Part shown: positions 1 through 64,000 of the stretch, one piece after another
Numbering within the stretch: the first letter of the stretch is position 1
How the letters are laid out: every line of letters starts with the position of its first letter
NCBI RefSeq assembly: GCF_900177685.1
Contig: NZ_FXAY01000001.1
Location: forward strand, 744,001-808,000
Length of the DNA stretch: 64,000 bases
Reading direction: 5' to 3'
Origin: Agreia pratensis
GTDB taxonomy: Bacteria > Actinomycetota > Actinomycetes > Actinomycetales > Microbacteriaceae
Made by a program: the position numbers and the translations under genes
Notes under the pieces: model-generated
Seen by the model: only the letters and a program-made list of their open reading frames with translations
Told to the model about the DNA's origin: nothing
The model's database searches: none

Positions 1-23
1 AACGCGACCGTCGCCGCGGCAGA

Positions 24-779
24 TTACTGCGTCGGCACCGCCAGGCTCACGCTCGGGTCGGCGTCGAAGAACTCCACCGTCGTCCAGGAGTCGGCCTCGC
101 CAGCGACAGGGATCTCCGCCTTCATCAGATGGCCGGTCTCGTCGATCCAATACCGGATCGTCGGCGCGGCGTTGCTCGGTGCGGTCGTCGCCGGCGCATC
201 CGACGTGGGGCCCGCGAACACGTCGACCGTCACTCCGTCGACGTCGTCGGAGCGCAGCCAGAGGGCATCCGTCTGCTGCAAGAGCTGCGGATTGTCGGGC
301 CGGTCGTTGCCGAGCCCCAGGAGCACGGCGACCACGTTCGACAGGCTCGTCGCCGATGGGTCGAGGGCGCTGTCCTGCCAGCCGTCGGCCGGCACCGGAA
401 GCGGGGCCTTGTCGAGCGTGGTCGGCTGATATCCGAGCGACTGTGATGTGAAGCGCAGCAGACCGGTGTCGGCCGCCCCGTCGACCGTGGTCGAAGCGAA
501 GCCGTAGCCCGCTCCCGCTGCGTAGTCGATCCAGCCAGAGAACTGCACCGGCTGTGCGCCGGGGATGCTGAACGTCACCGCACGCACACCGCTGTCGAAG
601 TTGTTGAATCGAAAGATCGCGAGCCTCTGCGCCTGCTCCGTCGACAGCGCCGAACCCGCGGCCTGGCTCGAGGCCGGAGCACCCGGAGCGTCTGACGGAG
701 CACAGCCCGACACACCCAACATGGCGCCCAGAACGACCATCACCACGAGGGGGCGCATCCCCCGACTAATTCGGACCAC
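24..779 (-). CDS. Secreted lipoprotein of unknown function
   Basis: The 251-residue product begins with a basic n-region, a hydrophobic stretch and the lipobox LGVSGC, so Cys26 is the predicted lipidation site and the rest is exported. The mature part is rich in Ser, Ala, Asp and Thr. It carries the phrases LGYQP and RYWIDETGHL, the latter reminiscent of LolA/LppX-like folds that bind lipid in a shell of beta-strands; that resemblance is weak. The GTG start sits 6 nt after TAGCCT, a leaderless-type promoter seen at many genes here. It is transcribed separately from the murB operon, which lies upstream on the same strand. Function is unknown. Confidence 0.75.
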   Translation of the reverse strand: MVRISRGMRPLVVMVVLGAMLGVSGCAPSDAPGAPASSQAAGSALSTEQAQRLAIFRFNNFDSGVRAVTFSIPGAQPVQFSGWIDYAAGAGYGFASTTVDGAADTGLLRFTSQSLGYQPTTLDKAPLPVPADGWQDSALDPSATSLSNVVAVLLGLGNDRPDNPQLLQQTDALWLRSDDVDGVTVDVFAGPTSDAPATTAPSNAAPTIRYWIDETGHLMKAEIPVAGEADSWTTVEFFDADPSVSLAVPTQ

Positions 780-824
780 CCGCCGAGGCTAGCGCATGCT
801 TCGAGGCAATAACGTCAGAGTGCG

Positions 825-2054
825 CTAGACGAAGACGGGCTCCGGCTGCAACACGACGCCGAACTCCGCAGACACGCGATTCTGGATGTACCGCGACAGT
901 TCCGCGATGTCGGCGGCTGAGGCGCCGCCCGTGTTCACGATCGCGAGGGTGTGCTTCGAGGAGATCGCGGCGCGCGATCCGGGCAGAGAGAATCCCTTGC
1001 CGATTCCCGCGCGCTCGATCAGCCACGCGGCGCTCAACTTGACCTGCGGCCCCGCCGAAGACGACGAAGACGCGGGCGCAGACGAGACCCCGCCGAGCGG
1101 GCCCGACAGATCGACTGCGAGGCCAGAACCGGGCTCAGGCAGAGCGACCACGATCGGTTCCTGCTCGGGCTCGACGAGCCAGCGCGGCGCATCCGACGGC
1201 AGCCCGCGAGCGAAATTCTCGGAGACGATCGGGTTGGTGAAGAACGAGCCGGCGCTGACGGAATCGGGATCCGTGGCATCCAGAACCATGCCCTTCGACG
1301 CCCTCAGCGACAGCACGGCCGAGCGCACGGCGCCCAGCGCCACCCGGTCTCCGACGGCGACGCCGAGCGCGGTGGCCAGCTGCGGGTACGCGATCGGGTC
1401 GCCCAGTGCGAGAGGCCCGAGCGGCTCGGCCGATGCATCCGACTCGGTCAACGAGAACGTCACCGAGAGCACGACGCCGCGCCTGCCGCGCTTGAACACG
1501 CTCGTGCGGTAGCCGAGCTCGAGGTCGTCGCGTGCGATGCGCTCGACGCGGCCCGTGCCGTAGTCGAGAAAGTCGACCGAGACGATCGAGTCGCCGGCCT
1601 CCTGCCCGTATGCGCCGATGTTCTGAATGGGCGATGCGCCGGTCGAGCCGGGAATGCCCGAGAGCGCCTCGAGTCCAGACCAGCCCTGCTCCACCGTGTA
1701 GGCGACGAGGTCGTCCCACGGCTCGCCGGCCTGCACGCGCAGTCGCACGGTTCCGCTGGGCGCGACGATGCGAGCGACTCCCCTGGTCGCGACGCGAACG
1801 ACGGTGCCGTCGAAGCCCTCGTCTGAGATGACGACGTTGGAGCCGCCGCCGAGCACGAACCAGTCGTCGCCCGAGTCCCAGACGCCGAGGACGCTCTGCA
1901 GCAGTTCGGGTTCGCCCTGAGGTTCGATGATGCGCGCTGCCGGACCTCCGACCTTGAGGGTCGTCAGGGGGCCGAGCGCGACATCCACGGCCTCGACCGA
2001 ATCGCCTGTCGGCTCACCGGCGTGTGGTTCTGGCTGCCCGTGCCGCCCACTCAT
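825..2054 (-). CDS. murB: UDP-N-acetylmuramate dehydrogenase MurB
   Basis: MurB is the flavoenzyme that reduces UDP-GlcNAc-enolpyruvate to UDP-MurNAc with NADPH in the cytoplasmic stage of peptidoglycan synthesis. The FAD-binding segment GGGSNV is at residues 69-74, the PGSTGA...NIGAYG block at 135-150, YRTS at 182-185, and the active-site serine motif SAGSFFTNP at 267-275. The C-terminus has the LQPEP segment that carries the conserved glutamate. At 409 residues it is longer than the usual 300-360, partly because of a Ser-rich insertion at about 313-336. It is the last gene of a three-gene operon; its ATG overlaps the stop of the upstream MaoC gene (ATGA). Confidence 0.96.
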   Translation of the reverse strand: MSGRHGQPEPHAGEPTGDSVEAVDVALGPLTTLKVGGPAARIIEPQGEPELLQSVLGVWDSGDDWFVLGGGSNVVISDEGFDGTVVRVATRGVARIVAPSGTVRLRVQAGEPWDDLVAYTVEQGWSGLEALSGIPGSTGASPIQNIGAYGQEAGDSIVSVDFLDYGTGRVERIARDDLELGYRTSVFKRGRRGVVLSVTFSLTESDASAEPLGPLALGDPIAYPQLATALGVAVGDRVALGAVRSAVLSLRASKGMVLDATDPDSVSAGSFFTNPIVSENFARGLPSDAPRWLVEPEQEPIVVALPEPGSGLAVDLSGPLGGVSSAPASSSSSAGPQVKLSAAWLIERAGIGKGFSLPGSRAAISSKHTLAIVNTGGASAADIAELSRYIQNRVSAEFGVVLQPEPVFV

Positions 2055-2500
2055 ACGGATGCGGTGGGCGCCAGAGAGACGACGGCCTGCGCCTTGCCGA
2101 GAACCGTGTCGCCGTTGTAGGTGACGGTCAGGTCGATGCGTGCGGTGCCCGCCTCTGCGTCGACTTTGCCGACCTTCGCGCTCACGATCAACTCTGCTCC
2201 GTCGACGGGGTCGACGAGCACGGGGCGGGTGAAGCGCACCTGGTAGTCGAGCACGCGTCCCGGGTCGCCGATCCAGTCGACGACCGGCTGCACGGCGAGC
2301 CCCATGGTCAGCATGCCGTGCGCGAGAACACCGGGCAGGCCCACGGATGCCGCGACGTCGTCGCGGTAGTGGATGGCATTGAAGTCACCGCTGGCTCCGG
2401 CGTAGCGCACCAGCGAGTCGCGGCTCAGCGCGAAGTGACCGCCCGCGACGACGTCGCCCGCGGTCAGCTCGTCGGGCGTGAGGGTGATTCCGGCGGTCAT
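2051..2500 (-). CDS. MaoC-family (3R)-hydroxyacyl dehydratase, catalytic subunit (HadB-like)
   Basis: A single hot-dog domain protein of 149 residues. The hydratase-2 motif is visible as DFNAIHYRDD followed by GLPGVLAHGM, with the Asp and His dyad expected for hydration/dehydration of acyl thioesters. In actinobacteria such subunits pair with a non-catalytic partner to dehydrate (3R)-hydroxyacyl chains. The partner is the gene immediately upstream, which overlaps it by four bases (ATGA), so the two are probably translationally coupled in roughly equal amounts. The exact substrate cannot be read from the sequence. Confidence 0.85.
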   Translation of the reverse strand: MTAGITLTPDELTAGDVVAGGHFALSRDSLVRYAGASGDFNAIHYRDDVAASVGLPGVLAHGMLTMGLAVQPVVDWIGDPGRVLDYQVRFTRPVLVDPVDGAELIVSAKVGKVDAEAGTARIDLTVTYNGDTVLGKAQAVVSLAPTASV

Positions 2501-2943
2501 TCGTCTCCCCTGACGACGAGGGTGGATGTTGCGGTGACGACGTGCGCGCCCGTCGCGTCGACGATCGTCGACTCGGCGGTGACCATGGAGTGGCCACCCA
2601 GCGACTTGATGCTCGCCACGTTCAGGGTGGCCGTGAGCTCGTCGCCGGCCACGATCGGGCGGGTGAAAGTGAAGCGCTGATCGCCGTGGACGACGCGCGA
2701 GAAGTCGATGCCGGCATCCGGCTCGCTCAGCAGCTGCTTCAGGGTGTGCTCCTGCACCACCACCGCGAAGGTGGGCGGCGCCACGACGTCGGTGTAGCCG
2801 GCAGCCCTGGCCGCCTCGACGTCGGTGTTGAGCGGGCTCGTGGCGAAGACGGCGGCGGAGAATTCGCGCACCTTCTCACGGCCGACGAGATAGGGAGAGG
2901 TCGGGGCGAAGACGCGTCCGACGAGTTCGGGGTTCACTGGCAC
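2497..2943 (-). CDS. MaoC-family dehydratase, N-terminal-type subunit (HadA-like)
   Basis: A 148-residue FAS1-type dehydratase-region protein. It has the segment YTDVVAPPTFAVV typical of the HadA/HadC side of the heterodimer and no DxxxxH catalytic dyad, so it should be the substrate-binding partner of the catalytic subunit encoded next. It is first in the hadA-hadB-murB operon. A GTG start is chosen because TAGAAT lies exactly 6 nt upstream, which implies a leaderless message; a second GTG two codons later is possible. Confidence 0.8.
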   Translation of the reverse strand: MPVNPELVGRVFAPTSPYLVGREKVREFSAAVFATSPLNTDVEAARAAGYTDVVAPPTFAVVVQEHTLKQLLSEPDAGIDFSRVVHGDQRFTFTRPIVAGDELTATLNVASIKSLGGHSMVTAESTIVDATGAHVVTATSTLVVRGDE

Positions 2944-3006
2944 CCGTCCATTCTACGAACGCCCCGGCTGCCTATGCTCTGTTGCGCCTGCCTAGACTGA
3001 TCAGCG

Positions 3007-3705
3007 ATGAGCACTCCTCCGGCCCCGAAACCGCACTCCGCCTCGAACAGCACGCTCCTCATCGTGCTTGGAATCGGCGGGGCGCTCGGTCTCGTTGTGT
3101 CGATCGCGGCAGCCGCAGTGGTCTTTGTGCTGGCCATCGGGGTCTTCCGGGGCGCGAGCTCGGCCGGCCCCGCGCCCCAGCCGTCGCCATCCAGCGATTC
3201 GCCCGGCGACGTCGACTACAGCGATCTCACGTTCGGTTCGAACTACACGTTGCCGGCCGGCAGCCTCGCCGCCCTCACCTTCAGGCCGCCCGAGGGAACA
3301 GACTGGGCCGTCGACCCTGATGCCAAGAGCGACGCCGACACGATGAGCTACGTGAGCGAGTCGACCGGCTGCAAGCTGCGCATCTGGCAGTCGTCTCTCG
3401 ACTCGGTCGATGTCGCTGCCGGCGACGACGAGAAGACCTCGCGAGCGGTGGCCTCGGCGTTGCGCACCGAGCAAATTCCCGATGACGCGTTCGCCAAGCA
3501 CACGTTCACCGGCGGCTTCTCCTCGGCGAAGGTCGAATTCGTCGACGTGCTCTGGGGTGCATCGAACGGCAACTACCTGGCCGTGCGCGCCTTCGGCGAC
3601 GCGGGTGTCTTCGTGTCGGTCGGGGTGGCGTGCACGCAGTCGAGCGCGTGGGATGCGGTCAAGCAAGCCGACGCGGGACTCGGAGTCGTCACCCTCTCGG
3701 AGTGA
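3007..3705 (+). CDS. Single-pass membrane protein of unknown function
   Basis: The 232-residue protein starts with a short Pro/Ser/His-rich cytoplasmic tail. One transmembrane helix follows at about residues 17-45, then a Ser/Pro linker (PQPSPSSDSP) and a soluble extracytoplasmic domain of about 170 residues with two widely spaced cysteines (in STGCKL and VACTQS) that could form a disulfide. No enzymatic motif is evident. The ATG is 8 nt after TAGACT, suggesting a leaderless transcript divergent from the hadA operon. Its 3' side runs into a repeat-rich gap before the convergent RNA methyltransferase gene. Confidence 0.7.
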   Translation: MSTPPAPKPHSASNSTLLIVLGIGGALGLVVSIAAAAVVFVLAIGVFRGASSAGPAPQPSPSSDSPGDVDYSDLTFGSNYTLPAGSLAALTFRPPEGTDWAVDPDAKSDADTMSYVSESTGCKLRIWQSSLDSVDVAAGDDEKTSRAVASALRTEQIPDDAFAKHTFTGGFSSAKVEFVDVLWGASNGNYLAVRAFGDAGVFVSVGVACTQSSAWDAVKQADAGLGVVTLSE

Positions 3706-3710
3706 CCCAT

Positions 3711-3807
3711 GCGCTGATCGAGTAGCCGCGCGAGGCACGAGCACGGCGTATCGAAATCACCCCGACGGTGGCCTCGATACGCTCGTTCCTCGCTACTCGG
3801 CCAGCGC
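3711..3807. repeat. Family A palindromic repeat (copy A1)
   Basis: Left half begins gcgctgatcgagtag and ends cgtatcgaaatcacc. The right half is its approximate reverse complement, running from ggtggcctcgatacg to ctactcggccagcgc. It lies between two convergent genes. Together with copy A2 it brackets a separate palindrome. Confidence 0.85.
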
Positions 3808-3808
3808 A

Positions 3809-3917
3809 GAGCTACGCGACCGGCGAAACGGGAGGAGATGAGCACCTCCGACTCGAATACCGCATTGGTTTTGCGTAGCTCCTCCCGTTCGCCCGGGTGG
3901 TCTCTGGAAAACAGAGA
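3809..3917. repeat. Nested inverted repeats between two family A copies
   Basis: GGCGAAACGGGAGGAG (3822-3837) is repeated in inverted form at 3881-3895 with one base missing. A second inverted pair, gagctacgc and gcgtagctc, overlaps this structure. TCTCTG-gaaaa-CAGAGA at 3901-3917 adds a perfect 6-bp hairpin. No convincing gene is present; the 329-bp gap between the flanking genes consists of this and the two family A copies. Confidence 0.7.
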
Positions 3918-3927
3918 TTCCACCTTC

Positions 3928-4026
3928 TGCGCCGATTGAGTAGCCGCGCGAGGCACGAGCACGGCGTATCGAAATCACCCCGACGGTGGCCTCGATACGC
4001 TCGTTCCTCGCTACTCATCCAGCGCA
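3928..4026. repeat. Family A palindromic repeat (copy A2)
   Basis: Nearly identical to A1, including the same centre (aaatcaccccgacggtgg) and the same arms, in direct orientation about 215 bp away. It ends just before the stop codon of the RNA methyltransferase gene. Confidence 0.85.
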
Positions 4027-4034
4027 GGAGGGGG

Positions 4035-4844
4035 TCAGCCGGAGACCGCCCACATCGCCACCGCGCTGGCGGCCGCGACGTTCAGCGAGTCGATTCCGTG
4101 CTTCATCGGAATCTGCACCACGGTGTCGGACGCTGCGATCGCTTCAGCGGTGAGTCCTTCGCCCTCCGCGCCCAGCACGAGGGCGAGACTCTCGGGAAGC
4201 CGAGCCTGGAAGTCTCGCAGGCTGACGGCATCCGGGGTCAGGGCCAAGGCTGCCACGTGGAAGCCCGCAGCGACCAGCAACTCACGGGTCTCGGGCCACT
4301 CCCCGACGCGGGTCCAGGGCACCTGCAGCACGGTGCCCATGCTCACGCGGATGGCGCGGCGGTAGAAGGGGTCGGAGCAGCGCGGCGTCACGAGAATCGC
4401 ATCGGCTCCGATCGCGCCCGCCGAGCGGAAGATCGCGCCCACATTGGTGGGGTCGACCACGTTCTCGAGAACGACGATTCGGCGGGCGTTCCGGATGAGC
4501 TCCGCCGGGTTCGCGAGCGCCGGGCGATTCATCGAGGCGATGAGTCCGCGGTGCAAGACGTAGCCGGTGAGCTCGGCGAGGAGCTCGCCCGGGCCGGTGA
4601 AGATCGGCACGTCGGTGAAGCCGTGCTCGGCGAGCGCCGACTCGGCCTCGTCGGTGGAGGTTCCGAGTGCCAGCACGGAGCGGGGCGCATGCCCGGCACG
4701 CAGGGCACGCTCGAAGACGAGGAGCGACTCCGCGAGATAGAGGCCGTGCTCGGTGCCGCGCGCCTTCTTGAGGGCGACATCGGTGAGGTGGGCGTAGTCG
4801 CCAAGCCGCGGATCGCCGAGGCTGTCGATGCGCAGGACGGGCAT
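4035..4844 (-). CDS. TrmH/SpoU-family 2'-O-ribose RNA methyltransferase
   Basis: The 269-residue protein has an N-terminal substrate-binding region (LTDVALKKARGTEHGLYLAES) and a C-terminal SPOUT knot. The three SpoU motifs are visible: VVLENVVDPTNVGAIFRSA, LVLGAEGEGL and IPMKHGIDSLNVAAASA. It would transfer methyl from SAM to a ribose in tRNA or rRNA; the target nucleotide cannot be assigned. The ATG giving MPVLRIDSLGD is chosen because upstream in-frame sequence runs back into pgsA. It follows pgsA by only 10 nt and is probably cotranscribed. Confidence 0.88.
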   Translation of the reverse strand: MPVLRIDSLGDPRLGDYAHLTDVALKKARGTEHGLYLAESLLVFERALRAGHAPRSVLALGTSTDEAESALAEHGFTDVPIFTGPGELLAELTGYVLHRGLIASMNRPALANPAELIRNARRIVVLENVVDPTNVGAIFRSAGAIGADAILVTPRCSDPFYRRAIRVSMGTVLQVPWTRVGEWPETRELLVAAGFHVAALALTPDAVSLRDFQARLPESLALVLGAEGEGLTAEAIAASDTVVQIPMKHGIDSLNVAAASAVAMWAVSG

Positions 4845-4854
4845 TGAGCGGCCG

Positions 4855-5505
4855 CTATCCGCGCCGGTTAGGTGCGTCCGCGTCTGGACGACCAGCAGCG
4901 GATGCGCCGAGTGGGCGCGGATCTGCGCGGCCGGCGCGGCCCTCGCGGATGACGATCGCCGCGTACTGGGCGCCGACGAAGACGTGCAGCAGGCATCCGA
5001 TGACCACGCCGTAGAAGGCGACGACCGCAACCACCTCATGGCCGGCGAAATCGGAGTGGCCGAGCAGCAGCAGCGGCAGTCCGAGCATCAGGAAAGTCGT
5101 GCGGATCTTCGAGATATAGGTGATCGTCATCGAGCCCTGGCGCTTGTACGCAAGGATGATCAGGCCCAGGATAAGGTCCGTCGCCGCGATGGCGATGAGG
5201 ATCCAGAGCGGCAGAATGCCGCTGATGACGAGAGTCACGCACACGACGACCTGGCTGGCACGGTCTGCGACGGGGTCGAGCACCGCACCGAAGTGTGTCA
5301 CCTGGCCGAGCTTGCGCGCCGCGAAGCCGTCGATCCAGTCGGTGGCGCCGAGTGCGACGAGCACGATGAAGGCCCAGAAGTTCTCGTGCCAGACCAGCAC
5401 CAGAAGCACGAACAGCGGCATGAACAGGATGAGACGGGCGAACGTGATGGTGTTCGGCACGTTCAAGATCTGCTCGCGCTGCCGCGGTGCTGTCGGGGTC
5501 TCCAC
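4855..5505 (-). CDS. pgsA: CDP-diacylglycerol-glycerol-3-phosphate 3-phosphatidyltransferase
   Basis: An integral membrane CDP-alcohol phosphatidyltransferase of 216 residues. The family signature DGx2ARx8Gx3Dx3D is complete (DGFAAR, then GAVLD and PVAD). The start of the soluble region, VPNTITFARLILF, and later hydrophobic segments match PgsA, which makes phosphatidylglycerol phosphate at the cytoplasmic membrane. The open frame extends upstream through a terminator and into tRNA-Met, so that part is not coding. The GTG giving VETPTAPRQRE lies 6 nt after TACCCT and is taken as the start. Confidence 0.9.
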   Translation of the reverse strand: METPTAPRQREQILNVPNTITFARLILFMPLFVLLVLVWHENFWAFIVLVALGATDWIDGFAARKLGQVTHFGAVLDPVADRASQVVVCVTLVISGILPLWILIAIAATDLILGLIILAYKRQGSMTITYISKIRTTFLMLGLPLLLLGHSDFAGHEVVAVVAFYGVVIGCLLHVFVGAQYAAIVIREGRAGRADPRPLGASAAGRPDADAPNRRG

Positions 5506-5559
5506 TCTCTGAGGGTAACCGGTGCGCGGCTCGCAGCACTGCACGCCGCGGGCAAGAAA

Positions 5560-5593
5560 AAAGCCCCCAAGATGGCGAGATCTTGGGGGCTTT
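5560..5593 (-). terminator. Intrinsic terminator of the tRNA-Thr/tRNA-Met transcript
   Basis: Read on the minus strand: AAAGCCCCCAAGAT, a six-base loop, ATCTTGGGGGC and then TTTTTT. A 14-bp stem followed by a U-tract three bases past the tRNA-Met 3' end. Confidence 0.9.
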
Positions 5594-5595
5594 CG

Positions 5596-5669
5596 TAGCG
5601 GGAGCGGGACTCGAACCCGCGACACCACGATTATGAGCCGTGTGCTCTAACCACCTGAGCTACCCCGCC
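5596..5669 (-). tRNA. tRNA-Met (CAT)
   Basis: A cloverleaf is readable: acceptor GGCGGGG, D-arm GCTC...GAGC, anticodon loop with CAT within CTCATAA, and T-arm GCGGG-TTCGAGT-CCCGC. CCA is not encoded. The elongator form is favoured over the initiator by the A-U rich anticodon flank and by the absence of three G-C pairs in the anticodon stem; tRNA-Ile2 with a modified C34 is the alternative. It lies 50 bp downstream of tRNA-Thr. Confidence 0.9.
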
Positions 5670-5719
5670 GGGCGCCGTCCGTTCGGCTGGCAGCTCGCGC
5701 TGCCGCCTGTGGAGGACGG

Positions 5720-5791
<72 letters not shown>

Positions 5792-5909
5792 GTAACCTGC
5801 GCACGACTGATAAGCCGTGCGATTTGGCACCTGTAGAGAATAGCATCACAAAGAGGCCAGCCCGAACCGATGTCTAGGGTCGAAACGATTCGAGGCTAGA
5901 GTGTTGCGC

Positions 5910-7655
5910 ATGACAGTCGAACTCACCGACACCTCCGGCGCGCCCGAATCCGACGCGCAGAGCCGCCTGATCGCGATCGGCACTGGCTCCGAGTGGTGGC
6001 GCTCAGCCGTGATCTACCAGATCTACCCGCGGTCATTCGCCGACAGCGACGGCGACGGCATCGGCGACCTGCCTGGAATCACGAGCCGCCTCGACTCGCT
6101 CTCCACCCTCGGCGTCGACGCGATCTGGCTCTCGCCTTTCTTCACCTCGCCCCAGCATGACGCGGGTTACGACGTGGCGAATTATGTCGATGTCGATCCG
6201 CTCTTCGGCACCCTGGCCGACTTCGACACCATGCTCGCTCGCGCTCACGAGCTCGGGCTCAAGGTCATCGTCGACCTGGTTCCCAACCACACCTCGTGGG
6301 ATCACGAGTGGTTCAAGGCCGCCCTCGCCGCCCCGGAGGGCAGCCCCGAGCGCGACCGGTACATGTTCCGCGACGGCCTCGGCGAGAACGGTGAGATCGC
6401 GCCCAACAACTGGCAGTCGGTGTTCGGCGGCCCCATGTGGGAGCGCACGACCAACCCCGACGGCACCCCGGGCCAGTGGTACCTGCACATCTTCGACGTG
6501 AGCCAGCCCGATCTCAATTGGCAGAACCCGTGGGTGCGCGAGCAGATGATCGCCGTACTGCGCTTCTGGCTCGACCGCGGTGTCGACGGCTTCCGGGTGG
6601 ATGTCGCGCACGGCCTGATCAAAGAGACTGGGCTCCCCGACTACACGCCTCCCGCAGACGCCGGCAGCATGGGCGGCGGAGCAACGCCTCTCGAGCCCGG
6701 AATCGACTCCGACGACCCGCCCACCCCGCCCTATTGGGCGCAAGACGGCGTGCACGAGATCTACCGCTCGTGGCACGAGGTGCTCGACGAGTACGAGGGC
6801 GATCGAGTGCTCTGTGCCGAGGCCTGGGTCGAGCCGCTCACCAAGCTCGCCCGCTGGGTGCGCCCCGACGAGATGCAGCAGGCGTTCAACTTCACCTACC
6901 TCGAAGCCGCATGGAGCGCTCCGCAACTGCGAAAGGTGATCGACACGTCGATCTACGCCTTCGGCACCGTCGGCGCACCCTCGACTTGGGTGCTGTCGAA
7001 CCACGACGTCGTGCGTCATGCGAGTCGACTGGCTCTCGGCGCCGACAATCTCCAGGGCGATGGAATCGGACCGAAGACTCCGGGCTTGCCCGACACCGCG
7101 CTCGGGCTGCGTCGCGCCCGCGCCGCCACCGCCGTGATGCTCGCGCTTCCGGGCAGTTCCTACATCTATCAGGGCGAAGAACTCGGCCTGCCGGAGGCCA
7201 TCCATCTGCCCGACGATGCCCGCCAAGACCCGACCTGGTTCCGCACCAAGGGCGAGCGCTACGGGCGCGACGGATGCCGCGTGCCGATTCCCTGGGAGGC
7301 CGGCAAGCCGAGTTATGGGTTCGGCCCGACGGCATCCAGTTGGCTGCCGCAGCCGAGCGACTGGGATGCATACTCCCGCGACCGCCAGGCTGCCACGCCA
7401 GGGTCGACGCTCGAGCTCTACAAGCTCGCCCTGTCGCTGCGCGCGCAGCACGAGTTGGGAATGGGAACGATCGAGTGGCTGCCCGGCTACGACGACGACG
7501 TGATCGCGTTCTCGAACGGAGCCGTCACGGTGATCTCGAACATCGGCTCGGTGGCGGTGGAACTGCCTGCTGCAGCCGGCGACGTGCTGCTCGCCTCCGA
7601 GGCGATCGTCGAGGGCGTCCTTGCGGTCGACACGACGGTCTGGCTCGCGAGCTGA
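5910..7655 (+). CDS. GH13 alpha-glucosidase / oligo-1,6-glucosidase
   Basis: A 581-residue (beta/alpha)8 glycoside hydrolase family 13 enzyme, probably cytoplasmic since no signal peptide is seen. The conserved regions are DLVPNHTS, GFRVDVAHG with nucleophile Asp231, CAEAWVEP with acid/base Glu304, and VLSNHDVVRH with Asp366. The opening WWRSAVIYQIYPRSF...DGDGIGDLPGI is typical of alpha-glucosidases acting on short malto- or isomalto-oligosaccharides. The ATG 7 nt after TAGAGT is preferred (leaderless pattern); a GTG three codons upstream is also possible. No sugar transporter is adjacent. Confidence 0.9.
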   Translation: MTVELTDTSGAPESDAQSRLIAIGTGSEWWRSAVIYQIYPRSFADSDGDGIGDLPGITSRLDSLSTLGVDAIWLSPFFTSPQHDAGYDVANYVDVDPLFGTLADFDTMLARAHELGLKVIVDLVPNHTSWDHEWFKAALAAPEGSPERDRYMFRDGLGENGEIAPNNWQSVFGGPMWERTTNPDGTPGQWYLHIFDVSQPDLNWQNPWVREQMIAVLRFWLDRGVDGFRVDVAHGLIKETGLPDYTPPADAGSMGGGATPLEPGIDSDDPPTPPYWAQDGVHEIYRSWHEVLDEYEGDRVLCAEAWVEPLTKLARWVRPDEMQQAFNFTYLEAAWSAPQLRKVIDTSIYAFGTVGAPSTWVLSNHDVVRHASRLALGADNLQGDGIGPKTPGLPDTALGLRRARAATAVMLALPGSSYIYQGEELGLPEAIHLPDDARQDPTWFRTKGERYGRDGCRVPIPWEAGKPSYGFGPTASSWLPQPSDWDAYSRDRQAATPGSTLELYKLALSLRAQHELGMGTIEWLPGYDDDVIAFSNGAVTVISNIGSVAVELPAAAGDVLLASEAIVEGVLAVDTTVWLAS

Positions 7656-7667
7656 CTCACACTCCGC

Positions 7668-7834
7668 TGATCGAGTAGTCGCGCGAGGAACGAGCCGACG
7701 TATCGAGATCACCGCGGCAGGTCTCGATACGGTCGCGGGCGACCTACTCGACCAACGCAGAACCGGTCGCGGGCGACCTACTCGACCAACGCAAAACCAC
7801 TCGCGGGCGACCTACTCGACCAACGCAGAAGGCG
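7668..7834. repeat. Family A repeat with tandemly triplicated right arm (copy A3)
   Basis: A left half (ctgatcgagtagtcgcgcg), a centre palindrome (tatcgagatcaccgcggcag/gtctcgata), then three copies of a 34-bp right arm containing tcgcgggcgacctactcgac. The third copy has a few substitutions. It occupies the convergent junction between the glucosidase and the M23 peptidase gene. Confidence 0.9.
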
Positions 7835-7836
7835 CG

Positions 7837-9321
7837 CTAGTTGGCGTACTGGTTGAGCCAGGGCATCGGGTCGATGGGCGTGTCGCTGGCGTTGTGGATC
7901 TCGAAGTGCAGGTGTGCGCCTGTCGAGGTTCCGGTGCTGCCCACGTTGCCGACCTGCTGACCGACCTTCACGTCTTCGCCCTTGCTCATGGCGACCGAGC
8001 CGCACTGCATGTGGCCGTAGAGGCTGGCGAACTTCATGCCGTTGACGTTGTGGTCGACGATGACGTAGCAGCCGTAACCGCCGGCATCGCTCGTCTGCGC
8101 GAGACGCACCGTTCCGTCGGCGACCACCTGGATGGGCGCACCCATTCCGGGGTTGAAGTCGATGCCCTGATGGTTCGTGCTGCCGATGCCACCGGGCGAC
8201 GAGCGGTACCCGAAGCCATCGCTGATGGGCACACCGGTCGGGAAGGGCCACTGGATCGTGCCGCTGGTGTCGTTCGAGAATGTGTCGGCCGTATTGAACC
8301 CGGTCATCGACACCTTGGGCACGCTCGTGACCGTGTACGAGTCGCGATCGACACTCGCCGCAGAGGCTTCGCTGGCCGCCCTGGCCTGTTGCTTCGCCTT
8401 ATCGCCGCCGGTGTTCTGATCGGCCTGTACCTGCACGCTCTGGGAGATCGACGCATTCGGTGTCGCGGCGAAATACGCTTCTGCGGGAAGCGACGTGGCC
8501 ACGGCTATTCCGCCGGCGACGAGAAAAGCGAAGATTCCGAAGCTCTTCTTGGCGATCATCTTGGTCGACGGGCGGCGTCGGCGCTGCTGCGGTATCGCCG
8601 CCTCGCCCGATCCGCTGCCGGATGCGTCGGCCGCTGATTTCGGCGAACTCACGCGAGGGCGCTCGGCGGGTGTGCTGGCCGCACGACGCCCGGCCTTGAC
8701 CCGCGGCGGAGCATTCTCGTCGTCTGACGAATCGGAGACCGCGCGTCGCCCAGGCACCCGAGTCGATGGCGTGGGCGCGACCTCACCGAGAACGTCGGCA
8801 GGATCGGTGACGACCGCGGCGGGCGACTCCTGCGCCACGGGAGGGCTGACATCGGTGGGCGCGTCTGACGAGACAGCAGACTCTGCGACGGTGACGTCGA
8901 CGGCAGAGACAGGAGTGACCGACTCTGCGACACCGGTCGCGACAATCTCGGGCTCTGTCGCGGCGAACGCGGTAGCGGAGGAGAGCTCGTCGGTCGACGC
9001 GGCCGCGCGGCGTCCGCGTGGGCGAACGGTGTTCTCGAATGCGGCTCGCGCCGCCTCGCGCTCTTGCACCTCGGTGAGGACAACCGGAGAGGCGACCCCG
9101 GCGGCTCTGGCCGCCCTGCGGGTCTGGGGGGCCGCGGCGCTTCGCGCATCCGGAATCGCTGCCGCAGAATCGGCGGACGCGACGGGCGAATTAGACGAGA
9201 GGGAGCCAGCGGCAGCCGCCTGCCTTCTCGACCGGCGAGAGTGCAGATTCGCTTCGGCCTTGGGCGTCGTACCGTCGGTCGCAGACGAGAGGTCATCTGG
9301 ACGAGGGTTGTGACGAGCCAA
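7837..9321 (-). CDS. M23 family metallopeptidase with long cytoplasmic tail
   Basis: A 494-residue single-pass membrane protein. Residues 1-258 form a low-complexity Ala/Ser/Pro/Arg-rich tail with recurring basic motifs (SRRQAAAA, TRRAARAA, RGRRAAAS, PGRRAVSD, AGRRAAST). A transmembrane helix spans about 260-281. A Gln/Ala-rich extracellular linker follows, then a LytM/M23 domain. Zinc ligands are in NHQGIDF (His384, Asp388) and GAHLHF (His472), with YGHM supplying the accessory His. It should cleave peptidoglycan peptide cross-links or act as an amidase activator. The start is TTG; the upstream region has unusual overlapping inverted repeats. Confidence 0.88.
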   Translation of the reverse strand: MARHNPRPDDLSSATDGTTPKAEANLHSRRSRRQAAAAGSLSSNSPVASADSAAAIPDARSAAAPQTRRAARAAGVASPVVLTEVQEREAARAAFENTVRPRGRRAAASTDELSSATAFAATEPEIVATGVAESVTPVSAVDVTVAESAVSSDAPTDVSPPVAQESPAAVVTDPADVLGEVAPTPSTRVPGRRAVSDSSDDENAPPRVKAGRRAASTPAERPRVSSPKSAADASGSGSGEAAIPQQRRRRPSTKMIAKKSFGIFAFLVAGGIAVATSLPAEAYFAATPNASISQSVQVQADQNTGGDKAKQQARAASEASAASVDRDSYTVTSVPKVSMTGFNTADTFSNDTSGTIQWPFPTGVPISDGFGYRSSPGGIGSTNHQGIDFNPGMGAPIQVVADGTVRLAQTSDAGGYGCYVIVDHNVNGMKFASLYGHMQCGSVAMSKGEDVKVGQQVGNVGSTGTSTGAHLHFEIHNASDTPIDPMPWLNQYAN

Positions 9322-9348
9322 GGTGCAGTAGTTCCAATGTCAGTTCGG

Positions 9349-9397
9349 GTTTTAGAGCCAAACGCGTCTTCTAAAACTCAAGCCAAGCGAAGACGCG
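9349..9397 (-). promoter_or_regulatory. Overlapping inverted repeats in the M23 peptidase leader
   Basis: CGCGTCTTC (9363-9371) pairs with GAAGACGCG (9389-9397), and GTTTTAGA (9349-9356) pairs with TCTAAAAC (9370-9377). Both pairs are perfect, and they share bases 9370-9371, so the two stems cannot fully coexist in RNA. The layout suits an attenuator or a protein operator. A TTGACG hexamer lies just upstream of the pair on the minus strand. Confidence 0.5.
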
Positions 9398-9474
9398 ACT
9401 GTCGAGGTTAACCGTCAAGTCTGAAAATTTCCGCAAAACGAAAAAATTCGGCGCATATTGACGGCGATCGGCTG

Positions 9475-10299
9475 TCAGATAAGACCGGCGGATGCGTAGA
9501 GATCGCGCAGGATCGGCTCGAGTTCGACGGCCAGCGATTCGTCGGCCGCCAGCAGGAAGCGGGCGCTCTCGGCATCGCCATCGAAGCCGCCGACCCGACC
9601 GCCGGCCTCGCGCACGACGAGCGCACCGGCTGCGTGATCCCAGGGGTTCAGTCCTCGCTCGGCGTAGGCGTCGAGGCGCCCCGCCGCCACCCAGCAGAGG
9701 TCGAGAGCCGCGGAACCGGCTCTGCGGATGTCTCGGACTCGGCCGAGGATGCCGGCCAGCACCTGGCCCTGCCGCATCCGCGTCTCGGCACTGTACGAGA
9801 AGCCCGTGCTCAGAAGGGTCTGCTCGAGCGAAACGTCGGAGTTCACCTGAAGCTGCTGCGCGCCGAGGTAGGCTCCACCTCCTTGTGCGGCAGTGAAGAC
9901 CTCGCCCGTGGCCGGGTTCACGACACACCCCGCGAGCGCGTTCCACTCCTGTGGATCGGCGCCGCCCTCCACGACGGCGATGCTCACCGCGTATTGAGGG
10001 ATGCCGTAGAGATAGTTCACGGTGCCATCGATGGGGTCGACGATCCAGGTCAGGCCGGAGCGGCCGGTAGAGCCCGTGGACTCCTCACCCAGGAACCCGT
10101 CCTCTGGCCGCACGTCGGCGAGCGCACCCCGTATGTAGGTCTCGACCTCGCGGTCGGCGAGGGTCACGACGTCGACGATGGAGGACTTCGTCGCCGCGAC
10201 CTCGACGCCCTCGGCGCGACGACGGGCCGCGAGCGCGCCTGCTTCGAGGCCGATCCGGCGGGCGATGTCGAGCAGGTCGTTGTTGGCAGCGATGGTCAT
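9475..10299 (-). CDS. Inositol-monophosphatase-family phosphatase
   Basis: A 274-residue Mg2+-dependent, Li+-sensitive type phosphatase. Metal-site motifs are GFLGEES, WIVDPIDGTVNY and WDHAAGALVVREAGG in the expected order. In actinobacteria this family includes inositol monophosphatases (inositol for mycothiol and phosphatidylinositol) and histidinol-phosphatase HisN. No his or ino genes adjoin it, so the substrate is not assigned. The ATG follows CAGGCT by 6 nt. Confidence 0.85.
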   Translation of the reverse strand: MTIAANNDLLDIARRIGLEAGALAARRRAEGVEVAATKSSIVDVVTLADREVETYIRGALADVRPEDGFLGEESTGSTGRSGLTWIVDPIDGTVNYLYGIPQYAVSIAVVEGGADPQEWNALAGCVVNPATGEVFTAAQGGGAYLGAQQLQVNSDVSLEQTLLSTGFSYSAETRMRQGQVLAGILGRVRDIRRAGSAALDLCWVAAGRLDAYAERGLNPWDHAAGALVVREAGGRVGGFDGDAESARFLLAADESLAVELEPILRDLYASAGLI

Positions 10300-10412
10300 G
10301 ACCCCAGCCTGTCACAGCGCTTCGCCGACGGCTTATCCACAACCGGAAGCATTCACTGGCCCAAGGCATGGTCATGGGAGTTAGGATCGACAAGCTTTAA
10401 GCGTCAGAGCTG

Positions 10413-10430
10413 CATGTTTTAGCCAACATG
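10413..10430. promoter_or_regulatory. Inverted repeat upstream of the first LuxR-type regulator
   Basis: CATGTT, a 6-bp spacer and AACATG form a perfect 6-bp dyad about 50 bp upstream of the ATG. This is a plausible operator, perhaps autoregulatory. No matching dyad was found upstream of the paralogous second regulator. Confidence 0.35.
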
Positions 10431-10479
10431 TGATGGAAAGCGTTGATGGCATGACGTACACCGACAAAGAAGGGTTCCC

Positions 10480-12042
10480 ATGACTCCGATCGGCAGATCA
10501 GTCGGAGCAGAAGAATCGGAGCGCGCCGCGCGCTTCAGGAGACTGTTCGCGTCCACCCTCCGCACACGGGGATGGCGCGAGGCCCAGCCACTGATCGAAC
10601 AGCACTGGCACGAGTTCGCCCTCACCGAGCCCGATGTGCTGCTCGACGTCATAAAGATGCTGCCCTCAGAGGTGTTCATCGAGAATCCGACCTGGCTCAT
10701 CGGGGTCGATCACCTCCGGCACGCGGTCGCAGGAGAGGCTCCCCGATCGACGCATCTAACCGACTCCGCGGCTCTCGTTTCGCAGAGCCGCGGGGTCGGC
10801 CTGAAAGCACGTCTGATCGCCGCGACCGGTCGAATCGTGTCGTCGCGCACGGCAGGACGCCTGCCGGAGGCGGTCGCCGGCGCGACCGAAGCGCATCGCG
10901 CACTGCGCTCCGCAGAGAGCGACGAACTCGCTCCGCTGAAAGCGACGCTGCCGCATCTCACGATCCAGTGGTCCAGGGCGATGGAGATCGCCGACCATCC
11001 CGGTGCCGTCGAGCTCTACGAAGACACCTATGAAACCGCTCTTCTCTTCGATCAGCCAGACGTAGCCCGCCGTGCAGCGGCATCCCTCGCGTGGATGTAC
11101 GCGGAGCAGGGACATACGCACGAGGCACGCAGCTGGCTCGACCGGGGCAACGGCATCGATCTGCCGACCAGCAAATATGACACGCCCCTCTATCTCGCCG
11201 CGGCTTTGCTGGCGGTCGACGCGCTCGATCGCGACGAGGCTCGCGCTCAACTGGCCATGGCACTGCGGTTTCCGGCAGGAGAGTATTGGGCCGCGCTGCT
11301 CTGGGTCAGGTCGCACCTCTGCAGCACGCCCAGCGACGTCACCCACGTCGAACGCGACCTGTCGAGCGAGCTGCTCCATCACCCCGAAGCGCTGACGAAC
11401 AGCGGCGCCAATCTCCGCTATCTCGACTTCGCTCGGTGGGTGCTGAACCGACCGCAGTCCCCTGTGGTGCGCGACCCACGGGCACCCCTCCAACGCACGA
11501 CGGCTCGGGATCTGATCGATTCGGAGGTGGCGTATCGGCAGGGTTCGTTCGACGAGGCTCTTCGCCGATGCGCCCCCCTTCTCACAGAGAGCACGGCGCC
11601 TCGATTCAGGGCGTCGGCACTTCTCCTCACGGCCGCGAGCCGCTTTCGCCTCGGGCGCACGAAGTCGGGGATCGAGGCGTTCCGCCAGGCGCACGCCCTC
11701 GCGGAACACGAGAACCTTCTTCTGGTCTTTTCGATGATCGACCGCACCGACCTCCGCGAGCTGGCTCGCCTGAGCGGGCGAGAACTGCGACCCATCGTCG
11801 ATGTCGTACACCCTCACAGAACATCGAGTCGGCCCACACACTCTCTCAGCAGACGCGAGCGCCAGGTGCTGAGCCTCCTCGCTACGGAACTGCCGAATGC
11901 AGAGATCGCCCAACGCCTCTTCGTCACGATGAACACGCTCAAGTCGACCCTCCGAAACGTCTATCGAAAGCTCGGTGTGCACGATCGGCAGAGCGCATCT
12001 GACGCCGCGCAGATGATGGGAATCGACCGCAGCGAACATTAG
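10480..12042 (+). CDS. LuxR-type transcriptional regulator with large N-terminal helical region (paralogue 1)
   Basis: A 520-residue protein with no receiver or ATPase (Walker) domain. Residues 1-440 look all-helical and repeat-like (ADHPGAVELYEDTYETAL, ARRAAASLAWMYAEQG), suggesting TPR-type helical hairpins as in the sensory part of MalT-like proteins. The C-terminal GerE/LuxR helix-turn-helix runs from LSRRERQVLSLLA through FVTMNTLKSTLRNVYRKLGV. The signal is unknown. AAGG lies 7 nt before the ATG. A paralogue follows after 166 bp. Confidence 0.85.
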   Translation: MTPIGRSVGAEESERAARFRRLFASTLRTRGWREAQPLIEQHWHEFALTEPDVLLDVIKMLPSEVFIENPTWLIGVDHLRHAVAGEAPRSTHLTDSAALVSQSRGVGLKARLIAATGRIVSSRTAGRLPEAVAGATEAHRALRSAESDELAPLKATLPHLTIQWSRAMEIADHPGAVELYEDTYETALLFDQPDVARRAAASLAWMYAEQGHTHEARSWLDRGNGIDLPTSKYDTPLYLAAALLAVDALDRDEARAQLAMALRFPAGEYWAALLWVRSHLCSTPSDVTHVERDLSSELLHHPEALTNSGANLRYLDFARWVLNRPQSPVVRDPRAPLQRTTARDLIDSEVAYRQGSFDEALRRCAPLLTESTAPRFRASALLLTAASRFRLGRTKSGIEAFRQAHALAEHENLLLVFSMIDRTDLRELARLSGRELRPIVDVVHPHRTSSRPTHSLSRRERQVLSLLATELPNAEIAQRLFVTMNTLKSTLRNVYRKLGVHDRQSASDAAQMMGIDRSEH

Positions 12043-12208
12043 GCGACTTCCTCGCAAAAGCCGCGTCATAAGTGTCACTGTCGAGCGTCTCTCCAAGTGG
12101 TGAGAGGTATTCCGGGCGCCTACGCCCTCGCTACATCGCCACTTCATGGGCAGCGTCGAGCTTCGCCGCGGCCCGCGCACTTCCTGAATCGACCGAGGAA
12201 TGTAGACG

Positions 12209-13756
12209 ATGACGATAGACAAGGCTCTGCCTTATGGCGAAGCCGCAGCCTCCTTTTTCACACGCGTTCGCGCAGAACTCGATTCACGGGAGTGGCGCTC
12301 CGCCGCACGCACCATCGAAGACAACTGGGATCACTTCGCTCTGACGGAGCCGCAGGTTCTCCTCGACGCTTTCACCGCCCTGCCTTCGGAGGCGTTCATC
12401 GAGACGCCCTCCCGCCTCATCGAGGTCGACTACCTCCGCTACGTCGCTTCGGGAGCCGCGCCGCACGCGTTTCGTCGCCGGTTCAATCCCGCAGCAGACA
12501 CGCCCTCTCCTGATCTGCCCCTGCGAGACCGACTCTTCGGCATCACCAGCAGGGTGGCCGCGCATCGCTCAGCAGGCAGAATCGCGGATGCGGTGGCCGA
12601 CGCCGTCGAGGCGCGTCGCGTTCTCGACACGGCCGACGCAGAAGAGACCGCCGAGCTGCGCACGGCGCTGCCCCACCTCACGATCCACTGGGCCCAGGCG
12701 CTCGACGTGGGCGACAGCCCCCTCGCCGCGCTCGAATACGAGCAGACCTGTGCGGCAGCCGTGGCCACCGGTCAGCCCAGGATCGCACGACGGGCAGCCG
12801 CCTCGCTGGCGTGGATGCACGCCGAGCAGGGGCGCATCCACAACGCCCGCACCTGGCTTGATCGTGCGACCGGATTCGACGTCGCAATAGACCGCTACGA
12901 CGTTCCTCTGCTTCTGGCCGAGGCATTGATCGCCGTCGATGGTCTCGACACCGAGAAGGCACGGCGACATCTCGCGGCGGCCGACCAGTTCGTCGCCGGC
13001 GAGTACTGGGCCGCGTCACTCTGGCTGCACGCCCTGCTGAGCACCTCACCCGAGGACATCATCATCACCGAGACGGTGATGACGCGCGAGACACGACGCC
13101 ACGTATCGAGAGCGGTCGAACCGGGCGCACATCGCCGGCAGGTGGCGCTCGCCCGATGGACCCTCAGAGTGAGACGCGGAACACTGCAGACCCCGGGCGG
13201 CGACGACGACCGGATCCCCTCGGCGATCGCAGCGGAGAGAGCCTATCGCCAGGGCAGATTCGCCGACGCTCAGACCGTCGTCTCTCGACTGCCGAAAGAC
13301 GAGCTGCCTCCTCGCCTCGGCGCCGCCGTGCTGCTCATCGCGGCCGCAAGCGACCTGCGCCTCGGCCGACGAGATCAGGCCGTGGATGCGTTTCACCGCG
13401 CTCACGACATGATCCAGCACGAGGGACTCTCGATGGTCTTCGCGACCATCGACGCGTGCGCCCTGAAAGAGCTGGCCGAAGCCAGCGGACTTTCGGTCGA
13501 TTCCGCCGTATTGCAGTTCTTGCACGACAGCACCGACGATCCGCGCCCTGCCATGCCATCGCTATCGCGGCGCGAACGGCAGGTACTCGCACTCCTCGCC
13601 TCCGGCATGTCGAACAACGAGATGGCAGAGACGCTCTTCATCACGGTCAACACTCTCAAATCGACGGTCCGCAACCTCTACAAGAAGCTCGGCGTGCACG
13701 ATCGCGCAGAGGCCTCGGACCTCGCTCATCGGCTCGGCCTCGACGACGGCGCGTGA
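12209..13756 (+). CDS. LuxR-type transcriptional regulator, tandem paralogue 2
   Basis: A 515-residue protein colinear with the previous gene. It shares HFALTEPQVLLDAF, ALPSEAFIETPS, RRAAASLAWMHAEQG and the C-terminal helix-turn-helix LSRRERQVLALLASG...TVNTLKSTVRNLYKKLGVHDR. The pair clearly arose by duplication. Conservation is strongest in the HTH and in the first 80 residues, while the middle has diverged, so the two may bind similar DNA but respond to different cues. GAGGA lies 9 nt before the ATG. Confidence 0.85.
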   Translation: MTIDKALPYGEAAASFFTRVRAELDSREWRSAARTIEDNWDHFALTEPQVLLDAFTALPSEAFIETPSRLIEVDYLRYVASGAAPHAFRRRFNPAADTPSPDLPLRDRLFGITSRVAAHRSAGRIADAVADAVEARRVLDTADAEETAELRTALPHLTIHWAQALDVGDSPLAALEYEQTCAAAVATGQPRIARRAAASLAWMHAEQGRIHNARTWLDRATGFDVAIDRYDVPLLLAEALIAVDGLDTEKARRHLAAADQFVAGEYWAASLWLHALLSTSPEDIIITETVMTRETRRHVSRAVEPGAHRRQVALARWTLRVRRGTLQTPGGDDDRIPSAIAAERAYRQGRFADAQTVVSRLPKDELPPRLGAAVLLIAAASDLRLGRRDQAVDAFHRAHDMIQHEGLSMVFATIDACALKELAEASGLSVDSAVLQFLHDSTDDPRPAMPSLSRRERQVLALLASGMSNNEMAETLFITVNTLKSTVRNLYKKLGVHDRAEASDLAHRLGLDDGA

Positions 13757-13778
13757 CGCTCATCGCCCCATCGAGATC

Positions 13779-14561
13779 TCAGGCGCGCAGGAACTCGATC
13801 GCCGCGGTGCGGAAGTGGCGCGACGTGGGCGCATTGAAGTGGTTACGACCGGGGATCTCGTAGAAGACGCCGTTCGGTGTCGCCGCCGCGAGCGAGCGCG
13901 AGCGCTCGAGGATCGAGTCGTCGCTGCCCGTCGCGAACAACACGGGCTGCAGGGGCGGATGCGCCGGGTCGGGTTGGATGCCGTCGCGCATGCCGTCGAC
14001 AAGGCTCATCAGGGCCTCGAGATCGTTGCCCGGAATGGCGGAAGCCATCGTGACGTAGGCACGGGTGATCCGATCTTCGACCTCGGTGCCGGTCTCGATG
14101 AATGCCCTCGCCTCGTCGGTGCGCAGCCGGGTGAGCGGCTGGCCGTCGGGGATTCCGCCGAGAACCGCCCGGGTGATGCGCCCCGGTAGATCGAGTGCGG
14201 CCTGCCAGCCGACCCGCGCGCCCAGCGAATACCCCGCGTAGACCGCCTCGTCGATCAGGTAGGTGTCCATCACCACCACGAGATCGGCCACGAGCTGTTC
14301 CATCGAATAAGCGGCGGGGTCGTGAGGCTTGTCGCTCTCGCCATGCCCACGCTGATCGAGGGCGATCACCCGATAGCCCGCCCGCGTGAGATCGCGAGTC
14401 CACCCTGTCGCGTGCCAATTGACGAGCGCGCTCGACGCGAAGCCGTGCACCGCGATGACGGTCGGCGCATCCGCATCGCCGAACTCGTAGGTGGCCAACT
14501 GCAGCCCGTCGGAGGACATGATCTTCTGCGCGCGGGGCGCGGCTGGCACAAGAGAGTTCAC
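13779..14561 (-). CDS. Alpha/beta-hydrolase
   Basis: A 260-residue cytoplasmic hydrolase fold. The oxyanion segment is HGFASSALVNW, the nucleophile elbow is AGYSLGAR, the acid is likely in TGSDDSIL, and the catalytic histidine is in GRNHFNAP. Motifs do not discriminate between esterase, lactonase and C-C hydrolase. MenH (SHCHC synthase) also belongs to this superfamily and is otherwise missing from the window, but nothing here specifically supports that role. The GTG start is 6 nt after CAGACT. It is convergent with the LuxR pair, with only 22 bp between. Confidence 0.8.
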   Translation of the reverse strand: MNSLVPAAPRAQKIMSSDGLQLATYEFGDADAPTVIAVHGFASSALVNWHATGWTRDLTRAGYRVIALDQRGHGESDKPHDPAAYSMEQLVADLVVVMDTYLIDEAVYAGYSLGARVGWQAALDLPGRITRAVLGGIPDGQPLTRLRTDEARAFIETGTEVEDRITRAYVTMASAIPGNDLEALMSLVDGMRDGIQPDPAHPPLQPVLFATGSDDSILERSRSLAAATPNGVFYEIPGRNHFNAPTSRHFRTAAIEFLRA

Positions 14562-14612
14562 GCGACCAGTCTGCCAACAATCGGTGGCGCACTCCGCGGG
14601 TGCGGCGACGAC

Positions 14613-14673
14613 TGTGCCCGTTTACCTCCATTACGTCGGTGCTTCGCCGCACAAATGGAGGTAGATGGGCACA
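14613..14673. repeat. Long imperfect palindrome (single copy in window)
   Basis: TGTGCCC-nnn-TACCTCCATT is repeated in inverted form after a 21-bp loop. The 20-bp arms have mismatches confined to three adjacent bases. It sits between the hydrolase promoter and the tRNA-Tyr terminator. Confidence 0.75.
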
Positions 14674-14713
14674 ATCAGGCGAAGACGCGAACCGCGCACA
14701 CCCCGCTACGAAG

Positions 14714-14748
14714 AAAGCCCCGCGAATCGCGCGATTCGCAGGGCTTTT
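14714..14748 (-). terminator. Intrinsic terminator of tRNA-Tyr
   Basis: AAAGCCC-n-GCGAATCGC pairs with GCGATTCGC-n-GGGCTTTT in an almost uninterrupted long stem. On the minus strand it starts two bases after the tRNA 3' CCA. Confidence 0.88.
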
Positions 14749-14749
14749 C

Positions 14750-14834
14750 TGGTGGCAAGTGAGGGATTCGAACCCCCGAAGTCTAAGACGGCTGATTTAC
14801 AGTCAGATCCCTTTGGCCGCTTGGGTAACTTGCC
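14750..14834 (-). tRNA. tRNA-Tyr (GTA)
   Basis: A class II tRNA with a long variable arm. Acceptor GGCAAGT/ACTTGCC, anticodon GTA within CTGTAAA, and T-arm GGGGG-TTCGAAT-CCCTC. The 3' CCA is encoded, unlike the two other tRNAs in the window. Confidence 0.93.
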
Positions 14835-14866
14835 AGGGCGCACCCGACCACGTGAAACACACAACC

Positions 14867-14895
14867 GAAGGCGCGTGTACACATTACCCGCCTTC
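14867..14895 (-). terminator. Hairpin after the lytic transglycosylase gene
   Basis: GAAGGCG and CGCCTTC form a perfect 7-bp stem with a 15-base loop containing the palindrome GTGTACAC. On the minus strand it is followed by a T/G-rich tract. It lies between the transglycosylase stop and tRNA-Tyr, so it probably separates the two transcripts. Confidence 0.5.
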
Positions 14896-14910
14896 AGGCT
14901 GTCGGCGAAA

Positions 14911-15642
14911 TCAGGCCTTCGCCACGTCCTCGGAATAGCGGATGGCGTACTCGGAGACACCCAGCGCATAGGGCGCCGCGTCGTTGTATGCCGCGATGGC
15001 CATGCGCCAGTTGTCGGCCACAGAGAGGTCTCCGCCGGCGTGGCAGAGGTAGTTCGCCGTGGCCAGAACGGCGTCGTCGAAGTTCTGCGGATCGACCTTT
15101 CCGTCGCCCGACCCGTCTGCACCCCAGTTGCGCCAGCTGTCGGGAATGAACTGCAGCGGGCCGACCGCGCGATCCCACTCAGCGTCGCCGTCGATCGTGC
15201 CCTGATCGCTGTCGGGAATGGCGTTCGTCGTCGCACCGTCGAGCGCGATGCCGAGAATGGGCGGGGTGACGAGCCCGTCGGCGCCGATCGACGAGCCGTC
15301 GATCGTGCCGTGGTGACTCTCCATCTCGCCGATGCCCGCCAGCGTGTTCCACCCCAGGTTGCAGCCCGGGTTCTGATTGGCGACATAGACGGCTGCTCCG
15401 CCATACGCGAGCATCGCGCGATCCGGGATGCCGGTGGCCGCGGCCGCGCTCGCCGCCCAGTCAGCGTCGATGAGAGTCGGCAGGCCCGCCCAGGGGTCGA
15501 CATCGGGAGCTACGGCCGCCTCGAGCGCGGCCTTGGCAGGAGCCTCCGCCGTCTCCGGTTCGCTGGGCTCGGGTGACGTCGTGCACCCGACGAGAGCGAA
15601 CGCGACGACGAAAACCGGGGCAAGAAGAAGGGAGCGGCGCAC
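14911..15642 (-). CDS. Lytic murein transglycosylase, lipoprotein-like
   Basis: The export signal VRRSLLLAPVFVVAFALVGC ends in a lipobox-type Cys, giving a membrane-anchored extracellular enzyme of 243 residues. The domain matches MltB/SLT_2-type transglycosylases: the catalytic glutamate is in GIGEMESHHG, followed by GPLQFIPDSW, NFDDAVLATANYLC and IAAYNDAAPYA. It cleaves between MurNAc and GlcNAc, forming 1,6-anhydro ends. The open frame extends 31 codons upstream, but the GTG 7 nt after TACACT is the better start. Two conserved cysteines (NPGCNL, YLCHAG) may form a disulfide. Confidence 0.88.
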   Translation of the reverse strand: MRRSLLLAPVFVVAFALVGCTTSPEPSEPETAEAPAKAALEAAVAPDVDPWAGLPTLIDADWAASAAAATGIPDRAMLAYGGAAVYVANQNPGCNLGWNTLAGIGEMESHHGTIDGSSIGADGLVTPPILGIALDGATTNAIPDSDQGTIDGDAEWDRAVGPLQFIPDSWRNWGADGSGDGKVDPQNFDDAVLATANYLCHAGGDLSVADNWRMAIAAYNDAAPYALGVSEYAIRYSEDVAKA

Positions 15643-15676
15643 TCGCACCAGTGTACGGATCAGGTCTGACGCGGCA

Positions 15677-15746
15677 CCGAGCGCGGGTGTTCTCGCCCAA
15701 CGCGGTGGCCGCGCCTGCACGCTCGGCGAGAACACCCGCGTTCGGC
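15677..15746. repeat. Family C palindrome (copy C1)
   Basis: Arms CCGAGCGCGGGTGTTCTCG and CGAGAACACCCGCGTTCGG surround a roughly 30-bp centre. A second element with the same arms and a different centre lies at 36455-36523. This copy lies in the divergent promoter region between the transglycosylase and yajQ. Confidence 0.8.
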
Positions 15747-15774
15747 GACATGGCGAAAAGCTAAACTGGTGCGC

Positions 15775-16263
15775 ATGGCAGATTCAAGCTTCGACGTAGT
15801 CAGCAAGGTCGACAAGATGGAGGCGGACAACGCCCTCAACCAGGCGCACAAAGAGGTGGAGCAGCGCTACGACTTCAAGAACATCGGCGCCTCCATCGAG
15901 TGGAGCGGCGAGAAGGTTCTGATGAAGGCCAACTCCGCCGAGCGAGTGAAGGCGATCCTCGAGGTGTTCGAGGCCAAGCTCATCAAGCGCGGCATCTCGC
16001 TGCGCAGCCTCGACGTGGGCGAGCCCTACGCATCGGGCAAGGAGTACCGGCTCGAGGCATCCATGAAGAACGGCATCGAGCAAGAGGCCGCCAAGAAGAT
16101 CTCGAAGCTCATTCGCGACGAGGCCCCGAAGGGCGTCAAGAGCCAGATTCAGGGCGACGAGCTGCGCGTCTCGTCGAAGAGCCGCGACGACCTGCAGGCC
16201 ACCATGGCGCTGCTCAAGGGCGCTGATCTCGACGTGGCCCTCCAGTTCATCAACTTCCGCTGA
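15775..16263 (+). CDS. YajQ-family nucleotide-binding protein
   Basis: A 162-residue protein matching the YajQ family end to end: SFDVVSKVD at the start, [61 protein letters not shown], and LQFINFR at the end. Members bind nucleic acid or cyclic di-GMP; the role in actinobacteria is unclear. The start giving MADSSFD is 7 nt after TAAACT (leaderless pattern). nudK follows after 11 nt. Confidence 0.93.
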
Positions 16264-16274
16264 TCGGCGGGCAG

Positions 16275-16973
16275 ATGACGATGGATGCCGGCACGCCGGC
16301 CGCCGCCCAGCAGCCCGCGGCAGTTCCCGGCGTCGACATTCCAGACGCCCGGGGCCGCACCGGCCTCGACCAGACCGGCCGTGAGCTGACGGGCAACCCC
16401 CGCGTTCGCGTCAAAGACGTGCGACTGCTCTCGTCGAACTGGCACGTCTTCCGTGCCAACACGCTGGAATACCAGCGCGCCGACGGGGTGTGGGAGACGC
16501 AGCACCGCGAGACGTACGATCGCGGCAACGGTGCGACCATCCTGCTCTACTCGCTCGAGAAGCGCACGGTGCTGCTGACCCGTCAGTTCCGCTACCCGGC
16601 ATACGTGAACGGGCATCCCGACGGCAATCTCATCGAGGCGGCCGCGGGCCTGCTCGATGACGACGACCCGCTCACCGCCATCCGGCGCGAGGCGCGTGAG
16701 GAGACCGGGCACGAGATCGGCGAGGTGAGCCCTGTATTCGAGGCCTATATGAGCCCGGGTTCTGTCACAGAGAAGCTCTTCTTCTTCGCCGCGCCCTATT
16801 CGCCCGACACCCGAGCGGATGCCGGTGGCGGGCTCGCCGACGAGGGCGAAGAGATCGAATTGCTCGAGATCGACTTCGACGAGGCACTCGACCGCATCGG
16901 CAACGACATCATCGACGCGAAGACCATCATGCTGCTGCAGTGGGCCGCACTGCGCGGACCGTTCGCACGCTGA
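16275..16973 (+). CDS. NUDIX hydrolase, NudK (GDP-mannose pyrophosphatase) type
   Basis: The 232-residue protein contains the NudK-like landmarks YDRGNGATILLY, VNGHPDGNLIEAAAGLLD, IRREAREETGHEIG and YMSPGSVTE. The Nudix box is one residue shorter between Gly and Arg-Glu than the textbook motif, as in E. coli NudK (YffH), which hydrolyses GDP-mannose and other NDP-sugars. A downstream ADP-ribose-type activity is possible. About 45 N-terminal residues rich in Ala, Pro and Gln precede the domain. It is likely cotranscribed with yajQ. Confidence 0.85.
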   Translation: MTMDAGTPAAAQQPAAVPGVDIPDARGRTGLDQTGRELTGNPRVRVKDVRLLSSNWHVFRANTLEYQRADGVWETQHRETYDRGNGATILLYSLEKRTVLLTRQFRYPAYVNGHPDGNLIEAAAGLLDDDDPLTAIRREAREETGHEIGEVSPVFEAYMSPGSVTEKLFFFAAPYSPDTRADAGGGLADEGEEIELLEIDFDEALDRIGNDIIDAKTIMLLQWAALRGPFAR

Positions 16974-16978
16974 CGGGT

Positions 16979-17025
16979 CGTTCCCTGAGCTTGTCGAAGG
17001 GGCCCTTCGACAAGCTCAGGGAACA
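16979..17025. repeat. Family B palindrome pair (copy B1)
   Basis: GTTCCCTGAGCTTGTCGAAG followed by its reverse complement, an essentially perfect palindrome with arms over 20 bp. It lies in the convergent junction of nudK and the siderophore-binding protein and could act as a bidirectional terminator, though no T-tract follows. Confidence 0.88.
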
Positions 17026-17031
17026 GTGTCG

Positions 17032-18036
17032 TTACTTTGCGGCGGCCGCCAGAGTGTCGACGAGGTTGTCGAGGCCCCACGGGAGCGACAGCGCGGTGGG
17101 CGGTGAGACGGCGGAGATGTTCTGTGCTCCCACCAGCTGCGCGGCGTGCCCGGCAGCGACGGCCGGAATCACGGACGTCTGCGGCGAACTGGTGAACGCA
17201 TCGGCCTCGGGCTGTGTGGTCGCATAATTCAGCACGACATCGGCCTGGAGCTTGTCGAGCTGCTCGTAGCTGAGCGTGTAGAAGAACGTGCCATCGCCGT
17301 TCGACAGATCATCGACGGCGGGGGCATTCGTGAAGCCGAGGTCGAACATGAAGCCCACCCGCGGATCGTTCTTCTTGTAGACGTAGAACGTGCCGGAGCT
17401 GTCGGCCACGGCGGCGAGAGTCTTTCCCTTGAACTCGGGGTGCTCAGCTGCCTTCTGCGCGATCTGCGCGTCGATGCCATCGAGTACCTTCTTGGCCTCG
17501 TCGCTCTTGCCGAGAGCGGTGCCCACGGTGGTGACGACGTCGCGCCACGGGGTGCTCCACGCCTGGTCGGGGTATGCGACGGTCGGGGCGATCTCCGAGA
17601 GCTTCTTGTACTGCTCCTCGGTGATGCCCGAGTAGACGGCCAGAATGACGTCGGGGTCGGCAGCAGCGATGGCTTCGTACGGCGGCTCGTCGGGCGACTC
17701 GGGAAGGATCGTCGGCATCGCGGCGCCGTCTTTGTCGATCGCGTCTTTGACCCAGGGCAGCACGCCGTCTTTGTCGCCCGCGTACGAGTCGAACGGGATG
17801 GCGACAGGAATCACCCCGAGGGCGATGGATGCGTCGGTGCTGCCCCATCCGAGCGTCACGACGTTCTTCGGGTTGGCCGGCACGGTGGTCTCACCGAAAG
17901 CGTGCTCGATGGTCGCTCCGCCAGCCGACGCGGAGTCGGTCGAGGAGTCTGAGGCAGCGGTGCTGCAGCCGGCGAGCAGGAGTGCGGCGGTGAGAGTCGA
18001 CGCGACGACCGCAGCGAGTTTCATTCTTCGGGGCAC
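17032..18036 (-). CDS. Fe3+-siderophore ABC transporter substrate-binding lipoprotein
   Basis: A type III (FecB/FepB-like) binding protein of 334 residues. The signal MKLAAVVASTLTAALLLAGC ends in a lipobox, so it is anchored outside the membrane. Conserved features include VVTLGWGSTDASIALG, AAADPDVILAVYSG and the long interdomain helix region. The GTG start is chosen because GGAG lies 8 nt upstream; the alternative ATG is four codons later. It has its own DtxR-type box about 40 bp upstream and is separated from the ATPase-permease operon by 81 bp. Confidence 0.9.
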   Translation of the reverse strand: MPRRMKLAAVVASTLTAALLLAGCSTAASDSSTDSASAGGATIEHAFGETTVPANPKNVVTLGWGSTDASIALGVIPVAIPFDSYAGDKDGVLPWVKDAIDKDGAAMPTILPESPDEPPYEAIAAADPDVILAVYSGITEEQYKKLSEIAPTVAYPDQAWSTPWRDVVTTVGTALGKSDEAKKVLDGIDAQIAQKAAEHPEFKGKTLAAVADSSGTFYVYKKNDPRVGFMFDLGFTNAPAVDDLSNGDGTFFYTLSYEQLDKLQADVVLNYATTQPEADAFTSSPQTSVIPAVAAGHAAQLVGAQNISAVSPPTALSLPWGLDNLVDTLAAAAK

Positions 18037-18075
18037 GGAAAATTCTCCAATGGTGATGCGAAGTGGCAAGGGATG

Positions 18076-18094
18076 TTAGGTAAGCCTAAGCTCA
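18076..18094. promoter_or_regulatory. DtxR/IdeR-type iron box before the binding-protein gene
   Basis: TTAGGTAAGCCTAAGCTCA matches 17 of 19 positions of the degenerate iron box TWAGGTWAGSCTWACCTWA. Placement 40 bp upstream of the start suggests repression of the binding-protein gene by Fe2+-DtxR. Confidence 0.8.
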
Positions 18095-18117
18095 CCTGGT
18101 CGAAAACCGCTAATGCT

Positions 18118-18918
18118 TCACAGACCGTGATGAAAACGCCCCATCGGTACGACCATGGGTGAGTGACTGATGGGATCGTCGATGATGACGGCCTCGAGAC
18201 CGAACGCAGCGCCCACGGTGTCGACCGAGATCACATCGGCCGGCGCCCCCTCCGCCACGATCTTTCCGGCCGACATCACCACGAGGTGATCGGCATAGCG
18301 CGCCGCCAGATTGAGGTCGTGCAGCACCATCACCACGGTGGTTCCCCGCTCGCGGTTCAGTTCGTGGAGCAGGTCGAGAACCTCGATCTGGTGGGTCACA
18401 TCGAGGAAGGTCGTGGGCTCGTCGAGCAGCAGAATGTCGGTCTGTTGCGCGAGCGCCATGGCGATCCAGACCCGCTGGCGCTGGCCACCCGACAGTTCGT
18501 CGATACGACGGTCGGCCAGATCGACCGTGTCGGTCGACCGCAGAGCCTCCGCGACGGCCTCGGAATCCTCGGCGGTCCACTGCCTGAACAGCCCCTGGCG
18601 AGGAAACCGTCCACGCCCCACCAGATCGGCCACGGTGATGCCGTCGGGAGCGATCGGCTGCTGAGGAAGCAGGCCGAGCACGGTGGCCAGTTGCTTGCTC
18701 GGGTAGCGGTGCACATCCGTTCCGTCGAGCGTCACGATGCCCGCCTCCGGGCGCATCAGCCGCGCGAACGCGCGGAGAAGGGTCGATTTGCCGCAGGCGT
18801 TCGGGCCCACGATCACGGTGACGCGGCCGTCGGGGATGACGGCGTCGAGGTTCTCGACGACACGACGCCCGTCGTAGCCGAGAGATAGAGAATCCGCTCG
18901 CAGTTCATGAGACGTCAT
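18118..18918 (-). CDS. Fe3+-siderophore ABC transporter ATP-binding protein (FecE-like)
   Basis: A 266-residue cytoplasmic ATPase. Walker A is GPNACGKSTLL, the signature is LSGGQRQRVW, and Walker B is DILLLDEPTTFLD, followed by the H-loop MVLHDLNLA. The Q-loop LLPQQPIAPDGITV is typical of the FepC/FhuC family. It overlaps the upstream permease gene by four bases and energises uptake through the two permeases. Confidence 0.94.
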   Translation of the reverse strand: MTSHELRADSLSLGYDGRRVVENLDAVIPDGRVTVIVGPNACGKSTLLRAFARLMRPEAGIVTLDGTDVHRYPSKQLATVLGLLPQQPIAPDGITVADLVGRGRFPRQGLFRQWTAEDSEAVAEALRSTDTVDLADRRIDELSGGQRQRVWIAMALAQQTDILLLDEPTTFLDVTHQIEVLDLLHELNRERGTTVVMVLHDLNLAARYADHLVVMSAGKIVAEGAPADVISVDTVGAAFGLEAVIIDDPISHSPMVVPMGRFHHGL

Positions 18919-19976
18919 GCTGTTCCTCTCGATCGGTTGCTGCGGGCCAGCAGAATTAGTAGAACGGGGGCGCCCACGATGCCCGTCACGATGCCCACGG
19001 GCACCTGGAGACCGGAGACCGCGTGCTGAGCGATCAGGTCGGAGCCCGTCACCACGAGCGCGCCCACGAGTGCACTCACGACGAGAGCGGGCCCCGTTCC
19101 GCCCAGAAGCCGACGCGCGATAGGCGCCGAGACGAAGGCCACGAAGACGACCGGCCCTGCGGCAGCCGTGGCGACGGCCGCCAGCCCCACAGCGATCAGG
19201 GTGATGACGAGCCGCGCCGGCGTGACGCGCACGCCGAGGCCGGTGGCGGCCTCGTCGCCGAGTTGCAGCATCCGGAGCCGGGGCGACACGACGGCGAGCG
19301 CCACCGCGAGCACGACGAGCCCCACGGCGGTGCTGGTCAGCTCCTCCGACGTGACAGTTCCGAGGCTGCCGACCAGCCAGACGAGTGCCGACTGCGCGTC
19401 GCGCACATCGGAGCGGGTGAGCATGAAATTGATCGCCGCCTGCGCCAGAAAGGCGAGAGCGATGCCGATGAGCACGAAGCGAGATCCGACGACGCCGTGT
19501 CGGGCGGCGAGTACGGTGATGAGGCCGGCCACAAGCACGGCGCCCCCGAACGCGGCGAACGAGACGGCGAGGCCGCTCCAGCCGAGCAGCAGGATCGATC
19601 CGACAGCGGCTGCGCTGGCGCCCTGGGTGATGCCGATGATGTCGGGGCTCGCCAGGGGGTTGCCGAGCAGACTCTGGAAGACCGCGCCGGCAAGCCCGAA
19701 GGCCGCGCCGACCATCAGGCCGAGCAGAAGTCGAGGCACGCGGAGGCCGAAGATCACGAAGCGGTCGCCACCGCTGCCTCCGCCGAACAGAGTGGTGAGA
19801 ACATCACCCGGCGCGACGACCCGATCGCCGAGCATCAGCGCCAGCACGGCCAGCCCCACGAGCGCCGCCGCCATAACGACAGCGACGACGAGAGACCGGA
19901 TGCGCCCAGCGCGGCGGGCGACGGCGACACGCGCGAGATCGTCGAGAAGGGGCTGGTATCGCTCCGGCACGGTCAT
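18915..19976 (-). CDS. FecCD-family iron-siderophore permease, second subunit
   Basis: A polytopic membrane protein of 353 residues with roughly nine to ten hydrophobic segments. It carries the FecCD landmarks FGLRVPRLLLGLMVGAAFGLAGAVFQSL, NPLASPDIIG, LGDEAATGLGVRV and FVAFVSAPIARRL. The N-terminal 40 residues are soluble (MTVPERYQPLLDDLARV). The ATG overlaps the stop of the first permease (ATGA), so the upstream part of the longer open frame is not used. It forms a heterodimer with the preceding permease. Confidence 0.92.
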   Translation of the reverse strand: MTVPERYQPLLDDLARVAVARRAGRIRSLVVAVVMAAALVGLAVLALMLGDRVVAPGDVLTTLFGGGSGGDRFVIFGLRVPRLLLGLMVGAAFGLAGAVFQSLLGNPLASPDIIGITQGASAAAVGSILLLGWSGLAVSFAAFGGAVLVAGLITVLAARHGVVGSRFVLIGIALAFLAQAAINFMLTRSDVRDAQSALVWLVGSLGTVTSEELTSTAVGLVVLAVALAVVSPRLRMLQLGDEAATGLGVRVTPARLVITLIAVGLAAVATAAAGPVVFVAFVSAPIARRLLGGTGPALVVSALVGALVVTGSDLIAQHAVSGLQVPVGIVTGIVGAPVLLILLARSNRSRGTA

Positions 19977-20983
19977 CGTGTGACCGCCCTGTTTCCTCTG
20001 ACGAGGACGATCAGCGCGGGCGCACCGATGAGCGCGACCACGATGCCCGCCTCGAGCTCCGAGGGCGGGGCGATGAGGCGCCCGACGGTGTCGGCGATGA
20101 CGAGCAACGCCGCCCCGAGAGGCATCGACCAGAGCAGGATCCAGCGATAGTCGGCCCCAACGAAGCGACGCACGATGTGCGGCACGACGAGGCCGACGAA
20201 CACGAGGGGGCCAGCAAGCGACGTCGCCGAGCCGCACAGGAGAATGATGGCGACGCCCGCGACGATGCGGGTGAGTCCCACACGCTGGCCGAGCCCCCGG
20301 GCCACATCGTCACCGAGAGCGAGCGAGTTGAGGCTGCGCCCGAGCAGCAGAGCGGCTGCCGCCCCTACGACGAGGAACGGCGACACGGTGGCGACAGTGG
20401 ACACGTCTCGGCCCACCAGAGAGCCCGCAGACCAGAAGCGGAACTGCGCGAGAGTATCGAGGTCGCGCAGCAGAATCAGGGTGATGAACGATGTGAGCAC
20501 CGCCGTCGTGGCCGCGCCGGCGAGGGTGAGGCTGAGCGGAGACGGCCCCGTGCGCCCAGAAGCCACAGCGTAGACCAGCGCCGCTGCCAGCGCGGCTCCC
20601 CCGAAGGCGAACCAGACGTACCCTGACGGTGCCGTCACTCCGAAGAACGCGATAGCCGCGACCACCGCGAGCGACGCACCGGCGTTCACCCCCAGGAGAC
20701 CCGGATCAGCGAGCGGGTTTCGGGTGAGTCCTTGCATCAGCGCGCCCGCGAGTCCGAGTGCCGCACCCGCAACGAGACCGATGATCGTGCGGGGAACGCG
20801 CAGATCGAGCACCACCATCTGCTCGACGCTGGCGGTGCCACGCGAGAACACCGCGTCGAACACCGAAGCCACATCGATAGAACGACTCCCGAGCAACAGG
20901 CTGGCCCCCACCGAGAGGAGCACGACGACGAGAAGGGCGAAGAATCCCAGCACCCTCGTCGCGGGCCGGGTGAAGGTAAGCAT
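19973..20983 (-). CDS. FecCD-family iron-siderophore permease, first subunit
   Basis: A 336-residue polytopic permease with LDLRVPRTIIGLVAGAALGLAGALMQGL, NPLADPGLLG, LGDDVARGLGQRV and FVGLVVPHIVRRFVG. It is the first gene of the permease-permease-ATPase operon. The start codon lies inside a DtxR-type iron box, so repressor binding would directly block initiation of transcription and possibly translation. Confidence 0.92.
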   Translation of the reverse strand: MLTFTRPATRVLGFFALLVVVLLSVGASLLLGSRSIDVASVFDAVFSRGTASVEQMVVLDLRVPRTIIGLVAGAALGLAGALMQGLTRNPLADPGLLGVNAGASLAVVAAIAFFGVTAPSGYVWFAFGGAALAAALVYAVASGRTGPSPLSLTLAGAATTAVLTSFITLILLRDLDTLAQFRFWSAGSLVGRDVSTVATVSPFLVVGAAAALLLGRSLNSLALGDDVARGLGQRVGLTRIVAGVAIILLCGSATSLAGPLVFVGLVVPHIVRRFVGADYRWILLWSMPLGAALLVIADTVGRLIAPPSELEAGIVVALIGAPALIVLVRGNRAVTR

Positions 20984-20990
20984 TACCTAA
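20972..20990. promoter_or_regulatory. DtxR/IdeR-type iron box overlapping the permease start codon
   Basis: GAAGGTAAGCATTACCTAA matches 17 of 19 positions of TWAGGTWAGSCTWACCTWA and contains the inverted repeat AGGTAA/TTACCT. The permease start codon is at its centre. Confidence 0.82.
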
Positions 20991-21038
20991 GTATGACAGC
21001 CCACCAGGACCGACCGAGGAGCAGCGGCGAGTCGAACG

Positions 21039-22583
21039 TCAGTAGGTGACGGTGACCTCGGTGCCCATCGGGGCCCAGTCGAAGACATTGGCGGCCTTGT
21101 CGAGCGGCATGTTGATGCAGCCGTGGCTCATGACATTGCCGAAGTTGTTGTGCCAATACGCACCGTGAAGAGCCTCGTCACCGTTGTAGTACATGACGTC
21201 AGGCACGTTCTGCGTGTAGTAGTTCGGCGCCTGGGTCAGGTCGGGGTTGCCCATGTTCTGCGAACTCAGCTTGGCCGTGATGCGGAAGTTGCCCGTGTGC
21301 GAATCGTGCCCTGACACACCCGACGAGATCAGGAAACTGTCGATGACCTGACCGTTCTCGAAGAGATACTCGCGCTGTTCGCTCAGGTTGACCACGATAT
21401 TGCGCGATGTCTTCGTGACCTGGGCGGCGGTGACGGTGACGGGAAGCTCGAACACCGGCTTGCCTTCAGCCAACTGAGTCGCGTAGGCGGCAGCGACCCC
21501 ACTGGTATCGCCGAGTGCACGCCCGTCGGCGCCCGCGGCGATCGTATCGAGCGTCGCACCTTCTGTATCGGTGATCTCGGTGCCGTTGACCACATCACGG
21601 TTCACAGCCGCCGGCAGGGTGTCGACGACCTTCTGAATGGCCGCCTTGTCTGCCGTGTAGCTGTAGCTGCCGTCGTCGTTCGTCGAGAGCGTGATCCACG
21701 ATGCCACCACTGCGCGGTCGACCGGAACGGTGCGCTCCTCGCCGACATAGAAGCCTGCGGTGTCGAGAATGGTGTTCAACTCAGTGGCCGTCGCGGTCAC
21801 AGAATCGGTCGATGCAGACGCAGCTACCACAGTCGGTGTCACAGCGACGTCGACACTGGTTTTGCCCGAGACGAGCGCGTCTTGCAACGCGCTGCGGAAC
21901 GAATCGAGGTCTACGCCCGCGCCGTCGACGGCGGGTGTGACGACGTAGGTGGCCGTTGCGGAGTCGAAGGCCATCGTCGCGTTCACCGGATCGACGAAGA
22001 GTTCGGGAGCGAGTTTGCGCAGGGCGGACGTCGCCGTCTTGGTATCGATCTTGACGGTCGGCGTGACGGCTGTCTTCGCGTTCCACTCGGTCACGTTCCA
22101 GAACGGACTCTGGGAGTACGCCTTCTCGGCGAGCGTCTGAGCGTCGACCGATGCGCCGAGGTCGGCGCCCTTGAGTTCGGTGGCCGAGCTGCTGGTCGAG
22201 GCGTTCGCGATGCTGGCACCGAGCTGGGCGCCGTTCACGATCTTGTCGCCGTCGGCTCCGGTAATGACGACAGCCGTGTTGGCGAGTCGCTGACTCACGG
22301 CGTCGGATGCGGCTCCGACGGTCATTCCGCCGACATTCACGCCGGCGACGGTGGTGCCGGGTGCGATCAACAGCAACGAGGCGGCGACCAGCGCGATCGT
22401 CGCTACGGCAGCGGGGATGCCGAGCCAGAGCCCGAGATGACGCTTCTTCTTCTTCGTCGCCTCGGGAATGACCCATCGGGTCGTCTCGGGCGCAGCAGAC
22501 GCGGCCGGATCGACGGGCTCGACGCTCGCCTCGGGCGCAACCGATGCCTCGGGCGCGCTCGGCGCAGGAGCCAGTTCAGTCAC
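21039..22583 (-). CDS. L,D-transpeptidase (YkuD) with peptidoglycan-binding-like repeats
   Basis: A 514-residue type II membrane protein. An N-terminal Ala/Pro/Glu-rich tail and a basic stretch (EATKKKKRHLG) precede a single transmembrane helix at about residues 65-90. Two tandem extracellular domains resembling the PG_binding_4 type follow. The C-terminal YkuD domain has the catalytic cysteine motif MSHGCINM, the upstream His in LHGAYWHNN and VNLSEQREYLFENG. It would form 3-3 cross-links or attach proteins to peptidoglycan. The GTG start is preceded by GGAGGTGAT, the strongest Shine-Dalgarno in the window. Confidence 0.92.
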   Translation of the reverse strand: MTELAPAPSAPEASVAPEASVEPVDPAASAAPETTRWVIPEATKKKKRHLGLWLGIPAAVATIALVAASLLLIAPGTTVAGVNVGGMTVGAASDAVSQRLANTAVVITGADGDKIVNGAQLGASIANASTSSSATELKGADLGASVDAQTLAEKAYSQSPFWNVTEWNAKTAVTPTVKIDTKTATSALRKLAPELFVDPVNATMAFDSATATYVVTPAVDGAGVDLDSFRSALQDALVSGKTSVDVAVTPTVVAASASTDSVTATATELNTILDTAGFYVGEERTVPVDRAVVASWITLSTNDDGSYSYTADKAAIQKVVDTLPAAVNRDVVNGTEITDTEGATLDTIAAGADGRALGDTSGVAAAYATQLAEGKPVFELPVTVTAAQVTKTSRNIVVNLSEQREYLFENGQVIDSFLISSGVSGHDSHTGNFRITAKLSSQNMGNPDLTQAPNYYTQNVPDVMYYNGDEALHGAYWHNNFGNVMSHGCINMPLDKAANVFDWAPMGTEVTVTY

Positions 22584-22660
22584 GTCATCACCTCCGCCTC
22601 GGAGAACCCACTTCACACATGCTACGTCACGAGTTCGCTTCGGCCGGTAACAATAAGGCG

Positions 22661-24013
22661 TCAGGTGTTGGAAACTCGGATCATCTCGTCGCGCGGCACG
22701 ACCTTCTTACGCAGGCGACCCTCGGCCTCGCCGAGCGCGAGCTCGTGTTGGTCGAGCTGGTGCCAGCCGTCGATGGTCGTGAACTCGACACCTCGTGAGG
22801 TGAGCAATTCGACGATGCTCTGCTCGTCGGGGTGAGTCGGCGCCCACCAGCTCGCCTGGTCGTTCACAACGTGCTGGATGGTCTCCATGGCATCGGACTT
22901 GGTGTGCCCGATGAGACCCACTGGGCCGCGCTTGATCCATCCTGTGGCGTAGACGCCGGGAATGACGGAGTTGTCGTCGGCGAGCGCCTGGCCCTCGTGA
23001 TTCGGGATCACGCCGTGGCGCTCATCGAACGGGATGTCGGCGAGCGGCGATCCGAAATACCCCACGGCCCGATAGATGGCCTGGATCTCGATCTCGCGGA
23101 TCTCGCCCGTTCCCTCGACGCTGCCGGCACCGTCGGGCCGCGTGCGTTCGTAACGGATCGACGCGACCCGGCCATCGGCATCCGATGTGATTTCGAGCGG
23201 CTTCGCGTAGAAGTGCAGGTGCAGGCGGCGAGAGGCCTCGCCCACCGGCCGCTCACGCCACTGATTGAGCACCTTGTTGATGACGAAGACCTGCTTGTTG
23301 CTCGCGATCGCGGCCTTCGAGGCCTCGTCGAGCTCGAAATCCTCGTCGTAGACGATCATGTCGACGTCACGCATCTCGCCGAGCTCACGCAGCTCGAGCG
23401 GGGTGAACTTGACCTGCGCGGGGCCCCGGCGACCGAAGACATGCACATCGGTGACGGGCGACGACTTGAGGATCTCGTAGACGTTGTCGGGGATCTCGGT
23501 GGGCAGCAGGTCGTCGGCGTGCTTGGCGAGGATGCGCGACACGTCGAGCGCGACGTTGCCGTTGCCGATCACGGCGACCGACTGGGCCTCGAGCGGCCAC
23601 GTGCGCGGAACATCCGGATGGCCGTCGAACCAGCTCACGAAGTCGGCGGCGCCGTAGGAGCCCTCGAGCTCGATGCCGGGGATCGCCAGCGGCGCGTCGG
23701 TGATGGCGCCCGTGGCGAAGATGACGGCGTTGTAGTGCTTCTTGAGGTCGTCGAGGGTCACGTCGACGCCGTAGCGCACATTGCCGAAGAAGCGGATGTC
23801 ACCGCGATCGAGCACCTCGCGCAGAGCGGTGATGATGCCCTTGATGCGCGGGTGGTCGGGTGCGACGCCGTAGCGAACGAGTCCGTATGGAGCGGGAAGG
23901 TGCTCGAAGAGGTCGATCGAGACGTCGAAATGACGTTCGGCCTTGATCAGAAGGTCGGCAGCGTAGATTCCGGCGGGGCCGGCTCCGACGATGGCCAGTC
24001 GCAACGTGGTCAT
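22661..24013 (-). CDS. Ferredoxin-NADP+ reductase, FprA type
   Basis: A 450-residue adrenodoxin-reductase-like flavoprotein. The FAD dinucleotide motif VGAGPAGIYAADLL is at residues 9-22, APYGLVRYGVAPDH follows, and the NADP site is VIGNGNVALDVSRIL. The C-terminal GWIKRGPVGLIGHTKSDA is also typical of FprA. It transfers electrons between NADPH and ferredoxins, for example for P450s. It follows the polyprenyl synthase gene by 16 nt and is probably cotranscribed. Confidence 0.92.
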   Translation of the reverse strand: MTTLRLAIVGAGPAGIYAADLLIKAERHFDVSIDLFEHLPAPYGLVRYGVAPDHPRIKGIITALREVLDRGDIRFFGNVRYGVDVTLDDLKKHYNAVIFATGAITDAPLAIPGIELEGSYGAADFVSWFDGHPDVPRTWPLEAQSVAVIGNGNVALDVSRILAKHADDLLPTEIPDNVYEILKSSPVTDVHVFGRRGPAQVKFTPLELRELGEMRDVDMIVYDEDFELDEASKAAIASNKQVFVINKVLNQWRERPVGEASRRLHLHFYAKPLEITSDADGRVASIRYERTRPDGAGSVEGTGEIREIEIQAIYRAVGYFGSPLADIPFDERHGVIPNHEGQALADDNSVIPGVYATGWIKRGPVGLIGHTKSDAMETIQHVVNDQASWWAPTHPDEQSIVELLTSRGVEFTTIDGWHQLDQHELALGEAEGRLRKKVVPRDEMIRVSNT

Positions 24014-24029
24014 TTAGGGAGGTGTTTCC

Positions 24030-25151
24030 TTAATTTGTGCGATCCACCACAGTGTCGGCGAATCGGGTGAGGGTCTTCTTGACGGTTCCGTCTGGAAGAG
24101 GAGCAAGAGCATCGACGGCACCGCGGGCCCAGCCGTGCGCCTCGTCGATCGTGGCCTTGGTCACCGGATGCGCGCGCAGTTCGGCGATCACAGCGTCGAC
24201 GGCGGCCTCGTCGACCTTGTCGCCCGGCTTCGCCGTGGCGACCGCGTCGATGCGCTTCAGCAAAGCCGCGGCCTCGGCGTTGCGCTTGGCACGCTTGCGC
24301 AGGTAGAGAACGGGAAGCGTGACGACGCCCGCGCGTACGTCGGTACCCGCCTTCTTGCCCGTGGGCTGAGTCTTGCCGTCACCCTCGGCGGGCGGCGACA
24401 TGTCGAGCACATCGTCGATGAGCTGGAACGCGACGCCGATCTTCTCGCCGAACTCGATCACCGGCTGCTCGTACTCGACGGGAGCGTTCGAGAAGATGAC
24501 GCCCATCTGGGCCGAGGCTGCGATCAGCGACCCCGTCTTGTCGCTCAGCACCTGCAGGTAGTGCTCGATCGGGTTCTCATTGTCTTTGGGCCCGATCGTC
24601 TCGCGCAGCTGGCCTAGGCACAGGCGCTCGAACGTGTCGGCCTGGAGCTGGATGGCGCGCTCGCCCAGGATGGAGAGCAGCTTCGACGCGCGAGCGAAGA
24701 GCAGGTCGCCGACGAGGATCGCGATGGAGTTGCCCCAGACGTTCTGCGCGGTCGGAACGCCGCGTCTCACGGGAGCCGAGTCCATGACGTCGTCGTGATA
24801 GAGCGAAGCGAGGTGAGTGAGCTCGATCGACGCGCCGGCCATGATGACCTCGTCGGTCACGCCGTCGCCGAGCTGGGCAGTGAGCATCGCCAGAATCGGC
24901 CGCACGCGCTTGCCACCGGCCTCGAGCAGATAGCGCGCCGCCACATCGGCGAGCTCGTCGCTGAATTTGACCTCGGCGAACAGCCTCGCCTCGAGACGCT
25001 CGATTCCGTCGTCTACCGCGCGGGCAACCTCGCGGTCGCGACTCGTCGAGAAGAGGCGGTCGTGCAGATTGAGCGACGACGACAGGCTCTGGGTGCGCCG
25101 GGCTTTGCCTGCGGGCGCACGCGTGCCAGCAACGGGTGTTTTCGGGGTCAC
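24030..25151 (-). CDS. Long-chain polyprenyl diphosphate synthase
   Basis: A 373-residue all-helical trans-prenyltransferase. The first aspartate-rich motif is in LYHDDVMDSAPVRRG, the second in LIDDVLDM; GGKRVRP and the GDLLFARA helix are also typical. The adjacency of menG and the other men genes suggests it makes the menaquinone side chain by condensing isopentenyl diphosphate; chain length cannot be read. The N-terminus has an extra stretch of about 35 basic/Ser-rich residues. The GTG start is 6 nt after TAGGCT. Confidence 0.9.
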   Translation of the reverse strand: MTPKTPVAGTRAPAGKARRTQSLSSSLNLHDRLFSTSRDREVARAVDDGIERLEARLFAEVKFSDELADVAARYLLEAGGKRVRPILAMLTAQLGDGVTDEVIMAGASIELTHLASLYHDDVMDSAPVRRGVPTAQNVWGNSIAILVGDLLFARASKLLSILGERAIQLQADTFERLCLGQLRETIGPKDNENPIEHYLQVLSDKTGSLIAASAQMGVIFSNAPVEYEQPVIEFGEKIGVAFQLIDDVLDMSPPAEGDGKTQPTGKKAGTDVRAGVVTLPVLYLRKRAKRNAEAAALLKRIDAVATAKPGDKVDEAAVDAVIAELRAHPVTKATIDEAHGWARGAVDALAPLPDGTVKKTLTRFADTVVDRTN

Positions 25152-25160
25152 GTGTTCAGC

Positions 25161-25874
25161 CTACTGACCCGTACGGGGCTTGATGCCCCGGTGCAGGGCG
25201 ACAATGCCGAGGCTGAGGTTCTTGTACGCGACCCTCGAGAACCCGGCCACGCGCATCCACTCGGCCAGGGTCTTCTGGTCTGGCCAGGCCTTGATCGAAT
25301 CGCCGAGGTAGTCATAGGCCTCGGCGTTCGACGACGCGAGCTTCACGAGGGTGGGCATGACCTTATTGAGGTAGGTGAAATAGCCGCTGCGCACGAGCTT
25401 GGCGGGCGGCTTCGAGAATTCGCAGATCACGATTCGACCGCCGGGCTTGGTCACCCTGTAGAGCTCTGCGAGCGCTACGTGAGGGTCGACGATGTTGCGC
25501 AGTCCGAACGAGATCGTAACGGCGTCGAACTCGTCGTCGGCGAAGGGCAGATCCATGCCATCGGCCTGCACGAATTCGACATTGCGATTGCCCGCCTGCT
25601 GACGCTTGCCGACCTCGATCATGCCCGGCGAGAAGTCAGCCGCGATCACGTGGGCGCCCTTCGCGGCGAGTGCCGCGCTCGACGTTCCCGTTCCTGCTGC
25701 GAGGTCGAGGATGCGATCGCCCGGTCTCGGGTCGACGGCCCGCACCGTGGCCGCGCGCCACAGCTGGTCGTTGCCCACCGAGAGCACAGCGTTCGTGCGG
25801 TCGTAGTGCGTGGAGACCTGGTCGAACATCGCGGAGACCGCCTGGGGCTTTTTAGTAAGGTCTGCCTTATTCAC
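25161..25874 (-). CDS. menG: Demethylmenaquinone methyltransferase
   Basis: A class I SAM-dependent methyltransferase of 237 residues of the UbiE/MenG family: MFDQVSTHYDRTNAVLSVG at the start, motif I LDLAAGTGTSSAAL, FADDEFDAVTISFGLRNI and the C-terminal SLGIVALHRGIKP. It performs the last step of menaquinone synthesis, C-methylation of demethylmenaquinone. The open frame extends upstream, but the GTG 6 nt after TACACT matches the family N-terminus. It is divergent from the isochorismate synthase gene across 89 bp. Confidence 0.94.
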   Translation of the reverse strand: MNKADLTKKPQAVSAMFDQVSTHYDRTNAVLSVGNDQLWRAATVRAVDPRPGDRILDLAAGTGTSSAALAAKGAHVIAADFSPGMIEVGKRQQAGNRNVEFVQADGMDLPFADDEFDAVTISFGLRNIVDPHVALAELYRVTKPGGRIVICEFSKPPAKLVRSGYFTYLNKVMPTLVKLASSNAEAYDYLGDSIKAWPDQKTLAEWMRVAGFSRVAYKNLSLGIVALHRGIKPRTGQ

Positions 25875-25963
25875 ACTCCCAGTGTAGTTGCGTAGCCCGC
25901 GTGACGGCTGGGGATAGCGCATCTTCGGGAATGCGTTCGCTCCAGCGGAACTAGGCTGAAGAA

Positions 25964-27226
25964 GTGAGCGAAACGTCACGAACTCTGCCCCGGCTGGTCG
26001 TCGAGACCACCCGCGTCGACGACATCCGACTTCTGGTGCCACTGCTCGACTCGCGGCATCCGCTGCTCTGGATGCGCAAGGGCGAGGGCATCGCAGGCGC
26101 AGGAGTAGCGCTGCGGCTCGAGTTCTCGGGCGATAACCGATTCGTGGATGCCTGCGAGACGTGGAGAGAGGTCGCCCGGCTCGCGCAGGTGACCGACCCC
26201 CTGCAGTCGCCCGGCACCGGACTCGTGGCCTTCGGCGCCTTCGCGTTCTCGGCCACCTCAGCTCTCATCTCGACCCTCATCGTTCCCGAGATCGTCGTCG
26301 GCAAGCGCGCGGGTACCTACTGGATCACCCGCATCACAGCGGTGTCCGAGTCGGGCGCCCCTCTCGCGCCTTCACTTCCGATGCCCGCCGCCCGCCCGCT
26401 CGGCGCCGAATACCGGCTCTCGCTCCTGCCCGGCCAGGTAAAGCCCGACGACTACCGCGAATCAGTCAAGGCGGCCGTCTCGCGCATCACCGCGGGAGAA
26501 CTGAACAAAGTAGTTCTCGCCCGCGATCTGGTGGGGCACCTGCCCGCCGAAGCCGATCTTCGGCGCACTCTCACCGACCTCGCTCTGGGCTACCCCGACT
26601 GCTGGACCTTCGCCGTCGACGGCCTCATCGGATCGAGCCCCGAGACCCTCGTGCGTGTCGATCACGGCACGGTCAGCGCCCGTGTGCTCGCCGGCACGAT
26701 CTCGCGCGGTCGAGACGCCGAAGCAGACCACGACGCCGCAATAGCGCTTGCCACGAGTTCGAAAGACCTCGACGAGCACCGCTTCGCCGTCGCGAGCGTC
26801 GTGCAGTCGCTGAAGCCGCACACCCGCACCCTCATCACCTCAGAGATACCGTTCACGCTGAAACTGCCCAATCTGTGGCACCTCGCGAGCGACGCCGAGG
26901 GCATCCTCTCCGACGGTTCGACCTCGCTCGATCTGATCGCCGCCCTGCACCCCACGGCCGCTGTCGCCGGCGCGCCGACGGCTACCGCGCTGGCCCTCAT
27001 CGACGAGCTCGAGCCGTTCGACCGCGGTCGCTACGCCGGGCCCGTCGGGTGGGTCGGTGCGGATGGCGATGGCGAGTGGGCCGTGGCGTTGCGCTGCGCC
27101 CAGATAGCCGAGAACGGCGACATCACCGCGTATGCGGGCGCAGGCATCGTGGCGGAGTCCGACCCCGAGCGCGAACTCATCGAGACGAAGATGAAGTTCC
27201 GCCCCATCGTCGAGGCCTTCGGCTAG
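25964..27226 (+). CDS. menF: Isochorismate synthase
   Basis: A 420-residue chorismate-utilising enzyme that converts chorismate to isochorismate, the entry step to menaquinone. Landmarks are LNKVVLARDL, SSPETLVRVDHG, AGTISRGRD, TAAVAGAPT, RGRYAGPVGWVG and YAGAGIVAESDPERELIETKMKF. An entC-type role in siderophore synthesis is possible in principle, but the six other men genes nearby favour menaquinone. The GTG is 6 nt after TAGGCT. Confidence 0.92.
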   Translation: MSETSRTLPRLVVETTRVDDIRLLVPLLDSRHPLLWMRKGEGIAGAGVALRLEFSGDNRFVDACETWREVARLAQVTDPLQSPGTGLVAFGAFAFSATSALISTLIVPEIVVGKRAGTYWITRITAVSESGAPLAPSLPMPAARPLGAEYRLSLLPGQVKPDDYRESVKAAVSRITAGELNKVVLARDLVGHLPAEADLRRTLTDLALGYPDCWTFAVDGLIGSSPETLVRVDHGTVSARVLAGTISRGRDAEADHDAAIALATSSKDLDEHRFAVASVVQSLKPHTRTLITSEIPFTLKLPNLWHLASDAEGILSDGSTSLDLIAALHPTAAVAGAPTATALALIDELEPFDRGRYAGPVGWVGADGDGEWAVALRCAQIAENGDITAYAGAGIVAESDPERELIETKMKFRPIVEAFG

Positions 27227-27237
27227 GAGCGTGCGCC

Positions 27238-28107
27238 GTGCCGCCCACTTCGTTCCCTGAGCCTGCCGAAGGGAACTCCGCGGGTCCGCGCTGGTCGAGT
27301 AGGCCGCCCGCGGCCGTATCGAGACCACCGGCAGATGGTCTCGATAGGCTTCGGCCGCAAGCGGCCTCGGGCTACTCGACCGGCGCAGCGCCCGAGCGCC
27401 AGGCCCTCGCGCGCGCCGCATACGGACGCACCACATCTTCTGAAGACGAGGTTCGCGCCGCCGAAGCCGCGCGCGAGCTGCACGAGTTCGATCTGCGCGA
27501 GGCCGCCGAGCGGCAGGCTCTGCACCAGGCCACCCTCGATGCCGCAGATGCCCGCGAGCGCCGAGCCCATCGCATCCGGTCTCGCTCTGTTCGAGTGCTG
27601 GGCGCGCTCGTCGTGCTGGGCGTGATCACGGCCGGGGCTGCCACATTTCTCGCTCCGACCGCGCCTGCTCCGTTGAGCGATCTGCCGCGCACCGCCCCTG
27701 CGACAAGCGAACCCCGCGTCGATCTCGGCCCGGGCATCGTCGCGACGGTGCCGTCCGGGCCTGTGGGCCGGACAAGCTCGGGCAGCGCGGCTTCGGCCGA
27801 GCATTGGTTCGACGAGCCGCAGAAGGACACCGACCGGCTTCCGCAGATCGTGGGGAATATCGACCCGTCGTCGACACGCGCGGTAGACCCCAGGGTCAAG
27901 GGCTGGCAGGTGTTCGTAGCCAAGGACACCGCCGGGGGCTTCTGCGTGATTGCTCGCGAGACTCCGAATGGCGTAGCAGGTGCCGGATGCGCGACGCCCG
28001 AGCAGTTCACGTCGGCCGGCATCCTGCTGAACACGGGCGGCGCGACCGCGATCACGGTCTACTGGGACGGATTCGACCTGACCGTCGAGTCCTCCCCGTC
28101 TTCTTAG
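27238..28107 (+). CDS. Single-pass membrane protein of unknown function with repeat-derived N-terminus
   Basis: A 289-residue product if initiated at the GTG that follows AGGAG by 8 nt; that Shine-Dalgarno overlaps the menF stop. Residues 5-50 are translated entirely from a family B and a family A intergenic repeat. The conserved-looking protein begins at about residue 52 (ERQALARAAYGR) with a charged helical segment. A transmembrane helix follows at about 125-145, then an extracellular domain with two Cys (GGFCVIA, GAGCATP). No ATG, GTG or TTG start exists between the repeat and the charged segment. Function is unknown. Confidence 0.65.
   Translation: MPPTSFPEPAEGNSAGPRWSSRPPAAVSRPPADGLDRLRPQAASGYSTGAAPERQALARAAYGRTTSSEDEVRAAEAARELHEFDLREAAERQALHQATLDAADARERRAHRIRSRSVRVLGALVVLGVITAGAATFLAPTAPAPLSDLPRTAPATSEPRVDLGPGIVATVPSGPVGRTSSGSAASAEHWFDEPQKDTDRLPQIVGNIDPSSTRAVDPRVKGWQVFVAKDTAGGFCVIARETPNGVAGAGCATPEQFTSAGILLNTGGATAITVYWDGFDLTVESSPSS
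27251..27274. repeat. Family B repeat (copy B2), inside coding sequence
   Basis: CGTTCCCTGAGCCTGCCGAA plus GGGA, a single arm of the family B core. It is translated in frame as part of the N-terminus of the membrane protein gene. Confidence 0.7.
27288..27387. repeat. Family A repeat (copy A4), inside coding sequence
   Basis: A complete two-armed element, from gcgctggtcgagtaggccg to cgggctactcgaccggcgc, with centre tatcgagaccaccggcagat/ggtctcgata. It lies within the open frame and contributes about 33 codons without a stop. Confidence 0.8.
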
Positions 28108-28964
28108 CTCGCCGCGAGCCGCGCCTTCTCGACCTCGATGTCGTAGTCGGCCGGGGGCCAGCCCTGGCCGAACGCCGACATCGTCTCGATGAGCAGCTGC
28201 TGCACCGCGGCCCTGGCGTACCACTTGTGATTGGCAGGAACGACGAACCAGGGCGCGATCTCCGTCGACGTGTTCTGGATCGCCAGCTGGTAGGCCTCTT
28301 GATAGGCGGGCCAGAGCAGACGCTCGTCGACGTCGCCCGGGTTGTACTTCCAGTACTTGTCTTCGCGCTCAAGGCGGGCGCCGAGCCTGGCCTTCTGCTC
28401 GTCGGAACTGATGTGGAGCATGACCTTGACGATGGTCGTGCCCGACTCCGTGACCTGGCGCTCGAATTCATTGATGAGCTCGTAGCGGTGCTCGATCACG
28501 TCGGGCGTCGCGAGTTCGCGCACCCGCGCGATGAGCACGTCTTCGTAGTGTGAGCGGTCGAAGACCCCGATCTGGCCCGCCTTCGGCAGGGCGTTGCGGA
28601 TGCGCCAGAGAAAATCGTGGCTGAGTTCCTCGGGCGTCGGCTTCTTGAACGAGGTGTGCGCCACGCCCTCGGGGTCGACCGTGCCGATCACGTGGCTGAC
28701 GATGCCGCCCTTGCCCGCGGAATCCATCGCCTGCAGCACGAGAAGCACGCTTCGGCTGTCGCCAGAGAGGCTGTTGGCGTGAAGCCTGACCTGCAGGTCG
28801 TCGAGAACGGGAGCCCCGGCCGCGAGCGCCTTCTCACCCTGCTTCTTCGAGGCTGCGACGCCGGGCGTGCTCTCGGGGTCGAGGTCGGCGAGCACGAAGC
28901 CCTCTCTCGCGGCGAGCAGATCGCGGGCGCTGCTCGAGAAGAAGGTGTCGTCGTTCTTGGCCAT
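28104..28964 (-). CDS. Polyphosphate kinase 2 family protein
   Basis: A 286-residue PPK2. Walker A is in QAMDSAGKGG, the lid and Walker B regions include RSHYEDVLIARV and KVMLHISSDEQ, and NHKWYARAAV closes the domain. PPK2 enzymes transfer phosphate between polyphosphate and nucleotides; the subclass (NDP- or NMP-phosphorylating) cannot be fixed by eye, but a single-domain form of this length fits class I or III. The second of two nearby ATGs is chosen because GGGA is 6 nt before it. It overlaps the convergent gene by four bases. Confidence 0.88.
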   Translation of the reverse strand: MAKNDDTFFSSSARDLLAAREGFVLADLDPESTPGVAASKKQGEKALAAGAPVLDDLQVRLHANSLSGDSRSVLLVLQAMDSAGKGGIVSHVIGTVDPEGVAHTSFKKPTPEELSHDFLWRIRNALPKAGQIGVFDRSHYEDVLIARVRELATPDVIEHRYELINEFERQVTESGTTIVKVMLHISSDEQKARLGARLEREDKYWKYNPGDVDERLLWPAYQEAYQLAIQNTSTEIAPWFVVPANHKWYARAAVQQLLIETMSAFGQGWPPADYDIEVEKARLAAS

Positions 28965-29088
28965 GGTCATTCCCTTTCGCCGAGCGTGACCCCCACTGTA
29001 GAGGGAGATTTCGTGCAGCCACAGCGCGTGCTCGTCGCTCCTCGACGAGGATGTCGCCTGGCTGAACGGAATGTGGCCTACCGACCGG

Positions 29089-29751
29089 TCAGCGGGCCTT
29101 GCGGGTGAAGACGTAGTGCACTACGCCCGATGGTGAGGCAGTGGTCTCGACATCGAAGCGCTCCTCGACGCTCTCGAGGCCGTCCCACAATCGAACGCCA
29201 CGTCCAAGCACGATCGGCACGACCACGATGTGCAGATGGTCGACGAGGTCTGCCTCGAGAAACTCGCGCACGACGGTCGGGCCGCCGCCGAGGCGCACGT
29301 CGAGACCTCCGGCCACCTCTGCCGCGAGCTCGAGGGCATCACGTGCCGAGGCGTCGCGGAACAGGAACGTGGTCTCGCCTACTGCGATGTCGGATCGCTC
29401 ATGGTGCGTGAGCACGACGACAGGCGTGTGGAATGGAGGCTCTTCGCCCCACCACCCGCGCCAGGACTCGTCTTCCCACGGTCCTTGCTGCGGCCCGAAC
29501 TTGCCTCGGCCCATGATCTCGGCACCGATGCCCACCTGGGTCGCGGCGGCGAACGCATCGTCGACGCCTCGGGTGCCGGCACCGGCCGCCTCGGCATCGT
29601 GACCGGTCATGCTCACGAAGGAATGAGTCGGAAAGAACCACGACATGAGTCTCTGCCCGGCATGACCGAACGGAGCCTCGAACGTTCTGTCTTCGCCCGT
29701 GGCAAAGCCGTCGATCGAGACGGCCAGGTTGTGCACTCGAAGTTTCGTCAC
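29089..29751 (-). CDS. Dihydrofolate-reductase-like protein (RibD C-terminal family)
   Basis: A 220-residue protein of the YwjB/YyaP group: VHNLAVSIDGFATGEDRTFEAPFG at the N-terminus, IGAEIMGRGKFG, VVLTHHERSDI, the nucleotide-binding LGGGPTVVREFL, and HIVVVPIVLGRGVRLWDGL. Members bind NADPH, but the substrate is generally unknown and true folate reduction is unlikely. The GTG start is 6 nt after TAGGTT, indicating an independent leaderless transcript. Confidence 0.85.
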   Translation of the reverse strand: MTKLRVHNLAVSIDGFATGEDRTFEAPFGHAGQRLMSWFFPTHSFVSMTGHDAEAAGAGTRGVDDAFAAATQVGIGAEIMGRGKFGPQQGPWEDESWRGWWGEEPPFHTPVVVLTHHERSDIAVGETTFLFRDASARDALELAAEVAGGLDVRLGGGPTVVREFLEADLVDHLHIVVVPIVLGRGVRLWDGLESVEERFDVETTASPSGVVHYVFTRKAR

Positions 29752-29782
29752 GAGGGCAACCTAGCAAAGGGGCAGGCGCGCG

Positions 29783-31498
29783 TCACTGCATTTCGCCGAA
29801 CGGAACCTCGACGATGCTCAGCGGCCCCGCGGGACTCGTCAGCGCACGATCGAGCTCAGCGCGCGTCGAGACCCTCGTGTAGCTCCAGCCGTATGCCGCG
29901 GCGAGCTGCTCGATCGAGACCGACTGGGGGGTGCGCATCACACGAGCGAAGGCATCCGGGTCTGCCGTGGCTGCGACCTCGAGCGAGTCGAAGATCGTGC
30001 CGCCGCCGTCGTTCGCCACGATGAGCTGAACGCGCGGGCGTCTCTCGCCGTCACCGATCAACAGGCCACCCACGTCATGCAGAAGCGTCAGATCGCCGAG
30101 CAGCACTCGCGTGATTCCGCCCTTCGCATCGGTCTGGCTGGCCAGGGCGACGCCGATCGCGGTCGAGGCGGTTCCGTCGATGCCGGCGAGCCCACGGTTG
30201 GCGTGCACTGTGATCTTCTTGCCGGGCACGATCTTGTCGACCTCGCGAATCAGTCGTGATGCGCCCAACACCAGCCGGTCGTGCGGCCACGTAGCGCGCC
30301 ATACCGCGAGAGCCAAAACCGGTCTCGAGATGGATGCCCGTGCGGCGGCCAGTTCGGCCTTCGCATATTCGCGGCGGCGGCCGAGGTCACCCGAGCGGGG
30401 AGCCTCGACATCGGGCGCAGGAAGTTCCGGGTCGTCGAGCTCGAGCTGGTGTCTGCTCGCCATGACCCAGCGGCCGAGCCAGGCGCGGGCATCCGGTTCT
30501 CGACTTGCGGCGATGGCCTCGGCGCTCGCCTCGACCCGGTCGACCAGCATCCGCCCGTCGTGCCCGGGCGTGATTCGCTCGCCACCGGATGCCACGACCA
30601 CGAGCTGCACATCGGGCCGCGCGAGCAGAGCGGGCACCTCGCGGCTCAGGGTCGGATGGCCGAAGACGACGACGCGCTCGACGTGCGCAGCCAGGTCACC
30701 GGCGAGCAGAGCACGGTAGGCGACGATCAGGTTCGGGCCGAAGCGCGCACCGCTCGAGACCTCGGCGATCAGAGGCCATCCGCCCGCGTGAGCGAGTTCT
30801 TCGGCCTCGGCGCCCGCGCCGTCGCCCGCGACGACGACGGTGCGCGGTCCGGGCTCCAACGCATGGGCGAGCGCCGGATGCGACGGGGCCGGGTCACCGA
30901 GATTTGTTGCCGGCAACTCGGGGAAGGCTCCCGAAAGCGGTTCTCGGAACTGCAGATTGAGGTGCACGGGGCCGGGCATGCCTTCGCGCCCGAGCGCGGC
31001 ATCCGTTGCATTCGTCGCGAGCGTCTCGGGGTCGGGCGACAGGCCGAGAGCCTCGTCGACCGGCTCAGCTGCGGGAGCAGAAGGCGGCTCCACGTCGAGC
31101 TCGAGCCTCACGAAGGCACCGAAGATGCCGGGCTGCCAGGTGGTCTGATTCGCGCCGGTGCCGCGCAGCTCCGCGGGGCGATCGGCCGAGAGAACGATTA
31201 GCGGCACTCCACTGTGATGCGCCTCCATCACAGCGGGCAGCAGATTGCCCACGGCTGTTCCCGACGTCGTGACGATTGCTACGGGGAGGCCGGTCTCACG
31301 GGCGATACCAAGAGCGGTGAACGCCGCCGACCGCTCGTCGACGCGAACGGTGAGATCGAGGATGCCGCGACGATCGAGTTCGGCGGCGGCCAGGGCGAGC
31401 GCCTGAGAACGCGACCCCGGAGTGAGCACGACATGGCGAAGCCCCCGAGCCGCTAGGTGCGTGAGGAGGGCGACGGAGAAGTCCGTTGCCGGGCTCAC
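29783..31498 (-). CDS. menD: 2-succinyl-5-enolpyruvyl-6-hydroxy-3-cyclohexene-1-carboxylate synthase
   Basis: A thiamine-diphosphate enzyme of 571 residues that joins isochorismate and 2-oxoglutarate in menaquinone synthesis. The N-terminal Pyr domain has LTPGSRSQALALA and the glutamate-bearing RVDERSAAFTALGIA; AIVTTSGTAVGNLLPA is also clear. The C-terminal PP domain has ANRGLAGIDGTASTAIG, LLGDLTLLHDVGGLL and IVANDGGGTIF. Its GTG start shares a base with the stop of the upstream gene (TAGTG), implying coupling. Confidence 0.95.
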   Translation of the reverse strand: MSPATDFSVALLTHLAARGLRHVVLTPGSRSQALALAAAELDRRGILDLTVRVDERSAAFTALGIARETGLPVAIVTTSGTAVGNLLPAVMEAHHSGVPLIVLSADRPAELRGTGANQTTWQPGIFGAFVRLELDVEPPSAPAAEPVDEALGLSPDPETLATNATDAALGREGMPGPVHLNLQFREPLSGAFPELPATNLGDPAPSHPALAHALEPGPRTVVVAGDGAGAEAEELAHAGGWPLIAEVSSGARFGPNLIVAYRALLAGDLAAHVERVVVFGHPTLSREVPALLARPDVQLVVVASGGERITPGHDGRMLVDRVEASAEAIAASREPDARAWLGRWVMASRHQLELDDPELPAPDVEAPRSGDLGRRREYAKAELAAARASISRPVLALAVWRATWPHDRLVLGASRLIREVDKIVPGKKITVHANRGLAGIDGTASTAIGVALASQTDAKGGITRVLLGDLTLLHDVGGLLIGDGERRPRVQLIVANDGGGTIFDSLEVAATADPDAFARVMRTPQSVSIEQLAAAYGWSYTRVSTRAELDRALTSPAGPLSIVEVPFGEMQ

Positions 31499-31893
31499 TA
31501 GGCCGGGCCGGGCTTTCCTCTGCGCCCCGATGTGGGGTCGTCAGAGGGGTTGTCGCCTGCCTGCTCGGCGAGACGCTTCTCGAGGTCGCGGATCTGCTCG
31601 TCGGTGCGAGCCTCGGCTGCGGGGTCGCGCGGAGTCGTGTAACCGAGCTTGCCGAGGAAGTCGGGGTCGTCATCCGGACCCAGCGTGCGATACACGGCGG
31701 CCTTCTGCTCGCGGCCGCGGCCGATGACGAACCAGAGAACCCCACCGATGATGGGAATGACGATGATGACGAGGAGCCACGCCCACTTGGGAAGGCCTCG
31801 AACAAGGCGGACAGGCCGCAGGGCGGCGTCGACGATCGAATAGATCATGAACGTCACGGCGACGATACCGAGGACGAACAGCAAGCGGGCCAT
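31498..31893 (-). CDS. Small membrane protein with PLDc_N domain
   Basis: A 131-residue protein with two transmembrane helices. The PLD-nuclease N-terminal motif KWAWLLVIIVIPIIGGVLWFVIGRGRE follows LVRGLP. The tail (EQIRDLEKRLAEQAGDNPS) is charged and probably coiled coil. It has no catalytic HKD motif. It is conserved next to menD in several actinobacteria as far as I recall, but its role is unknown. The ATG is 6 nt after TATCAT, and the stop overlaps menD. Confidence 0.82.
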   Translation of the reverse strand: MARLLFVLGIVAVTFMIYSIVDAALRPVRLVRGLPKWAWLLVIIVIPIIGGVLWFVIGRGREQKAAVYRTLGPDDDPDFLGKLGYTTPRDPAAEARTDEQIRDLEKRLAEQAGDNPSDDPTSGRRGKPGPA

Positions 31894-31966
31894 GAACTAA
31901 TGATAGGCGCGGTAACCGTACGTTTGCCCGGGGGTTGCCAGAGGAGGAGCGCATACACTGAGTGCC

Positions 31967-32287
31967 GTGAATCCTCGACGCACATGGTTGCTCTTCTCGC
32001 TCATCCGCATCGGGCTGTTCGCCGTCGTCCTCGCGATTCTGCTGCTGCTCCTGACACCGGGGGGTGTGCCCGCATGGATCTCGGCGCTGCTCGCCGCGAT
32101 CATCGCTTTCTGCCTCTCGTTCATCTTCTTGCGCAGGCAGCGCGAGGAGGCGGCAAAGAGCCTCTATGAGGCGCGCGCCAGCACGAAGCGCTCGCAGTCG
32201 TCTGCTGCGGGAGACGACGAAGACATCGAAGACGCGGCAGTCGACGGCACCGCTGCCGAAGGCACTGCCGCCGACAAGCAGCCGTAG
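31967..32287 (+). CDS. DUF4229-type small membrane protein
   Basis: A 106-residue protein with two hydrophobic helices at about residues 5-30 and 35-55 (LFSLIRIGLFAVVLAILLLL, SALLAAIIAFCLSFIFL). An RRQREEAAKSLYEAR segment follows, then an acidic, Ala-rich disordered tail. This arrangement matches the DUF4229 family seen near menaquinone genes in actinobacteria. The GTG is 7 nt after TACACT. It is divergent from the PLDc_N-menD operon. Confidence 0.8.
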   Translation: MNPRRTWLLFSLIRIGLFAVVLAILLLLLTPGGVPAWISALLAAIIAFCLSFIFLRRQREEAAKSLYEARASTKRSQSSAAGDDEDIEDAAVDGTAAEGTAADKQP

Positions 32288-32297
32288 GTCTCTGGGG

Positions 32298-32714
32298 CTA
32301 TTTCGCCTGGCGCTTCAGCGCCTTCTCGAGGTCGCTGGCCACACCCTTCCAGCGTCCGAGCATCATCTTGCGCTCGTCGCGGCTGGTGAGCTTCTGCTGG
32401 TGAAACGAGATGGTGGTCGCGCCGTCGGCCTCTTTGAGACTCAGCTGCAGAGTGGAATCGTGGTTCCATTCGCCTGGCCGCCAGCTCACGCGCAGATCGA
32501 CTCCGGGCTGCACGCTGAGAACGCGTCCGGTGATGTCGTCGTCGGTCTCATAGGCGGCGCCCTTGACCAGAGGAAGCTTCGTCGTCTTGCCCAGCCAGAG
32601 CGGCAGGCCTTCGCCCATCAGGAACACCCAAACGGCCTTGCGGCTACCCGGCACCGTCTGTCGAACGCCGACATCCCAGCCGGCAGAAGTGTTCGGTCGC
32701 GAGTAGTCAGCCAT
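32298..32714 (-). CDS. SRPBCC (AHSA1-like) domain protein
   Basis: A 138-residue single-domain protein with the helix-grip order expected for SRPBCC: KAVWVFLMGEGLPLWLG, VLSVQPGVDLRVSWRPGEW, TLQLSLKEADGATTISFHQQKL and the C-terminal helix RWKGVASDLEKAL. Such proteins bind hydrophobic ligands or act as cochaperones; the ligand is unknown. The ATG is 6 nt after TAGAGT. It is convergent with the DUF4229 gene at 10 bp. Confidence 0.78.
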   Translation of the reverse strand: MADYSRPNTSAGWDVGVRQTVPGSRKAVWVFLMGEGLPLWLGKTTKLPLVKGAAYETDDDITGRVLSVQPGVDLRVSWRPGEWNHDSTLQLSLKEADGATTISFHQQKLTSRDERKMMLGRWKGVASDLEKALKRQAK

Positions 32715-32753
32715 GCCTCGACTCTAGGCGCTGCGGCGACCGCCTCGCGTCCA

Positions 32754-32868
32754 GTGGTCTCGATACGCCTCGGCCGCAGGCGGCCTCGAGCTACTCGACC
32801 AGCGCAACACTTCCTGCGCTGGTCGAGTAGGCGCGCGACGAAGGAGCCGCCGTATCGAGACCAGCGCG
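32754..32868. repeat. Family A repeat in inside-out order (copy A5)
   Basis: The half ending ctactcgaccagcgcaa comes first and the half beginning tgcgctggtcgagtagg second, separated by a few bases, so the outer arms face each other. It lies between the menA stop and the upstream SRPBCC gene. Confidence 0.82.
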
Positions 32869-32871
32869 GGG

Positions 32872-33858
32872 CTAGAACGCGATGGCAGCCGCCAGGCCCA
32901 ACCCGTAGACGAGCCCGGTGAGGCTCGTGAGCTGCAGCGCCAGGATCAGTTCTTTCGGCGTCTTCGCGGTCAGCACGATCAGACACGCCGGAAGGGCAAT
33001 CAAAAGCGCGAAGAACACGAGGATCGCGAGCGGGAACAGCACGCTCAGGAATCCCACCACCACGAACGGAATCAGCATGTAGACGCAGTACAGGATGCGC
33101 GCGGCTCGGTCGCCGACACGCACCGCGAGCGTCTTCTTCTTCGCGATGCGGTCCTGCGGAATGTCGCGAATGTTGTTCACCATCAGAACGGCGCACGAGA
33201 TGAATCCGATTGCAACGGCCGAGAGAAGCCCCTCGAGGCTGATGTCGCGGGCCAGCACCCACAGCGTGCCGAGGGTGGCGACCAACCCGAAGAAGACGAA
33301 CACGAAGAGCTCACCGAGCCCCGCGTATCCATAGGGCCGCTTGCCGCCGGTGTAGAACCAGGCGGCCACAATGGCCACGGCGCCCACCGCGAGAAGCCAC
33401 CAGATCTGCGTGATGATCACGATGGCGATGCCGGCGGCCGCAGCCAGACCGAAGAACACCAGAGCGACCGTCAACACCAGCTTCGGCCGCACCGCGCCCG
33501 AGCCGGTCAGCCGCGCAGGCCCGACACGGTGCGCATCAGTGCCCCGGATGCCGTCGGAGTAGTCGTTCGCGTAGTTCACGCCGATCTGCAGCAGCAACGA
33601 GACGGCCAGGCAGAGGGCGACCAGCGGCAGCTTGTCGTGCACCGAACCGAGGATCGTGGCGGCACCCGTTCCGAGCGCAACCGGCGCTATTGCAAGAGGA
33701 AGCGTGCGCAGCCTCGCCCCAGCGATCCAGTCGCGCGCCGTGACCTTCGCGACGCGGTTCGGCGCGACGCGCGGCCCGGCCGGATGACCGCTGGACTTCA
33801 CACGACGGGCTTTTCGCGACGGAGACTTCTTGCGGGGCGACTTCTTACTCGTAGGCAC
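32872..33858 (-). CDS. menA: 1,4-dihydroxy-2-naphthoate polyprenyltransferase
   Basis: A UbiA-family membrane prenyltransferase of 328 residues. The first Asp-rich motif is NYANDYSDGIRGTD, the second NNIRDIPQDRIAKKKTLAV. Eight to nine transmembrane helices are apparent. It attaches the polyprenyl chain to dihydroxynaphthoate. The N-terminus carries about 30 basic residues (KKSPRKKSPSRKARRVKSSG). The GTG start is 6 nt after TACAAT, divergent from nhaA. Confidence 0.95.
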   Translation of the reverse strand: MPTSKKSPRKKSPSRKARRVKSSGHPAGPRVAPNRVAKVTARDWIAGARLRTLPLAIAPVALGTGAATILGSVHDKLPLVALCLAVSLLLQIGVNYANDYSDGIRGTDAHRVGPARLTGSGAVRPKLVLTVALVFFGLAAAAGIAIVIITQIWWLLAVGAVAIVAAWFYTGGKRPYGYAGLGELFVFVFFGLVATLGTLWVLARDISLEGLLSAVAIGFISCAVLMVNNIRDIPQDRIAKKKTLAVRVGDRAARILYCVYMLIPFVVVGFLSVLFPLAILVFFALLIALPACLIVLTAKTPKELILALQLTSLTGLVYGLGLAAAIAF

Positions 33859-33880
33859 CCGACGATTGTATGGCTCGACG

Positions 33881-33985
33881 TAGAATGGATGCTGGTGCGC
33901 CGGGAAGTCTGGTCGGCAAGCGATCAGGGGATCGCTTCATTTCAGCTTCACGACCCCTCCGACACGGAGGCACAAAGGACACCAC
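33881..33985 (+). promoter_or_regulatory. Structured 5' leader of nhaA, candidate riboswitch or attenuator
   Basis: TAGAAT (33881-33886) is a probable -10, giving a leader of about 93 nt. The leader can fold into three hairpins: GCCG/CGGC (33899-33917) with the loop GGAAGTCTGGT, AAGCGATC-AGGG-GATCGCTT (33918-33937, perfect 8 bp) and CCTCCG-ACA-CGGAGG (33956-33970, perfect 6 bp). The last ends 3 nt before the AAAGGA Shine-Dalgarno. Most other genes here are leaderless, so a folded leader is notable. I do not assign an RNA family. Confidence 0.55.
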
Positions 33986-35167
<1,182 letters not shown>

Positions 35168-36400
35168 TCAGCGCGCGTCGGTAGCGCCTGCGGCGTCGAC
35201 CGAAGCCAGCGAGCGGGCAAGGCTGATCCTGTCGGGCTTGCCGGATGCGAGGGTCGGCATGGCCTCGACCGTCACGATGCGCACGGGTGCGGCCGCGCGA
35301 CCCGGCCCCGCGATCACGGCCTCGCGCACGCGCTGCAGGCTGTCGGCATCCACCGGACCGTCGGTAACGACGACCGAGACCTGACCCCACTCGGCGCTGG
35401 GCTGCGGCACCACGACTGCACCGCGGAACCCCTCGATCGACTGCACAACACGCTCGACGCGGTCGAGCGACACCTTGATTCCACCCGAGATGATGACGTT
35501 GTCGATGCGGCCGGAGACACGCACGACACCGCCGACCACGTCGCCGGAGTCGGCTGTGCGGTACCAGCGGCGACCGTTCTCGGTGCGGAACTTGCGGTCG
35601 GTGAGTTCGGGGTCGCCGAGGTATCCCTCGGCAAGCATGGGACCTGAGAGTTCGATCTCCCCCGCGCTCACCCGCGCCTGAACCTGGCTGAGCGGGATGC
35701 CGTCGTACACGCATCCGCCCGCCGTCTCGGAGGAGCCGTACGTGCGACGAACGGTGAGGCCGAGCTCGACGGCCCGCTCGAAGAGCGCGGCCGGCAACGC
35801 CTGCCCGCCCACGAGAATCGCGTCGAGGCGACGCAGCTGCTGCCGGATGCCCGCATCAGCCTCGCCCGCGTCGATGACCCGGGCCAGCTGAGCCGGAACC
35901 AGCGAGGCGAACCGCAGCGGGGCATCCATCTCGTCGACGAGAGACGCGAAGACGCGGGCCGAGAAGTGGCCGGGCGGCTGAATGACGGGAGCCGTTCCGG
36001 CCACGATGGAGCGCACCAGAACCTGCACGCCGGCGATGTAGTTGGTGGGCAGAGACAGCAGCCACTGCCCGTTGCCGCCGAGTTCGCTCTCGACCGCGGC
36101 GGCGCTGGCGAGAAGGGCGCCGGTCGACAGGGCCACGCGCTTGGGCGCGCCCGACGAGCCCGACGTCTCGATCACGAGGGCGACGTTCGTGGCCACGTGA
36201 TCGGGAACGGGGTTCTCTCGCACTGTGGGTGTTTCGCCGGGAGCGGGGGCCGCGTGCCTCGGCTGCGGCCGGGAATCGGGGGCCCGTTGCTCTTCGAGCC
36301 GGGGCAGGATGGCCGCGCCTCCCTGCGACAGGGCTTCACGCAGGCGCGGAAGCACGGCCATGGGATCGTTCGCAACCACGATGTCGAGCGGGCGTGTCAT
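35168..36400 (-). CDS. menE: o-succinylbenzoate-CoA ligase
   Basis: An acyl-adenylate-forming enzyme of 410 residues, the short form usual for actinobacterial MenE. The AMP-binding motif is IETSGSSGAPKRVALS, RTYGSSETAGGCVYDG follows, and then the hinge and C-terminal VSGRIDNVIISGGIKVSLDRVE. The final lysine-bearing segment is PTLASGKPDRISL. It activates o-succinylbenzoate to its CoA ester for MenB. The ATG is 6 nt after TAGGGT. Confidence 0.94.
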   Translation of the reverse strand: MTRPLDIVVANDPMAVLPRLREALSQGGAAILPRLEEQRAPDSRPQPRHAAPAPGETPTVRENPVPDHVATNVALVIETSGSSGAPKRVALSTGALLASAAAVESELGGNGQWLLSLPTNYIAGVQVLVRSIVAGTAPVIQPPGHFSARVFASLVDEMDAPLRFASLVPAQLARVIDAGEADAGIRQQLRRLDAILVGGQALPAALFERAVELGLTVRRTYGSSETAGGCVYDGIPLSQVQARVSAGEIELSGPMLAEGYLGDPELTDRKFRTENGRRWYRTADSGDVVGGVVRVSGRIDNVIISGGIKVSLDRVERVVQSIEGFRGAVVVPQPSAEWGQVSVVVTDGPVDADSLQRVREAVIAGPGRAAAPVRIVTVEAMPTLASGKPDRISLARSLASVDAAGATDAR

Positions 36401-36454
36401 CCGTTCACCCTACGTGAGCGCGTGTTTCCGGTGGGTAACGTCTGCCCCGAATCG

Positions 36455-36523
36455 CCGAACGCGGGTGTTCTCGCGCTGCGCGGTGGCTAGGCCACGGCGG
36501 TCGGCGAGAACACCCGCGCTCGG
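36455..36523. repeat. Family C palindrome (copy C2)
   Basis: Arms CCGAACGCGGGTGTTCTCG and CGAGAACACCCGCGCTCGG with a centre containing gcggtgg. The element is within one base of the length of C1 at 15677-15746. It lies between the menE promoter and the 3' end of the ohr gene. Confidence 0.8.
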
Positions 36524-36540
36524 CACGGGAACGGAGGAGA

Positions 36541-36963
36541 CTAGCCCTCTTCGACGACGATCTGAACGTCGATGTTGCCACGGGTGGCGTTGGAGTACGG
36601 GCAGACCTGGTGCGCAGCGTCGGCCAGCTCCTGAGCCTCAGCGAGCGGCAGGCCCGGAAGGACGACCTCGAGCAGAACGGCGAGCTGGAATCCGCCTTCA
36701 CCGTTTGGTCCGATGTGCACGCGACCGCCGACGCTCGAGTCGGAGATCTTCACCTTGCGGGCGCGGGCGACGCTCTGCAGAGCGGAGTGGAAGCAGGCCG
36801 CGTAGCCGGCAGCGAACAGGTCTTCGGGGTTCGCTCCGTTGCCCGATCCGCCCATCTCCTTGGGAATGGCGAGGTCGAGGTCGACCTGTCCGTCGCTCGT
36901 GCGCACGTGGCCGTTGCGGCCTTCGCCGGTCGACAGGGCTTCAGCGGTGTAGAGAATCTCCAT
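36541..36963 (-). CDS. ohr: Organic hydroperoxide resistance protein (Ohr/OsmC family)
   Basis: A 140-residue thiol peroxidase. The two active cysteines are in FAAGYAACFHSAL and HQVCPYSNATRGN, with the supporting Arg and Glu in the expected N-terminal strands (GRNGHV, NPEDLFAAG). It reduces organic hydroperoxides using lipoyl or mycothiol-type donors. The inner ATG is chosen because AAAGGA is 6 nt before it. It lies 11 bp downstream of its probable regulator gene. Confidence 0.92.
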   Translation of the reverse strand: MEILYTAEALSTGEGRNGHVRTSDGQVDLDLAIPKEMGGSGNGANPEDLFAAGYAACFHSALQSVARARKVKISDSSVGGRVHIGPNGEGGFQLAVLLEVVLPGLPLAEAQELADAAHQVCPYSNATRGNIDVQIVVEEG

Positions 36964-36974
36964 GGTGTTTCCTT

Positions 36975-37472
36975 TCATCGACCGACGTCGGGTGCGCCGG
37001 TGGTCTGGGTGGTGTCGAACGAGCGGGTGTCGTCGGCCAGCTGCTTCAGCACGCCGCGGAGCTGCGTCGCCGTGGCGAGGTCGAGCTTCATCGCGCCGGC
37101 AACGCAGGCGGGAACGGCAGCGAGCTCCTCGCGCATCCGCTCGCCTTTATCTGTGAGGCCGATCGTCACGACTCTGGCATCGTCGGATGCGCGGGCGCGC
37201 TCGAGGTAGCCGGCCTCCTCCATGCGCTTCGTGAGCGGCGAGAGGGTGCCGGAGTCGAGTTCGAGCCTCGAGCCGAGGTCACGGAGCGACATCGCCCCCT
37301 CATTCCAGAGAACGACGAACACGAGGTACTGCGGGTACGTGAGCCCCCAGGGTGCGAGCACCGAGCGGTACGTCTGAGTGATGGCGTGCGACGCGTTGTA
37401 GAGAGCGAAGCAGACGAGCTCGTCGACCACGAAGGGCTGCTGCGCTGCAGGTGCTTTCGTCGTTTCGGTCAC
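36975..37472 (-). CDS. ohrR: MarR-family organic-hydroperoxide repressor (OhrR)
   Basis: A 165-residue winged-helix regulator. DELVCFALYNASHA holds the conserved N-terminal sensing cysteine of OhrR, followed by LTYPQYLVFVVLWNEG, the DNA-recognition region LRDLGSRLELDSGTLSPLTKRMEEAGYL and the wing SDDARVVTIGLTDKG. Oxidation of the Cys by organic peroxides would release DNA and induce the ohrR-ohr operon. A GTG six codons further upstream lies within the operator and is an alternative start. Confidence 0.9.
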   Translation of the reverse strand: MTETTKAPAAQQPFVVDELVCFALYNASHAITQTYRSVLAPWGLTYPQYLVFVVLWNEGAMSLRDLGSRLELDSGTLSPLTKRMEEAGYLERARASDDARVVTIGLTDKGERMREELAAVPACVAGAMKLDLATATQLRGVLKQLADDTRSFDTTQTTGAPDVGR

Positions 37473-37482
37473 GACAAAAGCA

Positions 37483-37507
37483 TTGCGCACAATTCAATTG
37501 TGCGCAA
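37483..37507. promoter_or_regulatory. OhrR operator palindrome
   Basis: TTGCGCACAATT, one central base, AATTGTGCGCAA: a perfect 25-bp dyad immediately upstream of ohrR. Its core ACAATT-n-AATTGT resembles known OhrR sites. Autoregulation of the ohrR-ohr operon is expected. Confidence 0.85.
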
Positions 37508-37511
37508 GCTA

Positions 37512-37612
37512 ATGGTCTCGATACGTCGGCTCCTTCGTCGCGCGACTACTCGACCGGCGGACCCTCTCGCTGATCGAGTAGGCCGCCCGCGGCCGTATCG
37601 AGATCTCCGGCG
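37512..37612. repeat. Family A repeat in inside-out order (copy A6)
   Basis: The half tggtctcgatacgtcgg...ctactcgaccggcgg comes first, then tcgctgatcgagtagg...gtatcgagatctcc. It separates the ohrR promoter from the menB stop. Confidence 0.82.
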
Positions 37613-37620
37613 GCAAGCCC

Positions 37621-38541
37621 TCAGTAGTGGTAGGGGAACGGAGACCAGTCGGGCTCACGTTTCTCGAGGAACGAGTCACGCCCCTCGACGGCCTCGTCTG
37701 TTCCATAGGCCAGCCGCGTGGCCTCGCCCGCGAAGACCTGCTGGCCCATGAGCCCGTCGTCGACCGCGTTGAACGCGAATTTGAGCATGCGGATGGCCGT
37801 GGGCGACTTGGTCAGGATCGTGCGTGCCCAGTCCAAGGCTTCCTTCTCGAGCTCGGCGTGCGGCACCACCGCATTCACCGCGCCCATCTCGTAGGCCCGC
37901 TGCGCCGAGTACTCACGCGCGAGAAAGAAGACCTCGCGCGCGAACTTCTGCCCGACCTGCCTGGCGAAATATGCGCTGCCGTAACCTGCGTCGAACGAGC
38001 CGACATCGGCATCCGTCTGTTTGAACTTGCCATGCTCTTCGCTCGCGATCGACAGATCGCAGACCACGTGCAGTGAGTGCCCGCCGCCGGCCGCCCAACC
38101 GGGCACGACGGCGATGACGACCTTGGGCATCGTGCGGATGAGTCGCTGCACCTCGAGGATGTGCAGTCGCCCGGTCGCGGCGCCGGCGAGGGGGCCGTCG
38201 GGCGCGGTGCCGTCGGCGTACTGGTACCCGTCACGACCCCGGATGCGCTGGTCGCCGCCCGAGCAGAAGGCCCAGCCGCCATCTTTCGGGCTCGGGCCGT
38301 TTCCGGTGAGCAGCACGACTCCGATGCGCGGATTCTGCCGCGCATCATCGAGCGCACGGTAGAGCTCGTCGACGGTGTGCGGGCGGAACGCGTTGCGCAC
38401 CTCGGGCCTGTTGAAGGCGATGCGCGCCACGCGCCCGTCGTTCGTGTGGTGGTAGGTGATGTCGGTCAGGGCGCTCGCCCCGGGCGCTGTGGCCCATTCG
38501 GAAGCATCGAAGATCTCAGAGACGAACGGCGTTTCAGACAT
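37621..38541 (-). CDS. menB: 1,4-dihydroxy-2-naphthoyl-CoA synthase
   Basis: A crotonase-fold enzyme of 306 residues that cyclises o-succinylbenzoyl-CoA. Diagnostic segments are RPEVRNAFRPHTVDELY, GWAFCSGGDQRIRGRDGY, VIAVVPGWAAGGGHSLHVVCDL and the MenB-specific DADVGSFDAGYGSAYFARQVG. The C-terminus ends PDWSPFPYHY, as in other MenB proteins. The open frame continues upstream through a family A repeat, but MSETPFVSEIFD is the proper start, 6 nt after CAGACT. Confidence 0.95.
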   Translation of the reverse strand: MSETPFVSEIFDASEWATAPGASALTDITYHHTNDGRVARIAFNRPEVRNAFRPHTVDELYRALDDARQNPRIGVVLLTGNGPSPKDGGWAFCSGGDQRIRGRDGYQYADGTAPDGPLAGAATGRLHILEVQRLIRTMPKVVIAVVPGWAAGGGHSLHVVCDLSIASEEHGKFKQTDADVGSFDAGYGSAYFARQVGQKFAREVFFLAREYSAQRAYEMGAVNAVVPHAELEKEALDWARTILTKSPTAIRMLKFAFNAVDDGLMGQQVFAGEATRLAYGTDEAVEGRDSFLEKREPDWSPFPYHY

Positions 38542-38561
38542 GCTGCCAGTCTGCCAGCCCC

Positions 38562-38663
38562 GCGCCGATCGAGTAGCGGTCGCGAGGAACGAGCACCGCG
38601 TATCGAGATCACATCCGTCGTGATCTCGATAGTCGGTTCGTTGCTCGCTACTCGACCAGCGCG
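38562..38663. repeat. Family A repeat (copy A7)
   Basis: Standard order: gcgccgatcgagtagcgg, a centre of tatcgagatcacatccgtcg followed by tgatctcgata, then ctactcgaccagcgc. It lies between the menB promoter and the 3' end of the next gene. Confidence 0.85.
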
Positions 38664-38674
38664 GCGGGCCGAGG

Positions 38675-39628
38675 TTACGGCGCGGGCGGCTCGCGGTCGT
38701 CGTAGCGGCGCGCCCTGTCACGAAACTCGTCCTCCAGCTCTGCGGGCAGTGTTCCGCGACTCACGATCTCGAGGTCGACCGAGCTCATCGGCCCGCCGCG
38801 AAGCTCTGCTCTCGCCCGCGCCGCCTCGAGAAAGCGCCCCGTGCGATCGTGCTTCAGCTCGATGATCGTGAGCTCGAACTCGCTGCGTGAGTGCACCGAC
38901 TCGCGGGCGACAAGCGACCACACGACCTGATCCCGCAGAGTCATGCCTCCGAACTCGTGCTCCACCGCAGCGAGGGCCGCGGCCCCGGATGCGTGGGCCG
39001 GGTCGTTCCGCAAGGTCACGTCGTGAAAGCCCTCGGCCTGGAGCAGGCCCGTGACCAGGTCGACGAGCTGCATCTTGACGAGCGGATTCGTGAGCTTCGC
39101 CGTGGAGCGCCAGGTTCCGGTAGTGCACGTCTCGAGCAGACTCTCGCCTCCCCAGTCGTTGAGCTCCGAGTCGATGCGCGGGATCTCGCCGAACAGCCCC
39201 CAACTCAAACCGAACTGCGGGGTGATGGCATCGCGCAGCCGCGCGAGCAGAGCCTCGTTGCGCTCGATGACCTCCTCCTGCGACAGCGCCGCCAGAACGA
39301 ACTCGGCATCACCCGCCCGCGTTCCCGGATAGAGCGACCAGTCGACACCGTCTGAGACCGTCGGCAGGTCGTCGTCCGGGCCGATGCCGAGGTCGGAGAG
39401 AACTGCCTGCGCGCGGTCTTGCACCGCATCCAGAAACCCTGCAAGGCCGCCCTCGTCGTCGCCCGGCTCTGTCTCGAGCGCCTGACCCGGCGCATCCGAC
39501 ACCGTTCGCGCCTGCCGGGGGGAGCCGTAGGCGGGCCCACCCACGCGTGGCGGCGTGCCACCGGGCGTGCCGTAGTCGGGGATACCGGGCGCCTCGTCGT
39601 CGTGCGCCGGGGACGTGTCGTCGCGCAT
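38675..39628 (-). CDS. Conserved-looking protein of unknown function
   Basis: A 317-residue soluble protein. The first 60 residues are Pro/Gly/Asp-rich and probably disordered. The remainder is a compact acidic domain, with VDWSLYPGTRAGDAEFVLAALSQEEVIERNEALL, a Trp-rich stretch (WGLFGEIPRIDSELNDWGG) and a charged helical C-terminus. There is no signal peptide or membrane segment, and I recognise no family. The ATG is 6 nt after CAGACT. Confidence 0.7.
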   Translation of the reverse strand: MRDDTSPAHDDEAPGIPDYGTPGGTPPRVGGPAYGSPRQARTVSDAPGQALETEPGDDEGGLAGFLDAVQDRAQAVLSDLGIGPDDDLPTVSDGVDWSLYPGTRAGDAEFVLAALSQEEVIERNEALLARLRDAITPQFGLSWGLFGEIPRIDSELNDWGGESLLETCTTGTWRSTAKLTNPLVKMQLVDLVTGLLQAEGFHDVTLRNDPAHASGAAALAAVEHEFGGMTLRDQVVWSLVARESVHSRSEFELTIIELKHDRTGRFLEAARARAELRGGPMSSVDLEIVSRGTLPAELEDEFRDRARRYDDREPPAP

Positions 39629-39705
39629 GCGTTCAGTCTGTCAGCCCGGGTCGCCTACCCTCGATAGTGCGCATTCCCGCTTTGTGCGCCAGAAGGAGTC
39701 CCCCC

Positions 39706-40233
39706 GTGACGATCGTCGCTTCCGCAGACGGCTCAGCCCTCGGCAACCCCGGCCCCGCAGGCTGGGCCTGGTACGTCGACGATGAGCGCTGGGCGGCGGG
39801 CGGCTGGCCCCGCGCCACGAACAACATCGGCGAACTCACCGCCGTGCTCGAGCTGCTGCGCGCGACCGAGGGCGAGAACGAGCCGCTGCACATCATCTGC
39901 GACAGCCAGTACACCATCAAGGCGTGCACCGAGTGGATGGCGGGCTGGAAGCGCAAGGGCTGGCGCAAGGCCGACGGCAAGCCGGTGCTCAACGTCGAGA
40001 TCATCAAGCAGCTCGACGACGCTCTACAGGGGCGGGTCGTGACCTTCGAGTGGGTCAAGGGGCACGCGAACCACCCCATGAACGAGGCGGCCGACGCGCG
40101 CGCCCGAGCCGCATCGACGGCGTACCAGAACCGCACGGCCGTGCCGAGTGGTCCGGGATGGCCGGGCGCCGCCGCATCCGCCCCGGTCGAGGCCGTTCTG
40201 GCCGAAGACACCGCCCCGCCTTCGCTCTTCTAG
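39706..40233 (+). CDS. rnhA: Ribonuclease H
   Basis: A 175-residue RNase HI. Catalytic residues are visible as Asp in VASADGSALGNPGPAGWAW, Glu in NNIGELTAVLELL, Asp in IICDSQYTIKACTEWM, and the final acidic residue in GHANHPMNEAADARA. It degrades RNA in RNA-DNA hybrids. The C-terminal 30 residues (Pro/Ala-rich) are an extension. The GTG has an AAGGAG Shine-Dalgarno 8 nt upstream. The longer open frame upstream is antisense to the previous gene. Confidence 0.93.
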   Translation: MTIVASADGSALGNPGPAGWAWYVDDERWAAGGWPRATNNIGELTAVLELLRATEGENEPLHIICDSQYTIKACTEWMAGWKRKGWRKADGKPVLNVEIIKQLDDALQGRVVTFEWVKGHANHPMNEAADARARAASTAYQNRTAVPSGPGWPGAAASAPVEAVLAEDTAPPSLF

Positions 40234-40340
40234 GCTCGCGGAGCAGAAACGGTTCAGCCTGAGCGGACCCTCGTCGCTATTCGACGAGGACATGCTCCAC
40301 GTGCACCGAATCAAACCGAGACGTCGGCCTACGCTGGAGC

Positions 40341-41357
40341 ATGGCCTCCCCCGCACTCCCCGCTCTTGCCGAACTGCTCGCCGCCGCGCACGTCGTCTCT
40401 CTTCCGCTGACCACCCGGTTTCGACGCATCGACACCCGCGAGGCAGTGGTGTTCCGCGGACCCGAGGGCTCCACGGAGTTCTCGCCCTTCGCCGAATACG
40501 ACGACATCGAGGCGGCCACCTGGCTCGCCGCAGCCATCGACTTCGGGTGGCGGGCGCAGCCCTCTCCCCTGCGCGACCGCATCCGCGTGAACGCCACGGT
40601 TCCCGCGGTGGATGCGTCGCGGGTACCCGAGGTGCTCGCCCTGTACGACGGGTGCCGCACCGCAAAGGTGAAGGTCGCGGAAGCAGGACAGGTACTCGCC
40701 GACGACGTCGCCCGCGTGCGGGCCGTGCGTGCGGCGCTCGGTGCCGAGGGGCGCATCCGCGTCGATGGCAACGGCGGCTGGAATGTCGACGAGGCCGAGC
40801 ACGCCATCCATTCACTGGCCGAATTCGACCTCGAGTATGTCGAGCAACCGTGCGCCTCGATCGCCGAACTCGCCGAACTGCGCGAGCGCCTGCACGACTG
40901 GGACATCCCGATCGCTGCCGACGAGAGCGTTCGCCGAGCCGACGACCCTCTCGAGGTCGCGCGCGCGGGGGCCGCAGACCTCCTGGTGATCAAGGCGCAG
41001 CCGCTGGGCGGCGTGCACTCGGCACTCGACATCGTTGGCGAAGCCGGGCTGCCCGTCGTCGTCTCGAGCGCCCTCGACACGTCGGTGGGCCTGTCGATGG
41101 GAGCCTGGCTCGCCGCCAGCATCCCCACACTCGACTTCGACTGCGGGCTTGGCACGGCGTCGCTGCTGGCGGCGGATGTGACGGCGCGGCCCGTGCGCGC
41201 CGTCGACGGCTTCATCGAGGTGGAACGCGTCGAACTCGACGACGCCTTGCTGACGCAGCACGCGGCATCGGTCGAGCGCGACGCCTGGTGGCGAGCCAGA
41301 ATCAGCCGTTGCTACGAGGCACTCACCACCCTCGAGCTGGTTCGACCCGATCGATAG
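40341..41357 (+). CDS. menC: o-succinylbenzoate synthase
   Basis: An enolase-superfamily dehydratase of 338 residues. The catalytic lysine pair sits in TAKVKVAEAG and LLVIKAQPLGG. The metal ligands are in RIRVDGNGGWNVDEA, EYVEQPCAS and IPIAADESVRR. It makes o-succinylbenzoate, feeding MenE and MenB. The start lies 5 nt after TACGCT. It follows rnhA by 107 bp. Confidence 0.93.
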   Translation: MASPALPALAELLAAAHVVSLPLTTRFRRIDTREAVVFRGPEGSTEFSPFAEYDDIEAATWLAAAIDFGWRAQPSPLRDRIRVNATVPAVDASRVPEVLALYDGCRTAKVKVAEAGQVLADDVARVRAVRAALGAEGRIRVDGNGGWNVDEAEHAIHSLAEFDLEYVEQPCASIAELAELRERLHDWDIPIAADESVRRADDPLEVARAGAADLLVIKAQPLGGVHSALDIVGEAGLPVVVSSALDTSVGLSMGAWLAASIPTLDFDCGLGTASLLAADVTARPVRAVDGFIEVERVELDDALLTQHAASVERDAWWRARISRCYEALTTLELVRPDR

Positions 41358-41552
41358 CAAGCGCTCGCGTCATGTGCGCAAAGTCGTCACGCTGTGCCAT
41401 AAGCCCCGAACTGGGGGTATGAAATAACTACGAATTCTCGCTAACGTCGCTCTGGCTGGCAATTTCCCGAAAATCTGGAATGTCGTCCGGCTCACCCAGC
41501 AAAACGCGGCCGTCCCCTATCTTCCGGGCACAGCACCGACGAAAGGTCCCCA

Positions 41553-42248
41553 ATGGCACTCCTCCTCGCATCGCGCGTGCGCGCCGTCTGCACCGTCGCC
41601 GCAATCGGGGCGCTCGCCGTCGCGGGTGTCGGCTTCAACGCCAGCGCCGCATCGGCAGAACCCACCGGAACGAGTTCCGGTTCCGGGGGAACCAGCTCTG
41701 GCAGCGGCGGCACGAGTTCGGGTTCTGGAGGAACCAGCTCTGGCAGCAGCGGCTCCGGCTCGGGTGGTTCGAGTTCTGGTGGATCCGGCACCGGAACTGG
41801 TCCTGGGACAGGCTCCGGAACGTCGACGACCGGGCTCACAGCACGCCTCATCGAAGGATCGACGCTCACCGTCGCCCGCGGGAGCCAGCTCACCGTGACG
41901 GGCGAAGGCTTCACCCCCCAGGGCGAGGCCAAGGTCTGGTTCCATTCCGACCCGATCCTCGTGGCCACCGCGACCGTCGCAGCAGACGGCACAGTCACTG
42001 CCACATTCTTGGTTCCCTCAGCTGCCGCCGCCGGCGTGCACACCATCGAGATCGAAGACGTCAGCACCGGGCGAGTCTTTGTCGTCGCCACAGTGACGAT
42101 CACCGATCAGGCGACACTCGCCCAGACAGGCTTCGCGGGTGACCTCGCTGGTGGAGCCGGCGCGCTTCTCCTGCTCGCCGGCGCTGGCGTTCTCGTGAGC
42201 CGGCGGGTCGGTCGCGGCACGCTCAGCGCAGCCTCACCGAAGGCCTGA
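41553..42248 (+). CDS. Secreted Gly/Ser-rich surface protein with sortase-type signal
   Basis: A 231-residue protein. The signal peptide is about residues 1-37 (VAAIGALAVAGVGFNASAASA). A low-complexity stretch follows in which GTSSGSGG is repeated several times and grades into GTGPGTGSG. A beta-rich domain comes next (LTVTGEGFTPQGEAKVWFHSDP), and the C-terminus has LAQTG at 189-193, a hydrophobic helix and SRR. LAxTG is the class E sortase sorting signal of actinobacteria, so wall anchoring is predicted. No sortase gene is in the window. GAAAGG precedes the ATG. Confidence 0.82.
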   Translation: MALLLASRVRAVCTVAAIGALAVAGVGFNASAASAEPTGTSSGSGGTSSGSGGTSSGSGGTSSGSSGSGSGGSSSGGSGTGTGPGTGSGTSTTGLTARLIEGSTLTVARGSQLTVTGEGFTPQGEAKVWFHSDPILVATATVAADGTVTATFLVPSAAAAGVHTIEIEDVSTGRVFVVATVTITDQATLAQTGFAGDLAGGAGALLLLAGAGVLVSRRVGRGTLSAASPKA

Positions 42249-42274
42249 TTCTCTGTCGCTCGTCGTCGCCCAGA

Positions 42275-42320
42275 CAGCCCGAAGGGCACCCGGCATCAAC
42301 CGGGATGCCCTCCGGGCTGT
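42275..42320. terminator. Strong stem-loop after the surface-protein gene
   Basis: ACAGCCCGAAGGGCA pairs with TGCCCTCCGGGCTGT with one mismatch, and an inner CCGG/CCGG extends the stem around the loop catcaa. It begins 27 bp after the stop. There is no T-tract, so it may be an attenuator, and the region may also be coding for the next gene. Confidence 0.5.
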
Positions 42321-42462
42321 CAGTGCGTTCGCTGCGATCACGCTCGCCGTAGCCGCGACTATCGTCTTCCTCCCGGGAGGACTGGTTCGCTGGTTCCTAC
42401 CGAAAGATGCTCTCCTCGCGATCGCCGTCATTCCGGCGATTCTCGCCACGCCGCAGGGCAGA

Positions 42463-44145
42463 ATGCCACGATGGTTCGTTCTGTCGATCACGGCGCTGTT
42501 CGCATTCCTCGCGATAGCGGCGTTGCTCGGCGAGAGTCCTTCGGCACAGTTCTGGGGCCGCTGGCCACGCTACGAGGGCGCAGTCACTCTGCCGGTCTAC
42601 GTGGCGAGCGCCTGGATCGGCGCGCGACTTCTCGCACGCCCTGGCAGCGCTCGCACGGCGCTCTACCTTGCGGTCTGCGCAGCCGCCATCGCGCAGGGTG
42701 CCGTCAGTGCCATCGAGTCCACGGGCCTTCGACCCATTCCGACCGACATCGAACGTCCCGGCGGGCTCGTAGGCCAGGCCACCGATCAGGGCACGCTCGC
42801 GGCCATGATGTTCGCGTTGCTTCTGCCGACCCTGCTCCTCGCCTGTCGTCGGGGGCACCGGTTATGGTTCCGACGCGCCTGGCCCGCGCGGGTTCTTCTG
42901 GTCAGCGCCACCACTCTGGCGCTGCTGACCGTTTTCTGGTCGGGGTGCCGCGCCGCGCTCGTCATGGTGATCATCGTCATCCCGGCTGTAGCCGTCGGCG
43001 AGTTCATCACCTCGCGCCGGCGTCGGGGGCAGCAGCGTGTTGCTGACAGCCGAGCCCTCGACGGTTCGCCGAACAGCGCATCCAACGCCACGGGGGTCAT
43101 TCGTGGCGGAATAGCGGTGGCAGCGGGGCTCGCGGCCGTTGCGGCCCTCGCGATCGCCACGCCGTCTATGCGAGACCGCTTCACCGATCTGACCGGCTCC
43201 GCCATGAAGAGCGCCACCGACCGCGCGGCCATGTGGCAGGAAACCGTCGGGCTCATCGCCAACAGACCAATCACGGGGGTGGGCCCGAGCGGATACGTCG
43301 ACGCCATCGTCCCATTCCACACGCAGGAGTGGTACGACTCGGTGGGCACGACCGTCCTCGACTCGCCCCACAGCCTGCTGTTTCAGGCAGCGGCAACGGG
43401 CGGGCTGCTCACCCTGGCGGGGGTCGTGGGCCTTGCCCTTGCTGTCTTGGCTGTAGGCCTTCGTCGCTGGTGGCGACTCGGTAATCAGGGCGGGAGTTCG
43501 GCGGATGCCGAGAGCGCGGCTCTCACCGCGGGTGCCGTTCTGGCGCTCATGACGCTCGGAGGCGTGTTGCTGTCAGCATTCACAGCGCCATCGACGCAGA
43601 TCCTGGGCTGCCTCCTCGTGGGCTTTGTCGTAGCGAAAGCCCGACCCTCGGATGCCACGGCGCAGGCTCCGGGACGTTCCGTCCGGTCTGCGCGCCGACG
43701 GGTCGTCCGCTCTCTGGCGCTGAGCGGCGCGGTTGCGTGGGCCGCATTTCTCGGGGTCACAGCCGCAGCCGAGATTCCGCTGCAGAACGGTTCGGATCTC
43801 GCGGACATGCGCCGCGAGATCGATGCGAACGCGCAGTTCGAATTGGCGCAGTCTCTGCGCCCGTGGGACAGCGACATCGCAAAACTCGCGACCAGGGCGT
43901 TCGCCCGTTCAGCGCTCAACGATGTGCCGACCGCCGCCGACTATGCGGTGAGCTGGGGAAACAGGGCCATCTCGGTCACCCCGAACGACGTCACCGTGGC
44001 GAAGGCACTGGCCCTCGGACTCGACCGATCCGGCGACGTGGCGGGGGCCCGCCACTTGCTCGAACGTATGCTCGCCCGTGCTCCGTACGACCCGACCTTC
44101 GTTCAGCACTACGCCGAGATCGTGGCACGCACCGACCAGCACTGA
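42463..44145 (+). CDS. O-antigen-ligase-like / Wzy-type polytopic membrane protein
   Basis: A 560-residue membrane protein with about ten hydrophobic helices. The large extracytoplasmic loop characteristic of O-antigen ligase-like proteins is seen around TDRAAMWQETVGLIANRPITGVGPSGYVDAIVPFH and TVLDSPHSLLFQAAATGG. The C-terminus resembles a TPR segment (SALNDVPTAADYAVSWGNRAI). The role would be polymerisation or transfer of a surface polysaccharide. The frame stays open and hydrophobic for about 71 codons upstream with no ATG, GTG or TTG, so the true N-terminus may be longer. Confidence 0.8.
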   Translation: MPRWFVLSITALFAFLAIAALLGESPSAQFWGRWPRYEGAVTLPVYVASAWIGARLLARPGSARTALYLAVCAAAIAQGAVSAIESTGLRPIPTDIERPGGLVGQATDQGTLAAMMFALLLPTLLLACRRGHRLWFRRAWPARVLLVSATTLALLTVFWSGCRAALVMVIIVIPAVAVGEFITSRRRRGQQRVADSRALDGSPNSASNATGVIRGGIAVAAGLAAVAALAIATPSMRDRFTDLTGSAMKSATDRAAMWQETVGLIANRPITGVGPSGYVDAIVPFHTQEWYDSVGTTVLDSPHSLLFQAAATGGLLTLAGVVGLALAVLAVGLRRWWRLGNQGGSSADAESAALTAGAVLALMTLGGVLLSAFTAPSTQILGCLLVGFVVAKARPSDATAQAPGRSVRSARRRVVRSLALSGAVAWAAFLGVTAAAEIPLQNGSDLADMRREIDANAQFELAQSLRPWDSDIAKLATRAFARSALNDVPTAADYAVSWGNRAISVTPNDVTVAKALALGLDRSGDVAGARHLLERMLARAPYDPTFVQHYAEIVARTDQH

Positions 44146-44196
44146 CACAGCACTGACACCGGCAGCCCGCTACAACTCAGGTAGAAGCGCGCTGCC

Positions 44197-44796
44197 GTGA
44201 ACGAAACCGCGCTCTTTCGGCGGTTTTTCCTGAGTTGCGGCGGTCATTCCGTGTGGACTCTTGTGTCTGCGCTGACGATCGTCGCCATGTCAGGGTGGAT
44301 TCAGTCGGAGCTTCGACCTCGACTGGTCAGCCTTATCGCGCTCGCGCCGATCATCTACATCAGCGTTCTCGCGGGCCAGATTCTCACGGTCACGGTACTG
44401 CTGGCCGGATTCGCCGCGGTCGTACTCGTTCTACTACTCGTCGTGCGCGGCGCTCGATCGCGCGGTCTACAGGCCCGAGTAGGCGTGCAGTCCCTTGAAG
44501 AACACGTTCACGACGCCGAAGTTGAACAGCACAGCGGCGAAACCGATCAGCGCGAGCCATGCCGACCGCGATCCGCGCCAGCCCTTGGTGGCGCGAGCGT
44601 GGATGTAGCCGGCGTAGATGACCCAGATGATGAAGGTCCACACCTCTTTGGTGTCCCAGCCCCAGTAGCGGCCCCACGCTCGCTCAGCCCAGACGGCGCC
44701 GGCAATCAGGGTGAAGGTCCAGAAGACGAAGCCGACGATGTTGATGCGGTAGGCGAGGTTCTCGAGGCGCACCGAGTTCGGCAGCGTATCGAGTAG
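44197..44796 (+). CDS. Doubtful small hydrophobic ORF overlapping ccsB antisense
   Basis: The first 88 codons encode two or three hydrophobic segments (VWTLVSALTIVAMSGWI, SLIALAPIIYISVLAGQILTV, LLAGFAAVVLVLLLVV) with codon use that looks coding. The rest of the frame is antisense to ccsB and low in hydrophobicity. It may be a small membrane protein gene whose 3' end has been lost, or a fragment. No clear Shine-Dalgarno precedes the GTG. It fills most of the 321-bp gap after the ligase-like gene; nothing else is seen there. Confidence 0.3.
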   Translation: MNETALFRRFFLSCGGHSVWTLVSALTIVAMSGWIQSELRPRLVSLIALAPIIYISVLAGQILTVTVLLAGFAAVVLVLLLVVRGARSRGLQARVGVQSLEEHVHDAEVEQHSGETDQREPCRPRSAPALGGASVDVAGVDDPDDEGPHLFGVPAPVAAPRSLSPDGAGNQGEGPEDEADDVDAVGEVLEAHRVRQRIE

Positions 44797-45492
44797 ACGG
44801 AAGTTCAGGAAGCGCGATTTGGGCGACGCCTCGCGACGGTTCTGCAACAACTGGATGCCGGAGAGCGCACCACCGAGCGCGAAGAACGCGGTGCCCAGGC
44901 TGGCCACGAACACGTGGATGACGAGCCACGCGGACTCGAGCGCCGGCGGCAACGGCACGACAGCCACGTAGTAGTTGACCGTCGAGACGCCCAGCAGGAT
45001 CAGCACCAGCCCGGTGATGAACGTTCCGAGGAAGCGCAGGTCTTCGCGAGTCAGCACGATGAGGAAGACGGCCATGATCAGCAGGGTTCCCGTGATCGAG
45101 AACTCGTACATGTTGGCCCACGGCACCCGCTCGGCGGCGACGCCGCGCAGCACGACACCGACCAGCTGCAGCAGGAATCCGAGAATGGTGAGCGAGACGC
45201 CGATGCGCAGGCTCACGGAACGCTTCGGGGCCACCGCGCCGTCATTGGGCCCACCGACAACAGACGTGCCCGAGGCCGCAGAAACGGAGGAATCGCTCAC
45301 CGGGGTGCCGTGCGAGAGGCCGGCCCCCGACACGGACGCGCCGACCAGTTCAGGGGCTGCAGCAACCGCCGCCGCGGCCTTCATCTGCGATGAGCGGCGC
45401 GCGAGGTCGAGCGCGAAGGAGATAAACGCGAGCGCGTAGATCGCCATCGCCGAATAGACGAGGAGAATCGAGTACTGTTCGAGCGTTTCCAT
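44467..45492 (-). CDS. ccsB: Cytochrome c biogenesis protein CcsB (CcsA/ResC family)
   Basis: A 341-residue polytopic heme-handling protein of System II. The tryptophan-rich WWD-type signature is AVWAERAWGRYWGWDTKEVWTFIIW, with flanking heme-ligand histidines (VIHVFVASLG, YIHARATKG). It moves heme to the extracytoplasmic side and, with ResB, attaches it to apocytochromes. It lies 10-13 bp after resB. The ATG is chosen over a GTG one codon earlier. Confidence 0.93.
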   Translation of the reverse strand: METLEQYSILLVYSAMAIYALAFISFALDLARRSSQMKAAAAVAAAPELVGASVSGAGLSHGTPVSDSSVSAASGTSVVGGPNDGAVAPKRSVSLRIGVSLTILGFLLQLVGVVLRGVAAERVPWANMYEFSITGTLLIMAVFLIVLTREDLRFLGTFITGLVLILLGVSTVNYYVAVVPLPPALESAWLVIHVFVASLGTAFFALGGALSGIQLLQNRREASPKSRFLNFRLLDTLPNSVRLENLAYRINIVGFVFWTFTLIAGAVWAERAWGRYWGWDTKEVWTFIIWVIYAGYIHARATKGWRGSRSAWLALIGFAAVLFNFGVVNVFFKGLHAYSGL

Positions 45493-45505
45493 CACGATGG
45501 CAATC

Positions 45506-47176
45506 CTAAGCGTCGTCCGACGTGTTCGCGCCGGGGTTTGTGGTTGTCGTCTTGCCGGCAGACGTCGGAAGGCTCTTGATGTGCTTGTCGGCGATCTCGG
45601 CGACGGCGTCGTCGAGACGCGGGTCGTCGCCGCGCGCGAGTCCGGCGTACTCGAGAGTGACGCCCGTGCCGTCGGCGTTCTCGATGAGCTTCACCCACAC
45701 TCGGCGCCGCGGAATGAACAGCGACGTCAGCAGTCCGCCGAGCACCAGAATGGCGAATACGAGAACCCAGGCCTGCGTCGGATCGCGGTGAATGTCGAAT
45801 GACGCAAAGCGCTTGACTCCGTCGAGCGTCACCGAGCCGAGGCCGTCTGGCAGTTGGGCCGTCTCGCCCGGCTTGAGCTCGATCGAGTCGACGCCGGTCT
45901 TTCCTCCGTTGAGCTGGGTCATCTTGTCGGTGGCCAGCGAGTAGACGGATGTCGGCACGCCCTTGTCGAGGCCGAGGTCGCCCTCATACACGTTGAGGGT
46001 GACAACCGGATACTCAGCCTCGGGGAACGATGAGAAGAAGGCGCCGCTCGGCCCCACATCCTGCGTCGGGTAGAAGAAGCCGATCATGCCCACCTGCTTG
46101 GGCAGGCCGTCAGTGATCTTCACGACTCCGAGAGAGGTGAGGTTGGCGTCTTGGGGCAGGAAGGGCACCGAGTCGGTGAAGACGACGTCGCCCTGAGGGT
46201 TCTTGACGGTGAGCGTCGGCGCATAGCCGTTTCCGAGCAGGTAGACATCGGAGCCGCCGATCTTGAGTGGGCTGTTCACCTTGACTTCGCCGTCGGACTC
46301 CTGACCGTCTTCGGTCGTCGTCACGTGCGCGGAGTAGTCGATGGGCTGCCCGAACGCGTTGAGGTTCTTGGTCTCATAGGTGGCGTCGAACTTGTCGAGC
46401 CGCAGGGTGAAGGGCGTCAATGTGTCGTCAGAGAAGAAGCGCCCCGGGTTGAACGAGTCGAAGGCGAGCAGCGTATTCACGAACGTCTGCCCCTCGACCA
46501 CCACACGCTGGCCTGCATAACCGAAGCCGCCGCCGATTCCGACCGTGACGAGGATGCCGACGAGTGCCGTGTGAAAGACCAGGTTGCCGGTCTCGCGCGC
46601 ATAACCCCGCTCGGCTGAGACCGACGTGGAGCGCGCATCCTGGAACATGCGAACCCGGTAACCCGACTTCTTGAGGATCGAGCGAGCCGACTCGAGAATG
46701 GCCGCCGAGTCGCCTTCGGCCTGACGCGTCGTGAACCCTCCGAGCCGTTCGAGTCGAGCGGGAGTCTTCGGCGGAGCCGAACGGAGCGCATCGAAGTGAT
46801 GCTTGGTACGGGGAATGACGCAGCCGACGAGCGAGATGAACAGCAGCAGGTAGATGCTCGAGAACCACACCGAGCTGTAGACAGAGAACATCTGCACGCT
46901 GTCGAGGATCGGCGCCAGTGTGGGATTGTCGACGAAGTACTGCGTGACGCCGTTCGGGTCGCTCGAGCGCTGAGGCACGAGCGAGCCCGGCACAGCCGCC
47001 AACGCGAGCAGCAACAGCAGGAACAGCGCCGTGCGCATGCTCGACAACTGCCGCCAGAACCAGCGCAGCCAGCCGACCACACCCAGCTTCGGCTGGGTGA
47101 TGGATGCCGAGTCGCCGTTACGTGCGGACTCGGGCGCCGGGCTCGGGGAATCGAAATGATCAGACGGGCGAGACAA
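45506..47176 (-). CDS. resB: Cytochrome c biogenesis protein ResB
   Basis: A 556-residue protein with the ResB architecture: three N-terminal transmembrane helices (MRTALFLLLLLALAAVPGSLVPQR, YSSVWFSSIYLLLFISLVGCVIP, LVFHTALVGILVTVG), a large extracytoplasmic domain and one C-terminal helix (WVLVFAILVLGGLLTSLFIPRRR). It forms the heme lyase with CcsB. Translation starts at TTG within the end of ccdA (17-bp overlap), preceded by GGGGTGAT. Confidence 0.93.
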   Translation of the reverse strand: MSRPSDHFDSPSPAPESARNGDSASITQPKLGVVGWLRWFWRQLSSMRTALFLLLLLALAAVPGSLVPQRSSDPNGVTQYFVDNPTLAPILDSVQMFSVYSSVWFSSIYLLLFISLVGCVIPRTKHHFDALRSAPPKTPARLERLGGFTTRQAEGDSAAILESARSILKKSGYRVRMFQDARSTSVSAERGYARETGNLVFHTALVGILVTVGIGGGFGYAGQRVVVEGQTFVNTLLAFDSFNPGRFFSDDTLTPFTLRLDKFDATYETKNLNAFGQPIDYSAHVTTTEDGQESDGEVKVNSPLKIGGSDVYLLGNGYAPTLTVKNPQGDVVFTDSVPFLPQDANLTSLGVVKITDGLPKQVGMIGFFYPTQDVGPSGAFFSSFPEAEYPVVTLNVYEGDLGLDKGVPTSVYSLATDKMTQLNGGKTGVDSIELKPGETAQLPDGLGSVTLDGVKRFASFDIHRDPTQAWVLVFAILVLGGLLTSLFIPRRRVWVKLIENADGTGVTLEYAGLARGDDPRLDDAVAEIADKHIKSLPTSAGKTTTTNPGANTSDDA

Positions 47177-47915
47177 AGGAGAACATCACCCCCTGCAGGT
47201 TGTTCATGACGATGGTCCAGATTCCCGAGACCATCAAGAGACCGACGGCGATGAGCAGTGCCCCGCCGATGATGTTGACCGCGCGAATATGCCGCTTGAG
47301 GAATGCGACGGATCCGGTGACCCAGTTGAAGCCCAGAGCGACGAGGAAGAAGGGGATGCCGAGGCCGATGCAGTACACCAGGCCGAGCAGGGCACCACGC
47401 CAGGGAGAGGCTCCGTTGAGGCTCAGCGCCGCGATTGCAGAAAGGGTCGGGCCGATGCAGGGAGTCCAGCCGAGCCCGAACACGATGCCGAGCAACGGCG
47501 CACCAGCCAGCCCGGTGGCGGGAGCCCACGACGGCTTGAACGTACGCTGCATGAAGGTGAACTGGCCGATGAAGACCAGGCCCAGCACGATGACCACGAC
47601 GCCGAGGATGCGCGTGATCAGGTCTTGCCAGGTGGTGAGCCAGGCACCGACCGCACCGAAGGCCGCTCCGTAGGCGACGAAGACCAGCGAGAAGCCAAGC
47701 ACGAACAGGGCCACGCCGAGAAGCAGCCGGCCTCGGCCGCGCGCGCGACCCGTCGCATCCGGAGCAGACGCGAAGCCGCCGACGTAACCGAGGTAGCCGG
47801 GTACCAGTGGCAGAACGCACGGCGACGCGAACGAGACGAGCCCGGCCAGCAAGGCGATCGGCAGGGCGAGCAACAACTGCCCGGAGAGCACCGCCTCCGC
47901 GAAGGGATTGTTCAC
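47160..47915 (-). CDS. ccdA: Cytochrome c biogenesis thiol:disulfide transporter CcdA
   Basis: A six-helix membrane protein of 251 residues. The conserved cysteines are in SFASPCVLPLVPGYLGYVGG and GLGWTPCIGPTLSAIAAL. It passes reducing equivalents from cytoplasmic thioredoxin to extracytoplasmic ResA, which keeps apocytochrome cysteines reduced. It is cotranscribed between resA and resB. Confidence 0.95.
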   Translation of the reverse strand: MNNPFAEAVLSGQLLLALPIALLAGLVSFASPCVLPLVPGYLGYVGGFASAPDATGRARGRGRLLLGVALFVLGFSLVFVAYGAAFGAVGAWLTTWQDLITRILGVVVIVLGLVFIGQFTFMQRTFKPSWAPATGLAGAPLLGIVFGLGWTPCIGPTLSAIAALSLNGASPWRGALLGLVYCIGLGIPFFLVALGFNWVTGSVAFLKRHIRAVNIIGGALLIAVGLLMVSGIWTIVMNNLQGVMFSFVSPV

Positions 47916-47920
47916 CGGTG

Positions 47921-48532
47921 CTAGCTCGACTCGGCGATGGTGTCACGAATGAGCGTGTCGAGAATCGACGGCTCGCTCACCTGGCCGAGGATCCGCGCGG
48001 CGACCCGGCCTTGTTTGTCGATCACGAGAGTGGTCGGCACGGCGTTCGGCGACACCTCTCCGCTGAACGCGAGCTGCAGCGCGCCGTCGGTATCGATGAC
48101 CGAGGGGTAGGTGATGCCGTAGTTCTTTTCGAAGCTGATGGCCTGGGGGGCCTGATCGCGCACGTTGACGCCGAGGAAGCTCGCGCCCTGTCCATCGTAT
48201 TTCTCGCTGAGCTTGGCGAGTTCGGGGGCCTCGACTCGGCACGGTGCGCAGCTGGCGTACCAGAAGTTGAGCACGACGACCTCACCCGAGTAGTCGGCCT
48301 GGCTCACAGCAGAGCCCTCGGCAGTGGTGCCGCTGAAGTCGACCGGCTGCTGACGCGAATCGGGCTCGATCTCGGTGACCGTGCCGTCTCCGGCGATGTA
48401 GTTCTTGCTGTCGCCCGAGAGGTACTGATCGGCCAGGGGGTCGTTCGAGCACCCCGCCAGCAGCAGGGCGCCGGCCACGACGAGGCCCGCCACACCTGCT
48501 CGAGCCGCGCGGCGCATCCGGATGCCCGTCAT
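47921..48532 (-). CDS. resA: Thiol-disulfide oxidoreductase, ResA/TlpA-like lipoprotein
   Basis: A 203-residue exported thioredoxin-fold protein. The lipobox is in AGALLLAGCSND, and the active site is WYASCAPCRVEAPEL. The cis-proline loop is NAVPTTLVIDKQG. It reduces the CxxCH motifs of apocytochrome c using electrons from CcdA. Its ATG overlaps the stop of the phosphoglycerate-mutase-like gene (ATGA). Confidence 0.92.
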   Translation of the reverse strand: MTGIRMRRAARAGVAGLVVAGALLLAGCSNDPLADQYLSGDSKNYIAGDGTVTEIEPDSRQQPVDFSGTTAEGSAVSQADYSGEVVVLNFWYASCAPCRVEAPELAKLSEKYDGQGASFLGVNVRDQAPQAISFEKNYGITYPSVIDTDGALQLAFSGEVSPNAVPTTLVIDKQGRVAARILGQVSEPSILDTLIRDTIAESS

Positions 48533-49173
48533 ACGGCACCCACGTCTGTCGCGTTCTCGGCGAGGTCGGCCGCGGGGTCGACGTAACCCGCCTCGACCCA
48601 GCGGTTGCCGACGCGCTCGAAGCTCGTGATGCTCGAGAGCTCGCAGCGGCGGCGGCGCGGATCATGGAAGAGAGGTTTGCCGGCGATCGCGAGATGGGTC
48701 GTCCAGATGGGCAGTTGATGGCTCACGAGAACCACGTCTCCTGACTCGACGGAGTTGTAGGCGTCATTCATCGCCGCGAGCATCCGAATCTTTATCGAGG
48801 CGTAGGGCTCTCCCCAGCTGGGAACGGTGGGGTTGCGGAGCCACGGCCACGTGCGGGGATTCTTGAGAGCGGAGCTACGGCCGCGCATGCTCAATCCCTC
48901 GAAACGGTTAGTGGGCTCGATGATGCGCGGATCGGTGATGATGGGCAGCTCGAACGCCTGCGAGACCGGCTGGGCCGACTCCTGTGTGCGCTGAAGGGGG
49001 GATGCGTAGAGAGCGCTGATGCTGCGGCGCCTCTCGACGAGCTCGGCCGCGGCGGAGCGCGCCATCTCGTGACCGAGGTCGGAGAGGCCGAATCCCGGGA
49101 GTCGCCCGTAGAGCACACGTTGGGGATTGAAGACCTCGCCGTGACGCACGAGATGGATCTGGCTGGCTACCAC
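48529..49173 (-). CDS. Histidine phosphatase (phosphoglycerate-mutase-like) family protein
   Basis: A 214-residue protein with the phosphohistidine motif LVRHGEVFNPQ, ALYASPLQRTQESA and a late VVLVSHQLPIW holding the second histidine. It is a phosphatase rather than a glycolytic mutase judging by length; the substrate is unknown. It is the first gene of the cytochrome c maturation operon, a conserved arrangement in actinobacteria. The GTG 7 nt after TAAACT is preferred over the longer frame, which runs into an A+T-rich region. Confidence 0.88.
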   Translation of the reverse strand: MVASQIHLVRHGEVFNPQRVLYGRLPGFGLSDLGHEMARSAAAELVERRRSISALYASPLQRTQESAQPVSQAFELPIITDPRIIEPTNRFEGLSMRGRSSALKNPRTWPWLRNPTVPSWGEPYASIKIRMLAAMNDAYNSVESGDVVLVSHQLPIWTTHLAIAGKPLFHDPRRRRCELSSITSFERVGNRWVEAGYVDPAADLAENATDVGAV

Positions 49174-49337
49174 GGAGTCCAGTTTACGGAGCGGCGGTCG
49201 GGGAAAAGCTGATAGCCGAGTGATGCGCTTACAGAGAGCGAAAACTAAGTAGCAAAAATACTTCTCTGCCATAGAAATAGTTAGTTGTGCTTCCGTGTTA
49301 AGAAGTTGAGACTTATCACAAGAAAGGTTTACTCATC

Positions 49338-49466
49338 ATGCTTATCGCCATCGTCGTATCGTCCATCTTCGCCATCATCTCGGTTGCCGGAGTCGCCGCA
49401 ACCGTGCGCGCCGTCGCCAATGACGGCTACCGCCGCCAGCCCACGCGCGAGTACCTCGCCCGCTGA
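49338..49466 (+). CDS. Small membrane protein (42 residues)
   Basis: The product has one hydrophobic helix, LIAIVVSSIFAIISVAGVAA, followed by a polar tail TVRAVANDGYRRQPTREYLA. AAGG is about 10 nt before the ATG. The gene is below usual length cut-offs but has typical codon use, and I recall similar helix-plus-DGYRR peptides in related actinobacteria. The role is unknown. It sits after an A+T-rich stretch that likely holds its promoter. Confidence 0.7.
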   Translation: MLIAIVVSSIFAIISVAGVAATVRAVANDGYRRQPTREYLAR

Positions 49467-49563
49467 CCCGGCGGTCCTGCCGAGACGCTAGACGACGCAG
49501 GGCACAAACGCATTGAGCTTCGACGCTCTGGCCTCGCTTCTCTTATGCGCGACATCATGACGC

Positions 49564-49884
49564 GTGACCAAAACGCACTCGGATGCCGCCGCGATTCTCG
49601 GCGATCGAGTGCGCGAACAGCGTCTGAAGTTGGGGCTGACTCTTGAAGACCTTGCTTCGCTGTCAGAGATGCACTGGACCAGCGTCGGCAAGATCGAACG
49701 CGGCCAGGTCCATCCGAACGTCGAGACGCTCGTTCGCCTCGCCACGGCGCTCAATGCCGACCCTGGCGTCTTCGTCGAAGGCTTGAACGCCTCGATGTAC
49801 GCCAAGCGCGTGCACGGCCTCACCGCCGCGGACTTCATCCGCGAGCGGGAGCGAGAGGAATCGCGCCGCTCCGAGGTGTCCTGA
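49564..49884 (+). CDS. XRE-family helix-turn-helix regulator
   Basis: A 106-residue DNA-binding protein. The HTH is RVREQRLKLGLTLEDLASLSEMHWTSVGKIERG, followed by VETLVRLATALNADPGVFVEG. The C-terminal 35 residues are basic and charged (DFIREREREESRR). No partner gene or target is evident. It is convergent with the GNAT gene. The GTG start is uncertain. Confidence 0.8.
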   Translation: MTKTHSDAAAILGDRVREQRLKLGLTLEDLASLSEMHWTSVGKIERGQVHPNVETLVRLATALNADPGVFVEGLNASMYAKRVHGLTAADFIREREREESRRSEVS

Positions 49885-49915
49885 CCCAGCGCGCTGCACG
49901 CGGCAGAAAACGCCA

Positions 49916-50485
49916 CTACGCGCTCGGGCGCGACCGCATCCATTCGTCTCGGGTGAGTACGTAGCGCACACACGCGCTGATGGGCGAGCCGTCGGGCACG
50001 TCCGGATGCGCGAAGTCGTCGACGTGACGCATACCCAGTCGGCGCATCACGCCGCGCGACGGCTCATTGATCGCCGCGGTGATGGAGTTCACCTCGAGAA
50101 GCTGCGGGGCTGCATCCGATGCGAACGCGGCGTCCAGCGAGGCGGTCGCCGCCTCGAGGGCGAAACCCTGCCGCCAGTGGGCGCGGGCGATCCGCCAACC
50201 GATCTCCATGCCATCAGAACCGGGCACACCCTCTGGCATCGGCCCGATGCCCGTGAAGCCGATGAACTCACCCGTGTCACGACGCTCCAGCGCCCAACGA
50301 CCGTGGCCATGCAGGTCGAACCCGGCATCTAGTCGGTCGGCCGAGATATCGCTGCGCTCCCTGCTCTGCACCGCGGGAAAGTAACGCATCACCTCGGGGT
50401 CGGCGTTCATCGCGGCGAAGGGCTCACGATCAGACGGGACCCAGCGGCGAAGAACCAGTCTCGGAGTCTCGAGTTGCTCCGTCAC
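49916..50485 (-). CDS. GNAT-family N-acetyltransferase (RimJ/RimL type)
   Basis: A 189-residue acetyltransferase: ETPRLVLRRWVPSDREPF at the start, RWALERRDTGEFIGFTGI, the acetyl-CoA loop IGWRIARAHWRQGFALEA, and SITAAINEPSRGVMRRLGM. RimJ/RimL-like enzymes acetylate protein N-termini or small molecules; the substrate is unknown. It is third in a probable operon with the Dabb and glutaredoxin-like genes, 4 bp after the former. Confidence 0.88.
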   Translation of the reverse strand: MTEQLETPRLVLRRWVPSDREPFAAMNADPEVMRYFPAVQSRERSDISADRLDAGFDLHGHGRWALERRDTGEFIGFTGIGPMPEGVPGSDGMEIGWRIARAHWRQGFALEAATASLDAAFASDAAPQLLEVNSITAAINEPSRGVMRRLGMRHVDDFAHPDVPDGSPISACVRYVLTRDEWMRSRPSA

Positions 50486-50489
50486 AGCT

Positions 50490-50789
50490 TCAGAGTTCGA
50501 AGTCGACGCTCGCCCGCGCCGAAACGAGCGGCCTGACGACGTCGACGGCTTTCAGGTGCTCGGGGTGCACCTGGTAGGTCTCGAGACCCTCGAGGTCGTC
50601 ATAGTCGGCGACGAGGCAGATGTCCCAGTTCTGATCGGCGTAGGCCACGTTGGGCCCGATCGAGAAGCTCTTGATCTCTGGGATGACCGCAGGCAGCGGA
50701 GCGAGAGCGGCCTGGATGGCGGCAGCAGCGGCCACCTTGCCCTCCTCATCCACAGCAGCGAGCTTCCATGCGACAACGTGACGGATCAT
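50490..50789 (-). CDS. Dabb-family (stress-responsive A/B barrel) protein
   Basis: A 99-residue dimeric alpha/beta-barrel protein with the family signature IRHVVAWKLAA at the start and IWDICLVADYDDLEGLETYQVHPEHLKAV-type residues near the end. Function is generally unknown; some relatives are monooxygenases or cyclases. It overlaps the preceding glutaredoxin-like gene by four bases. Confidence 0.85.
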   Translation of the reverse strand: MIRHVVAWKLAAVDEEGKVAAAAAIQAALAPLPAVIPEIKSFSIGPNVAYADQNWDICLVADYDDLEGLETYQVHPEHLKAVDVVRPLVSARASVDFEL

Positions 50790-51067
50790 GCGGACTCCTC
50801 GAGTTCGGTGGTGAGAGCGTTCGTGAGGCGTGCCGGATCGACACGCCAGATGGTGTGCACGCGGCCGTTGATCAGCACCACGGGAATCTCCTCGACGTAC
50901 TCGTCGAAGAGCTCTGGGTCGTCGAGAATCGACTTCTCGTCGAAGGCCACCGATGGAGAGTCGCCGCGAGGCGGGAAGGTCGCCAGCACGTCTGACACCA
51001 CTTGCCGGGCGTCATCGCAGAGATGACACCCCGGCTTCGAGAGCAGGGTGAGCTGGATGGCGGGCAC
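50786..51067 (-). CDS. Glutaredoxin-like protein (DUF836 type)
   Basis: A 93-residue thioredoxin-fold protein with the redox motif KPGCHLCDDA and the cis-proline segment EEIPVVLINGRVHTIWRVD. It may reduce small disulfides or glutathione/mycothiol mixed disulfides. It is first in a three-gene operon; the GTG is 6 nt after TAGGGT. Confidence 0.85.
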   Translation of the reverse strand: MPAIQLTLLSKPGCHLCDDARQVVSDVLATFPPRGDSPSVAFDEKSILDDPELFDEYVEEIPVVLINGRVHTIWRVDPARLTNALTTELEESA

Positions 51068-51125
51068 TCATTCACCCTAGACCCCGGCGCCGTCGCGCAG
51101 CCTGGATGGGTAGCATGGTGAACCC

Positions 51126-51899
51126 ATGCCGAATACCGAAATGCCGCCGGGCAGCGACCACGAACCGCCCGCCGCGAACCGCCCTGTCATCGCCTTCTTC
51201 GATGTCGACAACACGCTTCTGCGCGGAGCGAGCGTCTGGCATGTGGCGATCGGCGCGTGGCGTCGGGGAATGCTCTCCCCCCGCGACATCTGGCGCTTCT
51301 TCTGGCAGCAGCGTCACTTCATCAAGGTCGGCGAGAACATGGGCCACCTCAGTGACATCAAAGAAAAGGCTCTCCGCCTGATCGAGGGCAAGACCCAAGC
51401 CGAGATCCGGTCGCTGAGCGAGGACATCTTCGATCGACGCATCAGCCAGCGACTGTGGCCCGAGACGGTGGCGCTCACCAAAGAACACCTCGCCATGGGG
51501 CACCAGGTCTGGATCGTGTCTGCAACCGCCAGCGAGGTCGCCGACGTCTTCGCTCGCCGGCTCGGTTTGACCGGTGCTCTCGGCACCCGATTCGAGTCGA
51601 AAGACGGCGTCTACACGGGCGTACTCGAAGGCCCGGTGATGCACGCGCAAGACAAAGCCGACGCATCCATCGCCCTCGCCAATGGAATCGGCGTCGACCC
51701 TGCGGAGTGCTGGGCCTACTCGGACTCGAGCAATGACATCCCGTTGCTGACGTTCGTCGGGCATCCGGTCGTGGTGAACCCCGACCATGCTCTGAACGCG
51801 CACGCGACGAAGCACGACTGGCCGGTGATGCGGCTCAACCCGTCGAGCATCAAAGACGCTCGCAAGCGCGTACGCCGAGAGGCCCGCCGCGCTCGCTGA
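51126..51899 (+). CDS. HAD-IB family hydrolase (SerB-like)
   Basis: A 257-residue haloacid-dehalogenase phosphatase. Motif I is AFFDVDNTLLRGAS, motif II is VWIVSATASEV, the lysine is in HAQDKADAS, and motif III is AYSDSSNDIPLL. A basic C-terminal tail (KDARKRVRREARRAR) may bind membrane. Related proteins act on phosphoserine or lysophospholipid phosphates; the substrate is unassigned. The ATG follows TAGCAT by 9 nt. Confidence 0.87.
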   Translation: MPNTEMPPGSDHEPPAANRPVIAFFDVDNTLLRGASVWHVAIGAWRRGMLSPRDIWRFFWQQRHFIKVGENMGHLSDIKEKALRLIEGKTQAEIRSLSEDIFDRRISQRLWPETVALTKEHLAMGHQVWIVSATASEVADVFARRLGLTGALGTRFESKDGVYTGVLEGPVMHAQDKADASIALANGIGVDPAECWAYSDSSNDIPLLTFVGHPVVVNPDHALNAHATKHDWPVMRLNPSSIKDARKRVRREARRAR

Positions 51900-51910
51900 G
51901 GCGATCTTAT

Positions 51911-52005
51911 CGTTGGTCGAGTAGCGAGGGACGAGCGTATCGAGACCACAGTTACGGCGATCTCGGTACGTCGGCTCCTTCGTCGCGCGACTACTCGATC
52001 AGCGC
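51911..52005. repeat. Family A repeat (copy A8)
   Basis: cgttggtcgagtagcgaggg, then a centre of cgtatcgagaccacagttac followed by ggcgatctcggtacg, then gcgcgactactcgatcagcg. The left half is shortened relative to A1. It lies between the convergent HAD and bS22 genes. Confidence 0.83.
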
Positions 52006-52020
52006 TTAGCGGGCACAGCA

Positions 52021-52049
52021 AAAGCGCCAGACCTGAGGCCTGGCGCTTG
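52021..52049 (-). terminator. Terminator of the bS22 gene
   Basis: AAGCGCCAG and its inverted copy with a short loop, followed on the minus strand by TTTT. Confidence 0.75.
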
Positions 52050-52084
52050 TGCTACTTCGGCAGCGCATGGCGCTGCACGAGATG

Positions 52085-52183
52085 CTACTTCTTGTTGCGG
52101 CGCTGGTGACGGGTCTTGCGAAGCAGCTTGCGGTGCTTCTTCTTCGCCATACGCTTGCGACGCTTCTTGATTACTGAACCCAC
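52085..52183 (-). CDS. Small ribosomal protein bS22 (AURKAIP1/COX24-type)
   Basis: A 32-residue, extremely basic peptide: GSVIKKRRKRMAKKKHRK followed by LLRKTRHQRRNKK. It matches the actinobacterial 30S protein first seen in mycobacterial ribosome structures. It binds near the decoding centre. The GTG start has GAGGT a few bases upstream. It is shorter than most gene-calling thresholds. It is a single-gene transcript with its own terminator. Confidence 0.9.
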   Translation of the reverse strand: MGSVIKKRRKRMAKKKHRKLLRKTRHQRRNKK

Positions 52184-52294
52184 AGGGACCTCACGATTTT
52201 GAGCTTCGCTGCGCAGATCGCAGCGGAAGAGAATTTTGCCTCGGAGCAGTCTACAAGGCCAATCGCTGAACGACTAATGCACGTCGAACCCCTC

Positions 52295-52318
52295 CGTTTC
52301 CTGAGCCTGTCGAAGGGA
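52295..52318. repeat. Family B repeat (copy B3)
   Basis: GTTTCCTGAGCCTGTCGAAG plus GGA, a single arm of the family B core, just upstream of the gabT promoter. Confidence 0.65.
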
Positions 52319-52339
52319 TCAGCCGCATAGGCTGGCAGC

Positions 52340-53671
52340 ATGGTTCGCGACTTCGATATCACCCAGCAGCGCTTGCTCGTCACTGAACTTCCGGGGCCGA
52401 AGTCGGTGGCGCTCCAGGAGCGTCGGGTCCGCTCCGTCTCTCGTGGCGCCGGCACCCTGGCGAACATCTACATGGAGCGCGGCGCTGGAGCGATTCTCGT
52501 CGACGTCGACGGAAACCAACTGATCGATCTCGGGTGCGGAATCGGTGTCACCACGATCGGCCACGCGCATCCGGATGTCGCCGCCGCGGCGGCCGCTCAG
52601 GCCGGCAAGCTCACGCACACCCTCTTCACCGTCACCCCCTATGAGAACTACGTGCGGGTGGCCGAGAAGCTCGCCGAGATCACGCCGGGCGACTTCGAGA
52701 AGCACTCGATCCTCGTGAATTCCGGCGCCGAGGCCGTGGAGAACGCGGTGAAGATCGCGCGCAAGTTCACGGGGCGGCGCGCGATCGTGAGCCTCGACCA
52801 TGCATTCCACGGGCGCACGAACCTCACCATGGCCATGACCTACCGCCCGTGGCCGGAGCGCGCCGGCATGGGGCCGTTCCCGGGCGAGGTCTACAGCGTT
52901 CCCACGAGCTACCCATTCCGCGACGGGCTCTCGGGCGCCGAGGCCGCCGAGAAGACCATCGACTACATCACCACCCACATCGGCGCATCCGAGGTCGCGG
53001 CGTTCTTCGTGGAGCCGATCCAGGGCGACGGCGGAATCGTGATTCCGGCGCCCGGCTACTTCGCCCGCATCGCCGAGTTCTGCCGCGACAACGGCATCGT
53101 CTTCGTCGCCGACGAGATCCAGGCGGGTATCGCCCGCACCGGAACCTGGTACTCGATCGAGCACCACGACGGCGTGATCCCCGACCTCATCACCACGGCC
53201 AAGGGCATCGCGGGTGGCTTCCCGCTCGCCGCTGTCACGGGTCGCGCAGAGATCATGGATGCCGTGCAGCCCGGCGGCATCGGCGGCACCTTCGGCGGCA
53301 ACCCGGTCTCGACCGCGGCCGCCCTCGAAGTGTTCGACATCATCGAGCGAGAGGGCCTGCTGGCCGAGGCGCAGCGGGTCGAGGCGTCGCTGTGGGCGCG
53401 CATCGGCGACTGGGCCGAGAAGTTCGATGTGGTCGGCGAGGTCCGCGGCAAGGGCGCCATGTTCGGCGTCGAGCTCGTGAAGCCGGGCACCCGAGAGCCC
53501 AACCCCGAGGCTCTCACCGCCATCCTGAAGTACGCCACCACGCACGGCGTGATCGTGCTGGATGCGGGCAGCTGGGACTCGGTGCTGCGCATCATGCCGA
53601 GTGTGGTCATCAGCGACGAACTCATCGGCGACGCAGCGACGGTCCTCGAAGAGGCACTGGCCCTGCTCTAG
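52340..53671 (+). CDS. gabT: 4-aminobutyrate aminotransferase
   Basis: A class III PLP aminotransferase of 443 residues. Markers are NIYMERGAGAILVDVDGNQLIDLG, FHGRTNLTMAMT, VADEIQAGIARTGTWYSIEH and the PLP lysine in LITTAKGIAGGFPLAAVTGR, followed by GGIGGTFGGNPVSTAAAL. It converts GABA and 2-oxoglutarate to succinate semialdehyde and glutamate. No gabD or transporter is adjacent. The ATG is 6 nt after TAGGCT. Confidence 0.93.
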   Translation: MVRDFDITQQRLLVTELPGPKSVALQERRVRSVSRGAGTLANIYMERGAGAILVDVDGNQLIDLGCGIGVTTIGHAHPDVAAAAAAQAGKLTHTLFTVTPYENYVRVAEKLAEITPGDFEKHSILVNSGAEAVENAVKIARKFTGRRAIVSLDHAFHGRTNLTMAMTYRPWPERAGMGPFPGEVYSVPTSYPFRDGLSGAEAAEKTIDYITTHIGASEVAAFFVEPIQGDGGIVIPAPGYFARIAEFCRDNGIVFVADEIQAGIARTGTWYSIEHHDGVIPDLITTAKGIAGGFPLAAVTGRAEIMDAVQPGGIGGTFGGNPVSTAAALEVFDIIEREGLLAEAQRVEASLWARIGDWAEKFDVVGEVRGKGAMFGVELVKPGTREPNPEALTAILKYATTHGVIVLDAGSWDSVLRIMPSVVISDELIGDAATVLEEALALL

Positions 53672-53674
53672 CCA

Positions 53675-54029
53675 CCTTGCGTTGATCGAGTAGCCACGCG
53701 AGGAACGAGCACGGCCTTGCGTTGATCGAGTAGCCACGCGAGGAACGAGCACGGCCTTGCGTTGATCGAGTAGCCACGCGAGGAACGAGCACGGCCTTGC
53801 GTTGATCGAGTAGCCACGCGAGGAACGAGCACGGCCTTGCGTTGATCGAGTAGCCACGCGAGGAACGAGCACGGCGTTGCGTTGATCGAGTAGCCACGCG
53901 AGGAACGAGCACGGCCTTGCGTTGATCGAGTAGCCACGCGAGGAACGAGCACGGCGTATCGAGATCAGCCCACGGTGGCCTCGATACGCTTCGGCCGCGG
54001 GCGGCCTCTGGCTACTCGACCAGCGCAGT
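53675..54029. repeat. Family A repeat with left arm tandemly amplified seven times (copy A9)
   Basis: Seven direct 40-bp units (53675-53954), each containing gttgatcgagtagccacgcg and aggaacgagcacgg. They are nearly identical; the only change seen is the first base of unit six. A single centre and right arm follow (tatcgagatcagcccacggtggcctcgatacg to ctactcgaccagcgc). It fills the 367-bp convergent gap between gabT and the bldC-like gene; no gene is seen in it. Confidence 0.95.
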
Positions 54030-54038
54030 ACGCGGGGG

Positions 54039-54236
54039 CTATGCCGTGTCTGCTGCGTGCTGCGTCAGCGCCTCTGCGACCGCCGTCTCGGGCACTCGAA
54101 AGCTGCGCCCGAAGCGAATCGCCGGCATCTCGCCCGAGTGCACCATGCGATACACCGTCATCTTCGACACACGCATCATGTCTGCGACCTCGGCCACGGT
54201 CAGAAAGCGCACATCGGGCAGGTCTGAGCCGGCCAT
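54039..54236 (-). CDS. BldC-like MerR-type DNA-binding protein
   Basis: A 65-residue single winged-HTH protein: FLTVAEVADMMRVSKMTVYRMVHSGEMPAIRFGRSFRVPETAV, the excisionase/MerR fold seen in actinobacterial BldC. It lacks an effector domain. BldC in Streptomyces represses developmental genes; here the role is inferred by similarity only. A GAGGAGA Shine-Dalgarno is 6 nt before the ATG. Confidence 0.87.
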   Translation of the reverse strand: MAGSDLPDVRFLTVAEVADMMRVSKMTVYRMVHSGEMPAIRFGRSFRVPETAVAEALTQHAADTA

Positions 54237-54268
54237 GGCGTCTCTCCTCTATACGAGCACTGCAACGA

Positions 54269-54282
54269 GTCACAGGAGTGAC
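54269..54282. promoter_or_regulatory. Inverted repeat upstream of the bldC-like gene
   Basis: GTCAC-AGGA-GTGAC, a perfect 5-bp dyad about 33 bp before the start codon. A possible operator. Confidence 0.35.
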
Positions 54283-54350
54283 GAATGAGACTCCGTGATG
54301 ATTCGCAACTCTAGGGGGTGCACCGGATGCGGGGCAACCGGGTCCCGGCC

Positions 54351-54851
54351 CTATTTGCGCAGTCGCGACACCAGCTTGGTGGCGTTGGCCTGCAGATCTT
54401 CGACGACGGCCCGCGCCTGGTGGCTCGAGGTCGCGACCGTGCGCCCGACGTTTCGAGCGAATTCCGAGGCCGAGCCCGCGGCATCCGAGCTCTGGCCGGC
54501 CACTGCCGTGTCTGCCCACTCAGCGTCGTCGTCTTTGAGCGAACCGTCGAAGTCGGCCGAGAGAAAGGGAATGGCCCAGTCTTCTACCTCTTCGAGCGGC
54601 GAGGCGTCGAGCTTGTAGTAGCGGTGCTGCCCCTCTTCGCGAACGACGACGAGGCCGGCGTCGCGCAGAACTTTGAGGTGCTTCGACACCGTGGGCTGGC
54701 TCAGGTCGAGCGCGTGAACCAACTCAGAAACGCTCGACTCCCCCGCATGTGGCACGACCTCAGCGGAGCCCGCCGCCATGTAGCGATCGAGCAGCAGCTC
54801 GAGCAGGTGGCGTCTCGTCGGGTCAGCGATCACGGAGAAGATGTCGGCCAT
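54351..54851 (-). CDS. ArsR/SmtB-type winged-helix regulator with C-terminal extension
   Basis: A 166-residue protein. The HTH domain is IFSVIADPTRRHLLELLL, LVHALDLSQPTVSKHLKVLRDAGLVVVREEG and QHRYYKLD. No metal-binding ELCV cysteines are present, so metal sensing is unlikely. An acidic then helical C-terminal tail (FARNVGRTVATSSHQARAVV) is unusual. The upstream extension of the frame is discarded because TACCCT lies 6 nt before this ATG. It is divergent from the potassium uptake genes. Confidence 0.87.
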   Translation of the reverse strand: MADIFSVIADPTRRHLLELLLDRYMAAGSAEVVPHAGESSVSELVHALDLSQPTVSKHLKVLRDAGLVVVREEGQHRYYKLDASPLEEVEDWAIPFLSADFDGSLKDDDAEWADTAVAGQSSDAAGSASEFARNVGRTVATSSHQARAVVEDLQANATKLVSRLRK

Positions 54852-54993
54852 GGCATAAGGGTAGTCATTCGACGGCTGAATACTCCTCAGCCGCTGAGCT
54901 TGGCGCGCCGCCCGGATGCTTCGTCGGAGTACCATGACGGGAATTCATTCGGCCGACCGAGCAGCTGTCGGCCTCGTTGACGAAGGACGCTCG

Positions 54994-56436
54994 ATGCGCA
55001 TACCCGCACCCACGCGGCGCTCCGTCTACGCCAGCAGAACGCCGATCGGCCGCATCCGCGACATGATCGACGAGTTCTCCGAGCAGTCGCCCTCGCGCTT
55101 CGCGATCCTGATCTTCACGGCGATGATCCTGATCTTCACCGTGCTCTTCTCGCTGCCGGTCTCTCAGGCCAAGGGTGCTGTCACGCCGATCGCCGACGCG
55201 CTCTTCACCGCCGTCTCGGTGATCTGCGTCACGGGGCTCTCCACCGTCGACATGGCCACGCACTGGTCGGTCGTGGGCCACATCTTCATCTTCATCGGTG
55301 TGCAGATCGGTGCACTAGGGGTACTGACCCTGGCGTCGATCCTCGGCCTCGCCGTGTCGCGCAAACTCGGCCTCAAGAGCCGGCTCATGGCCGCGGGCGA
55401 CACCAACCCCATGCGGATGCGCCACGGCGCCGTGTCGGAGGGCCAGGCCGTGCGGCTCGGCGAGATCGGCGGGCTGCTGGCAACTGTCGCGGTGAGCTCC
55501 CTCGTGATCCAGCTCGTGATCGCACTCCTTCTCATCCCCCGCATGCTCATCGACGGCGTCGCCCTCGCTCCGGCGATCACCGACAGCTTCTACTACTCGG
55601 CCATGGCGTTCACGAACACCGGCTTCGCGCCGAATGCCGAGGGACTCGCACCGTTCGAGAACGACTACTGGTTCCTCAGCATTCTGATGCTCGGGGTATT
55701 CATGGGAAGCATCGGATTTCCGATCATCTATGTGCTCTCCCGCAACCTCAAGAAGCCGAAGCGTTGGTCGCTGCACGTGAAGCTCACGCTTGTGACGTCG
55801 CTGATTCTCATCATTGCCGGAGCCGTGCTCTACATCGTGCTCGAGTTCGACAACCCGAAGACCTACGGCGACCTCAACGCGGGCGACACGATCTTCCAGT
55901 CGCTGTTCCTCTCGGTGATGACGAGATCCGGCGGCTTCTCAACGATTCCGATCAGCGACCTCAACGGCTCGAGTCTGCTGGTCACCGACATGCTGATGTT
56001 CATCGGCGGCGGCTCCGCATCGACCGCCGGGGGAATCAAGGTGACGACCCTTGCGGTTCTGTTCCTCGCCGCGTTCGCCGAGGCCCGCGGAAACGAATCG
56101 ATGGAGGCCTTCGGGCGACGCATTCCGGGCGATGTGCTGCGACTCGGCGTGAGTGTCGTGCTGTGGGGCGCGACGACCGTCGCTGTGTCCACCATCGTCA
56201 TCCTGCAGATCACCAAGGCGCCGCTCGACTTCGTGCTCTTCGACGTGATCTCTGCATTCGCGACGTCTGGACTCACAACCGGGCTCACGGCATCCCTTCC
56301 CGACTCGGGCATCTACGTGATGGCCGCGACGATGTTCATGGGCCGCGTTGGTACAGTGACTCTCGCCGCGGCGCTGGCAGCGAGCCAGCGCCGGCAGCTG
56401 TTCAGACGACCCGAAGAGAGGCCCATCGTTGGTTGA
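54994..56436 (+). CDS. ktrB: Potassium uptake channel subunit KtrB/TrkH
   Basis: A 480-residue K+ translocating subunit with four pore repeats. Filter glycines lie in CVTGLST, FTNTGFAP, TRSGGFST and ATSGLTTGLT, and GGGSASTAGGIKVTT sits in the M2C region. It works with the cytoplasmic RCK subunit encoded next. The ATG giving MRIPAPTRR is preceded by GAAGGA at 6 nt; an ATG 26 codons upstream is less likely. Confidence 0.93.
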   Translation: MRIPAPTRRSVYASRTPIGRIRDMIDEFSEQSPSRFAILIFTAMILIFTVLFSLPVSQAKGAVTPIADALFTAVSVICVTGLSTVDMATHWSVVGHIFIFIGVQIGALGVLTLASILGLAVSRKLGLKSRLMAAGDTNPMRMRHGAVSEGQAVRLGEIGGLLATVAVSSLVIQLVIALLLIPRMLIDGVALAPAITDSFYYSAMAFTNTGFAPNAEGLAPFENDYWFLSILMLGVFMGSIGFPIIYVLSRNLKKPKRWSLHVKLTLVTSLILIIAGAVLYIVLEFDNPKTYGDLNAGDTIFQSLFLSVMTRSGGFSTIPISDLNGSSLLVTDMLMFIGGGSASTAGGIKVTTLAVLFLAAFAEARGNESMEAFGRRIPGDVLRLGVSVVLWGATTVAVSTIVILQITKAPLDFVLFDVISAFATSGLTTGLTASLPDSGIYVMAATMFMGRVGTVTLAAALAASQRRQLFRRPEERPIVG

Positions 56437-57097
56437 TCGCATCAAGCACGACGCCCCCGTTCTCGTGATCGGCCTCGGTCGCTTCGGGGCCGCGACGGCG
56501 GGCCAACTCGACCGCCTCGGCCGCGAAGTTCTGGCCATAGACGACAACGACACTCTCGTTCAGAAGTGGTCGGAGCGCATCACCCACACGGTGCAGGCGG
56601 ATGCGCGCAACATCGACGCGCTGCGGCAGATCGGCGCGGGCGAGTTCTCGATCGCCGTCGTCGCCGTGGGCTCGTCGATCGAGGCCAGCGTTCTCATCAC
56701 CGCGAACCTCGTCGACCTCAAGGTCCCGCAGATCTGGGCCAAGGCCATCTCGAAGTCACACGGAAAGATCCTCGAGCGCATCGGCGCGAACCACGTGATC
56801 TACCCCGAAGCGGAGGCCGGCGAGCGCGTCGCCCACCTCGTGTCTGGGCGGATGCTCGACTTCATCGAGTTCGACGACGACTTCGCCCTCGTCAAGATGT
56901 TTCCGCCCAAGCCGATTCGCGGAAAGAACCTCACAGAGTCGGGCGTGCGTTCGCGGCACAACATCACCGTCGTCGGCGTGAAGTCACCCGGCAAGCCGTT
57001 CACCTACGCCACAGAGAAGACCGTCGTGACCGACCACGACATCATCATCGTCTCGGGCACCTCGAGCGACATCGAGAAGTTCTCGGCGCTCGAGTAG
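56429..57097 (+). CDS. ktrA: Potassium uptake RCK regulatory subunit KtrA
   Basis: A 222-residue peripheral protein. The RCK-N Rossmann motif is VLVIGLGRFGAATAGQL, with IDDNDTLVQKW supplying the acidic nucleotide ligand. The RCK-C domain (VKMFPPKPIRGKNLTES) follows. ATP/ADP or NAD and possibly cyclic-di-AMP would gate KtrB through it. The TTG start overlaps the end of ktrB by eight bases, with GAGAGG upstream. Confidence 0.93.
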   Translation: MVDRIKHDAPVLVIGLGRFGAATAGQLDRLGREVLAIDDNDTLVQKWSERITHTVQADARNIDALRQIGAGEFSIAVVAVGSSIEASVLITANLVDLKVPQIWAKAISKSHGKILERIGANHVIYPEAEAGERVAHLVSGRMLDFIEFDDDFALVKMFPPKPIRGKNLTESGVRSRHNITVVGVKSPGKPFTYATEKTVVTDHDIIIVSGTSSDIEKFSALE

Positions 57098-57237
57098 CCA
57101 AAAAGCACGCCGTGTCCCCCAAAATGCCGACACGGAACACCCTCGATCGGGTTACAGCTCCTGCTAGACAGGTGCATGGGAGAGAAATACGCGTGCGATT
57201 TCGCGTGCCCGCTGCCTAAACCGAACAAGGGATGCAC

Positions 57238-59901
57238 GTGAGCAACGATCCAAATCTGCCCAACCCGGATGCCCCTGCGGCTCCTGCTGTGCCGCCGGTG
57301 CCGCCCGCACCGTCTGCGCCGCCCGCGCCTGCGGTGCCGCCCGCGTCGTCCGCACCCTCCGGCGCGCCCAGCGCGGCAGGGGCAGAAGTTCCCCCGATGC
57401 CCCCTGTCGGTGGCGCGCCCGTCGGAACTCCTCCGGTCGGCGGGCCTCCGGTCGGCGGGCCTCCGGTCGGCGGGCCTCCGGTCGCTCCCGGCAAGCCGTC
57501 GGCTCTCGCGCAGGCGGTGAGGCCCGAACAACTGATTGGCCTGTTGCTCCCCCTGGGAGCCGGCCTCGTCGGAACCTATATGCTCGGGCTCGTCTTCTCG
57601 ATCCTCACCGTGATGTCCGCCGGCGAGCCGCGTCCGTGGTCGATCGTGGCCGCGCTCCCGCTGCAGCTCATGGGCGCGGGACTGCTCGGCACGATCTCGG
57701 CAACCGTATCTGCCGGAATGTTCGGCGTATCGATCAGCGGCTCGGTCATCGCGTTTACTGTTCCTGTTCTCTTTCTGCTCCTCCAGGCCGGCGCCGTGGC
57801 CACTCTCTCGTACCGAGCCGAGCTGCGCATCCCGACGACCTCTGCCGCAGTTCGCTGGCTGGTCTCGCTGGCACAGGGCATCGCCTACTCCCTGCTGCTC
57901 GTGATCCTCACGCTCGCGGGCACGGCGAGCTACACGGCGAGCGGAACGACGTTCTCCGCGACGACGTCCTCGGTGAGCCTGTTCTTCGGTGCTGTTGTGA
58001 TCATCACTCTCAGCGCGGCCCTCGCCCGTTCGCGTGCGGCGCGCTCCAGGGGAGATGCGAAACCTCTCGGACTGAGCCGCACGATGCCCGCGGCGCTGTC
58101 CTCCGCTCTGCGCGTCGCGTTCGGTTACACCGTCGTGGCCTCTGTCATCGCAGCAATCGCGATCGCGATCGGGGTCGCCGTTCAGGAGTCACCTGACGCG
58201 CTGCTGAGCGCCCCGCTGTGGTTGCCGTCTGCGGCACTGGCCGGTCTGGCGATCATGCATCTCGGCCAGATCAGCCTCGGCGGAAGCATGCAGAGCTCGC
58301 TCGGATCCGAAGCGCCCAGCTCCGTCTGGATCGGTTCCGCTGAACCATGGGTCGTTATCGTCGACATCGTTCTCGTGCTCGTGCTGATCGCGCTCGCCGG
58401 TGTCTGGCTACGCCTCGCGCGGTCGACGAGTCGGTTCTCGCCGCTGGCCGCATGGGGCTCCACCGTCGGAGCTTTCGCCCTCGCCGGGCTACTGGTGTCG
58501 TTGTTCGGATCGGTCATAGCGACTGGTTCGGTGGGCGGCCTAGTCTCCGGCAGCGTCTCTGTGGGTCCCGCACCCTGGACCCTGTTGCTGTTCGCTGCAG
58601 TCGGCGCTCTCGTCGAGTTGGTCGCCCGATATGCCGGCGGCATCCTTCTCGGTCTGCTGCCCGCGGCCTTCGTCGCTCGACTGTCTCGTCTCGCCGCACC
58701 GTCGGCCAGTCCAGCCGTTGCGGGCGGCGACCCGCAGCCCGCCGCACCGGTCCTGCAGCCCGCGCATCCAGAAGCCTCAGCAGAGGCGACCGGCGGCACG
58801 GTGCCCGTGATGGCACCCACCACGGCGGCCTCTGCCACGACGCCACCCCCGGCGGCCCCAGCCGCCCCAGCCGCGACTCCACTCGATCCACGAACCAAGA
58901 AGCGCATCCTGGTGGGAAGCATCGTGGGCGGTGGAGCACTCGTGCTCGTGCTCCTCGCCACGGTGGGCCTCTCGATCGCCAATGGAGCCATCAACCCGCC
59001 TCAGGCACGCGTGACCGAGTACCTCGATGCGCTCGTAGACGGCAAGGCTTCCGAGGCGCTCGCCCTGGCCGATGTCGACGCCCCGAAGGCCGACCGCGTT
59101 CTTCTCGACGACAAGGTCTTCGCCGCGGCGACCGAACGGATCACCTCCTACGAGATCACCTCCGTGAACACCTCGAACGACGTCGCCTCGGTGACCGCAG
59201 AGCTCGATCAGGACGGCCGTAAGAGCACCGTGCGGTTCTCGGTGCGCTCGACGGGCAAGCAATGGCTGTTCTTTGACAACTGGAAGCTGGAAAGACCGGA
59301 TCAGGGCTCGATCAGGATCTACGCCCCCGAGTCGATCGAGAAGATCCAGGTGAACGGAATCGACGTCGACCTCACGCCCGAACAGCGCGATGGCAGCGTG
59401 GATCTCCCCGTGCTACCGGGCACGTACGAAGTCGGCGTCGCCGACTCGGATAAGTGGTTGACAGCCAAACCTGTCAGCAAGACCGTCGTCGCCGGCGAAA
59501 GCAGTGCAGTCCTCGGCCTGAACGCCCCCGCCGTGCTGGAGCCGGAGCCGAGCGATGAGCTCACGAGCACCATCACGACTCAGGTGGACGACTATCTCGC
59601 GAAGTGCATCGCATCGACAACGGTAGATCCCGAGAACTGCCCGAACTCCGTGTACGCATACGGCAGCCCGACGAACGTCGTCTGGACGCTCGACAAGAAG
59701 CCTGCGTACGAGATCAGGATCAGCTCGGATGGCGAGCTCCAGGTCAACACCGCCGAGAGCGGCTCCGCATCGGTCACCTACAAGTACACGTCTGTGAGTC
59801 AGCAGCGTGACGGTTCGGACAAGACGAGCATCCGCATCTCGGGAACGATCGAGCTCGACGGCGACAAGGCGACCTTCACACCCGACGACAGCTACTACTG
59901 A
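57238..59901 (+). CDS. Large polytopic membrane protein with extracellular C-terminal domain
   Basis: About 887 residues. A Pro/Ala-rich N-terminal tail ends in VGGPP repeats encoded by 15-bp DNA repeats (about 57424-57482). Eight or so transmembrane helices span residues about 95-480, then an Ala/Pro linker and a further helix at about 560-585 preceded by PRTKKR. The C-terminal 300 residues are extracellular: an NTF2-like segment (ARVTEYLDALVDGKASEALALAD), a PEGA-like strand region (GSIRIYAPESIEKIQVNGIDV) and a module with a CIAS...ENCP cysteine pair. Function is unknown; possibly envelope stress or transport. AGGG is 6 nt before the GTG. Confidence 0.78.
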   Translation: MSNDPNLPNPDAPAAPAVPPVPPAPSAPPAPAVPPASSAPSGAPSAAGAEVPPMPPVGGAPVGTPPVGGPPVGGPPVGGPPVAPGKPSALAQAVRPEQLIGLLLPLGAGLVGTYMLGLVFSILTVMSAGEPRPWSIVAALPLQLMGAGLLGTISATVSAGMFGVSISGSVIAFTVPVLFLLLQAGAVATLSYRAELRIPTTSAAVRWLVSLAQGIAYSLLLVILTLAGTASYTASGTTFSATTSSVSLFFGAVVIITLSAALARSRAARSRGDAKPLGLSRTMPAALSSALRVAFGYTVVASVIAAIAIAIGVAVQESPDALLSAPLWLPSAALAGLAIMHLGQISLGGSMQSSLGSEAPSSVWIGSAEPWVVIVDIVLVLVLIALAGVWLRLARSTSRFSPLAAWGSTVGAFALAGLLVSLFGSVIATGSVGGLVSGSVSVGPAPWTLLLFAAVGALVELVARYAGGILLGLLPAAFVARLSRLAAPSASPAVAGGDPQPAAPVLQPAHPEASAEATGGTVPVMAPTTAASATTPPPAAPAAPAATPLDPRTKKRILVGSIVGGGALVLVLLATVGLSIANGAINPPQARVTEYLDALVDGKASEALALADVDAPKADRVLLDDKVFAAATERITSYEITSVNTSNDVASVTAELDQDGRKSTVRFSVRSTGKQWLFFDNWKLERPDQGSIRIYAPESIEKIQVNGIDVDLTPEQRDGSVDLPVLPGTYEVGVADSDKWLTAKPVSKTVVAGESSAVLGLNAPAVLEPEPSDELTSTITTQVDDYLAKCIASTTVDPENCPNSVYAYGSPTNVVWTLDKKPAYEIRISSDGELQVNTAESGSASVTYKYTSVSQQRDGSDKTSIRISGTIELDGDKATFTPDDSYY

Positions 59902-60650
59902 TTCGCTTCGCGGCCCGCTGGGGCCTTGCGGCCGGCGGTCGCGTGCTCGCGCAGATCTTTTGCCCGAGCCGCGACCGCCGGCAGAAATGCCGAAGCCCAC
60001 ACCCTGTAGCCGCGGTCGTTCGGGTGGAACAGATCAGCAGCCGACTGGTAGACGGCGCCGAGAATTCCTTGCCGTTTCGTCACCGCATAGAGCGGGGCGA
60101 CGACGAGGCCGTGGCGCTCGGCTGTCGCCCGCACGATGCGATTGGCGACAGCCACCAAGCGCTCACGCTGGGGAATGTGAAAGCACGGCAGATCGGCCAC
60201 GATCGCGGTCGAGGGTAACAGCGCGTAGAGCTCTTCGAGCTCTCGGGCGAAGCGGCCTTTCTCGAACGAGTTGATGTCGTTGGCGCCGATCGACACGGTC
60301 AAGAGATCGGGTGAGGCATCGCGCAGCAGCGTGGCCAGCTTCGGCATCTGGATGGCGAGGGCCTCGCGAAGTCGGGCGCCTGCAACGCTGAGATTCACAA
60401 TGCGCACCGTACGCCCTGTCTCTGCGGCGAAGTGGTTCGCCACGACCTGGACGTATCCGCGATAGGGCTTCGATGCGCCGATCCCCTGCGCCGCCGAATC
60501 TCCGATGACCAAGTAGAGCAGCTCGCCCGCCTTCTTCTGACGCGCTCGCCAGAACGCCGAGTTCACGGGAATCGTGAGGTCGATGCGCGCGGCCGCCGTT
60601 TCGCGATGCCGCACGATGGCACTGATCGGCCAGAGGGAGAGAAGATTCAC
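59895..60650 (-). CDS. SGNH/GDSL-family hydrolase
   Basis: A 251-residue esterase-type protein. Block I is LVIGDSAAQGIGASKPYRGY with the nucleophile Ser, block III is SIGANDINSF, and block V is DLFHPNDRGYRVW with the catalytic Asp-His. The N-terminus has a hydrophobic start but no clear cleavable signal. Substrates could be lysophospholipids or acyl groups on sugars. It overlaps the convergent large membrane protein gene by seven bases. Confidence 0.87.
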   Translation of the reverse strand: MNLLSLWPISAIVRHRETAAARIDLTIPVNSAFWRARQKKAGELLYLVIGDSAAQGIGASKPYRGYVQVVANHFAAETGRTVRIVNLSVAGARLREALAIQMPKLATLLRDASPDLLTVSIGANDINSFEKGRFARELEELYALLPSTAIVADLPCFHIPQRERLVAVANRIVRATAERHGLVVAPLYAVTKRQGILGAVYQSAADLFHPNDRGYRVWASAFLPAVAARAKDLREHATAGRKAPAGREANQ

Positions 60651-60693
60651 GCTGAAACGCTATCGCTGCACCCTGACACCGCACAGGGGGTTG

Positions 60694-60713
60694 CCCTTCG
60701 ACTGGCTCAGGGA
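60694..60713. repeat. Family B repeat (copy B4)
   Basis: CCCTTCGACTGGCTCAGGGA, a single arm of family B in the opposite orientation to B2 and B3. It lies between the proC stop and the SGNH gene start. Confidence 0.65.
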
Positions 60714-60721
60714 GCGCATGC

Positions 60722-61570
60722 TCAGCCGGCGGCGAGCTCCCTCGCGCGCGCGAGCGCCGCATCCGTCGCCCGGGCGAACAGCTCGTCGACTCCCCCGTCT
60801 TGCAGCACCGCGATAGCCCGCTCGGTCGTTCCGTTGGGACTCGTCACCTGTCGGCGCAGCTCAGACGGGGTGCTGGTCGATGCGGCGAGCAACTGCGATG
60901 CCCCCAGGAACGTGCCGTTCACCAGAACGGCGGCCTCCTCCGCGGTGAAGCCTTTCTCGACGGCCACCGCGGTGAGCTGCTCGATCAGAAAGAACACGTA
61001 CGCCGGGCCCGACCCCGAGATCGTCGACAGCGCATCCAGCTTGTCTTCGGGCACGACCACGACCTCACCCACCGTTTCGAACACCCGCGTTACGAGAGCG
61101 AGCTGTTCGGCCGTCGATCGGGTACCGGCCGAGAGTCCGGTCACGGCGCTGCCCACGATCGCGGGCGTGTTCGGCATCGACCGCAGCACGGCAACCGCCT
61201 CGGGCAGGCGCTGTTCGAACGTCGCGACGGTGACGCCGGCCGCCACGCTCACGACGATCGCGCCGGGCTCGAGCGCATCCGCTATCTCGTCGAGCAGGGC
61301 CGGCACCATGGGCGGCTTCACCGCCACAAGAACGATGGATGCCCCGGCGACGGCCCGGCGATTCGCCTCGGGATCGTCGTCGGTCGCCCAGGCCGTGACC
61401 GCATCGACCTCGGCGAACTCGGCGGCACGCACGGCCGACCGGTTGGTCACGCGGATGCCGCCGGAGACGTCGACGGTGGGCGCGAGCAGGCCCGAGAGGA
61501 TGGCGCGCCCCATCGATCCTGCGCCGAGGATGGCGATGGCGGGCAATGAGATGGGAGAGGTGTCTGTCAC
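60722..61570 (-). CDS. proC: Pyrroline-5-carboxylate reductase
   Basis: A 282-residue NAD(P)H enzyme that makes proline. The Rossmann motif is IAILGAGSMGRAILSGLL, with VLVAVKPPMVPALLDEI, RSMPNTPAIVGSAVTGLS and the C-terminal ISGSGPAYVFFLIEQL and RRQVTSPNGTTERAI. The GTG is 6 nt after TAGGAT. Its promoter overlaps that of the divergent cation transporter gene. Confidence 0.95.
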   Translation of the reverse strand: MTDTSPISLPAIAILGAGSMGRAILSGLLAPTVDVSGGIRVTNRSAVRAAEFAEVDAVTAWATDDDPEANRRAVAGASIVLVAVKPPMVPALLDEIADALEPGAIVVSVAAGVTVATFEQRLPEAVAVLRSMPNTPAIVGSAVTGLSAGTRSTAEQLALVTRVFETVGEVVVVPEDKLDALSTISGSGPAYVFFLIEQLTAVAVEKGFTAEEAAVLVNGTFLGASQLLAASTSTPSELRRQVTSPNGTTERAIAVLQDGGVDELFARATDAALARARELAAG

Positions 61571-61576
61571 GGGTCC

Positions 61577-61586
61577 ATCCTAGGAT
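61577..61586. promoter_or_regulatory. Shared palindromic -10 of divergent leaderless promoters
   Basis: ATCCTAGGAT gives TAGGAT on both strands, each exactly 6 nt from a start codon (proC and the cation transporter gene). The two -10 hexamers overlap by two bases. Confidence 0.7.
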
Positions 61587-61592
61587 TGGGGC

Positions 61593-62540
61593 ATGAGCGC
61601 ATCCGGAGGAAGCAAGGCGATCATCGCCGCGCTGGCGGCCAATCTCGGTATCGCTCTCACCAAGTTCATCGCGTTTCTCTTCTCGGGATCGTCGTCGATG
61701 CTGGCCGAGAGCGTGCACTCCGCCGCCGACTCGGGCAATCAGCTGCTGTTGCTGCTCGGAGGCCGCAAGTCACGCAAGCAGGCCGACCGGGCGCATCCGT
61801 TCGGCTACGGCCGCGAGCGCTACGTCTACGCCTTCGTCGTGTCGATCATCCTGTTCTCGGTGGGTGGCGTCTTCGCGCTCTACGAGGGCATCGAGAAGAT
61901 CAACAACCCGCACCCGCTCGAGGTGTGGTGGTTGCCGATGCTGGTACTCGTCATCGCCATCGGGCTCGAAGGGTTCTCGCTGCGCACCGCGATCGGCGAG
62001 TCGAACCACACTCGGGGCTCGCTGAGTTGGTTGCAGTTCATCCGTCGGGCGAAGGCACCTGAGCTGCCGGTCGTGCTGCTGGAAGACACCGCCGCCCTCC
62101 TGGGACTCGTCTTCGCGTTTGCCGGAGTCGGCCTGACCGTGCTCACCGGCAACGGCGTGTGGGACGGCATCGGAACCGTCTTCATCGGAGCCCTACTCGT
62201 GCTCGTCGCCGTAATCCTGGGCATCGAGACGAAGAGCCTGCTGGTCGGAGAGGGGGCCACCGACGAAGACCTCGTGAAGATCGAGAACGCCATCACGTCG
62301 AGCCCGGAGGTCGAGCACCTCGTGCACCTGAAGACCATGTATCTGGGCCCAGAGGAGATGCTCGTCGGCGCCAAGATCACGCTGCCCGCGGCGACCACGC
62401 TCACCGATATCGCGTTGGCCATCAATGCTGTCGAGGCGCGCATCCGTGAGGCCGTGCCGATCGCCCGGGTGATCTACCTCGAGCCCGACGTCTACGCGCC
62501 GAGCGTCGCCGACGCCACCGGCTCTGCGCCGGTCGAGTAG
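61593..62540 (+). CDS. Cation diffusion facilitator family transporter
   Basis: A 315-residue, six-helix metal/H+ antiporter. The first metal-site helix is MLAESVHSAADSGNQLLLLLG, HPFGYGRERYVYAFV follows, and the second site is in EDTAALLGLVFAF. A cytoplasmic C-terminal domain follows. Zn2+, Fe2+ or Mn2+ export is likely; the metal is not determinable. The last codons, including the stop, lie within a family A repeat. Confidence 0.92.
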   Translation: MSASGGSKAIIAALAANLGIALTKFIAFLFSGSSSMLAESVHSAADSGNQLLLLLGGRKSRKQADRAHPFGYGRERYVYAFVVSIILFSVGGVFALYEGIEKINNPHPLEVWWLPMLVLVIAIGLEGFSLRTAIGESNHTRGSLSWLQFIRRAKAPELPVVLLEDTAALLGLVFAFAGVGLTVLTGNGVWDGIGTVFIGALLVLVAVILGIETKSLLVGEGATDEDLVKIENAITSSPEVEHLVHLKTMYLGPEEMLVGAKITLPAATTLTDIALAINAVEARIREAVPIARVIYLEPDVYAPSVADATGSAPVE

Positions 62541-62716
62541 GCCGCCCGCGGCACCCGTGCGCCGGTCGAGTAGGCCGCCCGCGGCACCCCTGCGCTGATC
62601 GAGTAGGCCGCCCGCGGCCGTATCGAGATCCGTCGCGGCGATCTCGATACGCCGGCTCCTTCGTCGCGCGACTACTCGATCAGCGGAGAGCCATGGGCGC
62701 GACTACTCGTTCAGCG
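62525..62716. repeat. Family A repeat with triplicated left arm and duplicated right arm (copy A10)
   Basis: Three left arms of 33 bp (gccggtcgagtaggccgccc type; the third has ctgatcgagtag), one centre (gtatcgagatccgtcgcggc followed by gatctcgatacg), then two right arms (gcgcgactactcgatcagcg and gcgcgactactcgttcagcg). Its left end supplies the stop of the cation transporter gene, and its right end supplies the tadA stop. Confidence 0.92.
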
Positions 62717-63193
62717 GTGGCGGAAGAAGGTCGTCAGGGCGGCGGCGCAGGCGTCGGCCTCGACTCCCGCCCAGACCTCGACCCGGTGGTTCAGCCGCAC
62801 ATCGCGCAGAACGTCGTAGACCGAGCCGACAGCGCCCGCCTTCTCGTCCCACGCGCCGAACACGACCGTCGGAACGCGCGCGCCGAGGATCGCGCCGGCG
62901 CACATCACGCACGGTTCGAGCGTGACGATCAGCGTGCACCCCTCGAGACGCCAGTCCCCCGTCGCCGCTGACGCTTCGCGCAGTGCCAGCACCTCGGCGT
63001 GGGCGGTGGGGTCGTGCAGCAACTCGCGCTCGTTGCGGCCGTGGCCGATGACCCGGCCGGAGGCATCCAGAACCATCGCCGCCACGGGCACGTCGCCCGA
63101 CGCCTCGGCGAGCCGGGCATCTTCGAGAAGCTCGCGCATCCGCTCGCCGTAGGCGGCAGGCCAGGGATGCGCGGGGTGCGATCGATCGGACAT
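62711..63193 (-). CDS. tadA: tRNA-specific adenosine deaminase
   Basis: A 160-residue zinc deaminase that converts A34 to inosine in tRNA-Arg. Catalytic motifs are TAHAEVLALREA and VTLEPCVMCAGAILGARV. The start MSDRSHPAHP is preferred to an upstream frame extension that covers the upp promoter. AAGGGG precedes it. The stop codon lies in a family A repeat arm. Confidence 0.92.
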   Translation of the reverse strand: MSDRSHPAHPWPAAYGERMRELLEDARLAEASGDVPVAAMVLDASGRVIGHGRNERELLHDPTAHAEVLALREASAATGDWRLEGCTLIVTLEPCVMCAGAILGARVPTVVFGAWDEKAGAVGSVYDVLRDVRLNHRVEVWAGVEADACAAALTTFFRHR

Positions 63194-63229
63194 TCCGCCA
63201 GGCCCCTTCCGCTCCAGTAGATTGAGCCT

Positions 63230-63862
63230 ATGCGAGTACACGTTGCCGACCACCCGCTCATCACGCACAAGCTCACCGTGCTGCGAGAGAAGTCGACGCC
63301 GTCACCGACGTTCCGTGCACTCACTGAGGAACTCGTGACGCTGCTCGCCTACGAGGCCACGCGCGAGGTGCGCACCGAGGTCGTAACCATTCAGACGCCG
63401 GTCGCCGAGACCCAGGGGCTCGCCATCTCGGAGCCTCGCCCTCTGATCGTTCCCATTCTTCGTGCGGGGCTCGGCATGCTCGAGGGCATGATGAAGCTCG
63501 TTCCGAGCGCCGAGGTCGGCTTTCTCGGCATGGTGCGCGACGAGGAGACGTTCGAGCCGACGACCTACGCCGAACGCCTGCCCGACGATCTGAGCGACCG
63601 CCAGTGCTTCGTGCTCGACCCGATGCTGGCCACCGGTGGGTCGCTGAGCGCGGCGATCGAGTTCCTCTTCGACCGCGGAGCCGTCGATGTCACGGCGATC
63701 TGCCTTCTCGGTGCCCCCGAGGGCGTCGCTGCCCTCGAGAAGGCCGTCGAGGGCCGCGAAGTGCACCTCGTCCTCGGAGCGCTCGACGAGCGACTCAACG
63801 AGAAGGGCTACATCGTTCCGGGCCTCGGAGATGCCGGCGACCGCCTCTACGGCCTCGTCTGA
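63230..63862 (+). CDS. upp: Uracil phosphoribosyltransferase
   Basis: A 210-residue type I phosphoribosyltransferase: [19 protein letters not shown] at the start, [13 protein letters not shown], the PRPP loop [17 protein letters not shown] and the uracil-binding C-terminus [16 protein letters not shown]. It salvages uracil to UMP. The ATG is 6 nt after TAGATT. Confidence 0.96.
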
Positions 63863-63904
63863 GACGACGCGAGGTCACGATCGAGCTCGCGAACAAGAAA
63901 TAAC

Positions 63905-63935
63905 TTGACATGCGGAGTCATATTCCGCTTAGCTT
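63905..63935 (+). promoter_or_regulatory. Promoter of the terminal partial gene
   Basis: TTGACA (63905-63910) and TAGCTT (63930-63935) with 19-bp spacing; the -10 lies 6 nt before an ATG. Between them GCGGA and TCCGC form an inverted repeat (63912-63928), a possible operator. Confidence 0.5.
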
Positions 63936-63941
63936 TCGTTC

Positions 63942-64000
63942 ATGACTGACAACGCGCTCGCCCTTACCTCCTTTGAGGCACTGGGGACTGCTGGCATGAT
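63942..64000 (+). CDS. Partial gene running off the window end
   Basis: Nineteen codons (MTDNALALTSFEALGTAGM) are visible from the ATG that follows a recognisable promoter. The fragment is too short to assign a function. Confidence 0.4.
   Translation, partial: MTDNALALTSFEALGTAGM

Follow-up and report, generated by a model that had tools for sequence, protein, structure and literature searches.

Structure of the array

How did one strand of a dispersed hairpin come to stand seven times in a row between two convergent genes? The array lies in the window, the whole stretch of 64,000 nucleotides that we analysed, at positions 53675–53955, where Tandem Repeats Finder (TRF) reports a period of 40 bp, 7.0 copies, and 99% matches. 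The head-to-tail units, on the forward strand, start at 53675, 53715, 53755, 53795, 53835, 53875, and 53915. Units 1–5 and 7 are identical and a single base differs in unit 6, in agreement with the original prediction of seven near-identical 40-bp copies. The units had been taken for copies of one half of a palindrome. They do number seven, but each consists of an outer strand (O) and an apical hairpin without the inner strand (I), and is not a whole half. The inner strand (GTATCGAGATC, 53956–53966, forward strand) is present after the last copy only, where it completes the left half together with the last O of the array. A 10-bp centre separates it from the right half (53977–54022, reverse strand), which has one inner strand, a 24-nt apical part, and one outer strand.

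The array starts 3 bp after the stop codon of a class-III aminotransferase gene (PF00202; 52340–53671, forward strand), with which a small helix-turn-helix gene (HTH_17, PF12728; 54039–54236, reverse strand) is convergent. The units abut, and the unique spacers that separate the repeats of a CRISPR are absent. At the gathering threshold, Rfam finds three tRNAs only in the whole window. Taken as a whole, the explanation that we lean towards is that the 40-bp array is a young minisatellite that grew out of a single strand of a REP-like hairpin.

Anatomy and pairing of the half-element

To describe the element, 95 halves were extracted from 840 kb of the contig that carries the array (C10). A half is about 35–50 bp long and consists of the outer strand (TGCGYTGRTCGAGTAG), a spacer of 12–24 nt that forms a variable apical part, and the inner strand (GTATCGAGAYC). 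Halves often occur in inverted pairs. On a single strand of the half, GRTY near the start can pair with RAYC at the end, and the conserved stretch (GTAG, GTATCGA) and the variable apical part sit between them. Taken alone, each arm of the palindrome amounts to an imperfect hairpin. GTAG is present in 92 of the 95 halves, partly by construction, since the search motif included GTAG with up to two mismatches. The apical spacers fall into classes, in several of which stem changes are compensated (tcg..cga, ccg..cgg, gcg..cgc). Most spacers are palindromic; a 12-nt class (15 of 95 halves) has no continuous stem.

The variable outer positions covary. In this genome R:Y is a Watson-Crick pair in 93 of 95 halves (shuffle mean 50.7, maximum 67) and Y:R in 91 of 95 (shuffle mean 78.6, maximum 87), where these and the following covariation counts take related copies as independent. 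Across 28 full elements, agreement at the variable positions reaches 107 of 112 cells when the strands of one half are compared, but only 36 of 56 for O and 37 of 56 for I when the two halves are compared with each other. Because these positions agree far better within halves than between them, the basic element is the half and not the whole palindrome. A single long cruciform of both arms is disfavoured as the conserved structure, as the two halves mismatch each other at variable positions. The same covariation is seen in 35 distinct halves taken from 26 of 30 loci in 12 chosen genomes, with R:Y paired in 34 (shuffle maximum 28) and Y:R in all 35 (shuffle maximum 31); three control column pairs are at or below their own shuffle maxima. 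Outer pairing of the half is thus suggested by covariation, and the hairpin presumably folds in vivo. When seven pieces of the window are folded as DNA, they fold no better than shuffles (z from −0.99 to 1.31).

Base pairing at the GTAG tag is uncertain. The tag pair K:M is formed in 33 of the 35 distinct halves of the 12-genome sample (shuffle maximum 29). In genome G198 it is formed in 79 of 100 listed rows (shuffle maximum 79) and in 33 of 51 distinct halves (mean 27.3, maximum 38), and in genome G268 it is T:A in 42 of 47 halves, the changes being all uncompensated. The pair is nearly invariant in this genome (T:A in 93 of 95 halves), as it is in a broader sequence scan, where 25 distinct strict halves are found in 18 among at least 115 matching stretches. 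The apical stems were examined in the same two genomes. In G268, at least four perfect pairs are present in 37 of 47 halves, compared with 2 of 47 when the spacers are shuffled, and there are 25 distinct 5′-stem strings, short ones included. In G198, at least four perfect pairs are present in 43 of 95 rows, with six distinct stems.

Other copies in the window and the genome

With at most one mismatch, the outer motif occurs 28 times in the window, compared with 2.0 expected from shuffles, and the inner motif 18 times, compared with 1.5. The counts are far above those of shuffles, indicating that the family of the array is not due to chance. The window holds ten elements, the array locus included. 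Elements with both halves lie at 3715–3803 and 3933–4021 (two copies 218 bp apart), 27292–27382, 38566–38658, and 51914–52001. Inside-out pairs of halves, in which the inner strands are outside, lie at 32756–32862 and 37514–37605.

Two further elements of the window have repeated outer strands. The element at 7668–7822 carries three outer strands in its right arm with a 34-bp step (TRF 7730–7830, 34 bp × 3.0), which bears out the triplicated right arm proposed for 7668–7834. The element at 62530–62713 carries three outer strands on the left with a 33-bp step, and one complete and one diverged outer strand on the right. For this locus (given as 62525–62716), the proposed triplication of the left arm holds (TRF 62524–62618, 33 bp × 2.9), but the right arm is not plainly duplicated: its second copy, at 62703–62713, is partial and diverged and lies 31 bp away.

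Beyond the window, further arrays in the genome step by 30, 31, and 38 bp. Of 57 clusters with several motifs in 840 kb of C10, 12 contain a repeated O, two of these being bare O pairs, which supports the claim that the amplified arm and its unit length vary from locus to locus. Other arm-amplified copies in the genome, on whose existence the original prediction depended, are therefore present. Its further suggestion that arms are the units of amplification is right in that the arms differ by locus, but what is amplified is O with the apical sequence, and the inner strand hardly ever. Among the 57 clusters, 18 have the tags outside and 11 have them inside. The genome has 139 exact halves. On C10, the density of halves is 11–25 per 100 kb at 600–960 kb, compared with 4–6 per 100 kb at 1–300 kb.

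Three outer-strand arrays elsewhere in the genome (L057, L058, and L059, on contigs C2, C3, and C5) precede nearly identical downstream DNA. On C5, a DUF222 gene follows the array at C5:104366. Contigs C2 and C3 end after their arrays, perhaps because the downstream DNA is multicopy. DUF222 (13E12-like) genes were considered as candidate partners of the element; the genome has seven copies, one of them just downstream of the C5:104366 array.

Distribution among genomes

The exact pattern is found in 76 of 299 Microbacteriaceae genomes and in 32 of 85 genera, and the reversed control has no match among the matches listed. Copy number reaches 1,123 exact halves in one genome (562 + 561), and five genomes of one genus have 1,123, 644, 321, 1, and 0. 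With a wider pattern, a sample of 246 genomes from across the class gives 28 with matches, 7 of these having a single match only; the reversed control gives one match overall. Sixteen of the 28 belong to a single family (f32), five to the window's own family, and one, with 27 matches, to another (f9); the remaining six, with a single match each, belong to other families. The scattered non-actinobacterial names of the broader scan, in which strict halves were found in 18 of at least 115 stretches, are left out of this picture. Among the open-access papers listed, no title or abstract describes the hairpin family.

Comparison with a sister species

For 31 of 58 clusters in this genome, the corresponding orthologous gap could be identified in 800 kb of the sister species G005. 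Element motifs are present in both genomes at 20 of these gaps and not in both at 11; among the 11, the motif at 794577 is due to chance and falls within a gene, and 692362 and 720448 lie in rearranged stretches. Arm number differs at no fewer than five of the 20 shared loci. This genome and G005 have, respectively, 1 and 3 arms at 280501, 2 and 1 at 608625, 2 and 1 at 616872, 1 + 3 and 2 + 2 at 751668, and 7 and 2 at 797683, the 40-bp array. The two units of G005 at the array locus differ from each other, whereas the seven here are nearly identical, which supports the recent expansion that had been predicted. The shared half at 771292 has a compensated stem change between the two genomes, and that at 782566 has been swapped for another class.

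In five other congeners that have both flanking genes, the gap at the array locus contains no motif with at most one mismatch; in G007, the gap gave only a short match. No target duplication is seen at two clean empty sites (144272 and 592463), the other absent loci being too diverged to read.

Polarity of the tandem copies

In 36 copy-rich genomes, we counted 321 short O..O steps (in 30 of the 36) and 15 I..I steps (in 3 of the 36), where short steps are those of at most 32, a range that excludes the 40-bp array itself. Of the I..I steps, eight are in G076, six in G198, and one in G282. All eight of G076 come from a simple repeat of the inner motif with a 12-bp period. In G198, five of the six span a short O strand, just as a few O..O rows of that genome span a short complete half. 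A scan of two Agreia samples with a strict filter, which the 40-bp array itself escaped, gave no I..I step; row 144613 of G005 from that scan is probably due to chance, and the polarity is taken from the 36-genome count. The 12-bp tandem of the inner motif (GTATCGAGACCC) occurs at eight places in G076 and, among the 36 genomes, in G076 alone.

The tandem copies retain the leader and O, and end within or just past the apical part. O is also repeated as the inner member of an inside-out pair (locus 616872), and at some loci O copies occur in both halves (751668 and 806530). The halves of an inverted pair face opposite ways, yet copies of I are lacking; therefore, fork direction alone cannot make the polarity. 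The forward and reverse totals (25 + 27 in G032, 32 + 31 in G198, 15 + 4 here, and 2 + 11 in G268) bear on the question of fork direction neither way. Any model of how the element spreads must account for tandem amplification of nearly one strand alone.

A larger kind of array is seen in two other genomes, where whole half-hairpins recur at fairly regular steps of about 140–165 bp (G326 C1 2702765–2703785 and G527 C1 62673–63134).

Proposed origin of the array: slippage or a strand-specific enzyme

We consider it somewhat more probable than the contrary that the array belongs to a REP-like family in which slippage provoked by the hairpin duplicates the GTAG strand, after which the copies expand as a minisatellite. 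During synthesis of the GTAG strand, copying would reach or pass the apical hairpin. The hairpin would then fold out, and the 3′ end would restart just upstream of the outer strand, so that O and the apical sequence would be duplicated and I left out. Once two direct copies are present, ordinary slippage or unequal exchange could expand and homogenize them, as from the two units in G005 to the seven here.

Several observations weigh against this explanation. Since the apical palindrome is symmetric, plain slippage should copy I too, and a strand-specific cause is needed. In addition, the fillers between units often mismatch the flank upstream of the first unit. The weak tag pair, the 12-nt class with its interrupted stem, the poorer apical pairing of G198, and the window pieces that fold no better than shuffles also count against it. 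We do not claim non-templated C-rich fillers, as the 5′ leader of single elements is likewise pyrimidine-rich. Slippage thus leaves the polarity unexplained, which suggests that some factor distinguishes the two strands; both the slippage steps and this factor are what we infer.

A possible but less probable explanation is that the discrimination is made by an enzyme, a single-strand nuclease, transposase, or recombinase other than Y1/RAYT, that recognizes the hairpin of the GTAG strand and spreads the halves, the tandem O copies being by-products. The polarity itself is in line with such an enzyme, as are the very uneven copy number within one genus (from 1,123, 644, and 321 down to 1 and 0) and the several loci at which the element is present here but absent in G005. 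There is also a precedent, in that TnpA-REP is described as strand-specific and, in E. coli, as needing GTAG and a bulge (PMC8266576). However, no candidate gene has emerged. When mobilizers were sought beside the last copies in low-copy genomes (74 ORFs at 30 loci in 20 genomes), no family exceeded 4 of the 74 ORFs, a count reached by the commonest one, an ABC-transport domain, and a mobilizer at these places was rejected. If the enzyme exists, and we put this forward tentatively, Actinobacteria would carry a REP-like hairpin family with its own strand-specific enzyme acting on the GTAG strand, which spreads without target duplications and leaves one-strand arrays as its footprint; the unit number of an array would then read out the activity of the enzyme.

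Gene context and RNA signals

Slippage on a REP-like element is also to be compared with the reading in which the elements are RNA signals under selection, either bidirectional terminators or mRNA-stabilizing hairpins, and the arrays are incidental. With genes called by a simple script, 80 of the 95 halves lie outside genes. Convergent gaps hold 36 halves, compared with 18 expected by length, tandem gaps 39, compared with 43, and divergent gaps 5, compared with 19; in convergent gaps the median distance from a half to the nearest stop is 13 bp. This enrichment, depletion, and closeness to stops speak for RNA signals. However, in tandem gaps the halves are oriented about evenly, 21 with the genes and 18 against them, no terminator-like site with a T tract is present at the array locus (53300–54500, the sole stretch scanned), and the presence of the element is patchy among relatives. 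RNA signals are therefore unlikely to explain the elements.

Relation to known repeat families

REP elements elsewhere are explained by RAYT transposases. GTAG-tagged REPs are described as having GTAG 5′ of a palindrome, many copies, and mainly intergenic positions (Di Nocera et al. 2013, PMC3733652). REPs and REPINs reportedly occur alone or in pairs that have the tags outermost or innermost, with alternative complementary residues in their stems, and tandem clusters of both have been reported as well (PMC3733652, PMC3116915); a tandem array as such is therefore not new. The present family is alike in its GTAG and palindrome, its high copy number, its intergenic position with convergent gaps favoured, and its dimers with the tags outside or inside. 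It is unlike REPs in that the tag lies within a longer half whose outer ends covary, in that many apical classes occur in one genome, in that what most often recurs as a short tandem unit is a single strand of the half, and in that a cognate RAYT (Y1_Tnp) is not found in the genomes searched.

The RAYT/IS200 transposase was rejected as the spreader after searches with two models only. Y1_Tnp matched in none of eight congeners and none of 24 further genomes of 13 genera, including the one with 1,123 copies, while controls such as E. coli were matched; a second model, for RAYT, matched in none of 16 genomes. TnpA-REP is described as a strand-specific enzyme for which GTAG and stem irregularities matter (PMC8266576). 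Strand-specificity is shared by the arrays studied here, whereas the enzyme family itself is not found in the genomes searched. We call the family REP-like and not a REP family because no RAYT is found and the evidence for pairing at the tag differs between samples.

It is nevertheless conceivable, although improbable, that this is a GTAG-REP family of the ordinary kind, its RAYT having disappeared or diverged beyond the reach of the models used. The tag, the paired organization, and the gene context are the same as those of REPs, and some genomes are described as having REP sequences without a tnpA-REP gene, for which loss of RAYT genes from REP-bearing genomes has been suggested (PMC6006769). 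The consistent absence of matches in the searches above would, however, need repeated loss despite numerous copies.

Two more readings can be dealt with briefly. An assembly artefact is very improbable as the source of the seven units: the assembly is a 10-contig draft in which C2 and C3 end about 200 bp past other outer-strand arrays, but the separate genome of G005 has the 40-bp unit twice at the same place, and a like organization is seen at many loci in many genomes. Least likely of all, the halves might be attC-like sites, variable-stem hairpins with conserved boxes that are recombined as single strands by a tyrosine recombinase; the likeness is one of analogy, and the halves are dispersed between ordinary genes, with no cassette arrays noticed.

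The preferred reading, a minisatellite grown from a REP-like element, also touches two other kinds of repeat. Bacterial minisatellites or VNTRs, such as mycobacterial MIRU, are intergenic tandem units of tens of base pairs whose number differs between relatives; here, by contrast, what is repeated is a single strand of a dispersed hairpin, and this is so at many loci and across many genera. MITEs are short and non-coding and have inverted ends and many copies, whereas half-elements and inside-out pairs are common here and no target duplication accompanies the two clean empty sites. What is new is the covariation of the outer strands, the variety of apical classes, the failure to detect a RAYT across many genera, and the polarity towards the O strand. 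The result is a family of a size comparable to that of REPs, spread over many genera of Actinobacteria, in which the outer strands covary and no RAYT has been found. Its O-unit arrays would serve as variable-number markers.

Two other dispersed repeats are present in the window. A second palindrome, with arms near CGCGGGTGTTCTCGC, lies at 15677–15746 and 36455–36524; with at most one mismatch, such arms occur 13 times in 840 kb of this genome and 11 times in 800 kb of G005. A third repeat, near CCCTGAGCCTGTCGAAGGG, lies at 16978–17001, 27250–27273, and 52294–52317 and at times forms inverted pairs, with 15 matches in 840 kb of this genome and 20 in 800 kb of G005.
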